Source: Candidatus Nitrosacidococcus sp. I8 (GTDB lineage Bacteria; Pseudomonadota; Gammaproteobacteria; Nitrosococcales; Nitrosococcaceae). Taken from it: a stretch of 64,000 bases of DNA. Within the stretch, counting starts at the first letter, position 1. Each line of letters begins with the position of its first letter. The stretch lies in contig NZ_OX241534.1 in the NCBI RefSeq assembly GCF_945836005.1, forward strand, positions 248,001-312,000. Reading direction: 5' to 3'. Made by a program: the position numbers and the translations under genes. The notes below the pieces were generated by a model. The model worked only from the letters and a program-made list of their open reading frames with translations, made no database searches and was not told where the DNA came from. This document shows, in pieces, positions 1 to 64,000 of this stretch.

Positions 1-338
1 ACAATAAACATATTACAACGCATCGCATTAAGACTAGATAGGGTATCTAATAAGCTCTCTCCCTTCTGGGTAGATGAAGTACGAATATTAAAATTAATAA
101 CGTCTGCAGATAAACATTTGGCTGCTATTTCAAATGTACTTAAAGTACGTGTACTATTTTCAAAAAACAGATTAACGATTGTTTTACCCTCGAGTAAGGG
201 GATTTTACTATTGTTTTGTAATGTATTTAAAAAATGATCTGCAGTATCAAGAATTTGTAATAAAATATCTTTATTTAACCCTTGAATAGTTAAAAAATGG
301 CGTAATTTCCCTCCACTACTTATCTGAATGCTATTCAT
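1..338 (-). CDS. pyrB: aspartate carbamoyltransferase catalytic subunit, N-terminal part (partial)
   Basis: I translated this by hand on the minus strand from an ATG at 338; it runs off the left edge, so only about 112 residues are visible. Aspartate carbamoyltransferase condenses carbamoyl phosphate with aspartate in pyrimidine synthesis. The visible part matches the family in order: HFLTIQGL near the N terminus, [15 protein letters not shown] in the carbamoyl-phosphate loop, then [12 protein letters not shown]. It lies 67 bases downstream of ruvX on the same strand, so it is probably the last gene of a tonB-yqgE-ruvX-pyrB operon; pyrR, which often sits between ruvX and pyrB, is absent. One oddity: the conserved STRTR motif reads STRTL here. 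The family call is firm; the activity is not proven because most of the gene is outside the window. Confidence 0.9.
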
Positions 339-405
339 GGAATCTACAAGATAGCTATTAATTATTTCATTTTTAGATCTAAAGAAAATAGAGCAGTATA
401 GAAAT

Positions 406-846
406 TTATTGCTCTCTTAGCCAAGTTTGTAAAATACATTGTGCAGCCAACTGATCAATGCAATGATGCCCTTTTGGGCTAGATTTATAATTTACTTGCT
501 CCCAAGCCTCAACCGTTGATAAACGCTCATCAATCCACTCTACCGTTAATCCATAACGACCTTGAAGACGATTTCCAAAATGAAAAGCTGCATGAGTAAG
601 TGGCTGTTCAGATTGGTCCATATTAAGAGGTAGACCTACTACAAGTAAATCCGGGCTCCACTGTTCTATAAGTTGAGTGACTTGATCCCAATTGGGGGTA
701 CCATTACGAGCCCTCAAGGTGGTGAGTGGATTTGCAGTATAAGTAATCTCCTGTCCTACAGCGACCCCGATATAACTCAAACCAAAATCGAAACCAAGTA
801 CAACTCTGGGTCGAGTAACAGATTTAGGAGTTTTAATATAACTCAT
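406..846 (-). CDS. ruvX: RuvX/YqgF family putative Holliday junction resolvase / pre-16S rRNA nuclease
   Basis: At 146 residues this has the usual length of the YqgF/RuvX RNase H-like family, whose members act in 16S rRNA 5'-end processing and have been proposed as Holliday junction resolvases. The first strand carries the expected [12 protein letters not shown] motif (catalytic Asp near residue 19), the middle has [11 protein letters not shown], and WIDERLST and the C-terminal D-Q-L-A-A-Q carry the other acidic residues. The start codon overlaps the stop of yqgE by 4 bases (ATGA), which implies translational coupling, and yqgE-ruvX is a common gammaproteobacterial pair. The gene appears intact. 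Confidence 0.95.
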
Positions 847-1409
847 GCATGCCCAATTTCTCCAGAGAGATTAGAAAAATTAACACCTATCAGCGCAGCA
901 GCAGCTTCCCACCGTTGTTCATAGGGAATATCAAAAATAATTTGATTATCAGCCGGTACACTTAACCAAGAATTTTCTACTAATTCTTGCTCCAATTGAT
1001 GAGAGCTCCAACCTGCATACCCCAGTGCAATCAGTGCTTGCGATGGTCCTTTTCCTTGTGCAATTGCATCGACAATATCATAAGAGGTAGTTAATCCTAA
1101 AGTGTCACCGATTTTTAGCGTAGTTTCCCATTCGCCTACAGGATTATGCATAACAAACCCTTGGTTTTGCCCCATGGGTCCGCCCAAACATATGGGTGCC
1201 GTACCCTGTACTTTTTCGTGTTGTTCTTTTACTTTTATTTGTTGTAATAATTTATTTAAATCAATATTTAAAGGGCGATTAATTACGATGCCCATCGCGC
1301 CATTTTCATTGTGCTCACAAATCAGCGCGACTGTTCGAGAAAAATTAATATCCGTTAGGGTAGGCATAGCAATTAGGAAATGATTACAAAGGTAACCTTC
1401 TATTTTCAT
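843..1409 (-). CDS. yqgE: YqgE/AlgH family protein
   Basis: This 188-residue protein belongs to the YqgE/AlgH (UPF0301) family, whose biochemical role is not settled. Family signatures are present: HFLIAMPTL near the N terminus, GAMGIVINRPL around residues 38-48, LGGPMG in the middle, and ALGYAGWSSHQLEQEL near residues 127-142. It is the usual length and appears intact. It lies between tonB, 21 bases upstream, and ruvX, which it overlaps by 4 bases, so the three genes are almost certainly co-transcribed on the minus strand. Confidence 0.95.
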   Translation of the reverse strand: MKIEGYLCNHFLIAMPTLTDINFSRTVALICEHNENGAMGIVINRPLNIDLNKLLQQIKVKEQHEKVQGTAPICLGGPMGQNQGFVMHNPVGEWETTLKIGDTLGLTTSYDIVDAIAQGKGPSQALIALGYAGWSSHQLEQELVENSWLSVPADNQIIFDIPYEQRWEAAAALIGVNFSNLSGEIGHA

Positions 1410-1430
1410 AATAACCTACCTATTTTAGGT

Positions 1431-2288
1431 TTAGTTAGAGCTAAAATATTTGGCACTTCCAAATGTCCATGTCCGAGTAATTGTAAGTATATCATAGCCT
1501 TCCAATAGAGATTTAGGTACTTTAGCAAAAGGGGCAGCTAAATGGACAATTTGAACCGCTGCTTTATCTAAAGCTTTATGTCCAGAGGATTTTCGTATGG
1601 TAATATTAGCTACTGTACCATTAGGGTTAAGATCTACAGAAAGGACGAGTTGGCCTGATAAACCTTGTCGTTTCGCTTCTTCTGGATAACTTAGCCTACC
1701 CACCCGCTCTACTTTTTTTCGCCAAGAATCTAAATAAGAGGTTGCAGCATATAGTTTTGTGCTTGAACTAATATACCGCCTGCGGAGTCCATCTGTGTGT
1801 TCTTCATCAATAATATGCTGATCTAAATGGGCAACTAGATTTTCAGTAGAGGTGACGTGATCTCTAATCGTGTTCGATTTAATTTCTACTTTAGAATTTT
1901 TTTCTTGAGAAGAACCAGATTTTATTGCTGAGTTTGGGAGGTGAGATACGTTTTTTTGAGAATGATTACGGGGTGTAGAGGGTTTAGGTAATATTTTTTG
2001 AGATATAGGCTTTGTAGGGGATGTATTAGGAGTATTTTTTTTATAAGTGGGTACTGGTTTTACTTTTTGTTTTTTAGGTACTGTTTTCGGCGTAGAAGGA
2101 GGTAGCTCTCTTTTGACTGGAGTAATCAAGGTTAAGTTTAGCATTGGGGATGAGTTTTTTTTTAATCCAATAGGGTAATTATTGATTTGCCTTAAATTTA
2201 AAATAATAGCTATATGTATTAACAGAGAAATAACTATGCCTACCCTAAGAGGGTATCTATAAAGTAACGCTATTAGCTCCATAAACAT
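1431..2288 (-). CDS. tonB: energy transducer TonB
   Basis: TonB links the inner-membrane ExbB/ExbD proton-driven complex to outer-membrane receptors. The 285-residue product has a cytoplasmic start, one membrane segment (about residues 15-32), a long Pro/Lys/Ser/Thr-rich periplasmic linker (about 45-150) and a C-terminal TonB domain with YPEEAKRQGLSGQLVLSVDL and a final WTF near residues 275-277. The protein may start at the second methionine (2282), since no clear ribosome binding site separates the two. It is divergent from tamA across 127 bases and leads the yqgE-ruvX-pyrB series. No exbB or exbD gene lies in the window. Confidence 0.85.
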   Translation of the reverse strand: MFMELIALLYRYPLRVGIVISLLIHIAIILNLRQINNYPIGLKKNSSPMLNLTLITPVKRELPPSTPKTVPKKQKVKPVPTYKKNTPNTSPTKPISQKILPKPSTPRNHSQKNVSHLPNSAIKSGSSQEKNSKVEIKSNTIRDHVTSTENLVAHLDQHIIDEEHTDGLRRRYISSSTKLYAATSYLDSWRKKVERVGRLSYPEEAKRQGLSGQLVLSVDLNPNGTVANITIRKSSGHKALDKAAVQIVHLAAPFAKVPKSLLEGYDILTITRTWTFGSAKYFSSN

Positions 2289-2415
2289 ATCAATAAACTT
2301 TTTATTTAAAGATTAATCTATTATTGTTCAATAACAAATTGATAGTAAAATACTTTATTAAGAATAAAACCCAAATATAAATGAAAAACAAAAATCTCCT
2401 AACAAAGATTTTTAT

Positions 2416-4281
2416 ATGATTATGCACTTTAGATACACCACCTTAGTAATATTATTACTCTTTTTTTTTATTGCTAAGCCTGCTTGGTCCGCTACTACTA
2501 TTCATGTAAATGTAGAAGGAGTAGAGGGAGAGGCATTAAAAAATGTAATGGCGTATCTCACTATTGCTCATCAAAAAGAAGATACTGATCTGTCAAAAAG
2601 GCAAGTACATTATCTTCATCACAAAGGACCTAATGAAATTAAATCTGCACTTGAGGTTTATGGTTACTACAAAGCTAAAATTGATGCTGAACTAAAGGAG
2701 CATAATAATAACGCATGGGAGGCTCGCTATCTTATAAATCCAGGACCTAGAATAAAAGTAGGGGTAATCGACTTAGAAATTTTAGGTGATGGAGCTAAAG
2801 ACACTTTATTTCAGAATTTAAAGAAAGATTTTCCTATTAAGGAAAACGATCCACTCAGCCAAGCAAGTTATGAAAAAGGAAAAGATGAGCTACAAAAACT
2901 AGCCCATGAACATGGTTATTTTGATGCAAAATTTACCCAGCAAAGACTACAAATTAATTTAAAAACCTACCTTGCAACCCCAGTTTTACACTTTGATACA
3001 GGATCTCGTTATCGCTTTGGTCAAGTAGAATTTATTAATGACCGCACAATGCAGCAATGTGAGGATGGGGTTGAAACACAAGAAATTCCCAGTAAAAAAG
3101 GAATAATAGAGTCAGAATTATTAGTGCGCTATATTCGTTTTAAAGAAGGGGATCCTTATAAAAATGCAAGTTTAGCTGATCTCCAAAGTGCATTGATTGA
3201 CAGTAATTATTACTCTGAGGTGGAAGTAGAGCCCTGCCCAGAGAGAGCAGTAAATTTAGAAGTTCCTATTTTTGTTTATTTAACCGCAAATACCCATCAT
3301 CACTATTCTGCTGGAGCAGGCTTTGGTACAAACACCGGCCCTCGATTCAATATAGGTTGGGAAGATCGCTATGTTAATGAACATGGTCATAAATTTAGCT
3401 TTGGGATACGAGCCTCTACAATTAATCAAGTCTTTAATCTAGGTTACGCCATTCCAGTTGGCGATCCTCGTACAGATCAATTTAGAATTGATTCTAGCTA
3501 CGGAAGGCGGATGACAGTCACTAGCGATGATGAGATTGGTCAAATTGGTATTCGTCATATTGCTGCATTATCAAATGGTTGGCAGCGTACTGCATTTTTA
3601 GATTTTCGTAGGGAACGATATCATATCTCAGGGGTTGCTGGTGGATTAGCGGGATTTTTAAATATGGGGAAAAGATATGATGGAGGAGATTCTGGCCTTT
3701 CCTATTTACTTACCCCTGGTATTAGTTGGTTTCATACAGAGGCAGATAATTTTGTTTATCCTCGTAAAGGTTACCGGTTTAACGTGGAAGTCAGTGGTGC
3801 CTCTAGCTATGCAGGCTCTACCAGTAGTTTTGTCCAAGCTACTGCGGAAGGTAAATTTATTCATAGTATCGGAGAGCGAAGCCGTTTTTTATTTCGAGGC
3901 AATGCAGGGGTGACATGGGCACCTAATTTCTCTAAACTTCCTCCCTCAATAAGGTATTTTACTGGTGGAGACAACACGATCCGAGGCTATAATTTTGAGG
4001 CAATAGGCCCTAAAAATGAAAATGGCCAAGTTATTGGTGGAAAAAATCTACTTGTGGGTAGTATCGAGTACGATTATCGGTTTTTAGACAAATGGCTTAT
4101 TGCAGGGTTTTACGATGCAGGAAATGCATTTACTGGGTTTAACTTAGATGTACAGCAAGGTGCTGGTGTTGGGGTACGCTGGCTTTCTCCTATTGGTCCT
4201 GTTCATTTAGATTTAGCTTATGCAGTGACAAGACCAGGGGATCATATTCGTCTTCATTTCTATCTAGGTCCCGATTTGTGA
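2416..4281 (+). CDS. tamA: outer-membrane translocation/assembly protein TamA
   Basis: TamA is the outer-membrane half of the TAM complex, which inserts a subset of outer-membrane proteins and is implicated with TamB in phospholipid transport. The 621-residue product has a signal peptide ending near AWSA (about residue 26), POTRA-like repeats to about residue 270 and an Omp85 beta-barrel from about 290 to the end. Barrel hallmarks include FTGGDNTIRGYNF near 512-525 and a C-terminal strand ending in L. Its stop overlaps the GTG start of tamB by 4 bases, the typical tamAB arrangement. A second in-frame ATG six bases downstream is an alternative start. Confidence 0.93.
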   Translation: MIMHFRYTTLVILLLFFFIAKPAWSATTIHVNVEGVEGEALKNVMAYLTIAHQKEDTDLSKRQVHYLHHKGPNEIKSALEVYGYYKAKIDAELKEHNNNAWEARYLINPGPRIKVGVIDLEILGDGAKDTLFQNLKKDFPIKENDPLSQASYEKGKDELQKLAHEHGYFDAKFTQQRLQINLKTYLATPVLHFDTGSRYRFGQVEFINDRTMQQCEDGVETQEIPSKKGIIESELLVRYIRFKEGDPYKNASLADLQSALIDSNYYSEVEVEPCPERAVNLEVPIFVYLTANTHHHYSAGAGFGTNTGPRFNIGWEDRYVNEHGHKFSFGIRASTINQVFNLGYAIPVGDPRTDQFRIDSSYGRRMTVTSDDEIGQIGIRHIAALSNGWQRTAFLDFRRERYHISGVAGGLAGFLNMGKRYDGGDSGLSYLLTPGISWFHTEADNFVYPRKGYRFNVEVSGASSYAGSTSSFVQATAEGKFIHSIGERSRFLFRGNAGVTWAPNFSKLPPSIRYFTGGDNTIRGYNFEAIGPKNENGQVIGGKNLLVGSIEYDYRFLDKWLIAGFYDAGNAFTGFNLDVQQGAGVGVRWLSPIGPVHLDLAYAVTRPGDHIRLHFYLGPDL

Positions 4282-7200
4282 GGTTAATTCAAAAACTAAG
4301 TTTTTTTATTTTATTCTTTTTCCTATTAGTTATAGGTAGCATTGCTTATTTGGTGACTACTGAATCTGGCACTCAGTGGCTGTTTGCACAAATAACTCAT
4401 CAAATTTCTAGGACATTTCAAATAGGAAAAATAGAAGGATCTTTGGCTAGAAAGTTAACTTTAACTGAAGTTAGTTATTTTAGTTCGGATTTTGACCTGA
4501 CGGTAGATCAGCTTATTTTTGTTTGGAATCCTGCGATGTTACTAGAAGCTACTTTCTGGGTAGATAAATTATGGGCTAAGAATATTCACTGGCACCAAAC
4601 CCATTCAAATTCCTCTCCTGATGATTCAAACAAAAACATTAGCCTTCCTCAAATTAAATTACCATTAAAGATAGCAGTAAAAGATGCCCAAGTTCGAAAT
4701 ATTAAAATTGAGTCTTTAGGCTCATCTCCTCAACTGATTAATACAATAGCTTTAAAAGGAAAGTTCGAACAACAAGCTTTAAAATTAGACACACTTGAGA
4801 TCTCATCCCATCAAGGATATATCAAAACAAGCGGTATCATTACACCACAAAAAAATTACCCCTTGAATCTAATAGCTCAATGGGAAATATCCATACCGGA
4901 TATAGGAAAAATTGCAGGTAAAGATGCTTTAAGAGGAGATTTAGCACAGCTTACTATTTACCAAACTACCCAAAGCCCCTTTCAGTCTCAACTTAAAGGA
5001 AGATTATCTGATCCTTTGCATGATTTAGGCTGGGTTGCTGCTCTTGAAGTTTCAGAATTAGAAATTCAAAAACTATTTCCTCAAACACCTAAAGCACAAT
5101 TGGATTTACATCTAAAAAGTGCGGGTAATTTAAATAAATTTAAAGTTCAAGCATCTTTTCAAGCAGCTGGATCGGAATTTGGGCATGTACAAGGTGCACT
5201 AAAAGGGGAACAACAATCCAAGGGGCATTGGATTATCGAACAGCTTGATCTAGATCAAAAAGAAACCCAAGGGTATTTTACGCTCCATGGTCATATTGTA
5301 TCTCAGGGAGAACAACCACAAGTTGCAATACGAGGACATTGGCAAGATTTAGCGTGGCCCCTCGTTGGAGAGACTACATTTGCAAGTAAAGAGGGAGATC
5401 TCAACTTACAAGGGGTGCCAGATAATTATCGCTTAACAGCTAATACAACGTTATCTGGTCAGGAAATACCAGAAAGCCAATGGTCTTTAGATGGTACAGG
5501 GAATACCGAACAACTTAATATTAACCCTCTAGCAGGTAAATTACTCTCAGGCACAGTCACTACTCAAGGGAAAATTGCCTGGAAGCCCGATATAAATTGG
5601 GATTTAAATATAACTAGTAAAGAGATTAATCCAGGAATTCAATGGGTAAAATGGCCGGGATCGCTTCATTTCAAAATTGATACCCATGGAGCATTACAGG
5701 ATTCTAACCAAAAGAGTGCTGTAGTAGAAATTCAGGATTTTTCTGGGTCTTTAAGGAGTTATCCTATTCATGCTCAAGGTCAGATTCAAGTAGAAAATAT
5801 GCTACTAACTCTTAAAGATTTAACATTACATTCAGGGGATTCAAAGCTTGCTGCTACGGGCACAATAGGTGATCATTTAAATTTAAATTGGCAACTGATT
5901 TCCCATGATCTCTCTCAGCTATTACCAGAGGCAAAAGGAAATATTACAGCAAAAGGCTATTTAGGAGGGTATCCTACCTTTCCCGAAGTTATCCTAACAC
6001 TTCAAGGATCTCTATTAGAGTATCAAAATTTCCAGCTAGGGAGAATTAATGCAGATGGAAACATAGACCCTACAGGGAAGCAACAATCAAAGCTAATTGT
6101 TGAAGCAAAAAATATATATGCTGCAAATGAAGCTATTAAATCTTTAGTGCTCCAAGGTGGAGGAATACCCCAGAAACATTACGTAAATATAAATTTAGAT
6201 TCTACTGATCGCTCTTTAGATTTATCATTTCTGGGATCTTGGAATGAAGAAAAATTTCTCTGGCAAGGGCAAATTTATAAAGGGCAAATTACTGATTCTT
6301 TAATAGGGCATTGGAACACAGTAAAACCTACTTCTTTGATACTCACTGATCAAAGTGCTCAATTAGCACCATGGTGTTGGCAACAAGAAAAGGCACAACT
6401 TTGTCTTAATGGTAATTGGCAGCCAGATAAACCCTGGGATGCAGGATTTAATATCGCTGATTTATCCCTAACTACTTTTACTTCATTTTTACCAAAACAT
6501 ACCTCAATCATGGGCACCATAGAAGGATCTACTCATATTAAAGGTACAAAATCCCAATTAATTTACGCTAGTGGGCATTTAGTTGCTTCTCCAGGAGAAA
6601 TTACCCAAATTAACCCAGAAGGAGAAAAACTAACTTTTACCCATCGAGGGCTAACTACTAAACTCAATCTGGGAGAAAATCAGGGAAAGGCAAGTTTAAA
6701 ACTCTTACTTGATGAACCAAGTGCTACTCCGATCAATGCTGTATTTCATTTACCGCCTGCCCCAATAGATTTTTCTTCTCTCAATGAATTGCCTCTAGAT
6801 GGCAGAATCTTTATGGCTTTTACCGATCTTACGTTTTTAGAAGCTTTAATACCTGAGGTTGAGGAAGTCCATGGGCAATTTAACCTGGATCTCAATCTAA
6901 AAGGGAATCTAGAATCCCCTGAAATTTTAGGGCACGCAATCCTGAAAGAAGGAGCAGCTCAAATTAATAACCTAAATTTAGTGCTTACTAATCTTCATTT
7001 GCAACTAGATGCACGAGGTAAAAATCTATTACTCAATGGGGGAGTCACTTCTGGAAAAGGTCAACTTGCCTTAACAGGTCAAAGTTATTTGGATTCTGAT
7101 AATTTACGTGCTCACCTAAATATTTCAGGGAAGGGGTTTGAAGCTATGAATACTCCTGAAATTCATGTACTCATTTCCCCAAATTTAAACCTTGGACTTG

Positions 7201-8096
7201 AGGAACAGGAAATTCATGTAGATGGAGAGGTACTTGTTCCTGAAGCCAATATTATCATTAAAGATATTAAAACAAGAGGTGGAATAGCCGGCTCTAGAGA
7301 TGTAGTCATTGTCTCCAAAGAAGAAAATCTGGAAGAAAAATTAGAAAATATGCCCATTTACGCTAAAGTAAGGGCAATCCTAGGGGATAAGGTAGTTGTA
7401 CAGGGATTTGGCTTCAAGGGAGACATTGCAGGTAATGTATTAGTTACAGATACTCCTGGATCCTTTACCCAAGCTAATGGACAGATTAATTTAACAAATA
7501 AATCACAATATAAAGCTTACGGACAAGAGCTTGAAATCCGTCGTGGATTGCTTATTTTTTCAGGTCCTATTGATAAACCTCAACTAAACATAGAGGCAGT
7601 ACGAATCATTGATTCAGATCGTGTTACAGCTGGGATAAGAATCCATGGACTTGCTACAGCACCTGAACCTACTTTGTTCTCTGAACCACCTATGAATCAA
7701 AGTGATATTTTATCCTACCTTGTAATGGGCAGACCCTTATCAAATGGTAGTAATGCCGGTCTTGATCGAAGTCAGCTAATGGAAAAAACAGCCACTTCCC
7801 TTGGACTTGCGGGTGGTGGCTTTTTAGCAAAGGGATTAAGTAAAATAACAGGGCTTGATAAATTAGGAATTATTGATGATGTTGGGGTTGAAAACACCAT
7901 GCCCGGTGTGAATCAAAGTGCTGCGTTTATGCTAGGTAAACATATCTCTCCTCGGCTATATATTGGTTATGGGGTAGGTATTCTTGAACGATTTAATGCT
8001 TTTCGTATTCGTTATACTCTAAATAGATTATTAAGGTTACAAGCGGAGACAGGTATGGAAAGTGGTGGCGATTTGTTATTTGATTTAGAGCGATAA
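4278..8096 (+). CDS. tamB: translocation and assembly module inner-membrane component TamB
   Basis: TamB is a very long AsmA-like protein anchored in the inner membrane that spans the periplasm to meet TamA. The product is 1272 residues and starts at a GTG whose last two bases lie in the tamA stop codon. It has an N-terminal membrane anchor (about residues 7-27), a long stretch rich in beta strands with many Q/L/G repeats, and the C-terminal DUF490/TamB domain (about 930-1272), with IYAKVRAILGDKVVVQGFGF and SDILSYLVMGRPL visible. The length is typical and no break is seen. Tight coupling to tamA supports the assignment. Confidence 0.93.
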   Translation: MRLIQKLSFFILFFFLLVIGSIAYLVTTESGTQWLFAQITHQISRTFQIGKIEGSLARKLTLTEVSYFSSDFDLTVDQLIFVWNPAMLLEATFWVDKLWAKNIHWHQTHSNSSPDDSNKNISLPQIKLPLKIAVKDAQVRNIKIESLGSSPQLINTIALKGKFEQQALKLDTLEISSHQGYIKTSGIITPQKNYPLNLIAQWEISIPDIGKIAGKDALRGDLAQLTIYQTTQSPFQSQLKGRLSDPLHDLGWVAALEVSELEIQKLFPQTPKAQLDLHLKSAGNLNKFKVQASFQAAGSEFGHVQGALKGEQQSKGHWIIEQLDLDQKETQGYFTLHGHIVSQGEQPQVAIRGHWQDLAWPLVGETTFASKEGDLNLQGVPDNYRLTANTTLSGQEIPESQWSLDGTGNTEQLNINPLAGKLLSGTVTTQGKIAWKPDINWDLNITSKEINPGIQWVKWPGSLHFKIDTHGALQDSNQKSAVVEIQDFSGSLRSYPIHAQGQIQVENMLLTLKDLTLHSGDSKLAATGTIGDHLNLNWQLISHDLSQLLPEAKGNITAKGYLGGYPTFPEVILTLQGSLLEYQNFQLGRINADGNIDPTGKQQSKLIVEAKNIYAANEAIKSLVLQGGGIPQKHYVNINLDSTDRSLDLSFLGSWNEEKFLWQGQIYKGQITDSLIGHWNTVKPTSLILTDQSAQLAPWCWQQEKAQLCLNGNWQPDKPWDAGFNIADLSLTTFTSFLPKHTSIMGTIEGSTHIKGTKSQLIYASGHLVASPGEITQINPEGEKLTFTHRGLTTKLNLGENQGKASLKLLLDEPSATPINAVFHLPPAPIDFSSLNELPLDGRIFMAFTDLTFLEALIPEVEEVHGQFNLDLNLKGNLESPEILGHAILKEGAAQINNLNLVLTNLHLQLDARGKNLLLNGGVTSGKGQLALTGQSYLDSDNLRAHLNISGKGFEAMNTPEIHVLISPNLNLGLEEQEIHVDGEVLVPEANIIIKDIKTRGGIAGSRDVVIVSKEENLEEKLENMPIYAKVRAILGDKVVVQGFGFKGDIAGNVLVTDTPGSFTQANGQINLTNKSQYKAYGQELEIRRGLLIFSGPIDKPQLNIEAVRIIDSDRVTAGIRIHGLATAPEPTLFSEPPMNQSDILSYLVMGRPLSNGSNAGLDRSQLMEKTATSLGLAGGGFLAKGLSKITGLDKLGIIDDVGVENTMPGVNQSAAFMLGKHISPRLYIGYGVGILERFNAFRIRYTLNRLLRLQAETGMESGGDLLFDLER

Positions 8097-8129
8097 TAAA
8101 AAATAATATTAAAAGTTGAGGGAAATTTA

Positions 8130-9065
8130 TTGGCTAATAGCACTTATCAACCTGATTTAGTGAAAACACCTACTACTTTTCAGGAGTTAATTTTTCGGTT
8201 ACAGCAATATTGGGCCGATCAGGGTTGTGCAGTATTACAGCCCTATGATTTAGAAGTAGGTGCCGGCACTTTTCATCCAGGTACATTTTTACGAGCAATC
8301 GGTCCGGAACCTTGGCGATCTGCTTATGTTCAACCTTCACGTCGCCCCACGGATGGTCGCTATGGTAATAATCCTAATCGCCTCCAGCATTACTACCAAT
8401 TTCAAGTCGTACTTAAACCCTCACCTCTTGAAATTCAAAATTTATATTTAGATTCATTGAATATGTTAGGTATTTCCCCCCTAATCCATGATATTCGCTT
8501 CGTTGAGGATAATTGGGAATCGCCAAGTCTTGGTGCTTGGGGGCTTGGCTGGGAAGTCTGGCTTAATGGTATGGAGGTTACTCAATTTACTTATTTTCAG
8601 CAAGTAGGTGGTCTAGGATGTAAACCAGTGACCGGAGAAATTACCTATGGCTTAGAGCGGATCGCCATGTATTTACAAAATATAAATAATGTTTACGATT
8701 TAATATGGTCGGATAGTCCTCAAGGACAGATCACCTATGGTGATGTGTTCCATCAAAATGAAGTTGAAATGTCCACCTATAATTTTGAACAGGCAAATAC
8801 AGAATACTTATTTACATGGTTTGATCACTACGAATCTGAAAGCAAACGGCTTATTGAAGCTCAATTACCTCTACCTGCCTATGAGATGGTACTGAAGGCT
8901 TCTCATACCTTTAATCTTTTAGATTCTCGTCATGCCATTTCTGTGACAGAACGCCAGCGCTATATTTTCCGAGTTCGCACGCTTGCTTGTGCGGTAGCAG
9001 AATCATATTTTGCCCGAAGGGAATTTTTAGGATTTCCTATGCTGATAGAGAAAGGAGAGGGCTAA
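8130..9065 (+). CDS. glyQ: glycyl-tRNA synthetase alpha subunit
   Basis: This is the catalytic alpha subunit of the tetrameric (alpha2beta2) bacterial glycyl-tRNA synthetase. The 311-residue protein has the expected [17 protein letters not shown] start, the class II motifs around [20 protein letters not shown] (residues about 61-80) and [15 protein letters not shown] near 167-181. The start is TTG at 8130, preceded by a GAGGG ribosome binding site about seven bases upstream; no ATG fits the conserved N terminus. It follows tamB by 33 bases and precedes glyS by one base. Confidence 0.97.
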
Positions 9066-9066
9066 C

Positions 9067-11142
9067 ATGATTGAAGTTCGTGATCTTCTTGTAGAAATAG
9101 GAACAGAAGAATTACCCCCCAAGTCTTTACTTAAATTTTCAGAAGAACTTGCGAGTGCTTTAGGTAAAAAATTACAAGAAGCAAAATTATCCTATGAAGA
9201 GATAAAAAATTATGGATCCCCTAGGCGACTTGCAGTTCTAGTAAAGAATCTTGCAGTATCCCAACCTGATTGGATACTAGAGCGCCGAGGTCCTGTTTTG
9301 GCTGCTGCTTTTAAAAATAATCAACCTACTCCTGCTGCTCAAGGGTTTGCTCAAAGTTGCGGAGTAGCTGTGAATGATTTAGAGCAATTAAAAAATGAAA
9401 AAGGCACTTGGCTAATTTACCGAAAGTCGCAAAAAGGATCTGCAACCCAAGCGTTATTTCCTGAAATTATTGCTGAAAGCCTTAAAGCATTATCTATGCC
9501 AAAACCTATGTGTTGGGGCGATCTTGAAATAGAATTTATTCGACCTGTCCATTGGCTTGTGCTACTTTTTGGTAGCGAGGTTATCCCTACCACTTTGTTT
9601 AACATTACTGCAGATAAGAACACAAGGGGACATCGATTCCACAACCCTAAACCATTAGCACTACACTACCCTAGTGAATATGAGGACGTATTAGCATTTC
9701 AAGGTAAAGTCATTGCTGATTTTGCTAAACGGCGTGCAATGATTATCACTCAAGTTGAAGTAATAGCTCAATCCCTAAATGGAATCCCACTCATAGCAGA
9801 ATCCCTATTAAATGAAGTTACTGCATTAGTGGAATGGCCTGTTGCTTTATGGGGAAAGTTTGATTCAACATTCCTCTCTTTACCAAGAGAAGCATTAATT
9901 GCCACTATGGAAGGCAATCAGAAATACTTTCCAGTGGAAGATAAAAATCATAATTTACTCCCTTACTTTATTACCGTAGCTAATATAGAGGGCCAAAATC
10001 CGGCTATGATAATTGCTGGTAATGAAAGGGTAATTCGCCCACGTCTTGCCGATGCAGATTTTTTCTATACTACCGATTGCAAAACCCCTTTAATCTCCCG
10101 TAGAGATCAACTTAAAAAAATTACTTTTCAAGAAAAATTAGGTAGTATTTTTGAAAAAACAGAGCGGATCTCTCACTTAGCTGCCACAATTACTCAGGAA
10201 ACGAGTAGCAATGAAGATTGGGCAAAGCGATCTGGGCTGCTATCTAAATGTGATTTAGTTACCCAAATGGTAATGGAATTTCCTGAGTTACAAGGCACAA
10301 TGGGTTATTATTATGCCCTTCATGATCGGGAACCTGAATCAGTAGCGATTGCACTAAAGGAGCAATACCTCCCTCGCTTTGCAGGAGATAATTTGCCTCA
10401 AACCCCGACTGGTTGTGCACTTAGTCTTGCTGATCGATTAGATAGCTTAATAGGATTTTTTGGGATTGATATATTACCTAGTGGTGATAAAGATCCTTAT
10501 GGCTTGCGTCGTGCGGCACTAGGGATCATCCGAGTTATGATAGAAAATAAATTAAATCTAGATTTAATTTATTTGTTAAAAGTAAGTTACCAGTCCTATC
10601 AAGGAATTTTAATAAAAAATGAAACTACTGTAGATCAAATCTATGAGTATATTTTAGAACGTTTAAGAAGTTATTATTTAGATATAGGGTTTACTAATGA
10701 TGTAATTGAATCGGTGTTAGTACTTAAGCTAAATAATTTACTCGACATTCACCAGCGACTTGAAGCAGTTACCCAGTTTGTTAAATTACCTGAAGCTCAA
10801 GCTCTGTCAGAAGCAAATAAACGGGTGAGAAATATATTGCGTAAAAGCGAAGAAGGAATTCCGAAACAAGTTGATTCTCAATGGCTGAAAGAGAAGGCTG
10901 AGCAGGATTTAGCACAACATATCTTTAACCTAGATCAGAGAATTACACCTCTATTAAAAAATAGAGAATATAGTCTAGCTTTACAGGAGCTAGCAAACTT
11001 ACACCAGCCTATTAATCAATTTTTTGATAGTATTATGGTAATGGTAGAGGATTCCACACTGCGAATCAATCGCTTGGCACTACTTAACCAAATGCAGATT
11101 TTATTCTTAAAAATTGCAGATATTTCTCAATTACAAATTTAA
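9067..11142 (+). CDS. glyS: glycyl-tRNA synthetase beta subunit
   Basis: The beta subunit carries tRNA-binding and anticodon-recognition domains of the alpha2beta2 glycyl-tRNA synthetase. The 691-residue product has the family start DLLVEIGTEELPPKSL, GSPRRLAVLV near residues 51-60, MEGNQKYFPV near 282-291, the HD-like/DALR C-terminal region with SGDKDPYGLRRAALGIIRV near 473-491, and a final anticodon-binding segment. A strong AGGAG ribosome binding site within the end of glyQ precedes the ATG. The length is normal and the gene is intact. It leads directly into gmhB with six bases between them. Confidence 0.97.
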   Translation: MIEVRDLLVEIGTEELPPKSLLKFSEELASALGKKLQEAKLSYEEIKNYGSPRRLAVLVKNLAVSQPDWILERRGPVLAAAFKNNQPTPAAQGFAQSCGVAVNDLEQLKNEKGTWLIYRKSQKGSATQALFPEIIAESLKALSMPKPMCWGDLEIEFIRPVHWLVLLFGSEVIPTTLFNITADKNTRGHRFHNPKPLALHYPSEYEDVLAFQGKVIADFAKRRAMIITQVEVIAQSLNGIPLIAESLLNEVTALVEWPVALWGKFDSTFLSLPREALIATMEGNQKYFPVEDKNHNLLPYFITVANIEGQNPAMIIAGNERVIRPRLADADFFYTTDCKTPLISRRDQLKKITFQEKLGSIFEKTERISHLAATITQETSSNEDWAKRSGLLSKCDLVTQMVMEFPELQGTMGYYYALHDREPESVAIALKEQYLPRFAGDNLPQTPTGCALSLADRLDSLIGFFGIDILPSGDKDPYGLRRAALGIIRVMIENKLNLDLIYLLKVSYQSYQGILIKNETTVDQIYEYILERLRSYYLDIGFTNDVIESVLVLKLNNLLDIHQRLEAVTQFVKLPEAQALSEANKRVRNILRKSEEGIPKQVDSQWLKEKAEQDLAQHIFNLDQRITPLLKNREYSLALQELANLHQPINQFFDSIMVMVEDSTLRINRLALLNQMQILFLKIADISQLQI

Positions 11143-11148
11143 TTTATT

Positions 11149-11691
11149 ATGGGGCTAATTATTTTAGATCGGGATGGGGTTATAAATAAGGATTCTGATA
11201 AATACATTAAATCCCCAGAGGAATGGATACCCATTCCGGGTAGTTTAGAGGCCATTGTACGGCTTAATCAAGCAGGTTATCGGGTAGTAATTATCACCAA
11301 CCAATCTGGTATTGCTCGAGGACTCTTTGATATCTCTGATCTTTATCGCATTCATAATAAAATGTATCAACTCCTAACTCAAATGGGAGGAACTATTGAA
11401 GCTATTTTATTTTGCCCCCATCTTCCAGAAGAAAATTGCAGTTGTCGTAAACCTAAACCAGGTTTATTTCAAGACTTAAGCCAACGATTGCGTCTTCAAT
11501 TAGTGGATTTACCAGCCATTGGCGATTCCATAAGGGATATTCAAGCAGCTCAAAGTGCAGGTGCAGCCCCTATTTTAGTACGTACTGGGAAAGGAAGCAT
11601 CACCGAAAATAGTAAGGAATTACCTCAAGGTATTCCGTGCTACGATGATTTATCTTCTGCAGTTAGCAGTTTATTAGCAACTACCCCATAG
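11149..11691 (+). CDS. gmhB: D-glycero-beta-D-manno-heptose 1,7-bisphosphate 7-phosphatase
   Basis: GmhB removes the 7-phosphate from heptose bisphosphate on the way to ADP-heptose for the lipopolysaccharide inner core. The 180-residue protein is a HAD-IIIA phosphatase: the nucleophile motif DRDGV at residues 7-11, TNQSGIARG near 50-58, a zinc loop CPH...CSCRKPKPG near 87-104, and GDSIRDIQAA near 124-133. It sits between glyS and plsC, with short gaps on both sides, as in many gammaproteobacteria. The gene looks complete. Confidence 0.93.
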   Translation: MGLIILDRDGVINKDSDKYIKSPEEWIPIPGSLEAIVRLNQAGYRVVIITNQSGIARGLFDISDLYRIHNKMYQLLTQMGGTIEAILFCPHLPEENCSCRKPKPGLFQDLSQRLRLQLVDLPAIGDSIRDIQAAQSAGAAPILVRTGKGSITENSKELPQGIPCYDDLSSAVSSLLATTP

Positions 11692-11693
11692 TT

Positions 11694-12446
11694 ATGCTGC
11701 TATCAAACCAGCCTTCTCAAAGTGAGCTATTTCTACGCTCATTAGTTTTTACAATTGGGCAAGCTATTTCTACTATCGTATTTGCTTTTGGAGGATTATG
11801 CTTAGCTCCTTTCTCTTTTACCCAGCGCTATGGTTTTCTCATTCAGTGGGGGCGAGTTAATTTTTGGTTATTAAAAAAAATATGCAACCTGGATTTTCGA
11901 GTACAAGGATTTGAACATATTCCTCTGGGTCCAGCTGTTGTTTTTTGTAAACATCAGTCTGCTTGGGAAACCATTGCTCTACAACGTATTTTTCCACCCC
12001 AGATTTGGGTACTTAGAAAAAGCTTGTTGTGGATCCCCTTTTTTGGCTGGGGATTAGCCTTACTTGATCCGATTGCCATTGACCGCAAAGCAGGCAGAAA
12101 AGCACTAAACCAAATTATAGAGCAAGGTAAACAACGGCTTGAAGCAGGTCGTTGGGTTGTGGTATTCCCAGAAGGCACTCGAATGCCACCGGGAGAGATG
12201 GGTAAATTTAAGGTTGGGGGAGCAAGCCTTGCCCAAGCAACAGGCTATCCAGTGATTCCCGTTGCTCATAATGCTGGGTATTTTTGGCCAAAAAGAGGAT
12301 TTATTAAATACCCTGGGATTATTGATGTAATTATTGGCCCAATGATTGAAACTAAAGAGAAAACTGTAGATGAGATCAACCAAGCTGCTTATAGTTGGGT
12401 GGCAGAAACTATGAAATTAATTGATCCACCTAGTAATGATAGATAG
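11694..12446 (+). CDS. plsC: 1-acyl-sn-glycerol-3-phosphate acyltransferase (PlsC family)
   Basis: This 250-residue membrane-associated acyltransferase should convert lysophosphatidic acid to phosphatidic acid. Its N-terminal hydrophobic segment (about residues 14-36) is followed by KHQSAWET, the HX4E version of the usual HX4D catalytic motif that is common in this subfamily, and by FPEGTRMPPGE near 159-169, the acceptor-binding motif. It starts two bases after the gmhB stop. Its TAG stop is part of a perfect inverted repeat that ends the operon. A second acyltransferase of the same superfamily occurs at 60884-61567, so the two may divide substrates between them. Confidence 0.9.
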   Translation: MLLSNQPSQSELFLRSLVFTIGQAISTIVFAFGGLCLAPFSFTQRYGFLIQWGRVNFWLLKKICNLDFRVQGFEHIPLGPAVVFCKHQSAWETIALQRIFPPQIWVLRKSLLWIPFFGWGLALLDPIAIDRKAGRKALNQIIEQGKQRLEAGRWVVVFPEGTRMPPGEMGKFKVGGASLAQATGYPVIPVAHNAGYFWPKRGFIKYPGIIDVIIGPMIETKEKTVDEINQAAYSWVAETMKLIDPPSNDR

Positions 12447-12472
12447 TAAGTAATTAAATCACTTACTATCTA
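12440..12472. terminator. perfect stem-loop between convergent plsC and trxA
   Basis: A perfect 12-bp inverted repeat (TAGATAGTAAGT / ACTTACTATCTA) with a 9-base loop lies between convergent genes. The left arm includes the stop codon of plsC. Its position suggests a bidirectional terminator, although the flanking T-runs are short and the stem is AT-rich. Confidence 0.6.
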
Positions 12473-12483
12473 TTTAAACTAAT

Positions 12484-12816
12484 CTAAGATTCTTCTAAAT
12501 GGCTATCTAACAGCTTAGCTAGCTCAGGTTTGGATAATAATCCCACCTTAGTAGCATCTACTTTCCCATTTTTAAACAGCATTAAGGTAGGAATACCTCG
12601 AATACCATATTTTGGCGGGGTAGCTGGGTTTTCATCAATATTTAATTTACAAATTTTGACCTTACCTGCATAGTCCTTAGCTATTTCTTCTAAAATAGGG
12701 GCAATCGCCTTACAAGGACCACACCACTCAGCCCAGTAATCTACAAGAGCAGGTAGGCTGGATTTAAGCACTTCTTGCTCAAAAGTAGAATCAGTTACCG
12801 CTACAATTTGACTCAT
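12484..12816 (-). CDS. trxA: thioredoxin 1
   Basis: Thioredoxin is a small cytoplasmic protein-disulfide reductant that would be recycled by the TrxB encoded at 40-41 kb. The [13 protein letters not shown] active site, the cis-proline region [14 protein letters not shown] and the C-terminal helix identify the family. I chose the ATG at 12816 (MSQIVAV) over an in-frame TTG at 12837, because a GGAG ribosome binding site lies about ten bases before the ATG and inside the longer version. That gives 110 residues, the usual size. The downstream HAF pseudogene is divergently placed in function and shares no obvious operon. Confidence 0.95.
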
Positions 12817-12869
12817 TACAAATGCAACTCCGTTCAATTTAGAGATATTAGTTTTTTATTATACAGAAA

Positions 12870-14358
12870 TTAAGGACAGTCTTGAATTTGATTAATTAAC
12901 TGTTTCTTGATCTTCTATTAGGTGAGGTGCAAGCATTTCAATTCCTGCATTAAAATTTGCAAGATTACCTGTTTGAAAATTGCTAAGAGTAGGAAATTGG
13001 CTAATATTATGCTAAGAGTAGGAAATTGGCTAATATTATTAGGAATAATCCTTCCTTTTGTATCTATACTTTCTCTAAAAGTAGTGTTTCTACTTGTACA
13101 TTCTGAAGAGGGTGCTGAAACTGGAACCAGCAGAAGACCTCCCCCCCGTAAGAATTTGCCCACTGTTATCAATACCTATGGCGCTGCCAATAACGTAATT
13201 ACTTCCTCCTATAATAAAATCGTTTAAATCATAAATTTTTCCACCCTCACCGCTAACAAAGCCATGCTGGCTATAACCAAAAAAAGCTTGATTATCTGCA
13301 AACTGAAAGGATCCTACCACCTGCCCAGAATCACTGATTGCACTTGGGGTAATAAAACTATCAGGTCTAGAGGATGAAGTAAGTAGAGTAATTTCTGATT
13401 GAATGTTTCCAATAAAAGCAGATCCATTATTAAGGATGCCAATAATTTGTCCTTGGTTATTTAGACCAAAGATATGGGAAATATAGGTAGGCGTAGACAA
13501 AGATAGACTCTTTGCATCTAAAAGAACTAACTTGCTCTGATCGGAAGGATCAGTAATAAAGGCATGATATACTGATGCGATAGTTTCAAAGCTAGCGCTT
13601 GAATCAAGCTGTGAGAATTTCTCAGAATCAATATATACTCCTGCAATTTGCCCTTGATCATTAATTCTAACCATAAATGGTAAAGAGTAATTTTTTTCCA
13701 AAGGCAGAACAGTATTTAAGTCTTTGATACCATGGGAATCGCCAATGAATCCCTTTGGGTTACGGGTATTATCAGAGACACCATAGTTATAAAAACCTAC
13801 TACTTGCCCTTGGTTATTCATATCTACTACTTGGCTATTAAATACAGATCCTTGAGGGGGTTGCGATCCATCAGCCTTTGTATTTTGAATATTCGGGGCG
13901 GGTATACCCATACTTTGAGGATCAGCTAACTGGTTTAAATCAACAAAAAAATTATTCCCCCCTATAAAAGCGTGATTTGTAGGGTAGTTTATATTAAAAA
14001 AAGAAGCGAGCTAAAAAGTCCCTGCAACTGAACCACTATTATTAATTGTTGTAAGGACATTAAAAAGTGCAGCTTCACCTTCCATGTTACTGCTGAGCGT
14101 AACTTTTATTTTTTTATTTGATCCCCACTGCAAAGCATTTAGGCTTTCAATTGTGCCATCTAAGTTACGAATCGTTGGAACTGGCGAGGGAAGCCTAGGG
14201 TCAGCGCCCACTTCTGCAATTAATCCATTATCACTCATGCTGGCAGCAATTTTCTCAGTACCTAAATCAATGACTTGATATTGAGCTGGGATCGCATAAA
14301 CAGTAGTAGTCATTAATAAGGATAAAGTAACTACTCGAAATAGAAAGTAGAGTTTCAT
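12870..14358 (-). pseudogene. HAF-repeat secreted protein, copy A (nonsense plus frameshifts)
   Basis: Reading the minus strand from 14358 gives a signal peptide (MKLYFLFRVVTLSLL..VYA), then repeated NNQGQIxG/DSGQVVG units typical of the HAF extracellular-repeat family, and a tail homologous to copy B at 14431-15775. Four lesions are visible. An in-frame TAG lies at 14011-14013, with the frame continuing open beyond it. There is an extra base at a seven-G tract (13141-13147). A 29-bp tandem duplication (12982-13039) shifts the frame. There is also an apparent +1 shift just before the end, which, once corrected, yields the tail QIQDCP, matching QNCP of copy B. The net length change, 1 modulo 3, agrees with these lesions. 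The function of the family is unknown. Confidence 0.85.
12982..13039. repeat. 29-bp perfect tandem duplication
   Basis: The 29-base unit starting GCTAAGAGTAGGAAATTGGC occurs twice with no gap (12982-13010 and 13011-13039). It lies inside HAF copy A. Removing one unit restores a reading frame that matches copy B (PTLSN.Q.GN.AN.NAG), so the duplication is a derived, gene-breaking event. Confidence 0.97.
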
Positions 14359-14430
14359 AGTGTGCTCTTTGTTATCATTCTTTGGGCAGGTTAGCCCAGA
14401 GATTTTTGTATGAATAAATTTGGATTAAAT

Positions 14431-15775
14431 TTAAGGACAATTTTGAACTGGGTTTGTGGGGAGACTATTAGGAGTAACCCCTTGAGATTCCATAAGATGG
14501 GGTGCGAGTCTCTCAAGTCCTGCATTCAAATTGGCACGATTGCCTATTTGAGAGTTGCTGAGGGTAGGAAATTGATTAATATTATTAGGAATAATTCTTC
14601 CTTTCGTATCTATACTTGTTCTATTGCTAGGGTTTACAGATGTACACTCTGATCCTAAAGAGGTGGGAGTAAGTAAAAAATAGCCCATACTAGTAGAATC
14701 TGCATTGGTTGTGCTAACGACTATCTCACCTGATTCTGTAATGCCATAAGCTTCATTAATATGATCTCCACTTGGAATACCTGTAACTAAATCATTTAAA
14801 TCATAGATTCCTTCCTGGGCATTGCCTACAAAGCCAAAAAATTCAGATCCTCCTACAATATTAGGATTTCTTCGGGCAAATTGTCCTATTATAATTCCCT
14901 GATTATTAATAGTATGAGGGTAAATACCTGATGCTCCAGAGGGTGTGCTAAGCCGAGTAGTAGTGCTAGATTGAAAATCAAACGTGGTAGTATAATACTG
15001 GCTTTGACTTTCTCCGTCATAGCTAAGACCGAGTATTTGCCCTTGATTATTAATATTAACTACATTCCAAATAATCGAAGGATCAAATGTAGTAAATTGC
15101 CCACTTTGAGGGTTAGCAATAAAAGAATAACCTTTATGTGTATTCAAATCAGTATAGCTGCCCCTCATCATTAATACTAAGATTATTTACGCTATAATTT
15201 CCCATAGGAAAAAGAGTTCCAATATCTGCCAGACCATTAATATCTCCCACAAATCCTTTATTCGTAGAGTTATAAACTCGATACCCATCGACAATATCAC
15301 TAAGGAGCTGGGTATCAAAAAAACCAACTAGCTGTCCTTTATTATTAATAGCCAATGGGTTGCCATTACTAGGACCATCTGGGTTTTTTTCGCTAAGATC
15401 AATCAAAGTACCATTGGCTTCTCTTAGAAAAACATGGCTGACATAAATAGGAGCATGATCATCGGGTAATTGACCAGGAAGGTCTATGTCAAGAGGTACC
15501 ATTCTTACCCCTGCAGTTACCCCACTATCATTAACCACGATAGGCTGTAATGGGCTGATATCATGTAAAGTCCCATCCAAGTCTCGAAGTAATACATTAG
15601 GATAAGACGAGGTACCTAAAAGTATTAAACCACTATTACTAACGGCATATATATAATTAATATCCTCCCCTAAAGGGACTATTTTATATTGAGGCGGTGC
15701 AGCTTGAATTGAAGAGATAATTAAAAAATATAATAGAATTATTTTATATATCGTAGATTTCATATAGTGCTCCAT
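14431..15775 (-). pseudogene. HAF-repeat secreted protein, copy B (frameshift)
   Basis: This is a paralogue of the adjacent copy A, about 448 codons long. It has a signal peptide (start at 15775, or the methionine four codons later), QYKIVPLG at the mature N terminus as in copy A's QYQVIDLG, several INNQGQxxG repeats, and a C-terminal tail ending VQNCP. The frame is lost near 15157-15164: the upstream frame reads INDEGQ then stops, and the downstream frame resumes with GSYTDLNTHKG. Copy A reads NDQGQIAG at this place, so an 11-base deletion between two GGCAG repeats explains the break exactly. Both fragments remain open over long distances, so the lesion looks recent. Programmed frameshifting is possible but there is no supporting slippery site. 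Confidence 0.8.
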
Positions 15776-15940
15776 TTTGTTTTTGAGATTAAATATTTTT
15801 ATTTTAAAGAGATAGAATAATCTTAAGTTTAGCTAGAGTTATAGCAAAAACCGATAGTATAAAAACTAATTAAGGTATTTTCAAAAATGCAAGACTCTAG
15901 CGAGGATTAAGCAGTGAGGTCAGAGAGGATAAAGATTAAA

Positions 15941-15981
15941 TGAAAAAATTCATACTACTGGCTAGCAGTAACTAGCCAGTA
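15941..15981 (-). terminator. Rho-independent terminator after the PEP-CTERM-like gene
   Basis: A perfect 10-bp stem (TACTGGCTAG / CTAGCCAGTA, 15956-15981) with a 6-base loop is followed on the minus strand by a T-rich run at about 15943-15949. It lies 54 bases beyond the stop of the minus-strand gene at 16036-16827. The rest of the 260-base gap up to HAF copy B shows nothing else that I can name. Confidence 0.75.
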
Positions 15982-16035
15982 TGGTGATAGAGGTAATTAC
16001 TCTGCAACGATGTCATTAAATACTAATTTGTTCTT

Positions 16036-16827
16036 TTAATAATAAGCACTAGTATGATTAGTACTAAAGTTTTTTCGAATAGGGAAAAAGCTAAAAATAA
16101 TAAGTCCTGATCCTAATAACATGAACGTACCAGGATTAGGTGTTGGTGTCACTGTAATATTATTAGTGTTAATTCCAAAGTTTAATCCAGCTTGAGAAAT
16201 GTTTATATCAGTATAAAAGACATCAAGCGTATGAGTACCAGCCCCAATCTCTGAGCTAATACAAGTACCAGGGGATAGTGCATGAATACCTCCAAGGTCG
16301 CATACTATGTTACCGTCAAGATATACAAATGCCATATCATCAGCACCAACTGTAAAAGAAATACTCTCTGATACCCCATCTGGTACAATCAGATCCCCAA
16401 ACAATTTAGCAGCTTGAAACCCATTAAAATCACTATCTCCAGTTCCATTTGGAGGAAAAAAAGAGGTTTTATCAAAAGGCAATTCCACAACCCCTGATCC
16501 TGTCTGCGTAACATATTCATTAAAATCTGGAGCCCAATAGGTAATTTCCCCACTTGGGAGAAGATTAGACGGTCCGTTTAGAAGTGAGAAGCAATTAGAA
16601 GTACAACCAAACTCTGGTGTATTTAAAACCGGCAGGCCATGCTCCCCTAAGTGGGCTTGGACTTCATTATCCACAACACCAGAACTTAGATGGTTAGCAT
16701 CAGGATCGTTTTTACTAATCGTATAATAATTAATGTTTAAAGATAAAGGGGCTGCTAACACAGCCACGGTGAATAAAAAGCTAGTGTAGATACAAAATTT
16801 AATTAAGAAAAAAGTTAGTGTTTTCAT
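16036..16827 (-). CDS. secreted protein with fibro-slime-like domain and PEP-CTERM-like C terminus
   Basis: The 263-residue product has a signal peptide (about residues 1-25). A middle domain contains FTVGADDMAFVYLDG, then DLGGIHALSPG and a LDVFYTDI segment, the pattern of the fibro-slime/PA14-like carbohydrate-binding group. The C terminus reads PNPGTF, a hydrophobic segment and IRKN, resembling a PEP-CTERM sorting signal, which would be cut by an exosortase and tether the protein near the surface. The motif is imperfect (N in place of E, and eleven residues follow the basic cluster), so anchoring is an inference. No exosortase gene lies in the window. It is divergent from the LysR-type gene. 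Confidence 0.6.
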   Translation of the reverse strand: MKTLTFFLIKFCIYTSFLFTVAVLAAPLSLNINYYTISKNDPDANHLSSGVVDNEVQAHLGEHGLPVLNTPEFGCTSNCFSLLNGPSNLLPSGEITYWAPDFNEYVTQTGSGVVELPFDKTSFFPPNGTGDSDFNGFQAAKLFGDLIVPDGVSESISFTVGADDMAFVYLDGNIVCDLGGIHALSPGTCISSEIGAGTHTLDVFYTDINISQAGLNFGINTNNITVTPTPNPGTFMLLGSGLIIFSFFPIRKNFSTNHTSAYY

Positions 16828-16922
16828 AACTAATCCTTTAAGGAGATGGTTTAATTTTTATTAAAGTACTCATAGCTTAAGATATTTTTCCTCAAAAACC
16901 ATATTTTTAATATAAAAAATCT

Positions 16923-17846
16923 ATGCACTTTACCTTTCGTCAGCTTAGTATCTTTGAATCGGTCGCTCGAAATTTAAGCTATACCCGAGCAGCAGAAGAG
17001 TTATTTTTAAGTCAACCTGCCGTTTCTATGCAGATAAGACAATTAGAAGATCATATTGGGTTAGAGCTATTCGAGCAGATCGGAAAAAAGGTTTTTCTCA
17101 CCGAGGCAGGTAAAGAGCTATATCACTATAGTCAGAATATGTTTCGGGAACTCAATGAGGCAAAAGATATTCTATGGGAAATTAAGGGAGGTAATCAGGG
17201 AACCTTGACCATTGCGGTGGCTACTACCGCTACTTATTTTGCCCTCTACTTGTTAGGCTGTTTTCGTCAGCGATTCCCTAAAGCCAATATCAGCTTGGAT
17301 GTGGCAAACCGGGAGAGCTTATTAAGACGCCTAGATGAAAACACGGTAGATATGGTGATAATGGGAAAACCTCCAGATAACGAAGAAATTATTGCAGAGC
17401 CTTTCATGGAAAATCCCCTAGTTGTAGTAGCTCCATCTCATCATCCACTAGCTAAAAAAAAGAAAATCCCTTTAGAATTTTTACTTAAAGAAACTTTCAT
17501 TTTACGAGAGCGTGGATCGGGTACTCGCAGTGCAATGGAATTATTTTTCTCCAAACTAAATACTGCAATTCCTTCTTCTATTGAAATCAGCAACAATGAA
17601 GCCATTAAGCAAGCGGTACAGGCAGGTTTTGGGTTAGGCGTTGTTTCTCAACATACCTTAGAGAAAGAGCTTGCTTTAAAACGATTGATCATCTTGGATG
17701 TAGATTCTTTTCCCATTATGCGGCACTGGTATATAGTTCATCGGATAAACAAGCGATTTACTGCATTGCAGCAAACGTTTAAGGATTTAGTGATTCAAGA
17801 ATCAAAGGAGTTAATTAATGGTACTACTTTTCAAATTAATCCTTAG
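16923..17846 (+). CDS. cbbR: LysR-family transcriptional regulator, CbbR-like
   Basis: This 307-residue regulator has an N-terminal winged helix-turn-helix (FRQLSIFESVARNLSYTRAA, then LSQPAVSMQIRQLE) and a periplasmic-binding-like effector domain from about residue 90. The effector-domain sequences (VATTATYFALYLLGCF, LRERGSGTRSAMELFF, NNEAIKQAVQAGFGLGVVS) resemble CbbR proteins, which control Calvin-cycle genes in autotrophs. LysR proteins usually regulate divergent neighbours, but the divergent gene here is the PEP-CTERM-like one, and no cbb genes are present. The CbbR call rests on remembered family resemblance. The 3' end overlaps the convergent mutL stop by 11 bases. Confidence 0.65.
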   Translation: MHFTFRQLSIFESVARNLSYTRAAEELFLSQPAVSMQIRQLEDHIGLELFEQIGKKVFLTEAGKELYHYSQNMFRELNEAKDILWEIKGGNQGTLTIAVATTATYFALYLLGCFRQRFPKANISLDVANRESLLRRLDENTVDMVIMGKPPDNEEIIAEPFMENPLVVVAPSHHPLAKKKKIPLEFLLKETFILRERGSGTRSAMELFFSKLNTAIPSSIEISNNEAIKQAVQAGFGLGVVSQHTLEKELALKRLIILDVDSFPIMRHWYIVHRINKRFTALQQTFKDLVIQESKELINGTTFQINP

Positions 17847-19533
17847 CTAGAATAAACCAAGAATCTATTTCTCGTTTAGATATTGCTCGCCAAAACTTTA
17901 TTTTTGGACTGGGATCTCGTTGAAAATAACTTACTAATTCCTGAAGAAAACTATCCATTTCTAGCTGCGAGAAAAATGAAAGATCAGAAAGTAGATTAGG
18001 AGTAATAGTATTTATAACTAAATCCTGCATTAAAGTTAGATTTAATTCTTCTTGGTTTTGCTGGATAAATTTAGGAAGTAGGGTAGCTAAAAATGCTTTA
18101 AAATCTAATCCTTTCATGATGCTTATAGCTTCCCTCAGGATAATTAAATCTTCTCCTAATCGGGATAAATCAAACCCTGCTTCAAATAAGCTATCTTTAT
18201 TACTTTCTACCCATTCTGCCTGTTCAATAGATACTTTTAAAGTTAAGGGAAAAAGCAAAGGCTTTTTAGTAATATTTCCTTGAGCATATAACTCATATAG
18301 CTTTTTTTGTAGAAGATAGGTTTGAGCTAAAGGGATGTGAATAATGGTTAGCTCTGTTGGTTTTTCTACTAATAAGTAGCGTTTTAATATTATTTCTTTA
18401 GCTTGACCAAATAGGGAATCATCATTCTCAGATGGTAACGGCTGAAGCAAATAGATAGGTGCGTTATCTGCTACCTTATGATCAGTGGGGGGAATCCCAT
18501 AAGATGGTGAAAAATATTTAAACTTCTTTGATGATTTTTCTTCCTTAAGAGCATCAGTAAGTATAGCTACTATAAAATTATGAATTTGCCAGCCTTGAGT
18601 AAGCCGTACTTCACTTTTAGTAGGATGGACATTTACATCTACTTGATCCGTAGGTAATTTTAAATAAAGCACATAAGCTGGAGTACAGCTTTGAGGAAGA
18701 ATTTTGGCATAAGCTTGCCGTACTCCATGACCTAGCACCCTATCTTGAACCATACGTTGATTAACATAAAAATACTGCAATGTATTTTGTTTTCTAGAAA
18801 ATTCAGGCCTACCTAACCAACCCCATAATCGTAATTCACCAATTTCTTCTTCAATGTAAATACTATTTTGAAAAAAGGATTGCCCGCAAACTTCAACGAT
18901 TCGTTTTTCGTACTCTATAGAGTTCTTTCGAGAGGGAAGGTGATAGATGAGCTTTCCATTATGGTGGGCTTTAATGCCTACTTGGAAATCACTTAAAGCA
19001 AGTTGAGCTAAAATCTTTTTTAGTCGGAGAAATTCTGATTTTTCACTTCGTAGAAATTTACGCCGAGCTGGAAGATTATAGAATAAATTCCGCATCTCAA
19101 CAGTGGTACCCACTGGATGAGCAATAGGTCGAATAGATTTATCGGTATCAATTTTCCAGCCATGATCTTCATTAGGAATACAAGAGCTTAAAGATAAATG
19201 AGAAACTGTATCAATGCTCGCAAGGGCTTCACCCCGAAATCCTAGGGTATGAATATCAAGTAAATCCTCTTCTTGAGTAATTTTACTCGTAGTTCTGGAA
19301 GCTAAAGCAAGTGGTAAATCCTCTGGATGAATCCCACAACCATCATCACGAACACGGATTAAATTAATTCCTCCTTCTTCGCAATCAATATAAATATGTC
19401 GAGCTTTAGCATCTAAAGCGTTTTCCACCAATTCTTTCAGTACGGAGGCCGGTCGCTCAATTACTTCCCCTGCAGCGAGCCGACTGGCTAGACTAGGTGA
19501 AAGGTATTGAATTCTTGGGGTGATGCTATCCAT
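17836..19533 (-). CDS. mutL: DNA mismatch repair protein MutL
   Basis: MutL couples mismatch recognition by MutS to strand incision. The 565-residue protein has the GHKL ATPase motifs in order: ELVENALDA near residue 34, DDGCGI near 63, TLGFRGEALASI near 95, and the transducer domain with VDVNVHPTKSEVR near 290-302. The C-terminal dimerisation domain lacks the DQHAX2EX4E endonuclease motif, as in E. coli-type MutL that works with MutH. In related bacteria mutL normally follows amiB; here amiB lies 12 kb away beyond an island. It is convergent with, and overlaps by 11 bases, the LysR-type gene. Confidence 0.95.
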   Translation of the reverse strand: MDSITPRIQYLSPSLASRLAAGEVIERPASVLKELVENALDAKARHIYIDCEEGGINLIRVRDDGCGIHPEDLPLALASRTTSKITQEEDLLDIHTLGFRGEALASIDTVSHLSLSSCIPNEDHGWKIDTDKSIRPIAHPVGTTVEMRNLFYNLPARRKFLRSEKSEFLRLKKILAQLALSDFQVGIKAHHNGKLIYHLPSRKNSIEYEKRIVEVCGQSFFQNSIYIEEEIGELRLWGWLGRPEFSRKQNTLQYFYVNQRMVQDRVLGHGVRQAYAKILPQSCTPAYVLYLKLPTDQVDVNVHPTKSEVRLTQGWQIHNFIVAILTDALKEEKSSKKFKYFSPSYGIPPTDHKVADNAPIYLLQPLPSENDDSLFGQAKEIILKRYLLVEKPTELTIIHIPLAQTYLLQKKLYELYAQGNITKKPLLFPLTLKVSIEQAEWVESNKDSLFEAGFDLSRLGEDLIILREAISIMKGLDFKAFLATLLPKFIQQNQEELNLTLMQDLVINTITPNLLSDLSFFSQLEMDSFLQELVSYFQRDPSPKIKFWRAISKREIDSWFILAKD

Positions 19534-19708
19534 GATTATGGAAGCTAGCTGATTAAGGTAGAAGAATCAAGTAGTAGGGTATTTCAAAGAATGGAGATAT
19601 ATAAAATTCTACTAAAAAGTAGCAATGCGAATCAAAAATAGATTTAATATTTTTATTAAAATTTAATAATTTGTATACAATCCCAGACCTCTATCATCTA
19701 AGTAATAA

Positions 19709-20647
19709 CTATTGATTCCCATTACTAAGTTTAGAAAGTAAATTACTAAATTGACCATTCGGGATGGCCGCTTGTATTTGGCTAGATAAGGCGTTAATTT
19801 GAGCCATCAAAACGCTTAATTGACTATGCGGCGTGCTCGTAAAGATATTATTGACTAGCGTAGTAAAACCAAGTTCATTACTTAAGTTAGTACCAATATC
19901 ATACATACGGGTTGCAGCAAAGAAAGAAGCACTACTTAAAAAATCATCTGCATTAATAAATACAATAGGTGCTCCCTCAGGGCTTACAAAACCCACCATA
20001 TGGTTAAGCCCATAGAGCTTTACTATAAAAAATCTACTGGTATTTCCACTACCACTGACACCGATATAAGTATTATTGCCTAAGGATAGAGAAGGGGCAG
20101 CGGCAAAACCAATAATATTGGATTTATTAATATCACCTCCCATAATCATAGCGGTATTAGTATTGGGATCGTTATATTCCTGGCTTAAAATAATAAAGCC
20201 ACTGTTGTTAAATGAATTTGGTGGAGGTGATGAGCTGGCAACTGACCATATTCCGATGAGTGAATTTAAGTTATCCGTGCCATACTTAAAATTAAGCCGT
20301 TGAATACCGATATTATTGATAGATAGATTGCCATTATTGTCAATAGTATAAGTGTCTATCCCTTCAGGGATAGTGGTATTATCTGGGTTAGTTTTAACCA
20401 TTTGGACAGTAGCAGTGCCCTGTTGAAATGAACTACTTCCACTGGTCCAAGTACTATCTACATTGAACTTAGATACAAATATCGTATTATTCTGAATTTC
20501 AATATTAATCCCCCTAAACGCATTGGTAGGCTGGTTAGCAACATAAAACCCATTTTCTGGAGCAAAAGGAGATAAAGAAGATGCAGCTTGGGTATAAATA
20601 GATAACCCCAGTAAAAAAATACTGATAAAAAATTTAGCTTTACTCAT
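19709..20647 (-). CDS. hypothetical secreted protein
   Basis: I do not recognise this 312-residue protein. It has a clear signal peptide (MSKAKFFISIFLLGLSIYTQA), with cleavage likely after TQA. The mature protein is rich in Asn, Ser, Thr and Gly, with many short beta-like segments, and ends in a probable helix (about residues 275-305, with SQLSVLMAQINALSSQIQ). It has no cysteine in the mature part and no visible anchor. It lies in the island between mutL and hsdR on the same strand as both, with its own gaps of about 175-190 bases on either side. Its composition resembles other secreted accessory proteins in this window. Confidence 0.6.
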   Translation of the reverse strand: MSKAKFFISIFLLGLSIYTQAASSLSPFAPENGFYVANQPTNAFRGINIEIQNNTIFVSKFNVDSTWTSGSSSFQQGTATVQMVKTNPDNTTIPEGIDTYTIDNNGNLSINNIGIQRLNFKYGTDNLNSLIGIWSVASSSPPPNSFNNSGFIILSQEYNDPNTNTAMIMGGDINKSNIIGFAAAPSLSLGNNTYIGVSGSGNTSRFFIVKLYGLNHMVGFVSPEGAPIVFINADDFLSSASFFAATRMYDIGTNLSNELGFTTLVNNIFTSTPHSQLSVLMAQINALSSQIQAAIPNGQFSNLLSKLSNGNQ

Positions 20648-20838
20648 TTTTTATTTCTCTTATATTTTGTTTATAGAGGCATTTATTCTCTATTATTTTT
20701 GACACCATAAGAGTACTTTTCCTAAAAATGAGATGGTGCATTTTTATAAATATAATGGTTAGTAATATATCGTAATTTATTAGTTTTTATAACCTATTAT
20801 TTTTGTTAAATATAATTAGGGCATTGAGTTATACATAC

Positions 20839-23817
20839 TTAAACTCTGCCTCCAATTCCTCTAAATTTTTCAACAAATTCTGTTATTTTCTGAAAAACAC
20901 TTTGTTTTTTGGCCAAGTATTGAGGGTTAAGAGGACTTATTTTAGGCAATATCTCATTGAGTTCTGTGCCATTCTCGCTTGCATATCCCCGTTTTAGAGA
21001 AGCATTAAGATAGTGCTTAGCAGCATCTATAGTTAATCCTTCAAAATCAATAAGAATTTCTGCCTCACGCTTTTGCTCGGCTTGAGCAAATGAGAAAAAA
21101 GCTTCAATAATACCTGCTTTATCTGAAATAGTTTCTAAATTAGTTTGATTGATAAAATCTATTAGTAAATCTTCTTTAGCACGATGACCTATACTGGTAC
21201 GAATTAAACGGCGTGCCTCTTCGGTCAAAGTAGATTTATTTTGGGTTTTTTGATAATAATTAAAGAGCAGCTCTAAAATATAATCTAAATTAATTTCTTG
21301 AGATTTAAGTAACTCTACTTCAAATACCACATCATCCCAATCTATTGTTGATTTTGCTTGATCTTGGCTCGATTTTTCTCGATGTAACCAATCTCGAATA
21401 TCATGATAAATTGAGCGATAATCTTGAATCATCCGATTCGAAGGCATCTTAACTGCTCGCATTTGAGCTAAATCGTCATCACTTAAATAATATTGGGCTT
21501 TAAATTCCTTTACAGCAGCCTGATTTGTTAAATCTAAATTTTGCAAGTCTTGCAAGGCGGCAAAACTATCATAGCTTTGCAGGACATTATCAACACGTAA
21601 ACACTCCCCAAATAATTTTACAAACTCTTTTTTATCCTTTTCTATCGTGATTTCATCAGTCTGAGTATGGTTATCACCAAAAAGGGTAATTGCATCAATA
21701 GTGGATTGCTCTAAATCACGAAAAGTGATGATATTACCAAAAGTTTTGGTGGCATCATAAATACGGTTAGTGCGGGAATAGGCTTGAATTAACCCATGAT
21801 AACGTAGGTTTTTATCTACAAACAAAGTGTTTAACGTGGGAGCATCAAATCCAGTTAAAAACATCCCTACCACAATTAGCAAATCAATTTCCTGATCTTT
21901 CACCCGCTTGGCTAAATCACGATAATAATTTTGAAACTCTGTGCTCTCCACACCATAATTAGTTTTAAACAATTTGTTGTAGTCATCAATGGCGCTCCCT
22001 AAAAATTCCTTAGCACTCCTCTTCATGGCAGTAGGTTCAAAACCTTCATCTACAATATCCCCAATAGCATCTTGGGATTCATTAGGGGCAAAGGAGAAAA
22101 TAGTCGCAATTTTTAAGGGACGAGCATGTTCTTTTTGTAACTGATACAGGGTTTCATAGTAACTTTTTGCCGCATCTACACTACTAACAGCAAACAGAGC
22201 ATTAAATCCTTTACCTCTAGCGTTTAGGCGATGAGTTTTTTGCTGAAAGTTATTTAAAATATACCGTGAGATCTCTTTAATCCTTTCAGGATGGAGTAGG
22301 GCTTCTTTATTTTCTGCACCACTGAGTTTTTTCTCATCTTGCTCCTGTTCTATTGCCTTAAATTTTGGCCGCACATCGTTATAATCTACTTTAAATTTCA
22401 ATACCTTTTCATCTCGAATCGCATCGGTAATCACATAGGCATGCAGTCGATGACCAAACACGCTTTCAGTAGTTTCTGCTCCTAAAGCGTTTTCAGGAAA
22501 AATAGGGGTACCAGTAAAACCAAACTGATAATATTTTTTAAACTTTCGCCTTAGATTTTTTTGTGCCTCACCAAACCGACTTCGATGGGCTTCATCAAAA
22601 ATAAAAACCACATGGCGTTGATAAATAGGCAGATCCTTTTCTGCCTTCATCAAGTTATTAAGCTTTTGGATCGTGGTAACAATAATTTTATTATCATCTC
22701 TCTCTAAGTTACGTTTTAACCCAGCAGTATTTTCAGAGCCATTGACACTATCGGGGGAAAATCGCTGATATTCTTTCATAGTTTGGTAATCTAGATCTTT
22801 TCGATCCACCACAAAAAACACCTTATCAATAAAATCCAACTCAGTTGCTAGCCGTGCTACTTTAAAGCTGGTTAAGGTTTTACCTGATCCGGTGGTATGC
22901 CAGATATAACCACCGCCTTGGGAGGAATGCCAATACTTTCCTTCATAGGCACTTTTGATTTTCCATAAAATCCTCTCAGTCGCTGCAATCTGATAAGGAC
23001 GCATAATCAGCAAAGTATTATTTACATCAAATACACAATAACGAATCAACACATTAAGCAGGACATTTTTTTCAAAAAAAGTCCCTGTGAAATCCTTTAA
23101 ATCCTTAATTAAACTGTTATCTGCTGTTGCCCAGTGCATGGTAAAATCATAGCTATTTTTATCTCTCTGGGTAGTATTGGCAAAATAGCGAGTATCCGTA
23201 CCATTAGAGATCACAAAGATTTGTAGATACTTAAAGAGGGAATTTTCCCCATTTAAGCTTTCGTTACGATAGCGATGAATTTGATTAAGTGCCTCTCGAA
23301 GGGCTACCCCACGTTTTTTCAGCTCCACCTGAACTAGAGGCAAGCCATTGATAAGAATAGTGACATCATAGCGATTGGTATAACTGCCCGTTTGGATAAA
23401 TTGGCGAATCACTTGCACTTTATTACGAGTAATCTGCTTTTTATCTAACAAATAGATATTTTGAATATGCCCATCATCAAACACAAAATCATAAATATAA
23501 TCCTCATGAATTTTGCGGGTTTTCTCAACCAGCGTATCATTGGGTCTATTTAAATATTCTGAAACAAAACGTTCCCATTCTTTGTCAGTAAATTGGATTT
23601 GGTTTAAATTTTGAATCTGTACCCGTACATTGGCAAGCAATTGCTCTGGGGTGGTTATATCAGATAAATATTCATAACCTTGATTTTTTAAATCTTGAAT
23701 TAGCTCATTTTCTAAGTGATATTCCGATTGATATGCTTCACTTACTCGAGCTAGTTTTTGGTACTTTTCCAGAATAATAAAGTGCTTAGATTCAGCGATG
23801 GTTTTATAGGTATTCAT
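20839..23817 (-). CDS. hsdR: type I restriction enzyme endonuclease/translocase subunit
   Basis: HsdR is the motor and nuclease of a type I restriction-modification complex. The 992-residue product shows an N-terminal PD-(D/E)xK nuclease region ([10 protein letters not shown] near residue 160), a Walker A motif [11 protein letters not shown] near 308, DEAH in [13 protein letters not shown] near 406, and the helicase motif region FTGTPIF near 434. Motifs V-VI follow ([24 protein letters not shown], then YSRTNRI). It is the usual length and intact. It is separated from hsdM-fic-hsdS by a toxin-antitoxin pair, a broken DUF559 gene and a palindromic repeat, all on the same strand. Confidence 0.95.
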
Positions 23818-23876
23818 GGTTTTTTATTGAGGTGAAACATGCCTAAAAGGGGCAGTTTGTTTTTGGAAAGTAGAAA

Positions 23877-24296
23877 TTATTTAGGTTTTAAAATTTCTAC
23901 TGAGGCTAATTTTTTGAGATTCAATAATTTTTTATCATTTGTCATGAATTTACTGCAAGACTCTCTTATTGCACTGTGCAGAATGATTAAATCTTCAAGA
24001 TCATCAAACCTATGTTTAAAAAAATACTGCTGGGCAATTAAGAAATCACTATGCACTAGATAAATTGGAATAACCTCTTTACAAAGCTGGTTAATTGCTT
24101 CAATCACTAAGGCAGATTTTATTTTTTTCTTCTGAGTAAGAACATAATAAAAGGTGGTAATGAAATCCCCTGAAAAATAAAAATCCAACGTATCTTCATT
24201 TTTATTCTCCATGTACCATTTAATAGATGATGGTGCGTTTTGACGGCTATTATCAAGTAAATCTAAGCAAATATTGGTATCAAGAAATATCTTCAT
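23877..24296 (-). CDS. PIN-domain ribonuclease toxin
   Basis: This 139-residue protein has the PIN-domain layout: LDTNICLDLLDN at the N terminus (first conserved Asp), a central conserved acidic pair in HRFDDLEDLIILHSA near residues 95-109, and FMTNDKKLLNL near 117-127. PIN toxins of the VapC group cleave RNA and are neutralised by a partner encoded just upstream. Here the upstream gene overlaps it by 17 bases, which is typical of a toxin-antitoxin operon. It lies between hsdS and hsdR on the same strand; such pairs are often found within restriction islands. The target RNA cannot be read from the sequence. Confidence 0.85.
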   Translation of the reverse strand: MKIFLDTNICLDLLDNSRQNAPSSIKWYMENKNEDTLDFYFSGDFITTFYYVLTQKKKIKSALVIEAINQLCKEVIPIYLVHSDFLIAQQYFFKHRFDDLEDLIILHSAIRESCSKFMTNDKKLLNLKKLASVEILKPK

Positions 24297-24513
24297 GATG
24301 TATTTTTTTCATTTGCTTAAATTCCATATCTCCGACTTGATTATTTAATAGCCCGATAAATCCCCCGGTACGCTGAGTGGCAATTTTTTCAACCTGATCC
24401 AAAATAGATGCGTCTTTGGAAATTGCTTTAAAGTACAGATTGATTACTTCAGTAAAGCTCACCTGTTTTTGTTTTAAAACCCCTTCAGCATTTTTAACAG
24501 CCTCAGCATCCAA
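24280..24513 (-). CDS. antitoxin-like protein of the PIN toxin (ribbon-helix-helix remnant?)
   Basis: The 77-residue frame starts at TTG (24513) and overlaps the PIN toxin by 17 bases. Its sequence (NAEGVLKQKQVSFTEVINLYF) fits the helices of a ribbon-helix-helix antitoxin. The same frame stays open upstream for 12 more codons and encodes TTRLTVRKNFA, which looks like the missing DNA-contacting beta strand, back to a TAA at 24550-24552. No ATG, GTG or TTG lies in that extension. Either a non-standard start is used, or the original start has been lost and only a shortened antitoxin remains. The Shine-Dalgarno signal before the TTG is weak. Confidence 0.6.
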   Translation of the reverse strand: MDAEAVKNAEGVLKQKQVSFTEVINLYFKAISKDASILDQVEKIATQRTGGFIGLLNNQVGDMEFKQMKKIHHEDIS

Positions 24514-24551
24514 TGCAAAATTTTTTCTTACAGTTAAGCGAGTCGTATTTT

Positions 24552-24591
24552 AATATGTATCAAATGAATATGTATTATTTTAATACATATT
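24552..24591 (-). promoter_or_regulatory. palindromic operator-like site upstream of the toxin-antitoxin pair
   Basis: A perfect inverted repeat AATATGTATT - 5 bases - AATACATATT (24567-24591) is followed by a third half-site AATATGTAT at 24552-24560. It lies immediately upstream of the antitoxin frame, where a ribbon-helix-helix antitoxin would bind to repress its own operon. The role is inferred from position. Confidence 0.55.
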
Positions 24592-24970
24592 AAAAGCTAA
24601 ATGCCTTTTTTGTAGATGGTCGAATTTGTTGCTGAATGCGGTAATAAACACCCTCCATATTATTCATGATTTCATCATTGTTAAATCGAAGAGTAAGGAT
24701 ACCCAATGACTCTAGATAGTGATTTCTCGTTTTATCATAAACTTGGGCAGTTTCTGAAAAATGGTTTTCCCCATCTACTTCTATGGCTAACTTCAGCTCC
24801 GGACAATAAAAATCAATAATGTAATGAGCAATGCCGTATTGTCTGCGAAACTTTACTCCCATCTATTTATTCCGTAGTACTTGCCATATGCGTTTTTCTG
24901 GCTCGGTTGGGTTACGGCGTAATGTTTGGCGACGTTCTTTATACTGTAGTTTATTGAAAATCTTATTCAT
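24590..24970 (-). pseudogene. DUF559 endonuclease-like protein, interrupted by a nonsense codon
   Basis: From an ATG at 24970 the frame reads MNKIFNKLQYKERRQ..RRNPTEPEKRIWQVLRNK, meets TAG at 24863-24865 (codon 36), and continues in the same frame with MGVKFRRQYGIAHYIIDFYC, ELKLAIEVDGENH and LESLGILTLRFNND. These are the conserved blocks of the DUF559 family, related to very-short-patch-repair-like nucleases. Family members usually have Gln at the stop position, so CAG to TAG is the likely change. The downstream 90-codon piece retains the E-VDG-H core but lacks the N-terminal helix. The function is therefore probably lost unless the internal ATG is used. Confidence 0.85.
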
Positions 24971-24977
24971 GGTTTTT

Positions 24978-25191
24978 TACCCCACCCTAACCCTCCCCTC
25001 ACTTAAGGGGAGGGAATAGGATTGTTAGTGAAACGTAGAATATAATCTACCCTTTCATTAAGCGAGTAATACTTTTATTAATCCCTCTTCCTATCTAAGG
25101 GGAGTATGTTTTATTCAGTTCCTCCCCCTATTCAGAGGTAGTTATATTTTATTAATCCCTCCCCCTGCTAGGGGGAGGTTAGGTGGGGGTA
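24978..25191. repeat. GC-rich palindromic repeat cluster (MITE-like)
   Basis: This about 214-base block in an AT-rich genome holds perfect hairpins CCCTCCCCT/AGGGGAGGG (24991-25014) and CCTCCCCCT/AGGGGGAGG (25158-25178). A degraded one lies between them (25083-25138), and TATTAATCCCTC recurs as a direct repeat. The ends, TACCCCACCCTAACCCTCCC and its near inverse at 25170-25191, form imperfect terminal inverted repeats. The block resembles small non-coding palindromic mobile repeats. One end supplies the stop codon of hsdS. Confidence 0.7.
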
Positions 25192-26363
25192 GGAAAACTG
25201 AGCAGCACATCTCGATAATATTCATATTGTTGTTGGCGTAGTTTAATTTCCCGAGGTAAGCCTTCAGTAATAGAATGGGTGAGGGTATCAAATTGATCTA
25301 AAATGGCAACAATTCTAGCTTGCTCGGAGAGAGAAGGGAGGGGGATTTTTATACTATTCAAATTTTGTTGATTTAATTTTGGTTGTGCTGCTCCAGAAAT
25401 ATATGGCGCTAAATCAATACTATTGAGATAAATTTCGACAAAGCGGCGTTCTGCATAAGTCTCAAATTCTAAAACGTGTACATGGTTATTAACCCAGCTT
25501 TTTCCACTAATACTAAAAGCAATAGGTGTTTTTCTAACTACTAGATTAGCTCCATCTTCAGAAATTAATAAATAATCTCCATCAAAAATGTAATTATCTA
25601 CATAATCTATAACGCCTGATGCGCCACAATATGGTATTTCACCAGCTTTTCTTAATCCGTTTGTTATAGGTTGCCGCATTGAATCTAAGTTCTTCGCTAT
25701 CTCCCCCAGCGTTTTCCATTCAAATCCTATTTTAGCTAGTTCCTGCTCGCTTAATAATAAATCTCGATAATATTGGTACTGCTTTTGCCGTGCGTTGCGT
25801 TCTGCGGTGAGTTCTGTAGTGAGTTCTGTAAAAGTATCTAAGATATGGACAATTTCATTTTGAATATCAAGGGGAGGGAGGGGTATTATTATTTTTGCTA
25901 AATCCCCTGTTGATAAATCTATAACCTTTGTACCTTTAGTAAATTTAATTTTTTTCTTATAAAAATCATTAATTTGCGTCCAGTAGGCAAAATATTTTCC
26001 TAATATACTTTGTTTTGGTTTTAATATAGTAGCGTGACCTCCAGTAACTGCCTGTTCTTTACCTAGATAAACTAATGACTTACCAACATCTTCAAGATTC
26101 TCGCTTGTATTTGTAATAATTACATCTCCATAGTTTACTTTTCTAAGCTTTAAAGCTGTTTCATGGGTTACAAACGAAATTGTTTTTTCTGTTGATAACC
26201 CATAGTAAGTATAAATTTGCCCATAATGGATTGCAGGTATGCCACTTTCGGAGAAAACATTTTTAGGTAATCCATGCCCTCGAATTAATTCACTGATCTC
26301 TCCCAAAGCTTTCCACTCCACCGAGCTATTTTTAATCCGTTCTAATAAGGTAGCTGGAATCAT
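25179..26363 (-). CDS. hsdS: type I restriction-modification specificity subunit
   Basis: HsdS selects the bipartite DNA target for the HsdM/HsdR complex. The 394-residue product has two target-recognition domains with the family's repeated conserved parts: LPPLDIQNEIVHILDTF near residues 162-178 and LPSLSEQARIVAILDQF near 345-361, each followed by a long helix (ERNARQKQYQYYRDLLL and IKLRQQQYEYYRDVLL). The start overlaps the fic stop by 4 bases. The last residues, SFPTPT, and the stop lie at the edge of the palindromic repeat, so insertion of that repeat may have set the present C terminus. The target sequence cannot be deduced. Confidence 0.93.
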   Translation of the reverse strand: MIPATLLERIKNSSVEWKALGEISELIRGHGLPKNVFSESGIPAIHYGQIYTYYGLSTEKTISFVTHETALKLRKVNYGDVIITNTSENLEDVGKSLVYLGKEQAVTGGHATILKPKQSILGKYFAYWTQINDFYKKKIKFTKGTKVIDLSTGDLAKIIIPLPPLDIQNEIVHILDTFTELTTELTAERNARQKQYQYYRDLLLSEQELAKIGFEWKTLGEIAKNLDSMRQPITNGLRKAGEIPYCGASGVIDYVDNYIFDGDYLLISEDGANLVVRKTPIAFSISGKSWVNNHVHVLEFETYAERRFVEIYLNSIDLAPYISGAAQPKLNQQNLNSIKIPLPSLSEQARIVAILDQFDTLTHSITEGLPREIKLRQQQYEYYRDVLLSFPTPT

Positions 26364-26980
26364 AGCTCCTCTGTTTTAAAGCTGTGATAGCCTTCATAGT
26401 AATAGCTCACATCAATCCCTTTCATAAATAAAGTCCGATCATTGATTTTGTCTGTGAGCACTTGTTTGAGAAGAAATTTAATTTCAATATCTTTAATGGG
26501 GCTACGTTCCATGGCTAACAGATAATCAGTTTTATCCACCAGATTCCAATCAATCACTTGCTTGATTTCTGCCTTTAGCATTAAATCAAGCCAAATACGG
26601 CTGGCTCTTCCATTGCCTTCTCGAAAAGGATGTGCCACATTCATTTCCACATATTTTTCAATAATTTCCTCAAAATTACTTTGGGGCATGGTATCAATAT
26701 GTTTTAGGGATTGGGATAAATACATCACAGGGGCAAAGCGAAAGTGACCTTTAGCTAGGTTTACTTCTCTAATTTTTCCAGCAAAATCATAAATATCACT
26801 AAATAAGTAGGCATGGATAAAGGCTAGTCCTGCAAAGGTGCCTATTTCTGCTTTGTGCATATCCCCAGAGTCAAAGAGCTGTTTGGCTTTTTGTTTACTG
26901 ATTTTCTCTTCAACCCTTGCTAATTCTGCTTGATCCGTGATGTTTAATTTGTTTTCTAAAGTAAGGGGTCGTTTTTTCAT
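26360..26980 (-). CDS. Fic-domain protein, putative AMP transferase, within the hsd operon
   Basis: Fic proteins usually transfer AMP from ATP to a hydroxyl side chain of a target protein. The 206-residue product has the full catalytic motif [12 protein letters not shown] at residues 117-128 and the Fic N-terminal helices ([21 protein letters not shown] near 54-74). It overlaps hsdM by 4 bases at its start and hsdS by 4 bases at its end, so its expression is locked to the methylase and specificity genes. Similar Fic genes are known inside type I loci, but their role there is not established. No obvious inhibitory S/TxxxE(G/N) helix could be assigned with confidence. Confidence 0.92.
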
Positions 26981-28524
26981 ACCCCGGTGCCTTCAATTTC
27001 TGCCACAATGTTGTCAATCTCACTGCGTAATTGGCTAATTTTAGCCACAGTTGTTTTTAATTCTTTGTTGACTTGGGTAATATCAATCACTTCTCGAGTA
27101 TCTTGTGCTTCCACATAGGAATTGACGGCAAGATTATAATCATTCTGTGCAATGATGCTGTTCTCTACTGTGCTGGCAAAGTGATTAATAGGTTCCTTAC
27201 TTGCAAACACTTCCATAATTTTTTGGATATGTTCATCGGTCAGCACATTATTATTGGTCTCTTTTTTAAAGAGTTTGCTGGCATCAATAAATTGAGTTTT
27301 ATGATCGGTTTTGCATTTGGAAAGTACCAGAATATTTACCGCAATACTGGTGCCATAAAACAAGTTTGGCGCAAGGGCAATGATGGTTTCAATGGTGTTA
27401 TGATCTACCAAATATTGGCGGATTTTTTGCTCTGCACCGCTTCGATAAAAAATACCAGGAAAACAGACAATCACCGCTCGCCCTTTGTTGGAAAGATAAT
27501 GTAAGGCATGGAGCACAAAGGCAAAATCGGCTTTTGATTTAGGAGCAAGCACCCCAGCAGGGGCAAAACGATCATCATTAATCAAAGTGGGATCATCGCT
27601 ACCAATCCATTTGAGGGAGTAGGGAGGATTGGAGACAATGGCATCAAAAGGTTTTTGTTCTCTAAATTGGGGATTGGTTAAAGTATTACCTAGGGCAATA
27701 TTGAATTTATCGTAATTGATATTGTGCAAAAACAGATTCATTCGAGCCAGATTATAGGTGGTGTGGTTAATTTCTTGCCCAAAAAATCCCTCTTCAATAT
27801 GGGTAGGGAATTGCTTTTGCACTTGTAACAATAAAGAGCCAGATCCAGCAGCCGGATCATAAATTTTATTGAGGGTAGTTTGGTTATCTATTGCTAATTG
27901 AGCGATGAGTTTAGACACATTTTGGGGGGTAAAAAACTCGCCGCCGGATTTACCTGCACTGGCAGCATAGTTGGAAATTAAATATTCATAAGAATCCCCA
28001 AAGAGATCAATTTGATTCTGGTGAAATTTACCAAAATCTAATTTTGCTATTCCCCGAATAACATCAGCTAAACGCTTGTTTTTATCTGTAACTGTATTGC
28101 CTAAGCGATTACTGGTAGTATCAAAATCAGCAAATAACCCTTTAATGGTCAGTTCAGATGGATAGCTATGGGCAGAGCTTTCAATGGCTTTGAAGATATG
28201 GGCTAAATCCGTATTTAAGCACTCATTTTCACTCGCACGATTGGCAACATTTTCAAAGAGCTGGTTCGGATAAATAAAAAAGCCTTTGGTTTTAACGGCA
28301 TCATCTTTAATTGCTGGAGTAATCACCTCATCAGTTATCTGAGCATAATGAATAGTTTCATCCCCCGCTTCCATGTAATCCGCAAAGTGTTCGCTAATAA
28401 AACGATAAAATAGGGTACCCAGTACATATTGCTTAAAATCCCATCCATCTACCGAACCTCGCACATCATTGGCAATTTGCCAAATTTGCCGTTGTAAAGC
28501 TGCTCGCTGTTGGGTACTGGTCAT
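26977..28524 (-). CDS. hsdM: type I restriction-modification DNA methyltransferase subunit
   Basis: HsdM is the N6-adenine methyltransferase of the type I system. The 515-residue product has an N-terminal helical domain (about residues 1-150), the motif before the catalytic core [20 protein letters not shown] near 188-207, the SAM-binding [12 protein letters not shown] near 220 and catalytic NPPYSLKW near 300. A coiled-coil tail (about 480-512) should contact HsdS. An AGGA ribosome binding site precedes the ATG at 28524. It is the first gene of hsdM-fic-hsdS, and it lies after a terminator that isolates it from the secreted-protein genes upstream. Confidence 0.95.
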
Positions 28525-28567
28525 GGATAGGATTCCTGTAAATTTTTAATTTTAATTATTCAAAAAA

Positions 28568-28590
28568 TAAGGGGCTATAAAAACCCCTTA
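28568..28590 (-). terminator. Rho-independent terminator between secreted-protein gene and hsdM
   Basis: A 7-bp stem TAAGGGG/CCCCTTA with a 9-base loop is followed on the minus strand by TTTTTTG. It lies 32 bases past the stop of the gene at 28622-30418 and 44 bases before hsdM, so hsdM needs its own promoter. Confidence 0.75.
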
Positions 28591-28621
28591 ATATAACTTA
28601 GAAAGTATTAATATTAATTCC

Positions 28622-30418
28622 CTAAGAAGTGCCAGCCCCACAAAAAGCGATACCGGCATCGATCCAACCCTCATTAAATAGGGGCTCAAGTACTGAACGA
28701 TCAGTGACATAACGAAAACCAGACTCTTTGCCTTGAGCAGGACCATTATTATAGGCATGGTATATTGGAGTATAAGAATCAGGACAAGCCTGAGTTCCAT
28801 CAGTGATTTGAGCAGGAATAGCCATAAAGGGATACTTCTCAAAATTCCACCGAGGCACATTATCTGGCGTTTGGGCTTGCGTATCTAACAACTGATTACA
28901 TTCAGCAGGAGAAATCGTCCAATAATGACTATTAGGTCCGGGATTGAGGGATCCATAAAACTGACACACATAAGCACCCACACTACTACCTAAGATACTC
29001 CACGCAGTAAAGCTCTGTCCGGTAGGTGCCCAACCAGCACCTGCAACCCCTGATGCCCCCATCGCTTCTGGATCGGTGGTCATAAAGTATTGATCAATAT
29101 TGGAGTTATAAAATTCAGTAACCGTTACCGTATGTGCCTGATCGAAAGTAGTCTCTGTATTGCTGGCATCTATCGCATCAATACGAAATGCACGAGCTGT
29201 AGTAGGTAATCCTTCAGGTACTGCCTGCCCCAATCCAAAACAATCCAGATCAGCACAAGTAAAATAGCCGGCAGCACTCACGGCAACCAGTAACCCATGG
29301 GCATTGGTCACACTATGAGGAATATTTAATAATCCTTGGTTCATTCCTTGCCAATCGCCTAAAGGATCAGTACCAATCATGACGCCAGTATCGGTCCCTG
29401 CTACCATCATAGGTTTTAATGGGGGATTTTGCGAGACAAAAGCAAGTCCATGAACGGGTTGGGTTAAGGTGGTAGGCTGCCAAGAGATGCCCCGATCTAG
29501 GCTTTGGTATAAACCTTGGTTGGACAGGGCGTAGGCAGTTTGAGGGTTATTGGGATCTAATACCACTCGTACGGTTTTTTCGGGAAAGCTACCATTGTCT
29601 ACCGGAGTCCAAGTGGCTCCTAGGTCGGTGGATTCCCAAAGTAGCGAAGGATAATTTTTTATTTCTTTATAGCGTTTATCCACAATCGCCCATAGTCCGG
29701 TATTTTCTGGATTCAGAGATAAATTGTAGCAATTGCCACCAATGGGGAAATTCGCTTTTTCTCCTTGTTCATTGACATAGCTGGTAGGTGTCTTTTTCCA
29801 AGTCTGCCCTTCATCAGTGCTGGAATAAATACGTTGATCACCCACAAACATCAATGTAAAAAGGGTGGTGTCTCTAAGTCGTAACAGAGGACCGCTAAAT
29901 ACAAAGTTACCGGTATCAATAGAGGCTGGATTTGATATGTCAATCTGAGGATCATAATTGACCGCATCAATGAATTCTCCTGAAGGAGAATAGTGTATAA
30001 CTTGATAAAATCCTAGTGCAAGGATATCTCCGTTTTGACTTTCAATAGCACCGTAATCAGATAGCTGAGAAAAAGGGTAAGGATTCCCAGTAGTGGGTTG
30101 CTGGATAGGGATTAACATATCGGCAACAACATTAGGAGGATGGATTGAAAATAGCCCTTGAGGACGAAAGAAACCATTTCCCATATTTTCTGTAGAGTAC
30201 TGTAGCCAAGTATTTTGAGTACCTATAAAGGGTACTATAGCTGGGTTTAATAGATCTGATAAAATTCCCGTAAAAAGATTCGGATAAATACAGGAGTCTT
30301 GTTCAGGGCATAACAAGTGCCATTGAGATGCTTGGCTAGTGGGTACAGAAAATAAACTACCAAATATAATGCTTAAGGCTAGGATAAATTTATTAGGTTT
30401 AATCATGATTAAAACCAT
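28622..30418 (-). CDS. secreted BNR/sialidase-like beta-propeller protein with DUF5648-like C terminus
   Basis: The product, up to 598 residues, begins with a signal peptide (FILALSIIFGSLFSVPTSQA). The middle has Asp-box-like repeats of BNR propellers: SSTDEGQTWKK, ESTDLGATWTP and QSLDRGISWQP (about residues 195-310). The C-terminal part (about 440-598), with EFYNSNIDQYFMTTDPEA, SHYWTISPAECN and FRYVTDRSVLEPLFNEGW, matches the DUF5648 family found at the ends of many secreted proteins. Its partner upstream gene overlaps by 10 bases if the first ATG (30418) is used; the ATG at 30406 is equally plausible. The substrate is unknown. Confidence 0.75.
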   Translation of the reverse strand: MVLIMIKPNKFILALSIIFGSLFSVPTSQASQWHLLCPEQDSCIYPNLFTGILSDLLNPAIVPFIGTQNTWLQYSTENMGNGFFRPQGLFSIHPPNVVADMLIPIQQPTTGNPYPFSQLSDYGAIESQNGDILALGFYQVIHYSPSGEFIDAVNYDPQIDISNPASIDTGNFVFSGPLLRLRDTTLFTLMFVGDQRIYSSTDEGQTWKKTPTSYVNEQGEKANFPIGGNCYNLSLNPENTGLWAIVDKRYKEIKNYPSLLWESTDLGATWTPVDNGSFPEKTVRVVLDPNNPQTAYALSNQGLYQSLDRGISWQPTTLTQPVHGLAFVSQNPPLKPMMVAGTDTGVMIGTDPLGDWQGMNQGLLNIPHSVTNAHGLLVAVSAAGYFTCADLDCFGLGQAVPEGLPTTARAFRIDAIDASNTETTFDQAHTVTVTEFYNSNIDQYFMTTDPEAMGASGVAGAGWAPTGQSFTAWSILGSSVGAYVCQFYGSLNPGPNSHYWTISPAECNQLLDTQAQTPDNVPRWNFEKYPFMAIPAQITDGTQACPDSYTPIYHAYNNGPAQGKESGFRYVTDRSVLEPLFNEGWIDAGIAFCGAGTS

Positions 30419-31370
30419 CCATAGCTAAAATTACTAATATAAATTGTCCAGTTACTGCCCCCCGGTACTGAGCCAATAAATAAGCCTTTAGCACTAAAAT
30501 CTAAATTTGGGGCTAAAATTGGTGGATTCCACTTTTGTCCCGGAACAAGAACCTGTAATTGTTTCCAAGGAGTTACTGTAACTAAGTTGCCATTTTGGTA
30601 TTCTTGAACTTGATAAGCCACCCAAGTATTATTATTTGCTTGGATATCCATATGATAAGAATGATATGGCTGTAGTTCAGCCCCGCAGCTATTAGGACCA
30701 TTATAAGTTTTACTCTGCCAATCTTGAGACTGAGGCACAGTAGGTAAGCCAGTTTGTGCCCGGCCTTCAATCTGGGTAGTAAAAGTCATATTTGCACCAC
30801 ATCCATCACTAGATTGCGAGTTATTCCCAAAGAAAGCTCCCCAACCATGGAGGACTTGTTTAAAGAAAGGCACAATAATATTGTGGGTTGGCTGTTGCTG
30901 TGTTCCGTAGTTGGTACTGGTATAAAAATTAAACCCAACCCACTGGGTGTTTACAGTATTAGAAGTGGTCGTCGTAAGGCAATAATAATTACCAAAAACC
31001 TGCCCTGATGAATCTCCATAAATCGTAAAATTAGTAGGTATGGGGCATTTCTGTTCAGATTCATTAGGCCCACTTGATTGAGTACTATAATTGTCTAGCT
31101 TATCTGGCTCTTGCAAAGGCAGTATGCCAATTTGAAACCCAGCCGCTTTTAATTCATCAAGTTCAGCTTGATCTACATTAGCTCGGGTTACATCATAAGT
31201 ATTATTTTTAGGATCAAAATCTAGCTTAATTCTAAAAAATTGCCCTGTTTCTTCATCTTGTTGGATATAGACGGTTGGCTTGGAGTCTGTCTGTGCATCA
31301 AGGGCAAAGCATATGGGGGAGCAGCTATCAGCATCCCAATGAGGAAAAGAGTGTACCTAGAAAATATCAT
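30409..31370 (-). pseudogene. secreted protein of unknown family, frameshifted in the signal peptide
   Basis: An ATG at 31370, with a strong GGAGG ribosome binding site, starts a good signal peptide (MIFSRYTLFLIGMLIAAPPYA), but this frame soon stops. A different frame encodes ALDAQTDSKPTVYIQQDEE and runs to the stop at 30409, covering about 300 residues with several Cys and Trp. One extra base at the five-G tract 31315-31319 (plus strand) would join the signal to the body. The total length is one base short of a multiple of three, which agrees. Internal ATGs such as 31116 give a form without a signal. The body contains an Asn/Gln-rich domain with the conserved-looking end SNFSYGWF; I do not recognise it. 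It is paired with the BNR gene downstream. Confidence 0.65.
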
Positions 31371-31500
31371 TTTATTTACCTCCGGAGTAAATGAATCGTC
31401 TCTAGGTCATTCTAGCACTTTTTAAAAAAGTTAAATGCCTTAAAGGTAGTACAAAATATTTGTATTGCAAGAAATAATTCTAGTAAATTTTTTACTTTAA

Positions 31501-32799
31501 TTAAGGAATTAGTAAAGTATCCCCTCGATTAATAAAATCCCCCTTAATGCCATTGGCTAATCGAAGTTCATTTAAGCTTACTTCATATCGCTGTGCTAGC
31601 CCTGAAAGGGTCTCTCCGGGAGCAATTATATGTTGACGTTGAACAAGAAGAGTCTTGGGTAAGGGGTTATGATAAAAATAAGCCCGAATCCCATTCATAA
31701 TGGCTTGAGCGATTTGTAGTTGCTGGTTCGGGTTATTGAGTTTTCTTTCTTCTGCGGGATTAGAGATAAATGCAGTTTCTACTAGTATAGAAGGGATATC
31801 AGGAGATTTAAGGACAGCAAAACCAGCATGTTGGACGTTTGTGCTATGCACTGTGCCTACTTTTTGAAGTTGGGTAAGAATATTGCTCGCCGCCTTTAAG
31901 CTCGCTTGCCTAGAGGAAGTTTGGGATAAATCTAGTAAAAGATGTGCGACCGAATTATCTTTACCTTTGATTTGCACCCCACCAATAAGATCGGATTCAT
32001 TTTCTTTTTGGGCTAAATAGCGAGCAGCAGCATTGCTAGCTCCCTGCTCTGAAAGGGTAAACACCGAAGCGCCTTGGGCTCTAGGATGTAAAAAAGCATC
32101 GGCATGGATAGAGATAAATAAATTAGCTTTGGCTTGCCGTGCCTTTTTGATTCGATCATATAGCCCTACGTAATAGTCACTATTTCTGATCATCAGGGGT
32201 TCCATTCCCGGTTCTTGATCGACTAACTGGGCAAGTTTTTTAGCAATGGCTAGTACAATATCTTTTTCTTTACTTTTTTTAGCACCAATAGCACCCGGAT
32301 CTTCCCCTCCATGACCTGCATCAATGGCAATCAATATAGATTGTGTAGTAGTGGAGACTTTAAGGGTTTTAGACTGAGTGATTACTTTTTTAGGACCAGT
32401 TTGGGTGAGATCAATGACTAATCGATAGCCTAAATTTTTATAAGGCCTAAGTAAGTAACTACTATAAGTAGCTGTCTGATTTAAATCGAGGACAATACGT
32501 AAAATACCATTATTTTTCCTATCGCTTCGTACTCCATAAACCAATCCGTTATCAAAATTATTTTGAGGTAGAGGTTGTTTTAAGTAGGTATCTGCAATAT
32601 CAATCACAACCCGATCTGGTTGGGTTAAAGTGAACATTCGATATTCAGCAGTGGTGTTTAAATCAAAAACCAGCCTCGTTTTTTCTGTAGCAGACCATAC
32701 CCGCATTCCTTCTATTTGAGTGGCAGAGAGTGCTATAGAAGTGGTTGCTAAAAATAAAGTAAATAGCCAGCCTATTTTTTTTAGTAAAAACTTAGACAT
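31501..32799 (-). CDS. amiB: N-acetylmuramoyl-L-alanine amidase with AMIN and LysM domains
   Basis: This periplasmic cell-separation amidase cleaves the bond between MurNAc and the peptide stem during septum splitting. The 432-residue product has a signal peptide (to about residue 25), an AMIN domain (about 27-130), an Amidase_3 zinc domain with IAIDAGHGGEDPGAIG near 157-172, SIHADAFLHP near 224 and VETAFISNP near 337, and a C-terminal LysM (about 388-432, PGETLSGLAQRYEVS). In relatives it is followed by mutL; here the island lies downstream instead. It is co-oriented with tsaE and nnr. Confidence 0.93.
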   Translation of the reverse strand: MSKFLLKKIGWLFTLFLATTSIALSATQIEGMRVWSATEKTRLVFDLNTTAEYRMFTLTQPDRVVIDIADTYLKQPLPQNNFDNGLVYGVRSDRKNNGILRIVLDLNQTATYSSYLLRPYKNLGYRLVIDLTQTGPKKVITQSKTLKVSTTTQSILIAIDAGHGGEDPGAIGAKKSKEKDIVLAIAKKLAQLVDQEPGMEPLMIRNSDYYVGLYDRIKKARQAKANLFISIHADAFLHPRAQGASVFTLSEQGASNAAARYLAQKENESDLIGGVQIKGKDNSVAHLLLDLSQTSSRQASLKAASNILTQLQKVGTVHSTNVQHAGFAVLKSPDIPSILVETAFISNPAEERKLNNPNQQLQIAQAIMNGIRAYFYHNPLPKTLLVQRQHIIAPGETLSGLAQRYEVSLNELRLANGIKGDFINRGDTLLIP

Positions 32800-32907
32800 T
32801 GGAATTTTAGGATAGCCTTTAAAATTATCGAAGGTTAATTAAAAAACCAGAATATATATTTATTTATTAGATAGATAGATGGTTTTGTTATCTTAACTTA
32901 TTAGGTT

Positions 32908-33384
32908 TTAGCAGTGTACCATACCATCTAATAAAATACTTCCTTTAGCTGTATGTGCTTGTAAGGAAGCTAATCTGCCTTCTATCTCTGTATACGTTAA
33001 GTGAATTTGAAGATCAGGGAGGGGAATCTGGTCTTGGGCATATTCGGGCCATTCAATTAGACAAATTGCTTGTTGGTTAAAATAATCCTCAATACCGATA
33101 AATTCTAATTCTCTCGAATTAGATAGGCGATAGAAATCAAAATGATATACGTTCAAATCGTGATTTAAGGTGTAGGATTCAACAAGAGCGTAAGTGGGGC
33201 TTTTTACAATTCCTTCATGCCCTAACGCAGTTAAAAAGCCACGAGTTAATGTGGTTTTTCCTGCTCCTAACTCGCCAATCAGAAAAATAATTAAACCTCC
33301 TTTTTTTGTTTTGTATTCTGTTGCAAGATTTCCTCCCAGCTTTAGGGTATCTTGCTCAGTCGCTAAATTGATAGTGAGATTCAT
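32908..33384 (-). CDS. tsaE: tRNA threonylcarbamoyladenosine biosynthesis ATPase TsaE
   Basis: TsaE is the ATPase that supports TsaB-TsaD in forming t6A at position 37 of ANN-decoding tRNAs. The 158-residue protein has Walker A GELGAGKTTLTRGFL near residues 36-50, SPTYALVESY near 62-71, and the Walker B-like HFDFYRL followed by LIEWPEYA near 108-115. The start overlaps the nnr coding region by 29 bases, as is common for this pair. The operon order nnr-tsaE-amiB is classic in gammaproteobacteria. Confidence 0.95.
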   Translation of the reverse strand: MNLTINLATEQDTLKLGGNLATEYKTKKGGLIIFLIGELGAGKTTLTRGFLTALGHEGIVKSPTYALVESYTLNHDLNVYHFDFYRLSNSRELEFIGIEDYFNQQAICLIEWPEYAQDQIPLPDLQIHLTYTEIEGRLASLQAHTAKGSILLDGMVHC

Positions 33385-34876
33385 TGACTACTTTTAAGTT
33401 AACTAGGTGTTGTAAATAGGGCATGAGATCGCTTGCCATAAGTCCTCGCTCTCCATGAATTTGTGCGACTTGATCTCCAGCCGTACCATGGAGCAATACC
33501 CCTAGACGAGCAGCTTCTATTAAGGTTAGTCCTTGGGCAAGTAAACCACCAATCACCCCCGAGAGCACATCCCCCATCCCTCCTGTTGCCATACCTGGAT
33601 TACCTGCAGTAGATAAGCCTAGGGGTTGATTTTCTCCACAGACTAATGTGCCATTTCCTTTAAGAATACTTACACCTCCATAGCGTTGCTGTAAGGTACG
33701 AGCAGCAGTAAATCTATCTTGCTGGATTTCTAGCGTACTGTTATTTAACAACCGTCCTGCCTCGGCAGGATGGGGGGTTATCACCCAATGGTCATGTTTT
33801 ACAGGATTTTTAGCAAGTAAATTTAAGGCATCTGCATCGACTACTAAAGGGCGAGAAGAAACATTTAAAATTTGATGAAACATCATTTGGGACCAAGCAC
33901 TTTGTCCTAATCCAGGTCCAATAATAATAACAGTCGCTTTGTTTAATAAAGGTGTTAACTGTTCTATGTTTTCTACCCCATGGCACATAAGTTCAGGGCG
34001 AGTTAAATTAAGCAAAATAGCATGAGATTTACGAGTAGCAATACTGACTAAACCTGCACCTACTCGGTAGGCGGCTTCTCCAGCCATACGCACTGCTCCA
34101 GACATACCTTCTTCACCACCTATAATAAGCACGTGGCCATAGGAACCCTTATGTCCAGAAGGTATACGAAATGGAAGAACAGACAATTCTTTTTGAAGGT
34201 TTAAGCGATATACTTCAGGGGTGATACTTTTATAGGCACAATCTGGCAATTGTAAGGAATCAAAACTGACTTTACCACAATGATTAGATCCTAAATAAGT
34301 GAACATGCCTTGCTTAAGGCCTATTAGGCTTACAGTTAAATTAGCTTTTACCGCAACTCCTAATATATTTCCTGTATCGCCGCAAAGCCCAGAGGGAATA
34401 TCTATGGAAAGTACAGGATGATCAAAACTATTAATCCCGTGAATTGCCTTTGCCCACATTCCAGTAATTTCCCGATTAATTCCTGTGCCAAAAATAGCAT
34501 CTACAATAACATCGCTACATTTAAGATATTGAGGGTGAAAGGGAAGGATAGGGATGCCTCTATTAATAAAACTTTGCTTTGCCTGAAGGGCATCTGCATT
34601 GAGCTTACTACCATCGCCTATTTGACATAAAATAATATAAAGACCCATTTCATGGGCGAGACGAGCGAGTATATAGCCATCTCCACCATTATTACCTGAC
34701 CCACACACCACAACGATCCGCCGCGCATAGGGCCAATGCTTCCGTAATTGTTTAAGAGCAACAACCCCTGCACGCTCCATGAGGGTAATACTAGGAATTT
34801 TTAGCTGTTCAATAGCGTATTGATCTAATTGACGTACTTGATGCACTTTATATAGGGCGAAGGGTAAAAACTCCAT
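33356..34876 (-). CDS. nnr: bifunctional NAD(P)H-hydrate epimerase / ADP-dependent dehydratase
   Basis: This metabolite-repair enzyme rescues hydrated NADH and NADPH. The 506-residue fusion has an N-terminal YjeF epimerase domain (about 1-210; VVCGSGNNGGDGYILAR near 57-73 and DAIFGTG near 127) and a C-terminal ribokinase-like dehydratase domain (about 225-500; TPHPAEAGRLL near 364-374 and the catalytic AGNPGMATGGMGDVLSG near 428-444). The length is normal. It heads the tsaE-amiB operon and is divergent from the sulfurtransferase gene across 199 bases. Confidence 0.95.
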   Translation of the reverse strand: MEFLPFALYKVHQVRQLDQYAIEQLKIPSITLMERAGVVALKQLRKHWPYARRIVVVCGSGNNGGDGYILARLAHEMGLYIILCQIGDGSKLNADALQAKQSFINRGIPILPFHPQYLKCSDVIVDAIFGTGINREITGMWAKAIHGINSFDHPVLSIDIPSGLCGDTGNILGVAVKANLTVSLIGLKQGMFTYLGSNHCGKVSFDSLQLPDCAYKSITPEVYRLNLQKELSVLPFRIPSGHKGSYGHVLIIGGEEGMSGAVRMAGEAAYRVGAGLVSIATRKSHAILLNLTRPELMCHGVENIEQLTPLLNKATVIIIGPGLGQSAWSQMMFHQILNVSSRPLVVDADALNLLAKNPVKHDHWVITPHPAEAGRLLNNSTLEIQQDRFTAARTLQQRYGGVSILKGNGTLVCGENQPLGLSTAGNPGMATGGMGDVLSGVIGGLLAQGLTLIEAARLGVLLHGTAGDQVAQIHGERGLMASDLMPYLQHLVNLKVVNESHYQFSD

Positions 34877-35075
34877 TTTTATCTTAATTTTTTAAATAAA
34901 CTATTGATTTTTATTAAAGAAATAAGTAATTAAAGTAGGGTTAATTCCTAATTATATAATTACTTAGGAAAATCTTGAAATAGATAGGGTCTAATTAGCG
35001 TTATTCATTTTTGTTGCGTAGAATTATTAAGGTTATCTTTAATATATATGTATTACTTCATCACTAAAAACTCCT

Positions 35076-35933
35076 ATGAATCACAAAACACCCTTAATTA
35101 ATATTGACGAATTTGCTCAAATTCAAAATAAAGATCAACTTCTGATTGTAGATTGTAGATTTAATCCTGCTGCTCCAGAAGAAGGTTATCAAAGTTATCT
35201 TTCTGCTCATATCCCAGGGGCAGTTTATGCTCATTTAAATAATCAGCTCTCTGATCTTTCCAAACAAGGGAAGGATTTGTTAGGAAAACAACCCTTACCG
35301 AGTGCTGAACAATGGGCAGTAACCCTAAGTAGTTGGGGCTGGAATCCAGATCTTTCTGTAATCGCCTATGATGATTCAGGGGCTATGTTAGCAGCAGCTA
35401 GGCTATGGTGGATCATGCACTGGATGAATGTGCCAGTACGAATTTTAGATGGAGGATTTTCTGCTTATCAAAAAGCCGGACATCCTGCTGAGTCAGGAAC
35501 AATAGAACGTACTTCTACTCAGATTGCCCCGGTGGTATTTGATCTTAATAAAGCCATCTTTACTCAAAATCTCCGTCGTGCGGTGGATAATCATGAGGTA
35601 TGTGTTGTTGACGCACGCCCTCAAGATCGATTCTTAGGTAAAAATAATGCAGATCCAGTTCCCGGTCATATTCCCGGTGCAGTGCATCGTTTTGCAGCAG
35701 AGAATTTACAAGAAGACAAGCACTTTTGTACATCATCCCATTTACGAGGAGATTTTCTAAAATTGGTAGGAGATCGGGATCCAAGTACCATAGTTCATTC
35801 CTGTGGGTCAGGTGTATTTGCTTGCCAAAATCTATTGGCAATGGAAATTGCAGGACTCCACGGATCTAAATTATATGCACCTTCTTGGAGTGGTTGGACC
35901 AGCGATCCAGAAAACCCAGTTACTACAGGCTAA
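35076..35933 (+). CDS. two-domain rhodanese sulfurtransferase (3-mercaptopyruvate type)
   Basis: The 285-residue product has two rhodanese domains, an inactive N-terminal one (about 10-140) and a catalytic C-terminal one (about 165-283). The catalytic loop reads HSCGSGVFACQNLLAMEIAG. The CGSGV loop resembles 3-mercaptopyruvate sulfurtransferases more than thiosulfate sulfurtransferases, whose loop is usually CRKGV. It would transfer sulfur to cyanide or to a thiol acceptor in the cytoplasm; no signal peptide is visible. Its stop lies two bases from the stop of the convergent orn gene. Substrate preference is inferred only from the loop. Confidence 0.88.
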   Translation: MNHKTPLINIDEFAQIQNKDQLLIVDCRFNPAAPEEGYQSYLSAHIPGAVYAHLNNQLSDLSKQGKDLLGKQPLPSAEQWAVTLSSWGWNPDLSVIAYDDSGAMLAAARLWWIMHWMNVPVRILDGGFSAYQKAGHPAESGTIERTSTQIAPVVFDLNKAIFTQNLRRAVDNHEVCVVDARPQDRFLGKNNADPVPGHIPGAVHRFAAENLQEDKHFCTSSHLRGDFLKLVGDRDPSTIVHSCGSGVFACQNLLAMEIAGLHGSKLYAPSWSGWTSDPENPVTTG

Positions 35934-35934
35934 T

Positions 35935-36489
35935 TTAAGATTCGGGTAATCGAATAAAGTGAGTACGATAATAGGTGAGCTCTTGAATAGATTCATGAAT
36001 ATCAGCTAGGGCAAGATGGGCACTGCCTTTTTTAAATCCCTTAGGGATTTCTGGTACCCAGCGTTTTGCAAGCTCCTTAATCGTACTCACATCTAAATTA
36101 CGGTAATGAAAGTAAGATTCTAGCTTTTGCATATGGCGGGCTAAAAATCGCCGATCTTGGCAAATGCTGTTGCCGCACATGGGAGAACTATTGGGTAAGG
36201 TATATTCACTGAGAAACGCTAGGGTTTGCTCCTCTGCCATTTGCTCATTAATGGTACTATTACGTACCCGATCGGTTAATCCAGATTTTCCATGCTGTTT
36301 GGTATTCCACTCATCCATCCTATTTAAAACATTGTCTTCTTGATAAATAGCAAATACTGGACCTTCTGCGAGCACATTAAGATGTTTGTCGGTAACCACT
36401 GTGGCGATTTCTAAAATCATATCTTGTGTGGTATTTAGACCGCTCATTTCTAAATCTATCCAGATTAAATTACTTGGATCTTGAGCCAT
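35935..36489 (-). CDS. orn: oligoribonuclease
   Basis: Orn is a DEDDh 3'-5' exonuclease that degrades di- to short oligoribonucleotides, including pGpG from cyclic-di-GMP turnover. The 184-residue product has [24 protein letters not shown] in its two opening motifs (catalytic D and E near residues 11-13), [18 protein letters not shown] near 107-124 (third Asp) and the last motif [11 protein letters not shown] near 157-167. The length is the family norm and no defect is seen. It is convergent with the rhodanese gene. Confidence 0.96.
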
Positions 36490-36575
36490 GAATCAATTAC
36501 CTGTAATAGTATAATAATTGTGTTACATTCTAACAGAAGCCGTTTTTAAATAGACTTAGCCAAAGAATTACTGCC

Positions 36576-37829
36576 ATGACTATCTATAGCTCATTATTTG
36601 TTGTCATTATTTGTATCATGTTAGGGGTAGAGTTATGGCTCGCCCGCCGTCAGTTTTATCATGTAGTAAATCATCGGGAGCAAGTACCCCAGCTTTTTGA
36701 AGAGCATATTTCCCTTGCAGAACATCAAAAGGCAGCCGATTATACGGTAGCTAAACTTAAAGTAAGCATGATTAATGGGGTTTTAGATGTGCTTATTGTT
36801 TTAGTTTGGACTTTAGGCGGGGGCTTAGAGTGGTTAGATCATTTTTGGCAAGCACGTGGGTGGGGAGAAATTTCCACAGGAGTTGCAGTACTCATTAGTT
36901 TTGGCTTAATCGGTACTTTAATAGATTTGCCCATCAGTATTTATCGTACCTTTGTTCTTGAGCAAAAATTTGGATTCAACCGAATGACTGCGGCAATATT
37001 TTTTCAAGATCTCATCAAGCAAAGCGTATTAATGCTTGCTATTGGTGTACCTGTGACGTTTGGTGCACTTTGGCTGATGGGGCATATGGGAGATCACTGG
37101 TGGCTTTATCTTTGGTTAGCTTGGCTTAGTTTTTCTTTACTCATGATGTGGGCTTATCCCGCATTTATTGCTCCATTTTTTAATAAATTTACTCCTTTGG
37201 AAGATGAAGAGCTTAGAAGTAGGGTGGAGGATTTACTTACTCGTTGTGGCTTTAAAAGCCAAGGGATTTTTATTATGGATGGCTCTCGTAGATCGGGGCA
37301 TGGTAATGCCTATTTTACTGGACTAGGAAGTAATAAACGGATTGTATTTTTCGATACTTTATTAGAATCTTTAACTCCTGAACAAATTGAAGCTGTACTT
37401 GCTCATGAGTTAGGACATTTTAAATGCCGCCATATTGTTAAAAATATAGTGGTAATGTCCTTACTTAGTTTAGGAGGATTAGCTCTATTAGGTTGGCTAA
37501 GCGATCAGCCTACTTTTTATCAGAGCTTAGGAATAAGTCATCCATCTACCTATATGGCACTGGTTTTATTTATGATTATTGTGCCTATCTTAAGCTTCTT
37601 TTTGCATCCTATATTGACTTATATGTCTCGTCGCTATGAGTTTGAAGCTGATGATTTTGCAGCAAAGACTGCCAATAGCCAAGACTTAGCACAAGCACTC
37701 GTAAAGCTCTATAAAGAAAACGCTAATACGCTGACACCTGATCCGATTCATTCAGCTATTTACGACTCTCATCCACCAGCCCCGATTCGTCTTGCTCATC
37801 TGCAGGCTTATGAAGTAAAAACTGCTTAA
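36576..37829 (+). CDS. M48A family membrane zinc metalloprotease (Ste24-like)
   Basis: The 417-residue protein has several membrane segments (about 1-18, 65-90, 100-120, 150-205, 290-315 and 325-355) and the zinc motif HELGHFKCRH near residues 279-288, with a third ligand in YEFEADDFAA near 355-364. This combination identifies the CAAX prenyl protease 1/Ste24-like branch of M48 peptidases. Bacterial members are thought to act in membrane-protein quality control since prenyl substrates are absent. It stands alone, divergent from orn, and is closed by a strong terminator. Confidence 0.9.
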   Translation: MTIYSSLFVVIICIMLGVELWLARRQFYHVVNHREQVPQLFEEHISLAEHQKAADYTVAKLKVSMINGVLDVLIVLVWTLGGGLEWLDHFWQARGWGEISTGVAVLISFGLIGTLIDLPISIYRTFVLEQKFGFNRMTAAIFFQDLIKQSVLMLAIGVPVTFGALWLMGHMGDHWWLYLWLAWLSFSLLMMWAYPAFIAPFFNKFTPLEDEELRSRVEDLLTRCGFKSQGIFIMDGSRRSGHGNAYFTGLGSNKRIVFFDTLLESLTPEQIEAVLAHELGHFKCRHIVKNIVVMSLLSLGGLALLGWLSDQPTFYQSLGISHPSTYMALVLFMIIVPILSFFLHPILTYMSRRYEFEADDFAAKTANSQDLAQALVKLYKENANTLTPDPIHSAIYDSHPPAPIRLAHLQAYEVKTA

Positions 37830-37855
37830 TAGATTCTGCCAGAAACATGGTAAAT

Positions 37856-37910
37856 AAAAAGAGCGATCTTTCTTTAGGCTAGTAAGCTAGAAAATTGCTC
37901 TTTTTATTTT
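37856..37910. terminator. long stem-loop with T-run after the M48 protease gene
   Basis: AAAAAGAGCGAT pairs with ATTGCTCTTTTT (one G-U wobble) around an inner TAGGCTAG...CTAG hairpin, followed by a T-rich stretch on the plus strand. The A-run on the other side makes it fit both the plus-strand protease gene and the convergent ada remnant. Confidence 0.8.
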
Positions 37911-37967
37911 CTTAGTAATTTTTTGTATTTTCTCATTACTAATAGATTTTCATTTATAATCATCGTT

Positions 37968-39030
37968 CTAAACTTGAGCTTCACGACGTAACAATTCACG
38001 CTTACGATCTATACCCCAACGATAGCCCGTAAGATCACCATTCAGTCGTATTACACGATGGCATGGAATAGCTATAGCAATGGTTTTTTGCGCAGGCATT
38101 AGCAACGGCACGTACTGCTTTGGGCAAACCAATACGTTTTGCAATCTCCGTATAACTAACAGTAGTACCTAAAGGAATCTTACGTAGGGCACTCCAGACA
38201 CGCTCCTGAAAGGCAGTACCTTGAATATCTAATGGTAGATGTAATCCAATTGAAGGTGCTTCAATAAACCCTACAACTTTGGCTACTAATTGCTCAAATT
38301 GGTTATCACAACCTATAATTTCAGCCTTAGGAAATTGATCTTGTAAATCGTACACAAGCGTATTTGGATCATCTCCTAGTAAAATAGTACAAATACCACG
38401 TTGACTCTGGGCTACTAGGATAGCTCCTAATGAACATTGCCCCACTGCAAAACGAATAATTACACCATTACCTCCCGCTCGATAGTCCCTTGGTCGCATT
38501 CCCAATAATCGATCTGAGAATTCATAGAATCGGCTATTAGAATTAAAACCTGCATTATAAATAGCATTCGTAATGGATGAGTTCGATCTACGGAGTTCTT
38601 TGCGTAGCTTGCTAGATCGATATGCTGAACTATACGCTTTAGGGGTTAGCCCAGTTTCAGTCTTGAATAAACGATGAAAATAATATGGGCTTAACCCTAT
38701 CCTAGCTGCCAACCTGTCTAGCTGAAGTGGTGTCTCTGATGTTTCGATGATACGGCAAGCACGAGCGATCAATACAGTGTGTTGCATAGTTGTTTTAATC
38801 TGATCACTATTAATACGGAGACTACAACGATAACCTGCCGCTTCAGCGGCTTCTGGGGTATTAAAAAATTCTACATTTTTACGCCTAGGTAGCCGTGCTG
38901 CCGAGCTTGGCTGACAATATACCCCTGTAGTACGCACTGCGTAAACAAAATGACCATCAGCGGCAGCGTCTCGTGTTTGTATAGCTGCCCAGCGTTCATC
39001 CTCAGTTTCATAAGCAATAGCCAACTTCAT
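37968..39030 (-). pseudogene. ada: Ada-type DNA repair/adaptive response regulator, frameshifted and with eroded zinc site
   Basis: Ada demethylates O6-methylguanine and methylphosphotriesters and activates the adaptive response. The frame from ATG 39030 has the N-terminal zinc domain, an AraC helix-turn-helix (LDRLAARIGLSPYYFHRLFK) and the methyltransferase domain to AVANACAKN. There the frame slips near 38081-38089: the required IAIAIPCHRVIRLNGDLTGY lies in another frame that ends at 37968. The length, 1 modulo 3, agrees with a -2 or +1 change. In the N-terminal domain Cys39 is kept, but the other three zinc cysteines are not in place (CQPSS, and RCSLRI instead of RPCxRC). Both active sites are therefore damaged. 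I preferred 39030 over the 39093 start because conserved sequence begins there. Confidence 0.85.
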
Positions 39031-39317
39031 TTCATCAGTCCTGTTATTGTTAATGACAAGAGCTAAAATAATGTGAAACTCAGTCGCAAGCACTCTGTTT
39101 CTTGCAATTAAATTTCTAAAACTATCGCTGTATTTTGAAAAATTAAATAAATTACCTATTTATTTAACAGTATATATAAAGCTGTTATTTACTATCTTTT
39201 AATTCTTTAGGAATAATTATTTCTAACACTTGTGACGTGTAAGCTGTTAACTCTGAAGAGCTTATAGGAGAGAATATAAGGAAATATATTTTTGGTAAGC
39301 GATAGAAAATAGGCAAA

Positions 39318-39343
39318 AATGCCAGCTTGAAATAGCTGGCATT
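39318..39343 (-). terminator. Rho-independent terminator after the SnoaL-like pseudogene
   Basis: A perfect 9-bp stem AATGCCAGC/GCTGGCATT with an 8-base loop is followed on the minus strand by TTTTTG. It lies 20 bases beyond the stop at 39364. The remaining part of the 333-base gap up to the start of ada (39031-39317) is AT-rich and holds nothing else that I can identify apart from the likely ada promoter region. Confidence 0.75.
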
Positions 39344-39363
39344 CTTTTAATATTCTAAGTAAT

Positions 39364-39826
39364 TTATGAAATTTTTTGTTCTGGTGTGATCAGACTAAGT
39401 TGAGTAAGTGCAGTCACTCCATCATCATAGCCAATTTCTTCTAGAATTTGACCATTAACTACTTTCAATACTGAAGTACCACTGAAATGCATTTTGCGAC
39501 CAGTTGCAGTAGGCAATCCACCAACGGTAAAATCAGAAAACTCGGGACCTGTATGAGTGCCACCACCTTCCCATTGACCCACTACATAATCTCCTTCTGC
39601 AATTAAATTAGCCGTGCACCAAAAATTGAGATCAGGGAATGCAGCACGAAAGTCAGTTATAAAGGCTTTTATAGGTTCACGACCACGGCAAGGATAATGC
39701 AGTGAATACTTACTTAGCATATCAGGTGCGGCAATCTCATCTAATAACTGCAATATTAAAATTTACACCCTAGAATTCGGTAAACCAGCGACTGACAATA
39801 GCTTTATTTTGCTCTTCTTTACTCAT
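39364..39826 (-). pseudogene. SnoaL-like ester cyclase/NTF2-fold protein, nonsense plus frameshift
   Basis: From an ATG at 39826 the frame reads MSKEEQNKAIVSRWFTEF and hits TAG at 39770-39772 (codon 19), where family members typically have Trp (WFTEFWG). An extra base about 30 bases later moves the frame (the expected AVIDEIA becomes QLLDEIA). The body then continues open: LSKYSLHYPCRGREPIKAFI, AEGDYVVGQWEGGGTHTG, GRKMHFSGTSVLKVV and IGYDDGV, all typical of the SnoaL-like polyketide cyclase group. The total length of 1 modulo 3 supports a single inserted base. The gene is probably dead. It lies next to the ada remnant, suggesting a decaying segment. Confidence 0.85.
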
Positions 39827-40067
39827 TTAAAAAATCCTCATGAACATTAACATTTTTATCCAGATCATTAAAATTAATTAACTATCTAAACAAAAATATA
39901 TATACCTAGTTGCTGTTTAACACTCCGATTCTTGCTGTTTATATCAGCTTAAAAATTTAGAATGAACATTAAAAGAGCATTTTTTGCTACAAAAAGATTC
40001 TGGCTTCAAAAGACACTCCTAGCCCCTGATTAAGGACTAGAATTATTTGTTTAATAAGTATTAAGTA

Positions 40068-41042
<975 letters not shown>

Positions 41043-41153
41043 TTAAGGTTTTTTATTTTTCTATAGCTATAATGATATTAATAGCCAGATTTTAATTATA
41101 TTCAGAATACGGTATTAAGGGTGTACATAGTAGAAAAGATTAAATTCAAGTTA

Positions 41154-41181
41154 TTGTGTAACAAACTGAGATTGCTATAAT
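41154..41181 (+). promoter_or_regulatory. sigma-70-like promoter in the trxB-ftsK intergenic region
   Basis: TTGTGT (41154-41159) and a perfect TATAAT (41176-41181) are separated by 16 bases. A transcript from here would start near 41188 and leave about 260 bases of leader before ftsK. The whole gap 41043-41447 contains no open frame worth calling; it holds this promoter and the hairpins listed next. Confidence 0.5.
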
Positions 41182-41190
41182 AAACAATTA

Positions 41191-41245
41191 GGTTCAGATG
41201 AACCCCCATAGCTATTTTATGGTCTCTAAATATGAGAGATTTTAA
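41191..41245 (+). other. run of three small stem-loops in the ftsK leader (possible RNA element)
   Basis: Three consecutive hairpins follow the predicted transcription start: GGTTC/GAACC (41191-41204), CCATA/TATGG (41206-41222) and TCTCT/AGAGA (41223-41239), the last followed by TTTTAATT. They could form a short transcript that ends early, or a structured leader. The stems are only five base pairs each, so this may be chance in an AT-rich region. Confidence 0.3.
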
Positions 41246-41447
41246 TTCCTATCTTATTTGGCTATATATAGCCCACATTCTAAAACAAGGTGAAATTCTT
41301 GACTAGTTCTCTTGAATTTACTTTATTTTGATTTAAATTTTTTATTTATTTAGGTATCTAAAATAAATGTAAAAAAGTAAATTTATTAAAGTTTGAATAG
41401 CTAGAAACAATAAGTGTTGCTTTATATAAAAATAGGTTGTTTTTGTT

Positions 41448-44400
41448 ATGGCTCAAGCCTCTACCATCACCAAGCGTTCTAGAAATCGTATACCTATCAG
41501 TTTGCATATTAATCATCGGGTTAAAGAGGGGATATTTATTGCCTCTCTTGCAATAGCTGCTTATCTCTTTATTTGTTTACTCACCTACACACCCAGCGAT
41601 CCTAGTTGGTCTCATACGGGAAACGCCGAACAAAGTGCTCATAATAGTGGAGGAAAAGTAGGAGCATGGCTAGCAGACCTTCTTTATTATTTAATGGGAC
41701 ATCCTGCCTATTTGCTACCCATGGCAATGACATATACTGGGCTTTTCGCATTAAGTAAACGTAAAGTTTGCCAAAAAAAATACCTCATCTACTCTTGGTT
41801 ATTTAGAGTTATAGGATTTATTTTAACTCTAGGGGCCATATCTGGTTTAGCTGCTCAGTATTTTTCAAATATTCCTGCTGGATCCTTACCTAATGTAGAA
41901 GGGGGATTATTAGGTGTTACGCTTCAGCATAGCCTAGATTCTATAGTTGGTTTTTTAGGCACAACGGTAATTCTATTAGGATTCTTTTTTACTGGAATTA
42001 GCTGGTTTATTCCATTTTCTTGGCTTCAAGTAATGGATAAAACTGGCGGTTTTATTCTTAAAACTATAGAAAATAAGCATAAATTTTTTCCAGAAAAAAT
42101 GGAGAGTGTTAAAAAAATAACGCATAGAACTCAGCTATTCAAAATACCTATTTTTGAATCTCCTGAGAAAGTACTTAGTAATAAAGATCGCATTGAACCT
42201 ACCTTAGACGGAGAAAATCAAGCAGCCATAAACACTAATATAGGTCAAGGGTTAAATACGACTGCCGAAAGTAAAAATCAATCTCCACCTGCTAAGGTTA
42301 GTATTTCTTCCAATTCTAATACAAGAGAAAATTCCCAAGCAGAGACAGCTACACTGATATCAGATCCTCCAATAACTTCTGAGGATCATTCTATAAAAAC
42401 AGATAGCGATCCATCATCTCAGCAAGTAGCAAATCCCTCTCTCTCTGAAGGAATAGGAGATCGAGAGAATATAGATTCAGTGAATCAAATATCTACAGAA
42501 GATATAAATATACAGAATCAATCTGAATTAGAAACGTATGAGCATAAAAACGCAACAAATTCCGCAAATATAAATACAGGGGGGATACCCTATACTGATA
42601 GGCTGACTAGTACTAGGTTTAAATTTAATCCAAATTTAGGAATCAACAGCAATACCATACAAAAACCAATACCTAATAATCACCCTGTTAAAGAGGTACC
42701 CTCTCAAAACCGGAATACTCTCCCTACCCATACAAATGTAATCCAACAGCGATCAATAGAATCAGGCCAACCTCACACTTTACAGCAAAATCAAAGAATT
42801 ACGGCAGTGGGCTTAAAGGCAAACAATAGTAATTCTACTAACGAAATATCATCTCATTTTCAGGAGATTATCTCATCCAACACTGATATATCTAGGCACA
42901 AACCACGTGAATCAGTTCAATCACAACAAGTTCAAAGACCAATCTCAACTGGGTTAGGGGTAAATAATGGTAATCCATTTAGAGCAATATCTCTTCAAAA
43001 TAAAAAAATTACTCCTACTTCCCATGAAGATATAATCCGAAATCAGCCTATAGAATCAACTCAACCTCCGCAACAAAACCAAAGATCTACAGTAGTAGAG
43101 TTAAAGGTAAATAGTAGTAATTCTCTTAATGAAACAGTGCCTCATATTCAGGAAAATCCATTAGACTCACACTTAAAAGAAACAGCAGTAGAAGTAGTAA
43201 ATTTTCAGTCGAAGTTTAAGAGGCAGGACCAAAATTCTGGGGTATCTTTTTCTTTATCTAACTTAAATAATACGTTACCTCCTTTATCTTTATTAGATAA
43301 ACCCTCTGCTTCACAAAAAGGATATTCCGAGGAAGAGCTTGAAGTACTTTCTCGCCAAGTAGAGGAGAATTTAAGTGATTTTGGGGTTGAAGTACAAGTA
43401 GTTGATGCATATCCAGGACCAGTAATTACTAGTTTTGAATTACAACCTGCTCCAGGAGTAAAAGTCAGCAGAATTTCAGGGCTGGCTAAAGATTTAGCTC
43501 GTGCCCTTTCAGTACTTAGTGTTCGTGTAGTAGAAGTTGTACCTGGAAAACCGGTAGTAGGTTTAGAAATCCCTAATGAAGTCCGAGAAATTGTCTATCT
43601 CTCTGAAGTTTTATCTTGTATTGATTCTAGTATTCGGGAAGGCTCTTTAACCCTTGCCCTAGGGAAAGATATTACTGGAAATCCAGTCACAGTGGATCTT
43701 ACTAAAATGCCCCATTTATTAGTAGCAGGAACTACAGGATCTGGAAAATCAGTGGCAATTAATACCATGATTTTAAGCCTGATCTATAGGATGACACCTG
43801 ATATGGTACGGCTTATTCTCATTGATCCTAAAATGCTAGAACTCTCAGTCTACGAGGGTATTCCCCATCTGCTTGCACCTGTTGTGATTGACATGAGTGA
43901 GGCAGGAAATGCACTGCGTTGGTGTGTTACTGAAATGGAGCGTCGTTACCGCCTTATGGCAGCACTAGGTGTGCGTAACTTAGCAGGGTTTAACCATAAA
44001 GTAAAAAGTGCTATTCAAGCTAACCAACCTTTAGCAAACCCTTTACATCCATCACATCTAAATAGCAATGATGGGGCTCCATTACTTGAACCATTACCAA
44101 TGATCGTCGTAGTTATTGATGAACTTGCAGATATGATGATGGTTGTAGGTAAAAAAGTAGAGGAGTCTATTGCACGATTAGCCCAAAAAGCACGAGCTGC
44201 TGGAATTCACTTAATTTTAGCAACCCAAAGACCCTCTGTAGATGTTATCACTGGGTTAATTAAAGCTAATATTCCTACTCGTATTGCATTTCAAGTTTCA
44301 TCTAGAATTGATTCTAGAACAATCCTTGATCAAACAGGAGCTGAACAACTTTTAGGTCAAGGGGATATGCTTTATCTCCCCCCAGGTACAGCGGTGCCAG

Positions 44401-44753
44401 AACGAATACATGGTGCATTTGTTGATGATCACGAAATACATGAAGTAGTTGGATTTATAAAACAACAAGGCACACCTAAATATATAGAAGAAATTACCCA
44501 AGGAGTCCCAGAATTTAGAGAGGGTAGTTCCGGAGCAAATGGTAGTGATTCTGAAGATGATCCCCTCTATGATGAAGCAGTACGCATAGTAACTGAAACC
44601 CAGCGAGCTTCAGTTTCAGGGGTACAAAGAAGGTTAAGGATTGGGTATAATCGGGCAGCTCGGCTAGTTGAAACAATGGAGCAAACTGGAATTGTAGGTC
44701 CAATGCAAGCAAATGGTAATCGAGAAGTGCTTGCTCCTCCTCCACCGGAATAA
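41448..44753 (+). CDS. ftsK: DNA translocase FtsK
   Basis: FtsK anchors at the septum and pumps DNA to finish chromosome segregation and activate XerCD. The 1101-residue protein has four N-terminal membrane segments (within about 28-200), a long Ser/Asn/Gln-rich linker (about 220-600), and the RecA-like motor with Walker A GTTGSGKS near 761-768 and Walker [14 protein letters not shown] near 885-897. The C-terminal DNA-binding gamma domain begins near residue 1036 (DEAVRIV...[21 protein letters not shown]). The linker contains three imperfect 48-49 residue repeats (432-480, 481-528 and 529 to about 577). It runs into lolA with an 11-base gap. Confidence 0.96.
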
Positions 44754-44764
44754 TTTTTATTCAA

Positions 44765-45415
44765 ATGCATATTAAAAAATTACAGTTATCTAAGCAAAAT
44801 CTAGTTATTATTTTGCTTATTGGCATAACTATGCTGCCTATTAGGGCGATGGCTGCAGATCCAAAAAGAAACTTAGAATCTTTTTTAACAAAAACCCAAA
44901 CCCTTGTTGCAGAATTCAATCAAACTGTATTAAATGAGGAAGAGGAGGTTATAGAAAAAAGCCAAGGAGTTTTTTCTCTACAACGACCAGGAAAATTCCG
45001 TTGGGATTATAAAGAACCATCTACACAGCTTATCATAGCAGATGGAAGTAAAATTTGGTTTTACGATAGAGAGTTAGAACAAGTCACCGTAAAAAGTCTA
45101 AATCAAGCTTTAGGAGATGCACCTGCGCTTTTACTGGCAGGAAATGAATTACCAGAAAATGAATATCAAGTTAATGCGCTTCCTTCTGAAGATAATCTAG
45201 CTTGGATAGAGATCATTCCTCAAAATCAAGAAAGTGCCTTTAAGCGGTTATTATTAGGATTTCAAAGAAAAAATTTACGGGAAATGAAGCTCTATGATAA
45301 CTTAAACCAAGTGACTCAACTCTATTTTTATAATATAAAAATAGGTCTCTCATTCGAGGATGGTACATTTAGCTTTACTCCTCCAGAAGAAGCAGATGTA
45401 ATTTATGACGAGTAA
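44765..45415 (+). CDS. lolA: outer-membrane lipoprotein carrier protein LolA
   Basis: LolA is the periplasmic chaperone that carries lipoproteins from LolCDE to LolB. The 216-residue product has a signal peptide ending near AMA (residue 30), then FLTKTQTLVAEFNQTVL, SQGVFSLQRPGKFRWDYKEP near 67-86 (the conserved R-P-x-x-F-R-W patch that lines the lipid-binding cavity) and IWFYDRELEQVTVK. The start lies 11 bases after ftsK, which is the usual gammaproteobacterial order. The gene is intact. Confidence 0.95.
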   Translation: MHIKKLQLSKQNLVIILLIGITMLPIRAMAADPKRNLESFLTKTQTLVAEFNQTVLNEEEEVIEKSQGVFSLQRPGKFRWDYKEPSTQLIIADGSKIWFYDRELEQVTVKSLNQALGDAPALLLAGNELPENEYQVNALPSEDNLAWIEIIPQNQESAFKRLLLGFQRKNLREMKLYDNLNQVTQLYFYNIKIGLSFEDGTFSFTPPEEADVIYDE

Positions 45416-45479
45416 AAATTTTTTTAAGCTAGAAAATAGATTATCTCTAATTCTACTATTCATATTGCAACCCTAGATA

Positions 45480-45725
45480 GTGATAAAAAGAATTTTACTA
45501 GTCCTAATTAATATCTATCGGTATGCAATTAGCCCTTTTATTGGTAATCATTGTCGATACTACCCTTCTTGCTCTGAATATACTCTAGAGGCAATTCTAC
45601 GCTACGGTGGGTTTTATGGAAGCTGGCTAGGGTTAAAACGTATTTTACGCTGCCACCCCTTTCATCCAGGTGGTCTTGATCCGGTACCTGATGTAAAAAA
45701 ATATCCATTTTCTTCTCATGAGTAA
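45480..45725 (+). CDS. yidD: membrane protein insertion efficiency factor YidD
   Basis: YidD is a small membrane-associated protein linked to YidC-dependent insertion. The 81-residue product shows the hallmark sequence: [20 protein letters not shown] near residues 12-31, followed by SEYTLEAI and [20 protein letters not shown] near 51-70. It starts with GTG at 45480. It usually sits in the rnpA-yidC cluster; here it is next to lolA and an M23-domain gene, so it has been relocated or is a separate copy. Confidence 0.93.
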
Positions 45726-45730
45726 AAATA

Positions 45731-46555
45731 GTGTTTTCTCACTTACTTAGAATATTTTTAATTTGGGGGTTATCACTCCAACTAGGATGGGCAGTTGAGT
45801 TAAAAGGATCTTTAACCCAAGGGGGGCTGATAATAGGGCACACAGAGTCTAATGCACAAGTATTTCTTGATAATCAACCCATACAAATATCAGAAAATGG
45901 GCTATTTCTACTTGGATTTGGTCGTGATGCAAAGCAAGATATAGTACTTAAAATAATTTTACCTGACGGTACAAAAGAAATTAAAAAGCTTAATATTATC
46001 CAGCGAGAATATAAGATTCAGCGAATTAATGGAATTTCTGAAAGCAAAGTAACCCCCAATAATAATCATCTCTCCCGCATTCAAGAAGAGGCAGCACTTG
46101 TAAGAAAAGCAAGAACAACCAATGACCATCGTACTGATTTTTTAACTGGATTTATTTGGCCTGCCAAAGGATCTATTACCGGTGTTTATGGTAGTCAGAG
46201 AATTTTAAACGGTAAACCTAAAACACCCCACTATGGAGTAGATATTGCTGCTCCTGCAGGTACTTTAGTAAAGGCACCTGCAGCTGGGATAGTCACTCTA
46301 GCTCATCCGAATATGTTTCTATCCGGAGGAACACTTATTCTTGATCATGGCTATGGATTATCTTCTGCATTTTTGCATTTACAGCAGATCTTAGTAAAAA
46401 AAGGAAATCGGATAGAACAGGGTGCACCTATTGCTAAAATAGGTACTACAGGGAGAGTTACGGGAGCTCATTTAGACTGGAGAATTAACTTATTTCAAAC
46501 CCGTCTTGACCCGCAGTTTTTAGTTCCACCTATGGGGGAAATAAATAAAAAATAA
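45731..46555 (+). CDS. M23 (LytM) family peptidoglycan endopeptidase
   Basis: The 274-residue protein starts with GTG and has a signal peptide ending near WAV (about residue 21). An N-terminal beta-rich region (about 22-95) is followed by a LytM domain (about 145-265). Its zinc and catalytic residues are in place: HYGVDIAAPAGT near 167-178 (H and D), AFLHLQ near 212-217 and the final HLDWRI near 241-246. It should cleave peptide cross-links in peptidoglycan, or act as an amidase regulator if inactive, but the residues look intact. It follows yidD by five bases. Confidence 0.88.
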   Translation: MFSHLLRIFLIWGLSLQLGWAVELKGSLTQGGLIIGHTESNAQVFLDNQPIQISENGLFLLGFGRDAKQDIVLKIILPDGTKEIKKLNIIQREYKIQRINGISESKVTPNNNHLSRIQEEAALVRKARTTNDHRTDFLTGFIWPAKGSITGVYGSQRILNGKPKTPHYGVDIAAPAGTLVKAPAAGIVTLAHPNMFLSGGTLILDHGYGLSSAFLHLQQILVKKGNRIEQGAPIAKIGTTGRVTGAHLDWRINLFQTRLDPQFLVPPMGEINKK

Positions 46556-46566
46556 ATTTTCTTTTT

Positions 46567-47133
46567 GTGAAAAATAATGTGGTAAATAAAAATCGACCCG
46601 ATCCAAAAATAATAACTACTGAGACCATCGCTAAAACAAGGCTTTTTCACGTAGAGCGTGTTAATTTGCATTTTTCAAATGGAGTAGAAACTTATTATGA
46701 GCGACTTAAAGGCAGTCCTCGTAGTGCCGTTTTAATTGTTCCTATGTTGGATCGAAAAACCGTATTACTCATTCGAGAATACGCAGTAGGTACTGAACGC
46801 TATGAACTTGCCTTACCCAAAGGGCATGTTGAAGCAGAAGAAGATTTACTCGCTGCAGCAAACCGAGAAATTATGGAAGAAGTAGGCTATGGTGCTCACC
46901 GACTTACTTATTTAACTTCTTTTACTTTAGCCCCTGGTTATATGAGCCATCATATTCACGTAGTTTTAGCAGAAGATTTATACGAAGAGCACCGTGATGG
47001 AGATGAACCTGAAGAAATTGAAGTAGTTCCTTGGAAATTATCAAAATTAACTGATTTGATTGAAAGGCAAGATTGTACTGAAGCACGTAGTATTGCAGCC
47101 TTGTTTATGATTAAAGAAAGATTCAATAAATAA
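46567..47133 (+). CDS. nudE: Nudix hydrolase, ADP compounds hydrolase NudE type
   Basis: NudE hydrolyses ADP-ribose, NADH and diadenosine polyphosphates. The 188-residue protein starts with GTG (46567) and contains the Nudix box, GHVEAEEDLLAAANREIMEEVG at about residues 82-103, matching GX5EX7REUXEEXGU. The preceding AVGTERYELALPKG and the following LTSFTLAPGYMSHHIHVVLA are also typical of NudE. It is next to cysQ, and nudE-cysQ pairing is common in gammaproteobacteria. The gene is intact. Confidence 0.9.
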   Translation: MKNNVVNKNRPDPKIITTETIAKTRLFHVERVNLHFSNGVETYYERLKGSPRSAVLIVPMLDRKTVLLIREYAVGTERYELALPKGHVEAEEDLLAAANREIMEEVGYGAHRLTYLTSFTLAPGYMSHHIHVVLAEDLYEEHRDGDEPEEIEVVPWKLSKLTDLIERQDCTEARSIAALFMIKERFNK

Positions 47134-47142
47134 TAAATTATT

Positions 47143-47982
47143 ATGCTTTTAAATATACCAAGTACACCTATTGAATTAATGGATTCAATTATTGATATTA
47201 GTAAATCAGCCGGCGAAAAAATCCTTACTATTTATCGTAAAGGATTTACGGTAGCCCATAAAGAAGATTACTCTCCACTCACAGAAGCAGATCTTGCAGC
47301 ACATAAAACGATCGTTCAAGGATTAGAAGCCCTAACACAGATGATACCTATCTTATCTGAAGAATCTAAAGAAATACCTTTTTCAGAGCGTTCTACTTGG
47401 CAAAGATATTGGCTAGTTGATCCCTTAGATGGCACTAAAGAGTTTATTAAAGGTAGTGGAGAATTTACCGTCAATATTGCTTTAATAGAAAATAATCAGC
47501 CTATTTTAGGAGTAGTGTATGCACCTGCATTAGATCAATTATATTATGCAGCAAAAGGGTGTGGTGCTTTTCAGAGAAAAAAAGGAAAAATAACTAGATT
47601 AAAAACTAAATCTAGGGTTCATGGAGTTCCTGTACAAGTGGCAGGAAGTCGTTCCCATACTGATAAATATTTAGAAGTTTTTCTTCAAGACATTAAAGAA
47701 CACCACCTTGTTGCTATGGGTAGCTCTTTAAAGTTTTGCTTAGTTGCTGAAGGAAAGGCTGACATTTATCCACGATTTGGATTAACTTCTGAGTGGGATA
47801 CTGGAGCTGCCCAATGTATTGTAGAAGAATCAGGGGGGGCAGTCATTGATCTAAAAGGAGAAGTGTTACGCTATAACATAAAAGATTCTTTGCTTAATCC
47901 TTATTTTTTAACTGTTGCAGCGGATATTAGTTATTGGCAGCAATTTATCCCAGATGATCTGAAAAATAATAACAGTATATAA
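47143..47982 (+). CDS. cysQ: 3'(2'),5'-bisphosphate nucleotidase CysQ
   Basis: CysQ removes the 3'-phosphate of PAP formed in sulfate assimilation. The 279-residue product is a member of the inositol-monophosphatase-fold family: DYSPLTEADLAAHKTI near residues 43-58, PILSEES near 69, WLVDPLDGTKEFI near 88-100 (metal-binding D-x-x-D-G-T), and the C-terminal motif SEWDTGAAQCIVEESGG near 221-237. It is intact and follows nudE by nine bases. A start at the methionine near residue 12 would also be possible. Confidence 0.92.
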   Translation: MLLNIPSTPIELMDSIIDISKSAGEKILTIYRKGFTVAHKEDYSPLTEADLAAHKTIVQGLEALTQMIPILSEESKEIPFSERSTWQRYWLVDPLDGTKEFIKGSGEFTVNIALIENNQPILGVVYAPALDQLYYAAKGCGAFQRKKGKITRLKTKSRVHGVPVQVAGSRSHTDKYLEVFLQDIKEHHLVAMGSSLKFCLVAEGKADIYPRFGLTSEWDTGAAQCIVEESGGAVIDLKGEVLRYNIKDSLLNPYFLTVAADISYWQQFIPDDLKNNNSI

Positions 47983-47986
47983 ATTT

Positions 47987-49390
47987 TCAAAAATCTACTT
48001 GTGCTCGAAACTCTAAAATACTGGGATGAAGTCCATTAAACTTAGCAATCGCTGGGTTAGTTTCAGGTGCAACTTCATTCACCACATAACCATAGTCTGC
48101 CATGAGTTTAATGTGAGGGTTTAAATGCCAGTTCAGTCCAATTTCTACCATTTGGGTATCACCGCCATGTACGTGGGGTGTATTCATGCTTAACTGATCC
48201 CAGCGTATTGCTACTTCCCATGCCCCCCAGCCACCATAACCAACGTCTCTTTTGGGTTCTACACGAGTAAACGCACCAATTTTTTGATCATAAGCCCGAG
48301 ACTCTCCTGTAAAAAAATAACTAAAAGTACCATAATAACCCGCCAACACATCAGCATTAGAGTAACCTATGCCAGCTAAACGAGCCTGCATATATTCTCC
48401 CTGAAAAGAAAACGGCCCTGAAACTACAGATAATTCAGCCCCAAGCCGTATTACATTTTCTAGGGCTCTATCACCTGCCGTTAGTGGTCCCGTATTTGTC
48501 CATGGGGTACGATCTACATTTCCAAAGGGCTGTGAAGAATAGGTAAGAGGGGGGTTTGCCAGCAGACCGGCAGGATTGACTCTATTTCTTACCCAAGTGG
48601 AACTACCTGATATTCCTAAGTGAAGTAGTTGAGTTGAATTATAGTAAATAGGAAGACCAGTAATTCGTCCACCAACTTGGTAGCGAGTATCTTCAAAGAT
48701 TCCAATCCCTAAGCCTGTATTTTGAGTCTGGAGTGCTGCTCGGGTAGTCCATCGAGTGTCATGGGCATCTATACTAATACCTAATTTATAAGGATTAGGA
48801 TTTTCAATAAAAGCATTAGCAAATAAAGGTCGTTCAATAAACTCTAAGTAACGATCACTAGTAGAGCTAATTAAAGTAAGAGGTTCTTTAATTTGTCCAA
48901 TTTTAAAAGTAACCGGATCTAGATGAGTGTAGCTTACCCAAGATTCAGTAATATTTGCAATAGCAAGCTGATTGACTGTGCGGACAAAGTCATATTCAAA
49001 TTTATAGCCAAAATCCCTGTATAAAACCCCATCTAAACGAATACGGGTTCGACGAGGAGCAGCACCATTTTTAATGGCAGGATCGGAAGCATTCCCAGTG
49101 TTAAAATTAATCTGCCCACCCCCCTGTTCAAATCCACCAATAGTGAGCCGCCAGTAGCCATCATTGGTTTTTATCTCCCAACCTGTTTTACTTAACCCCA
49201 TGGTTAGGTTGCTTTCATTGCTAGTTTTTTCTTGCCTATCTTTTATTTTTTCTTTTCTAGTAAGTGGCTTAAGATCCAAAATTTTATTGCTTTTATTTTC
49301 TTCACCATATGCAGCAGATAATAATGAGCTGCTAAAAATTATTTTATAAATCAAAATATTACTAATTTTTAATGTGCGCTTATTGCTCAT
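47987..49390 (-). CDS. phosphate-selective porin O/P family outer-membrane protein (paralogue 1)
   Basis: The 467-residue product has a signal peptide (ending near YGEE, about residue 30), a short Lys/Asn-rich N-terminal stretch, then a 16-strand porin barrel. Family signatures are SKTGWEIKTNDGYWRLTIGG, FEYDFVR, FKIGQIKEP and WGAWEVAIRWDQL near residues 387-400, closing with FRAQVDF (a final Phe, as required by the Bam machinery). OprP/OprO porins carry phosphate or polyphosphate across the outer membrane in phosphate starvation. It lies next to paralogue 2 and the pst operon, which supports that role. It is convergent with cysQ. Confidence 0.85.
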   Translation of the reverse strand: MSNKRTLKISNILIYKIIFSSSLLSAAYGEENKSNKILDLKPLTRKEKIKDRQEKTSNESNLTMGLSKTGWEIKTNDGYWRLTIGGFEQGGGQINFNTGNASDPAIKNGAAPRRTRIRLDGVLYRDFGYKFEYDFVRTVNQLAIANITESWVSYTHLDPVTFKIGQIKEPLTLISSTSDRYLEFIERPLFANAFIENPNPYKLGISIDAHDTRWTTRAALQTQNTGLGIGIFEDTRYQVGGRITGLPIYYNSTQLLHLGISGSSTWVRNRVNPAGLLANPPLTYSSQPFGNVDRTPWTNTGPLTAGDRALENVIRLGAELSVVSGPFSFQGEYMQARLAGIGYSNADVLAGYYGTFSYFFTGESRAYDQKIGAFTRVEPKRDVGYGGWGAWEVAIRWDQLSMNTPHVHGGDTQMVEIGLNWHLNPHIKLMADYGYVVNEVAPETNPAIAKFNGLHPSILEFRAQVDF

Positions 49391-49507
49391 AAGAAGCAGT
49401 TCCTAAGTTAATTTCCGGGCATACTAACCGGATAATTTAGAAAAGTAAAGAAATAAGATAGATGATGGGGTAGAAGTAAGTAGTCTACTGTTTTTCGAGT
49501 AGAAGTT

Positions 49508-50884
49508 TTAAAAATTCAACTGTGCACGCATCATAAATATATCCGCATTAAATTTTTTATTAGATCGCCCTGATAGATTGTAACTATTTGCTATAGCGTG
49601 CACATAGTTTGCTCTAAGCAAGGTATTATGTGTTGTCCACCAATTTATCCCAAACGTAAAATTATTTTCTTCCCCACCATGTACTCCTCGGCTATTTAAA
49701 TTGATGGCACTATAGCGAGCAGCAATTTCCCAAGCACCCCAACCGTCTTGATCCATAGGGTGATTAAGATTAGTTTGTCCATAAATTCCTTTGCGAGGAA
49801 TATAATTACGACTTTCTCCTGTTAAGAAATAGCCTGCTTGGGCGTACCAACCATTAAAGTTTAATTGAGATAAACTACGTTTACGCTCAATTTGGGTATA
49901 AAAATATTCACTCTGGGCATGAAAAGCTCCCCACACAGTAGATAATTCACCTTGTAACAATAGGGTATTCTGTGCTCCTAGTAGTAAATTTGTCCCAATA
50001 AAATTAGGAGACAAATGAGATTCTGGACTCACTGAAAAATCAAGACTAGGACTTTTAGTAAAATTACGGTAATAAGTGGAACTACCTATGTGAATGACCT
50101 GACCAGGCTCTGCAATAGGAGCAAAGGTAACCCTTCCTGAAGTACCCCAATTTTCTGTAGATTGCCCAATATTAGAAAAACCAGCACCATAAAAACCAGT
50201 TTGTGCAGTCCAGTGTGTCCCTTGTTCTCCTGAAGCCTCTAATACCAAACCTAAGCGACGTCGACCAATAGCTTCATTGTTAATCAGTGAGTTTGCAAGA
50301 GATCGATCTTGGAAGGTAGTCCAGTTACTCCCTACCATAGATTCCATGCTTACTGGTACTTTTTGATAGCCGAAAATAAGATTTACAGGCTGAAACCCGG
50401 TAAATTTAAAAAACCCATAAGTAAGCACTGGATTATTAATCCCAAAATCATTGGTAAAATCATTACCGCCAAAATCAGCTTCAAATCGATAATCCCAAAC
50501 TTTATATAAAGTGCCTGTCACATTTAATCTTAATCGTCGTAGATCTCCTCGAGTTGTGTCCAAATTCTGGACTCCACTTAAAGAAGTAAAATCTATTTGA
50601 ACTCTTCCTCCTAAATCTAAAATGAAATTACCATCAGCTGATTTTGCTCTAAAACCGCCATTATCTATTTCAGTAGTAATAGGGTGGAAATTTTCCGCTG
50701 TTTTTTCTTGTTTTTTTTGCTGAAATCTTTCTTTGCCATTAGCCTTATTAGTTTTTTTTTGAGTGTTGATTACTTTTTTTGAAGATATATCAAGTATCCC
50801 AGCATGAGTAAAAATAGTGGCAAATTGAGCTACTATCCCTAAAAAAGCGATACAGATAAAATGGTTTTTTATTTGAATATACAA
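49508..50884 (-). CDS. phosphate-selective porin O/P family outer-membrane protein (paralogue 2)
   Basis: A paralogue of the gene at 47987-49390: 458 residues with a signal peptide (about 1-29), a Lys/Gln-rich stretch, then FRAKSADGNFILDLGGRVQID, FEADFGG, FGYQKVPVSMESM, a WGAWEIAARYSAINLNSRGVHG block (about 378-399) and the terminal MRAQLNF. The two are close in layout and share the GAWE..ARY and VHGGE segments, which indicates a tandem duplication followed by divergence. It is divergent from pstS across 121 bases, so the two transcription units may share a control region, although I could not see a convincing Pho box. Confidence 0.87.
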   Translation of the reverse strand: MYIQIKNHFICIAFLGIVAQFATIFTHAGILDISSKKVINTQKKTNKANGKERFQQKKQEKTAENFHPITTEIDNGGFRAKSADGNFILDLGGRVQIDFTSLSGVQNLDTTRGDLRRLRLNVTGTLYKVWDYRFEADFGGNDFTNDFGINNPVLTYGFFKFTGFQPVNLIFGYQKVPVSMESMVGSNWTTFQDRSLANSLINNEAIGRRRLGLVLEASGEQGTHWTAQTGFYGAGFSNIGQSTENWGTSGRVTFAPIAEPGQVIHIGSSTYYRNFTKSPSLDFSVSPESHLSPNFIGTNLLLGAQNTLLLQGELSTVWGAFHAQSEYFYTQIERKRSLSQLNFNGWYAQAGYFLTGESRNYIPRKGIYGQTNLNHPMDQDGWGAWEIAARYSAINLNSRGVHGGEENNFTFGINWWTTHNTLLRANYVHAIANSYNLSGRSNKKFNADIFMMRAQLNF

Positions 50885-51005
50885 AATATTTTCTTTTCTC
50901 TTATAAGTGCAATTGTGCTAAGAATATGTTACTAATAAGCAAAATTTACTTTATATAAACATAGTTTAGAATAGCCAAAAAAAAACATAAATTTTTCCCA
51001 CAAAT

Positions 51006-51986
51006 ATGAGACAAAGCTTATATCTAGCTATAGGGTTGTTTTTATATGTATTTCTTAGTACAGACTTGTTTGCTGAGCAGATACAATTGGATCCTCAATT
51101 AAAAGGATATATAAAATCGAGTGGAATCACGGGTAACTTATCCTCGATTGGATCAGATACCTTAGCAGGGCTAATGGCGTTTTGGGCTGAAAAATTTAAA
51201 GAATACTATCCTGGTGTGAATGTTCAATCTCAAATTCCTGGATCTTCAGCAGCCCCTCCTGCACTCATTGAAAGTACCGCTAATTTTGGACCCATGAGTC
51301 GTAAAATGAAAGAAGGAGAAATATCTGCCTTCAAAGAGAAATATGGCTACGATCCACTTATGATTCGAGTTGCTATAGATGCTATGGCAGTCTATGTCAA
51401 TAAGGATAACCCTATTAGAAGAATGACTCTAGATCAAGTAGATGCTATATTTTCAGCGACACGTAAATGTGGTTATCCTAAGAATATTACTCATTGGGAA
51501 CAAATTGGGCTTACAAATAAATGGGCAACCCGAGGTATTCAGCTTTTTGGAAGAAATTCAGCCTCTGGTACTTATGGTTATTTTAAAGAAGAAGTACTTT
51601 GTGGAGGGGATTTTAAGAATGAAGTTAATGAACAGCCAGGATCAGGATCAGTAGTTCAGGGAGTTTCTGCCTCTCTTAATGGAATTGGCTATTCAGGGAT
51701 CGGCTATAACTCTATAGGTGTGCATCCTGTTGCGTTAGCAGTACATACAGGTGCCCCCTTCATAGCAGCTACTTCAGAAAATGCGATCACAGGTCAATAT
51801 CCCTTAGCCAGATTTCTCTATATTTATGTAAATAAACCTCCTCACCAGAATTTACCTCCATTAGAGGCAGAATTTCTTAAAATGATTTTATCAAAAACAG
51901 GGCAGCAACTTGTTACTAAAGGGGGATACACTCCTTTAAATAGCATTATTATTGACCAAGAGCTTACTAAGCTAAATACAGAATAA
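51006..51986 (+). CDS. pstS: phosphate ABC transporter periplasmic substrate-binding protein
   Basis: PstS binds phosphate in the periplasm. The 326-residue product has a signal peptide ending near LFA (about residue 23), then [20 protein letters not shown] near 46-65, [16 protein letters not shown] near 76-91 and [19 protein letters not shown] near 179-197, the loops that hold the phosphate in the PBP-like fold. The composition lacks the lipobox cysteine, so it appears to be soluble. It is first in pstS-pstC-pstA-pstB-phoU and divergent from a phosphate porin gene. Confidence 0.93.
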
Positions 51987-52055
51987 TAGAGATTAGTTTT
52001 AACAAAACTAGAGATAATTATTCAATTACATAAATTTAATATTCACCCTTAAGCG

Positions 52056-54311
52056 ATGATATCTAATTCAAGGGATAAAGCACATCTTATTCCTCCTTCA
52101 TTTACTACAAAGTTTAGTCGCTGGCGTATCTTTAAAGATAAACTAGCACGTTACTATATTGTTTTTGGCGGTATTAGCATTATTGTTATAGTAACCCTTA
52201 TTTTCTTTTATCTGCTCTATATAGTTACTCCTTTATTTTATGCACCGCAGATAAAATTTAAAGAAGTGCACCTTGATTATCCTCAGACCATCTCTTATCT
52301 AGGAATGAGTGAAGATAATGCCATCGGACTTCAATTAAATAATCAGGGGCAAGGAGCCTTCTTTTCTATTAAAAATGAGGAAATCCTTAAAAAAATTCAG
52401 ATTCCTGCTCCTAAGAATATAGAAATTAAGATAACCAGTTTCGCTGCAAGTCATACAAGCAAAATAAGCATTTATGGATTATCTAATGGTAAAGGAATTA
52501 TTTTTTATCCCAATTATACTACCATCGATGCAGATAGTAATAACACACCTGAAATTACCTATCCCTTAGGTCCCGTCCCTATTCAAATTGATCCTGAATA
52601 CCGATCTCTCAATTTAGTAGATATCCAAGCTGATAAAGAACAAGTTATCGTTGCTGCAGTTACCGAAGATAGCCGGCTTGTTTTAACTTATTTCTCTCAG
52701 CACTTAAATGGGCTGGATCGAGCCCCTACAGGGGTAACTACAGTTATTGATTTAAACCCATTAATTGTGACCCATATTATTATAAATTCCCTTCAGCAAG
52801 TGCTATATCTAGCGGATTCTCAAGGTTATTTAAATATCTATCAAATTAAAGAATGGGAAAATCCTCAACTTATTCAAAGAGTAAGAGCTGTTCCAGAAGA
52901 TTCTAAAATTACTGCATTCGCATCTTTGGCTGGAGAGATCTCTTTCCTAGTTGGCGATTCTTTAGGTCAAATTAGCCAATGGTTTCCCGTAAAAAATAAC
53001 GATAACCAACCAGTACTCTCTAAAATTAGAGTATTTAATGATCAACATGCACCTATTCAGGCAATTATTTCTGCATATAAACGCAAAGTGTTTTTTACAA
53101 TAGATACTCAAGGTTACATTGGTTTGTACCATGCAACAGGGCATAAAACACTTAAAGTAATACAGATTACCCATCTTCCTTTAAAATCAGCCCACCTTTC
53201 TTTAAAGGGAGATAGGCTATTAGCTGCTGATTCTAAAAATAGGATTTTCTTCTTAGATATAGATAACCCATATCCAGAGTTTTCTTGGCAAAGCTTATGG
53301 GGCAAAATCTGGTATGAAGATAGGCAAGCACCCGAGTTTATTTGGCAGTCTTCATCAACTAGCAATATTTTTGAACCAAAATTTAGCCTAACCCCTCTTT
53401 TATTTGGTACATTTAAGGCTGTTTTCTATGCCATGATTTTTTCTATTCCCATTGCAATTATGGCAGCCATTTATGTGGCCTATTTTATGGGTGCTAAAAT
53501 GCGTAGAGCTATTAAGCCTGCTATTGAAACTATGGCAGCACTACCTACAGTAATCTTAGGGCTTGTTGCGGGAATATGGCTAGCTCCTATAGTAGAGGAG
53601 AATTTACTTAGTCTATTTATTTTTCCTTTATTACTAGTCATTACTATACTTATTTTTGCTTATTATTGGCAATATAGATTCACCTGGTTACCACAATGGA
53701 TTCAGAATGGCTGGGAAATATTTTTTCTAGTTCCTATTATAGTAGGAGTAGGGTTTTTAGCACTATCGCTTAATAAACCATTAGAGACAATTCTATTTAA
53801 TGGGGACATATCTCAGTGGATTTCTAGTCATTTTGGAATTCTCTATAATCAACGTAATGCACTGATTATTGGAATTGCTATGGGATTTACTACGATTCCG
53901 CTTATTTTTTCTATTTCTGAAGATGCAATTTTCAGTGTACCTAAACATTTAACTACTGGTTCTTTAGCACTGGGAGCAACTCCTTGGCAAACCCTCATTC
54001 GAGTCGTATTACTTACTGCTAGTCCTGGAATTTTCTCTGCAATTATGATTGGTTTTGGTCGTACCATAGGGGAGACAATGATTGTGCTTATGGCAGCTGG
54101 AAATACGCCAATTATGGATTTCAATCCTTTTCAAGGAATGCGTACACTTTCTGCTAATATTGCCGTGGAGATTCCAGAGGCTGAAGTAGGCAGTATCCAC
54201 TATCGTATTCTTTTTCTTGCAGCACTACTTTTATTTATCATTACTTTTACTTTTAATACGCTTGCTGAGATTGTTCGTCAGAAATTAAGGGCAAGATATA
54301 GTACTTTATAG
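52056..54311 (+). CDS. pstC: phosphate ABC transporter permease PstC, long form with periplasmic propeller-like domain
   Basis: The 751-residue product is more than twice the length of the E. coli protein (about 320). One membrane segment (about 34-58) is followed by some 390 residues of beta-rich periplasmic sequence with repeated short motifs like those of a propeller (about 65-450). The permease domain follows (about 455-745), with AIYVAYFMGAKMRRAIKPAIETMAALP (the EAA-like loop) and GRTIGETMIVLMAAG. Long PstC forms also exist in Pseudomonas-type transporters. The extra domain is probably for substrate or partner binding. It is 69 bases after pstS. Confidence 0.9.
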   Translation: MISNSRDKAHLIPPSFTTKFSRWRIFKDKLARYYIVFGGISIIVIVTLIFFYLLYIVTPLFYAPQIKFKEVHLDYPQTISYLGMSEDNAIGLQLNNQGQGAFFSIKNEEILKKIQIPAPKNIEIKITSFAASHTSKISIYGLSNGKGIIFYPNYTTIDADSNNTPEITYPLGPVPIQIDPEYRSLNLVDIQADKEQVIVAAVTEDSRLVLTYFSQHLNGLDRAPTGVTTVIDLNPLIVTHIIINSLQQVLYLADSQGYLNIYQIKEWENPQLIQRVRAVPEDSKITAFASLAGEISFLVGDSLGQISQWFPVKNNDNQPVLSKIRVFNDQHAPIQAIISAYKRKVFFTIDTQGYIGLYHATGHKTLKVIQITHLPLKSAHLSLKGDRLLAADSKNRIFFLDIDNPYPEFSWQSLWGKIWYEDRQAPEFIWQSSSTSNIFEPKFSLTPLLFGTFKAVFYAMIFSIPIAIMAAIYVAYFMGAKMRRAIKPAIETMAALPTVILGLVAGIWLAPIVEENLLSLFIFPLLLVITILIFAYYWQYRFTWLPQWIQNGWEIFFLVPIIVGVGFLALSLNKPLETILFNGDISQWISSHFGILYNQRNALIIGIAMGFTTIPLIFSISEDAIFSVPKHLTTGSLALGATPWQTLIRVVLLTASPGIFSAIMIGFGRTIGETMIVLMAAGNTPIMDFNPFQGMRTLSANIAVEIPEAEVGSIHYRILFLAALLLFIITFTFNTLAEIVRQKLRARYSTL

Positions 54312-54322
54312 GTATATGATAT

Positions 54323-55984
54323 ATGAAAACATGGTTTAAATCTGGTAGTCCGTGGATTTGGCTTGCAGCAGGTGCGGTTAGCATCAGCGTAGTAATGATA
54401 TTGGGGCTAATCACTTTGCTTTTTATAAATAGTATAGGAAATTTTTGGCCTAAAAAGGTAGTAGAAATTAGCTATATTCAGGAAAACGGAGAAGCAATCC
54501 GATATATTGGAGAAATCATCAATCAAACACAAGACAATTTAGATCAATCAGAGAATATAGGGATTTCAATATTTAATGAAACAGATGTAAACACTAGAGA
54601 GTTACTTAACTTAGGAAATCGGGATTTTTTTAACCGCGATTTTGTTTGGATTTCAAATAATAAAATTAAAGATCAGAGTTACCCCAAAGATTTAGTTGCA
54701 ATAGAGCGTCAAGAATGGGGAAATGCTTATGGTTATGTTAAAGCCATTAAAGAGCATGGGAAAATTATTGCAGAAATAAAAGAAACCAATAAACTATGGA
54801 GTGTCCTTCAGGAAAAATTAGCCAGATCCCATATACTTACTGATCAAGTTGTCCATATAAAAAAACATGAAATTAATATTATTAATAGCCGCTTAGAAAC
54901 ACTGAGACTCTATCGTAGGAAGCTTCAAATCCAAGGAGCTATTGATAAAGCGATCTATAGTGAAATTGAAGTGAAATCCCAAGATCTCCAGCGGAAATAT
55001 CAAGAGGTAGAAAAGAAATTAAATAACCTCTACCAAAAAAATAAGCGAGATGAATTAATACTTGAAATTGCCGATGGGCAACTGATTAATATTCCGCTCT
55101 CAAAAATTATTCATCTGTATCATCCTAATCAAATGGGAATAGGGCAGAGAGTTAACTATTCGCTCCAAAAGATTTACGATTTTATTGCTAAAGATCCACG
55201 AGAAGCAAACACTGAAGGTGGCGTATTTCCTGCTATTTTTGGCACCATAGCAATGGCACTTATTATGTCTATTTTAGTAACTCCTTTTGGAGTACTTGCT
55301 GCCATTTACTTACATGAATATGCAACACAGGGTCTACTGGTACGTATTGTACGGATCGCTGTGAATAATCTAGCAGGGGTTCCTTCTATTGTTTATGGAA
55401 TATTTGGGCTTGGGTTTTTTGTTTATTTTTTAGGTGGAAATATTGATCAATGGTTTTTTCCTGAGGCATTACCCGCACCTACCTTTGGTACCCCTGGGTT
55501 ACTTTGGGCTTCTTTAACCTTAGCGATTTTAACCGTACCTGTAGTCATTGTCACTACGGAAGAAGGGTTATCAAGAATACCTCGCTCAATTCGAGAAGGA
55601 AGTTTAGCACTAGGAGCCACTCAGGCAGAAACTCTATGGCGTACTGTGTTGCCTATGGCTGCCCCAGCTATGATTACAGGGCTTATTCTTGCAGTTGCAA
55701 GGGCCGCTGGAGAGGTCGCACCGCTTATGCTTGTTGGTGTAGTAAGCTTTGCACCAACTTTACCTCTAGATGAAGAGTTTCCTTTTATCCATCTTAATCG
55801 TGAATTTATGCACCTAGGATTTCATATTTATGATGTAGGCTTTCAAAGTCCAAATATAGATGCAGTACAACCCCTTGTATATGCTACTGCTTTTCTATTA
55901 GTGCTCATTATTGTAGGGTTAAACTTGACTGCAATTATTATACGTAACCGGTTACGTGAGCGATATCATACAGCAGAGACTTGA
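54323..55984 (+). CDS. pstA: phosphate ABC transporter permease PstA, long form with coiled-coil insert
   Basis: The 553-residue product has an N-terminal membrane segment (about 13-35), a long periplasmic region (about 40-295) with a helical, coiled-coil-like stretch at about 157-246 rich in K, E, L and R, and the permease domain (about 300-545). The permease has [28 protein letters not shown], then [27 protein letters not shown] (EAA loop) and [14 protein letters not shown]. Like pstC it is much longer than the E. coli form (about 296). The two extra domains face the periplasm and could pair with each other. It is 11 bases after pstC. Confidence 0.9.
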
Positions 55985-56003
55985 GTTAAGTAAACTGATC
56001 ATT

Positions 56004-56861
56004 ATGAATATAAAAGAAAATTCCTCAGAATTTCATCAATATAAAAATAAAATTGATCCTACTTTAATTGGCCAAAGTGCTATTAAACGGTTAAGCCTTG
56101 TAAAAGAAAAACCTTGCTTGCGCGTTGAATCATTTAATCTCTATTATAGAGATACTCATGCACTTAAAGAAATTAATATGACTCTCCCCGAACAGAGAGT
56201 AACTGCATTTATTGGTCCTAGTGGGTGTGGAAAATCTACGTTACTACGATGTTTTAATCGAATGAACGATTTAATACAAGGGGTACGTATTGAAGGCAGG
56301 GTATCGCTCCATGGTCAAGATATTTATGATAAAACCATTAATGTTGCAGATTTACGTCGCCAAGTAGGGATGGTCTTTCAGAAACCTAACCCCTTTCCAA
56401 AATCTATCTATGAAAATGTAGCCTATGGGTTACGACTGCAAGGAATAAAAAAACAAAAGCTCCTAGATGAAGTGGTAGAAAAATCTCTTATCAGTGCTGC
56501 ATTATGGGATGAAGTTAAAGATCGGATCCATGATAATGCCATGGGGCTTTCAGGAGGGCAACAGCAGCGATTAGTAATTGCCAGAGCAATTGCTATAGAA
56601 CCAGAAGTGCTGTTATTAGATGAGCCTGCTTCTGCCTTGGATCCAATTTCCACCTTAAAGATTGAGGAGCTCATTTTTAAATTAAAAAGTGAATATACTA
56701 TTGTAATTGTTACCCATAGCATGCAACAGGCAGCTAGAGTATCGGATTACACTGCTTTTTTATACCTTGGTGAATTAGTAGAATTTAGTGATACAGGTAC
56801 CCTATTTACAAACCCTAAAAAAAAGCAAACTGAAGATTACATCACAGGCCGCTATGGATAA
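56004..56861 (+). CDS. pstB: phosphate ABC transporter ATPase
   Basis: PstB powers phosphate import. It shows Walker [22 protein letters not shown]-loop [20 protein letters not shown], signature [16 protein letters not shown], Walker [17 protein letters not shown] and the switch His in [13 protein letters not shown]. From the ATG at 56004 it is 285 residues, slightly longer at the N terminus than E. coli PstB. A GTG at 55956 would overlap pstA by 29 bases; I prefer the ATG because conserved sequence begins after it, but the start is uncertain. Confidence 0.93.
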
Positions 56862-56880
56862 TAACAAGTAAGGAGAATTT

Positions 56881-57594
56881 ATGCCCTATATCACCTCTCC
56901 CCATACCTCTAGACAATATGATAGAGAGTTAGAGGGTATTCGTACTCGAGTATTGTTAATGGGACAATTTGTCGCTCAACAGGTATCAGAATCGGTTGAA
57001 TCTTTAGTCAAGGGGGATGCAGAGCAAGCTAGGAAAGTGATTAGTAACGAATATCAAGTAGATGCTATGGATATCTCTATTGATGAGGAGTGCACTCAGA
57101 TTCTTGCCTGCCGTCAGCCCGCAGCTAGTGATTTACGCCTTGTCATTGCAGTTATTAAAATAATTGCCGATTTAGAACGAATTGGAGATGGAGCAGAGCG
57201 TGTTAGCCGTGCAGCAATTCGATCCTCAAAATGGGATACCCCCTCCAATATTTATGAATCCATAAAATCCTTAGCAAACTATACCCTAGCTATGCTTTAT
57301 GATTCTTTGGAAGCTTTTAAAAAAATGGATATGGAAATGGCACTTGAAGTAGCTACTAAAGATCCTCAAGTGGATGCCCAATATGAAGGGATTCTCCGCC
57401 AGCTAATTACTTATATGATCGAGGATCCAAGAAATATTTCTTGGGCAGTAGAACTGCTTTGGGTAGGGAGAGCTTTAGAGCGAATTGGCGATCATGTGCG
57501 CAATATTTGCGAATATGTGATTTACCTTGTGAAAGGTAAGGACGTACGCCATGCTGGATTAGAAGATATAGAGCAAATTGTCTACGATAAATAA
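56881..57594 (+). CDS. phoU: phosphate signalling regulator PhoU
   Basis: PhoU connects the Pst transporter to the PhoR sensor and lowers Pho signalling in phosphate excess. The 237-residue product has the two three-helix-bundle repeats, with the metal-binding motifs QPAASDLRLVIAVIKIIADLERIGDGAERV near residues 79-108 and ALERIGDHVRNICEYV near 198-213. An AAGGAG ribosome binding site lies seven bases upstream. It closes the pst operon. The sensor and response regulator (phoR, phoB) are not in the window. Confidence 0.95.
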   Translation: MPYITSPHTSRQYDRELEGIRTRVLLMGQFVAQQVSESVESLVKGDAEQARKVISNEYQVDAMDISIDEECTQILACRQPAASDLRLVIAVIKIIADLERIGDGAERVSRAAIRSSKWDTPSNIYESIKSLANYTLAMLYDSLEAFKKMDMEMALEVATKDPQVDAQYEGILRQLITYMIEDPRNISWAVELLWVGRALERIGDHVRNICEYVIYLVKGKDVRHAGLEDIEQIVYDK

Positions 57595-57615
57595 TATGAT
57601 ATTAATAGGGAGTTA

Positions 57616-59043
57616 GTGATTAATCCTCAAAAGAAGCATATTAATTATCTACCCCATATTTCTTCTATTTTATTTACTATTGGGCTCATTATTGTTCCAA
57701 ATTTTTTATTTTGGGGTATTTCGCTTAAATTCCATGTAGCCCGACCTATTTTTAATTTAGATTATTTTATTGCAGGGGCTCTATTTGCTACTCGTTTCAA
57801 ACCCATTGCTTATTTATTTTTTGCTACTGCACTTTCCTTTGATTTTCTTGCCATAGGCGGCTTAATTTTTCCGTTTGTTCGGATTCAAGATATTAACTAT
57901 TTGTTGAGTATGCTGCCCTATGCTGCACTTATTTGGCAGTTGAGTGCTGTAGTCATACTATTTACTATTATTGGGTTTGTTTATCTATTTTTTAAATTTA
58001 GCCATAAGATAAAACCTGTTGTTGCACTTGCTGCACTACTTTTAAGTTTTACTGTTTACCAAGCCTATGCATTGCAACCTTCCTTTAGAGAAGCAGATGC
58101 ATTTTATTCAACGAGCAATAAGATTATCGATAGCCAAGGGTATTTCTTTATTAGTACCCATCTCATTTCTTTCATAGATAATTTTTATGCTCCGGCAGAT
58201 CCCTTATTTCAAGTTGGATTTAAAGGGCAAACTCATAATTGGGTAGAGACTTCTCCTAATTCCCTTAACAAAAAATTATTATTAATTATTGCCGAGTCTT
58301 GGGGTGTAATGAAAGACTCTCAAATTCAAAAAGCAATGATTGCCCCTTTGTTAAATCAATCTAATCAGTTTGACTGGTTAGAACAGGGAACTTTAGCCAG
58401 TAGATTTTCTACGGTTCGAGCCGAATTACAAGAGCTCTGTGGTTTAGATACCCATCACTATAATTTAAAACCTTTAATTCAAGGATTTAAAGATTGCCTT
58501 CCTTGGAAGCTTGCCAATCATGGCTACCAGACTATATCCATTCATGGTTCAACAGGGCTTATGTATGATCGACTCTATTGGTATCCACGGGCAGGTTTTG
58601 AAAAAAGCCACTTTAAAGAAACTAATGACTGGCAAACCCAATGTTATTCATTTCCTGGTATATGCGATCGGGAAATCATAAGTAACTATCTTTCTCATGT
58701 ATTTGAAGATAATAAAAAACGCTTTGTCTATTATCTTACTTTAAATACCCATCCTCTTTATGATTTACGGGATCTCCATAAGGATATTTTTAACTGTGCT
58801 GTTTATAAAATTCCAGAAAAAAGCGAAACTTGTCGTATGGTAAAACTCCATACTCAATTTTTTGATGATTTAGCTCAAATTTTAGATAAAGATACCATGG
58901 CAGGTGTAGAAGTAATTATTATTGGGGATCATCAACCCAGAATTTTTGATTCTAAGGAATTTCAAAAATATCTTGAAGATGATAGGGTTTCCTGGATGCA
59001 CTTTCGCATTAAGGATCAGAGCAAAGATAAATTTCAAATTTAA
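57616..59043 (+). CDS. membrane sulfatase-fold transferase (lipoteichoic acid synthase-like)
   Basis: The 475-residue protein starts at GTG and has four to five N-terminal membrane segments (about 15-160), then an extracytoplasmic alkaline-phosphatase-like domain. The visible motifs are [12 protein letters not shown] near residues 219-230 (metal-binding Glu), [13 protein letters not shown] near 266-278 (likely Thr nucleophile), and [12 protein letters not shown] near 433-444 (metal-binding Asp and His). Members of this group transfer phosphoglycerol or phosphoethanolamine to surface glycans. It follows phoU by 21 bases and could share phosphate control. The donor and acceptor are unknown. Confidence 0.75.
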
Positions 59044-59339
59044 GGTAAAACATGTTTAAATGGTTTTACCATCACTTGCGTATAAACTCCTTCGAGCAAA
59101 AACGGATCTCCATTGGCCCAAGCTTGTGCTTCTTCTAAGGAAGAAAACTCTGCTACGATTAAGCTGCCCGTAAATCCTGATTCACCTGGATCTTCTGCAT
59201 CAATCGCTGGGAAAGGTCCAGCTAATACTAAACGCCCCTCTTCTTTTAAGGTTTGAATTCGATCTAAATGAGCTGGTCGTATTTTTCGGCGAAGCTCAAG
59301 GCTAGACTCTCTGTCTTGCCCAACAATAGCATATAGCAT
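59040..59339 (-). CDS. yciI: YciI family protein
   Basis: This 99-residue ferredoxin-fold protein has the conserved [11 protein letters not shown] start, the His in [22 protein letters not shown] near residues 22-43 and the acidic [17 protein letters not shown] near 79-95. The YciI family is of unsettled function. It lies three bases downstream of yciB on the same strand, a conserved pair, and overlaps by four bases the convergent sulfatase-like gene. Confidence 0.9.
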
Positions 59340-59342
59340 AAA

Positions 59343-59957
59343 TTACTCCTCTGATGGTTCAAGATATTTAGTTAAATAAAAAGCCTGCCCAACTACAAAT
59401 AACATAGTTAGCCCTAACATTCCAAACAGTTTAAAATTTACCCAAGTAGATTCTGAAAAATGATAGGCTACATAAAGGTTAGCAGATCCTGAGATGAAGA
59501 AAAAAATTATCCAAGCAAGATTAAGCCGCTTCCAGATAGGAGAGGGTAAGGAAACAGCAGAACTCATCATTCGCTGAATCAATGGTTTTTTCATAAAAAA
59601 TTGGCTGGCTAGAAAAGCAGTACCAAATAACCAATTGACTACCGTAGGTTTCCACTTAATAAAGGTAGGATCATGAAAAATCAAGGTGGCGCCGCCTAAT
59701 ACTACGAGTAATCCTAGAGTCACTAGATACATGGTTTCTACTCGACCATGTTTCAGAAAGTAAAGACCTACTTGTAATCCAGAGGCTAAAATAGCCACAA
59801 CAGTAGCAATTAAAATAGCGTTTTCCGAATCACCTGGGGATAAATTTAAAAAAGGAATATGCTCTAATTTATCTAAAATTTCAGGAGGTAATTTATCATA
59901 GAGTTTATAGGCTCCAAAAAATAGCAATACTGGGAAAAAATCAAATAATAACTTCAT
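59343..59957 (-). CDS. yciB: inner-membrane septation/intracellular septation protein YciB
   Basis: The 204-residue product has five to six membrane segments and the family patterns FDFFPVLLFFGAYK at the N terminus, KWKPTVVNWLFGTAFLASQF near 101-120 and NLAWIIFFFISGSANLYVAY near 147-166. YciB (IspZ) helps cell-envelope integrity and divisome function in E. coli. It is paired with yciI downstream and divergent from the PHP-domain gene, a common arrangement. Confidence 0.92.
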   Translation of the reverse strand: MKLLFDFFPVLLFFGAYKLYDKLPPEILDKLEHIPFLNLSPGDSENAILIATVVAILASGLQVGLYFLKHGRVETMYLVTLGLLVVLGGATLIFHDPTFIKWKPTVVNWLFGTAFLASQFFMKKPLIQRMMSSAVSLPSPIWKRLNLAWIIFFFISGSANLYVAYHFSESTWVNFKLFGMLGLTMLFVVGQAFYLTKYLEPSEE

Positions 59958-60030
59958 CTATTCATCCTACAAGATATATATTCTGCTAATTATACGTATC
60001 TTATAAAACACACTCTAGCTAATCACCATT

Positions 60031-60861
60031 ATGATTTACGATTTACATACCCACTCTACCGAATCTGACGGCACATTAACGCCATCTCAGCTCATAGAAC
60101 ACGCAGTACGCCAAGGGGTAAATACCCTTGCTTTAACAGATCATGATTGTACCGCAGGTTTGGCTAAGGCTCAGATCACTGCCAAAGACTTAGGTCTTAA
60201 TCTCATTAATGGGGTTGAGATTTCAGTAACTTGGCATGATCATACTATTCACGTTCTAGGCTTAAACATTGATCCTGAAAACAAGCAACTCCAAGAAGGA
60301 TTAAGTACTTTAAGATCATATCGAAATAAACGGGGTCATAAAATTGCCGATCATCTGGAGCAATCAGGCATTATCGGTGCTCTAGAAGGTGCATTAAAAT
60401 ATTCCCAAGGTAACACTTTAAGCCGGACTCACTTTGCTCGTTTTCTACTCGCACAAGGTTATGGTAAGAGTATTCAAGATATTTTTAACCACTATCTAGT
60501 ACAGGGCAAGCCGGGTCATACAGTTGAACACTGGGCTTCCTTGGAACAGGTGCTCACTTTGATTCATGAAGCAGGGGGAGTTTCGGTAGTTGCTCATCCT
60601 GCCCGCTACAGATTAACTCGACCACAGCTTATCCAATTTCTTGAAGAATTTAAAGCACAAGGAGGGATGGGTTTAGAGGTGATTTCAGGTAGCCAGCCTT
60701 TAGATTCCACTGATTTTTTAGTAGATATAGCAAATAAACTTAACTTTGTAGGCTCCTGCGGTTCGGATTACCACGGCTCTCAAAATACTAAAAAAATTGA
60801 CCTAGGGCGTATCCCTCCATTTCCTAAAAACTGCCAGCCCGTGTGGGAACTATGGCATTAA
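60031..60861 (+). CDS. PHP-domain phosphoesterase (YciV/RNase AM-like)
   Basis: The 276-residue product is a PHP-superfamily metal hydrolase: DLHTHSTESDGTLTPSQLIE at residues 3-22, LALTDHDCTAG near 34-44, a conserved Glu in LINGVEISV near 56, HPARYR near 189, and GSCGSDYHG near 238-246. YciV-type enzymes hydrolyse 3',5'-nucleotide bisphosphates and trim short RNAs. The divergent neighbours yciB-yciI fit that subgroup. The exact substrate is an inference. Confidence 0.88.
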   Translation: MIYDLHTHSTESDGTLTPSQLIEHAVRQGVNTLALTDHDCTAGLAKAQITAKDLGLNLINGVEISVTWHDHTIHVLGLNIDPENKQLQEGLSTLRSYRNKRGHKIADHLEQSGIIGALEGALKYSQGNTLSRTHFARFLLAQGYGKSIQDIFNHYLVQGKPGHTVEHWASLEQVLTLIHEAGGVSVVAHPARYRLTRPQLIQFLEEFKAQGGMGLEVISGSQPLDSTDFLVDIANKLNFVGSCGSDYHGSQNTKKIDLGRIPPFPKNCQPVWELWH

Positions 60862-60883
60862 ATATAAATTTAAAACAACAATA

Positions 60884-61567
60884 ATGGTGAGTATTTGGTG
60901 GTTATTAAGTGTTTTAGGATTTCTTATTGCTTGGGGGATTATTTATGGGCTTCAAGCCTGTAAAAACGCAAATAGGGCAGATTGGGGCAGTATCCTATTA
61001 AACTATTTAGATGGCTTAAATCGGATCTATTGCCGTAAATTCCATAGGCTTAATCCTAAGCTACTTCCCTTACCTGAAACAGGGGGAGTCTTAATTGTCG
61101 CCAATCACATCTCGGGGCTAGATCCCCAGCTTTTAATTTCCGTTAGCACTCGCCCCCTGCGATTTCTAATTGCTAGAGAGGAATACGAAAGAAGAGGATT
61201 TCAATGGCTCTTTAAAGGAATGAAATGTATTCCAGTAGATCGGGAAACCAAGCCAGAAAAAGCCCTAAAAGCAGCACTATTAGCCCTTCAAGCAGGAGAG
61301 GTGATTGCTTTATTCCCCCAAGGTAAAATCCGTTTACCGAGCGATTCACCTGCTCCCTTAAAAAAAGGAGCGATTTGGCTAGCGACCCACACTCAAGTAC
61401 CCATTTATCCTGTGCATATCAAAGGAGTAAAAGGACAAGGACAAGTCATGGGCGCCTTATTCCAAAGAAGTCAGGTTACTTTACATCACTATGACCCCAT
61501 TTTTAGCCAATCTCTTTCTCCAGATCAGTGCTTGGCTCAAATATCTCAAGCTATTCAGGGAATATAA
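60884..61567 (+). CDS. PlsC-like glycerophospholipid acyltransferase (second copy)
   Basis: The 227-residue protein has an N-terminal membrane segment (about 4-22) and the acyltransferase motifs NHISGLDP near residues 74-81 (HX4D) and FPQGKIRLPSDSPAPLKKGA near 145-164. It differs from the PlsC at 11694-12446, which has HX4E and FPEGTR. FPQGK instead of FPEG(T/V)R suggests a divergent acceptor preference, for example an LPLAT-like or ornithine-lipid type acyltransferase. It lies 22 bases after the PHP-domain gene. Confidence 0.85.
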   Translation: MVSIWWLLSVLGFLIAWGIIYGLQACKNANRADWGSILLNYLDGLNRIYCRKFHRLNPKLLPLPETGGVLIVANHISGLDPQLLISVSTRPLRFLIAREEYERRGFQWLFKGMKCIPVDRETKPEKALKAALLALQAGEVIALFPQGKIRLPSDSPAPLKKGAIWLATHTQVPIYPVHIKGVKGQGQVMGALFQRSQVTLHHYDPIFSQSLSPDQCLAQISQAIQGI

Positions 61568-61665
61568 AATGCAGTACTGCCTAACACTGCGTTAAAGAGC
61601 TGATTAAATTAGCAAGCGAATACTAACCATTTATTTAATACTCTACCCTAGTTATCACTTTGAGT

Positions 61666-62637
61666 ATGAGCCGGTCTGATATGCTTTTTGAACTTCCTTT
61701 TGTTCAAGATAAAAATCTTGGTACATTCAAAAATCAAGAAATAGATGCTCAATGCCGCTCTTCTAGTATCTTACAAAACACGATACGAAGTCAGCTTCCT
61801 GATATTGTCGATATTCTTTTAACGGATCGAACCACATCTACAACTAAAAAAAAGAAAAATATCATTTGGGCAAATGAAAATTATCTCCAATACAGTAAAA
61901 AAGACTATGCAGTAACGGCTCAAATAAGATTAGAGTTGATCACTGGTCCCATGAATCAAATCATTATCCCCCGTGCTTTGAAGTCACGTACACTTCAAAA
62001 AGAGCGCACAAAGTCAAAAGCAGAAATTTTTACCCCAACCCGGATCATAAAAAAACAAAATGACATCATTGAACAAAATTACCTTAATGATGATTTAGAA
62101 ACTTATATCAAACGTACTTGGTTAGAAACTGCCTGTGGTGAAGCACCTTATATGGCAACACGCTACGATATGGAAACAGGGGAAATCATATCTCTTACAG
62201 ATCGTGTTGGTTTTATGGATCGAAAATTACAGCGTATTAATGCTGAAGTTAATGATAAGACTCAATGGCAACAATGGGTTGAAAAAGCTTATAAAGCAAG
62301 CTATGGCTTTGAATGGAACGGTGATTCTCTTTTATTAGCACGAGAAAACTTACTCTACACCTATCATGATTATTATTTTGCTAAATGGCATGAAGAGCCA
62401 ATCTACGATTTATATAAAAATATCGCGGAAATTATTAGCTATAACGTATTTCAGATGGATGGATTAAAGTACATTATCCCTCTTTCAGAAAAACGAGAAA
62501 AAATCACTCAGCAACAAATGAGTTTCTTCAATGACGAAGAATTAAAAGAACAATGGATCATAAAATCAGGGGAGAGAGTAAAAATTAAGAACTGGAACAC
62601 AGGGAAAATGGAGTTTTTCGATCACAATATGAAATAA
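61666..62637 (+). CDS. methyltransferase-like restriction-associated protein (no visible NPPY)
   Basis: The 323-residue product (ATG 61666; a TTG at 61660 is less likely) has KAEIFTPTRIIKKQNDIIE near residues 113-131, resembling the FTP region preceding N6-adenine methyltransferase cores, then TWLETACGEAPYMATRYD near 147-164, like the SAM-binding motif ACG. Further on are GFMDRKLQRINAEV and FEWNGDSLLLARENLLYTY. The catalytic NPPY motif is not present. I recall related proteins annotated as restriction endonuclease subunit M, but the role is not settled. It stops ten bases before the helicase gene, so they form a two-gene unit. Confidence 0.6.
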   Translation: MSRSDMLFELPFVQDKNLGTFKNQEIDAQCRSSSILQNTIRSQLPDIVDILLTDRTTSTTKKKKNIIWANENYLQYSKKDYAVTAQIRLELITGPMNQIIIPRALKSRTLQKERTKSKAEIFTPTRIIKKQNDIIEQNYLNDDLETYIKRTWLETACGEAPYMATRYDMETGEIISLTDRVGFMDRKLQRINAEVNDKTQWQQWVEKAYKASYGFEWNGDSLLLARENLLYTYHDYYFAKWHEEPIYDLYKNIAEIISYNVFQMDGLKYIIPLSEKREKITQQQMSFFNDEELKEQWIIKSGERVKIKNWNTGKMEFFDHNMK

Positions 62638-62647
62638 CAAAATAACT

Positions 62648-64000
62648 ATGAATGATAACACCACAATTAAAACCACAAAGTTAGTTCATCCACAAATTTA
62701 TGCCTACACCTTACCCTCTATCTCAGGTAAAAACGGCTGGATCAAAATAGGCTACATCGAGCGTCAAAATGTTGATGAACGGATTAAAGAGCAAACTAAA
62801 ACTGCTGCCATTGATTTGAAATATCATAAATTATGGTCAGAACCAGCACAATTTAAATCAGGCGACTGGTTTAAAGATAAGCAATTTCACACTTATTTAC
62901 GTAACTGCAAACAAATTAAGCAGTGTCCAAAAACTGAGTGGTTTTTCTATAACGGTACGCCTGAAAAATCTCTTGCTGATTTTAATGACTTCAAGAATCA
63001 GAATCTTACACAAATCAAAGAAAAACTAACCTACCAGTTACGCCCAGAGCAGGAAGAGGCAGTTGAGCAAACATTAAAATATGCTAAAAACCATCCTCAG
63101 GGTGAATTTTTATGGAATGCTAAACCTCGATTTGGTAAGACGCTCACTACTTATGATTTTGCACGCCAATTAGATGCAACCAAAGTCTTGATTGTCACCA
63201 ATCGTCCAGCTATTGCAAATGCTTGGTTTGATGATTTTGAAAAATTCATTGGATGGCAAACAGATTTTGCGTTTGTATCTACCAACGATTCATTGAAAGA
63301 TCGTCCTGTAATGACTCGTGATAAATTTCTTGATCAGCATGCCAATGGTAAAAAGCGTATCCTTGCTTTTATCTCATTGCAGGATTTAAAAGGCGCAATT
63401 TCCTTTGGTGGTATCCACGATAAATTATCATGGGTAAAAGAGATGGAATGGGATTTACTGGTGGTAGATGAACCCCATGAAGGGGTGGATACCTTTAAGA
63501 CAGAAATAGCGTTTGATAATATCAAGCGGAATTTCACCTTGCATTTATCTGGCACCCCATTTAAAGCTGTTGCTTCTGGCAAATTTGATCAAGATGCAAT
63601 TTACAACTGGAGTTATGCAGACGAACAAAACGCTAAAGCAAAATGGAATAGCTTAGAAGAAGATAATCCCTACCAGCGATTACCTCGCCTTAATTTGTTT
63701 TCCTATCAAATGAGTCAAATGATTACCGATGAGGTGAATAAAGGAGTAGGTATTAATGGGAAAAATATCGATTTTGCCTTTGATCTCAATGAATTTTTTG
63801 ACACTGATGAGAAAGGTAAATTTATCCATGAAACTGAAGTAAAAAAATGGTTAGATACCCTTTCTAAAAATGAAAAATACCCCTTTTCAACCAAGGCATT
63901 ACGAGATGAATTAAAGCACACTTTTTGGCTTTTGAATTGGGTTGCCAGTGCCAAAGCGTTACAAACATTATTACAAAACCATCCAGTATTTGAAAATTAT
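62648..64000 (+). CDS. GIY-YIG-like/DEAH-helicase restriction or defence protein, N-terminal part (partial)
   Basis: I found this by hand translation; the frame is open from ATG 62648 to the right edge (451 residues seen). The N-terminal part has YAYTLPSISGKNGWIKIGYIE near residues 18-38, which resembles a GIY-YIG nuclease opening (YxYT then IKIGY). The helicase core follows: LRPEQEEAVEQTL (Q motif), Walker A NAKPRFGKTLT near 157-167, VVDEPHEG near 272-279 in the DEAH position (DEPH) and LSGTPFKA. The order suggests a DNA-cutting motor. Its partner, the methyltransferase-like gene, precedes it. The C-terminal half lies beyond the window. Confidence 0.8.
   Translation, partial: MNDNTTIKTTKLVHPQIYAYTLPSISGKNGWIKIGYIERQNVDERIKEQTKTAAIDLKYHKLWSEPAQFKSGDWFKDKQFHTYLRNCKQIKQCPKTEWFFYNGTPEKSLADFNDFKNQNLTQIKEKLTYQLRPEQEEAVEQTLKYAKNHPQGEFLWNAKPRFGKTLTTYDFARQLDATKVLIVTNRPAIANAWFDDFEKFIGWQTDFAFVSTNDSLKDRPVMTRDKFLDQHANGKKRILAFISLQDLKGAISFGGIHDKLSWVKEMEWDLLVVDEPHEGVDTFKTEIAFDNIKRNFTLHLSGTPFKAVASGKFDQDAIYNWSYADEQNAKAKWNSLEEDNPYQRLPRLNLFSYQMSQMITDEVNKGVGINGKNIDFAFDLNEFFDTDEKGKFIHETEVKKWLDTLSKNEKYPFSTKALRDELKHTFWLLNWVASAKALQTLLQNHPVFENY

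Follow-up and report, generated by a model that had tools for sequence, protein, structure and literature searches.

A three-gene unit of the restriction-modification type with a putatively split adenine methyltransferase

The three genes A, B, and C described here quite probably form a mobile unit of the restriction-modification (R-M) type with a split adenine methyltransferase, in which A paired with C (A:C) would modify DNA and module P, located on B and paired with the same C (P:C), would restrict it. The window analyzed was a 64,000-nt stretch (G000:C1:248001-312000) of a 1.85-Mb genome. Gene B is cut by the window end and was completed beyond it, to position 65902, on L002 (the window coordinate equals the L002 coordinate plus 60999), and gene C was read from the same genome past the window end. 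C overlaps the end of B, and the unit comprises three genes, not the two assumed in the first-pass annotation. The overlap of the B stop codon and the C ATG reads TGATG, and GGAGGG is found a few bases upstream of the C start. The genes are as follows.

61666..62637, + strand: gene A, an open reading frame of 323 aa with ATG at 61666 and an alternative start, TTG, at 61660
62648..64000, + strand: in-window part of gene B, residues 1-451 of 1084, with the start ATG at 62648
62648-65902 (L002 1649-4903), + strand: full gene B, 1084 aa, extending past the window end
65902-66921 (L002 4903-5922), outside the window: gene C, 339 aa, beginning MKFDVVVGNPPYQ and containing motif IV and the target-recognition region

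Judged by its motifs (X, I, II, and III, without IV), gene A represents the N-terminal half of an N6-adenine methyltransferase. It carries motif X (FTP) and motif I (ACGEAPY), and [DNS]PP[YFW] is absent from it, which bears out the earlier description of a methyltransferase-like gene with ACGEA and FTP but no NPPY. The relevant regions are the following.

62020..62037, + strand: motif X region of A, AEIFTP, residues 119-124, with FTP at 122-124
62122..62151, + strand: motif I region of A, LETACGEAPY, residues 153-162
62302..62316, + strand: motif II region of A, YGFEW, residues 213-217, with the acid expected to hold the SAM ribose

All three regions have invariant residues in the alignment of gene A (A2), with A119, E120, F122, T123, and P124 invariant in the first, L153, E154, C157, G158, E159, and P161 in the second, and Y213, G214, F215, and E216 in the third. 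A strict motif I pattern was present in 141 of 148 A open frames and could be recognized by eye in four of the other seven, including that of this genome; the motif II acid pattern was found in 136 of the 148, and an NPPY-type motif ([DNS]PP[YFW]) in none of 108 stand-alone A proteins. A large subfamily, A', has the textbook motif I EPACGSGNFL, and the hhalign comparison of A with A' (99.2% probability, E 8.5e-20, 168 columns) places the two in one family. Gene A matched the PADLOC MTase_II model at 5e-72, which, together with homologues 60-70% identical in distant bacteria, puts the motifs of genes A and B beyond chance. The motif content suggests that A binds SAM. The alternative that A is an orphan enzyme with a non-canonical motif IV was not supported: a conserved [DE]W lies near the place of motif IV, but Pro-Pro is absent. 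A Pfam match of A to PhiKZ gp85 (E 0.0012, under its cut-off) was taken as chance.

Gene B, from its domain content, would be the restriction subunit, combining a GIY-YIG nuclease with an ATP-dependent SF2 motor and presumably cutting in an ATP-driven manner. Its features are listed below.

62696..62944, + strand: GIY-YIG (T5orf172-type) nuclease domain of B, residues 17-99 (Pfam T5orf172)
63032..63562, + strand: ResIII helicase domain of B, residues 129-305 (Pfam ResIII, 58.4 bits, E 1e-15)
63125..63142, + strand: Walker A-like motif of B, PRFGKT, residues 160-165
63467..63478, + strand: motif II of B, DEPH, residues 274-277, in the context VVDEPHEG
about 65498-65782, + strand, outside the window: module P of B, about residues 951-1045, with FTP, DLYVKSGLY, and YGFAP

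The GIY-YIG-like start and the helicase with DEPH that had been noted for B were both confirmed, the former by a T5orf172 score of 21.3 bits (cut-off 20) and the latter by the ResIII match and the VVDEPHEG context. Residues Y18, Y20, G35, R45, and E97 were invariant (alignment A3), and a GIY-YIG-like pattern was present in 119 of 122 B-type proteins. The features of an SF2 helicase-like ATPase in B include, besides ResIII, PRFGKT, and DEPH, the motif SGTPF; helicase motifs were found in nearly all relatives of B, with PRFGKT in 97 and MRFGKT in 27. DEPH itself was seen in a single one of the 116 relatives with a readable motif (DEAH in 94, DEYH in 11, DESH in 9, and DEEH in 1). We rejected it as a functional novelty: it is a one-residue change of DEAH, private to this genome, that keeps D, E, and H, and on this comparison it needs no special explanation.

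Module P, at the C-terminus of B, appears from its sequence to be a second N-half, one without the SAM-binding signature. It was homologous to A' across motifs X and I (hhalign 97.3%, E 2e-11), and in other clades it is fused ahead of C with a junction identical to that of A-C fusions. In this genome, Lys replaces the first Gly of motif I (DLYVKSGLY), and YGFAP has no motif II acid. These changes are general: in all 151 loci where B or C is intact, xK[ST]Gx[YF] took the place of motif I, while at motif II Ala or Gly was found in nearly all (YGLAP, YGFAP, YGIAI, FGIGI), with no acid seen. In class I methyltransferases such changes in motifs I and II should cripple SAM binding, and P would thus have lost it.

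Gene C, by its motifs, is the C-terminal half, with motif IV (NPPY), catalysis, and the target-recognition domain, and it starts exactly where the half represented by A ends. Pfam Eco57I matched C at 3.7e-18, covering model positions 73-171 of 171 only, and the stand-alone C proteins of this clade begin between a few and some tens of residues before NPPY. A complete NPPY methylase just downstream would, as stated earlier, have refuted the first reading. Half of this holds: an NPPY protein does begin 1.9 kb beyond the window end, but without motifs X, I, and II, all of which are in A, it is not a complete methylase.

That A and C are the halves of one adenine methyltransferase (the split, METHYLTRANSFERASE) is strongly supported by sequence comparisons. 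Between them, the two proteins hold motifs X, I, II, and IV, and their coverage of Pfam N6_Mtase was complementary, with model positions of about 20-118 matched by A' and about 118-242 by C or P-C. In the A-C fusion of locus L024, the Eco57I match spanned the A/C junction (residues 182-376 of 632 aa, 9.5e-20), and on P-C the same model scored 1.9e-39. Natural A-C fusions, found in about 40 loci, suggest that A and C form one functional unit. The earlier view of a defence-type unit that is not a simple R-M pair stands, and so does the lack of the catalytic motif in A; the accompanying suspicion that methylation is missing was not sustained, the methylase being, to all appearance, divided between A and C.

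The structural models of the A:C and P:C pairs were made with AlphaFold2 from single-chain fusions of relatives, not from the proteins of this genome. The A-C fusion (L024, 36 sequences) gave a mean pLDDT of 85.4 and a pTM of 0.81, and the P-C segment (L010, 48 sequences) gave a pLDDT of 90.7 and a pTM of 0.86; around motif IV, the pLDDT was 69-77 for A-C versus about 95 for P-C. Disorder was predicted in the A-C model for residues 246-292, between the halves, and for the C-terminal segment of A with the conserved [DE]W. The first Foldseek match was CamA for both A-C (E 3.4e-13, TM about 0.5 by target) and P-C (E 6.5e-17, TM about 0.54), co-linear over nearly the whole chain in each case, and was followed by BrxX, LlaGI, MmeI, M.BseCI, and LlaBIII. 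The TM against CamA was moderate, and the rmsd of about 9-10 indicates that the domain placement differs from that of CamA. Thus A-C and P-C are each predicted to fold confidently and to resemble whole adenine methyltransferases, and, from the common junction together with the co-linear fold matches, A and P would sit on one shared face of C.

The scan of bacterial genomes yielded at least 575 confirmed stretches encoding relatives, of which 80 loci were kept, with 60 and 24 more from virus contigs. Four modules recurred: A, H (GIY-YIG plus helicase), P, and C (NPPY plus the target-recognition region). With a slash marking the boundary between genes, the commonest orders in the helicase tree set were AC/HP (36), A/C/HP (22), A/HPC (19), A/PC/H (9), and A/HP/C (5), the last including this genome, Caviibacterium, Psychrobacter, and Staphylococcus. 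C occurred alone or fused, behind A or behind P, always with the fusion junction just before NPPY, and B and C were fused in Pediococcus and others. Enterococcus moraviensis has an A-C fusion, and Olsenella sp. An290 has A and C as separate genes. The architecture must have changed state at least 23 times on a FastTree tree, many branches of which are weak. A was present in 133 of 142 non-redundant loci with H and C; seven of the nine loci lacking it had less than 431 nt of upstream sequence, and another, L068, had 1.4 kb. The sole clear exception was L141 (5956-10441), with P-C and H genes and 6 kb of upstream sequence without A.

Conservation along the unit was uneven. When this locus was compared with its clade, identity was 26-43% in the central part of C, against 72-77% for the helicase, 75-86% for P, and 57-66% for A, and such low identity next to that of the helicase is the pattern of a specificity domain. 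In locus L110 (5836-12829), A and a fused H-P-C gene are followed by two spare C sequences, one of them inverted, and by a gene for a tyrosine recombinase. Inverted repeats of 33 nt (97%) lie at the NPPY codons, an arrangement like a shufflon-type specificity switch; the spare copies and the recombinase would fit a role of C as an exchangeable specificity cassette. At another locus, L060, of the A/C/HP order, a second, inverted C-type gene (1946-2818) lies upstream of A, and a 39-nt inverted repeat (79%) is found at the NPPY start.

Gene A was found in this genome only among the 59 searched (itself and relatives from the family and order), while plasmid relatives of A and B reached 60-70% identity in Enterococcus, Pediococcus, and Lactiplantibacillus, so that the A-B-C unit was probably acquired horizontally. 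The upstream acyltransferase gene was present in all six family genomes searched, and the downstream glutathione-peroxidase-like gene in this genome alone.

In four phage contigs carrying A and C (L150, L268, L353, and L269), which may be incomplete, neither H nor P was detected. L150 sits in a 225-kb phage contig, and L353 encodes a C of 306 aa and an A of 166 aa. In the L269 contig (8365-13139), a single A of 161 aa comes after a tandem row of five C-type genes of 269-295 aa, of which three have NPPY and two NIPF and which are mostly 21-34% identical to one another; here one SAM-binding half is apparently shared by several catalytic and specificity halves. Weak matches to the H-P model in L269, L353, and L251 fell on the A genes themselves, as expected from the homology of A and P. 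In ten further phage or prophage records (L305, L320, L339, L343, L301, L302, L163, L165, L168, and L167), an A-type gene was present and neither C nor H was detected in the record; these lone A genes may be counter-defence genes or parts of fragmentary contigs. Genes resembling that for S-adenosylmethionine synthetase lay within 6 kb of phage A-type genes at L153 (14447-15250) and L343 (10306-10689), with Pfam S-AdoMet_synt_N matches of 2e-9 and 1e-8, respectively. In the virus contigs L153, L155, and L157 (233-412 kb), the A-type gene was far from a protein of 1.8-1.9 kaa with helicase and NPPY on the same contig, which indicates that A is kept even when unlinked.

How the parts might work together can be outlined as follows. 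Assembly of A with C would give the modification enzyme. P, having lost the SAM-binding signature and yet still pairing with C, would form with it a complex that recognizes the target and, without SAM, tests a flipped adenine in the NPPY pocket; translocation and cutting would follow if this adenine is unmethylated but not if it is methylated. Such SAM-less reading by P:C has a precedent in LlaGI, in which the flipped target adenine is held in the NPPY pocket without AdoMet (PMC4872093). Methylation, exchange of partners by C, and phage defence are all proposed here, and we put forward only tentatively, as one possibility, the specific scheme in which C is shared between two N-half partners at the same site, A:C being the writer and P:C the SAM-less reader that triggers restriction. 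Its main difficulty is that P and C form one chain in some loci, so that A must displace P there or act otherwise.

That very arrangement, found with a separate A in 19 A/HPC and 9 A/PC/H loci of the tree set, is explained if A joins a preformed P:C as an additional subunit, supplying SAM in trans while C stays on P; this would also account for A having a conserved [DE]W tail, disordered in the A-C model. We nevertheless regard donation in trans as unlikely, since SAM must adjoin motif IV, a spot held by the N-half of P in the P-C model, and since phage A + C pairs occur without P. A little less likely still is a working methyltransferase made of P:C alone, with P binding SAM despite the Lys and A, for all its likeness to half a methylase, being a subunit for regulation or assembly. 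The P-C segment did fold with the highest confidence (pTM 0.86, pLDDT about 95 at motif IV), and NPPY is invariant in P-C fusions, which match Pfam Eco57I at 1.9e-39; against this, the motif I Gly is Lys in every P and no motif II acid was seen, whereas both signatures are intact in A. A is also commonly fused to C, and neither B nor P was detected in the phage contigs with A and C described above.

Hardly credible, finally, is an ordinary type IIG or type ISP enzyme that a frameshift has broken at the B/C boundary and beside which A is an unrelated relic, even though B and C are fused in Pediococcus and others and PADLOC gives them one type IIG model. C has its own ATG, overlapping the B stop with GGAGGG just upstream; the A-B-C order is repeated in Caviibacterium, Psychrobacter, and Staphylococcus; many other loci have a separate C gene upstream of B; and A is nearly universal. 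A simple B/C frameshift or broken gene is refuted by the ordered arrangement repeated in these three other genera and by the start and ribosome-binding-like site of C itself.

The architecture fits a restriction-modification system in the broad sense. By analogy, the unit would work in the manner of type ISP or type I enzymes, although it departs from the type ISP definition in chain number, nuclease type, and sequence relation. The fused B-C relatives share with type ISP enzymes (LlaGI, LlaBIII) the domain order nuclease, SF2 helicase, linker, adenine methyltransferase fold, and target-recognition domain, and the A-C and P-C models match the LlaGI and LlaBIII structures. However, type ISP enzymes are single polypeptides, whereas here there are three genes, and even the fused B-C relatives have a separate A; their nuclease is Mrr instead of GIY-YIG (T5orf172); and the N-half in the main chain is here without the SAM signature, which the separate half A has. 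No sequence match to the PDB chains of LlaGI or LlaBIII was obtained at E <= 0.1 with B alone or at E <= 1 with a B-C profile. B and C matched the PADLOC REase_MTase_IIG model (3e-25 and 6.7e-28), and A and C matched separate MTase_II models, so the parts are already catalogued as R-M components. Under these labels, A and C would each be a complete methylase, or the unit one single-chain enzyme, but neither A nor C by itself has all the motifs, and type IIG enzymes combine a nuclease and a complete methyltransferase in one chain without an ATPase, unlike the helicase and divided methylase seen here. With type III systems the unit shares the ResIII helicase family of B; those consist of a Mod with full motifs and a Res with a PD-(D/E)xK nuclease, whereas B has GIY-YIG, and no complete Mod was found adjoining B. 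CamA, the orphan adenine methyltransferase of Clostridioides difficile and the best end-to-end structural match of A-C and P-C, is one chain without nuclease or helicase, unlike A-B-C.

The C5 methyltransferases M.AquI and M.EcoHK31I naturally consist of two polypeptides, the larger of which retains motifs I-VIII and with them both SAM binding and catalysis (PMC3404938). They are cytosine-C5 enzymes, whereas the cut described here falls between a SAM half and a catalytic half. Our literature search, made outside REBASE and mostly in openly accessible papers, turned up no account of an adenine methylase split in this way and nothing describing A-B-C as a GIY-YIG helicase R-M system.

The divided layout is seen again and again across bacterial groups and also in phages, and relatives are present in hundreds of genomes. 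If the split is true, many stand-alone "methyltransferase" entries are half-enzymes, a search for NPPY, like one for motif I, overlooks or mislabels half of the system, and replacing C by itself could change the specificity, a possibility suggested by L110. If exchange of C is true as well, a phage-borne A could be a counter-defence gene that draws the host C into the state that methylates, and a single A alongside several C genes would provide a phage with combinatorial methyltransferases. The unit offers a direct test of whether giving a single half-domain a different partner can switch between restriction and modification.

Another Eco57I-like methylase domain (33.5 bits) was found elsewhere in the window, at 27373-27783 on the minus strand within a 522-aa frame, and the whole genome contained nine Eco57I-like matches, several of them over the cut-off.
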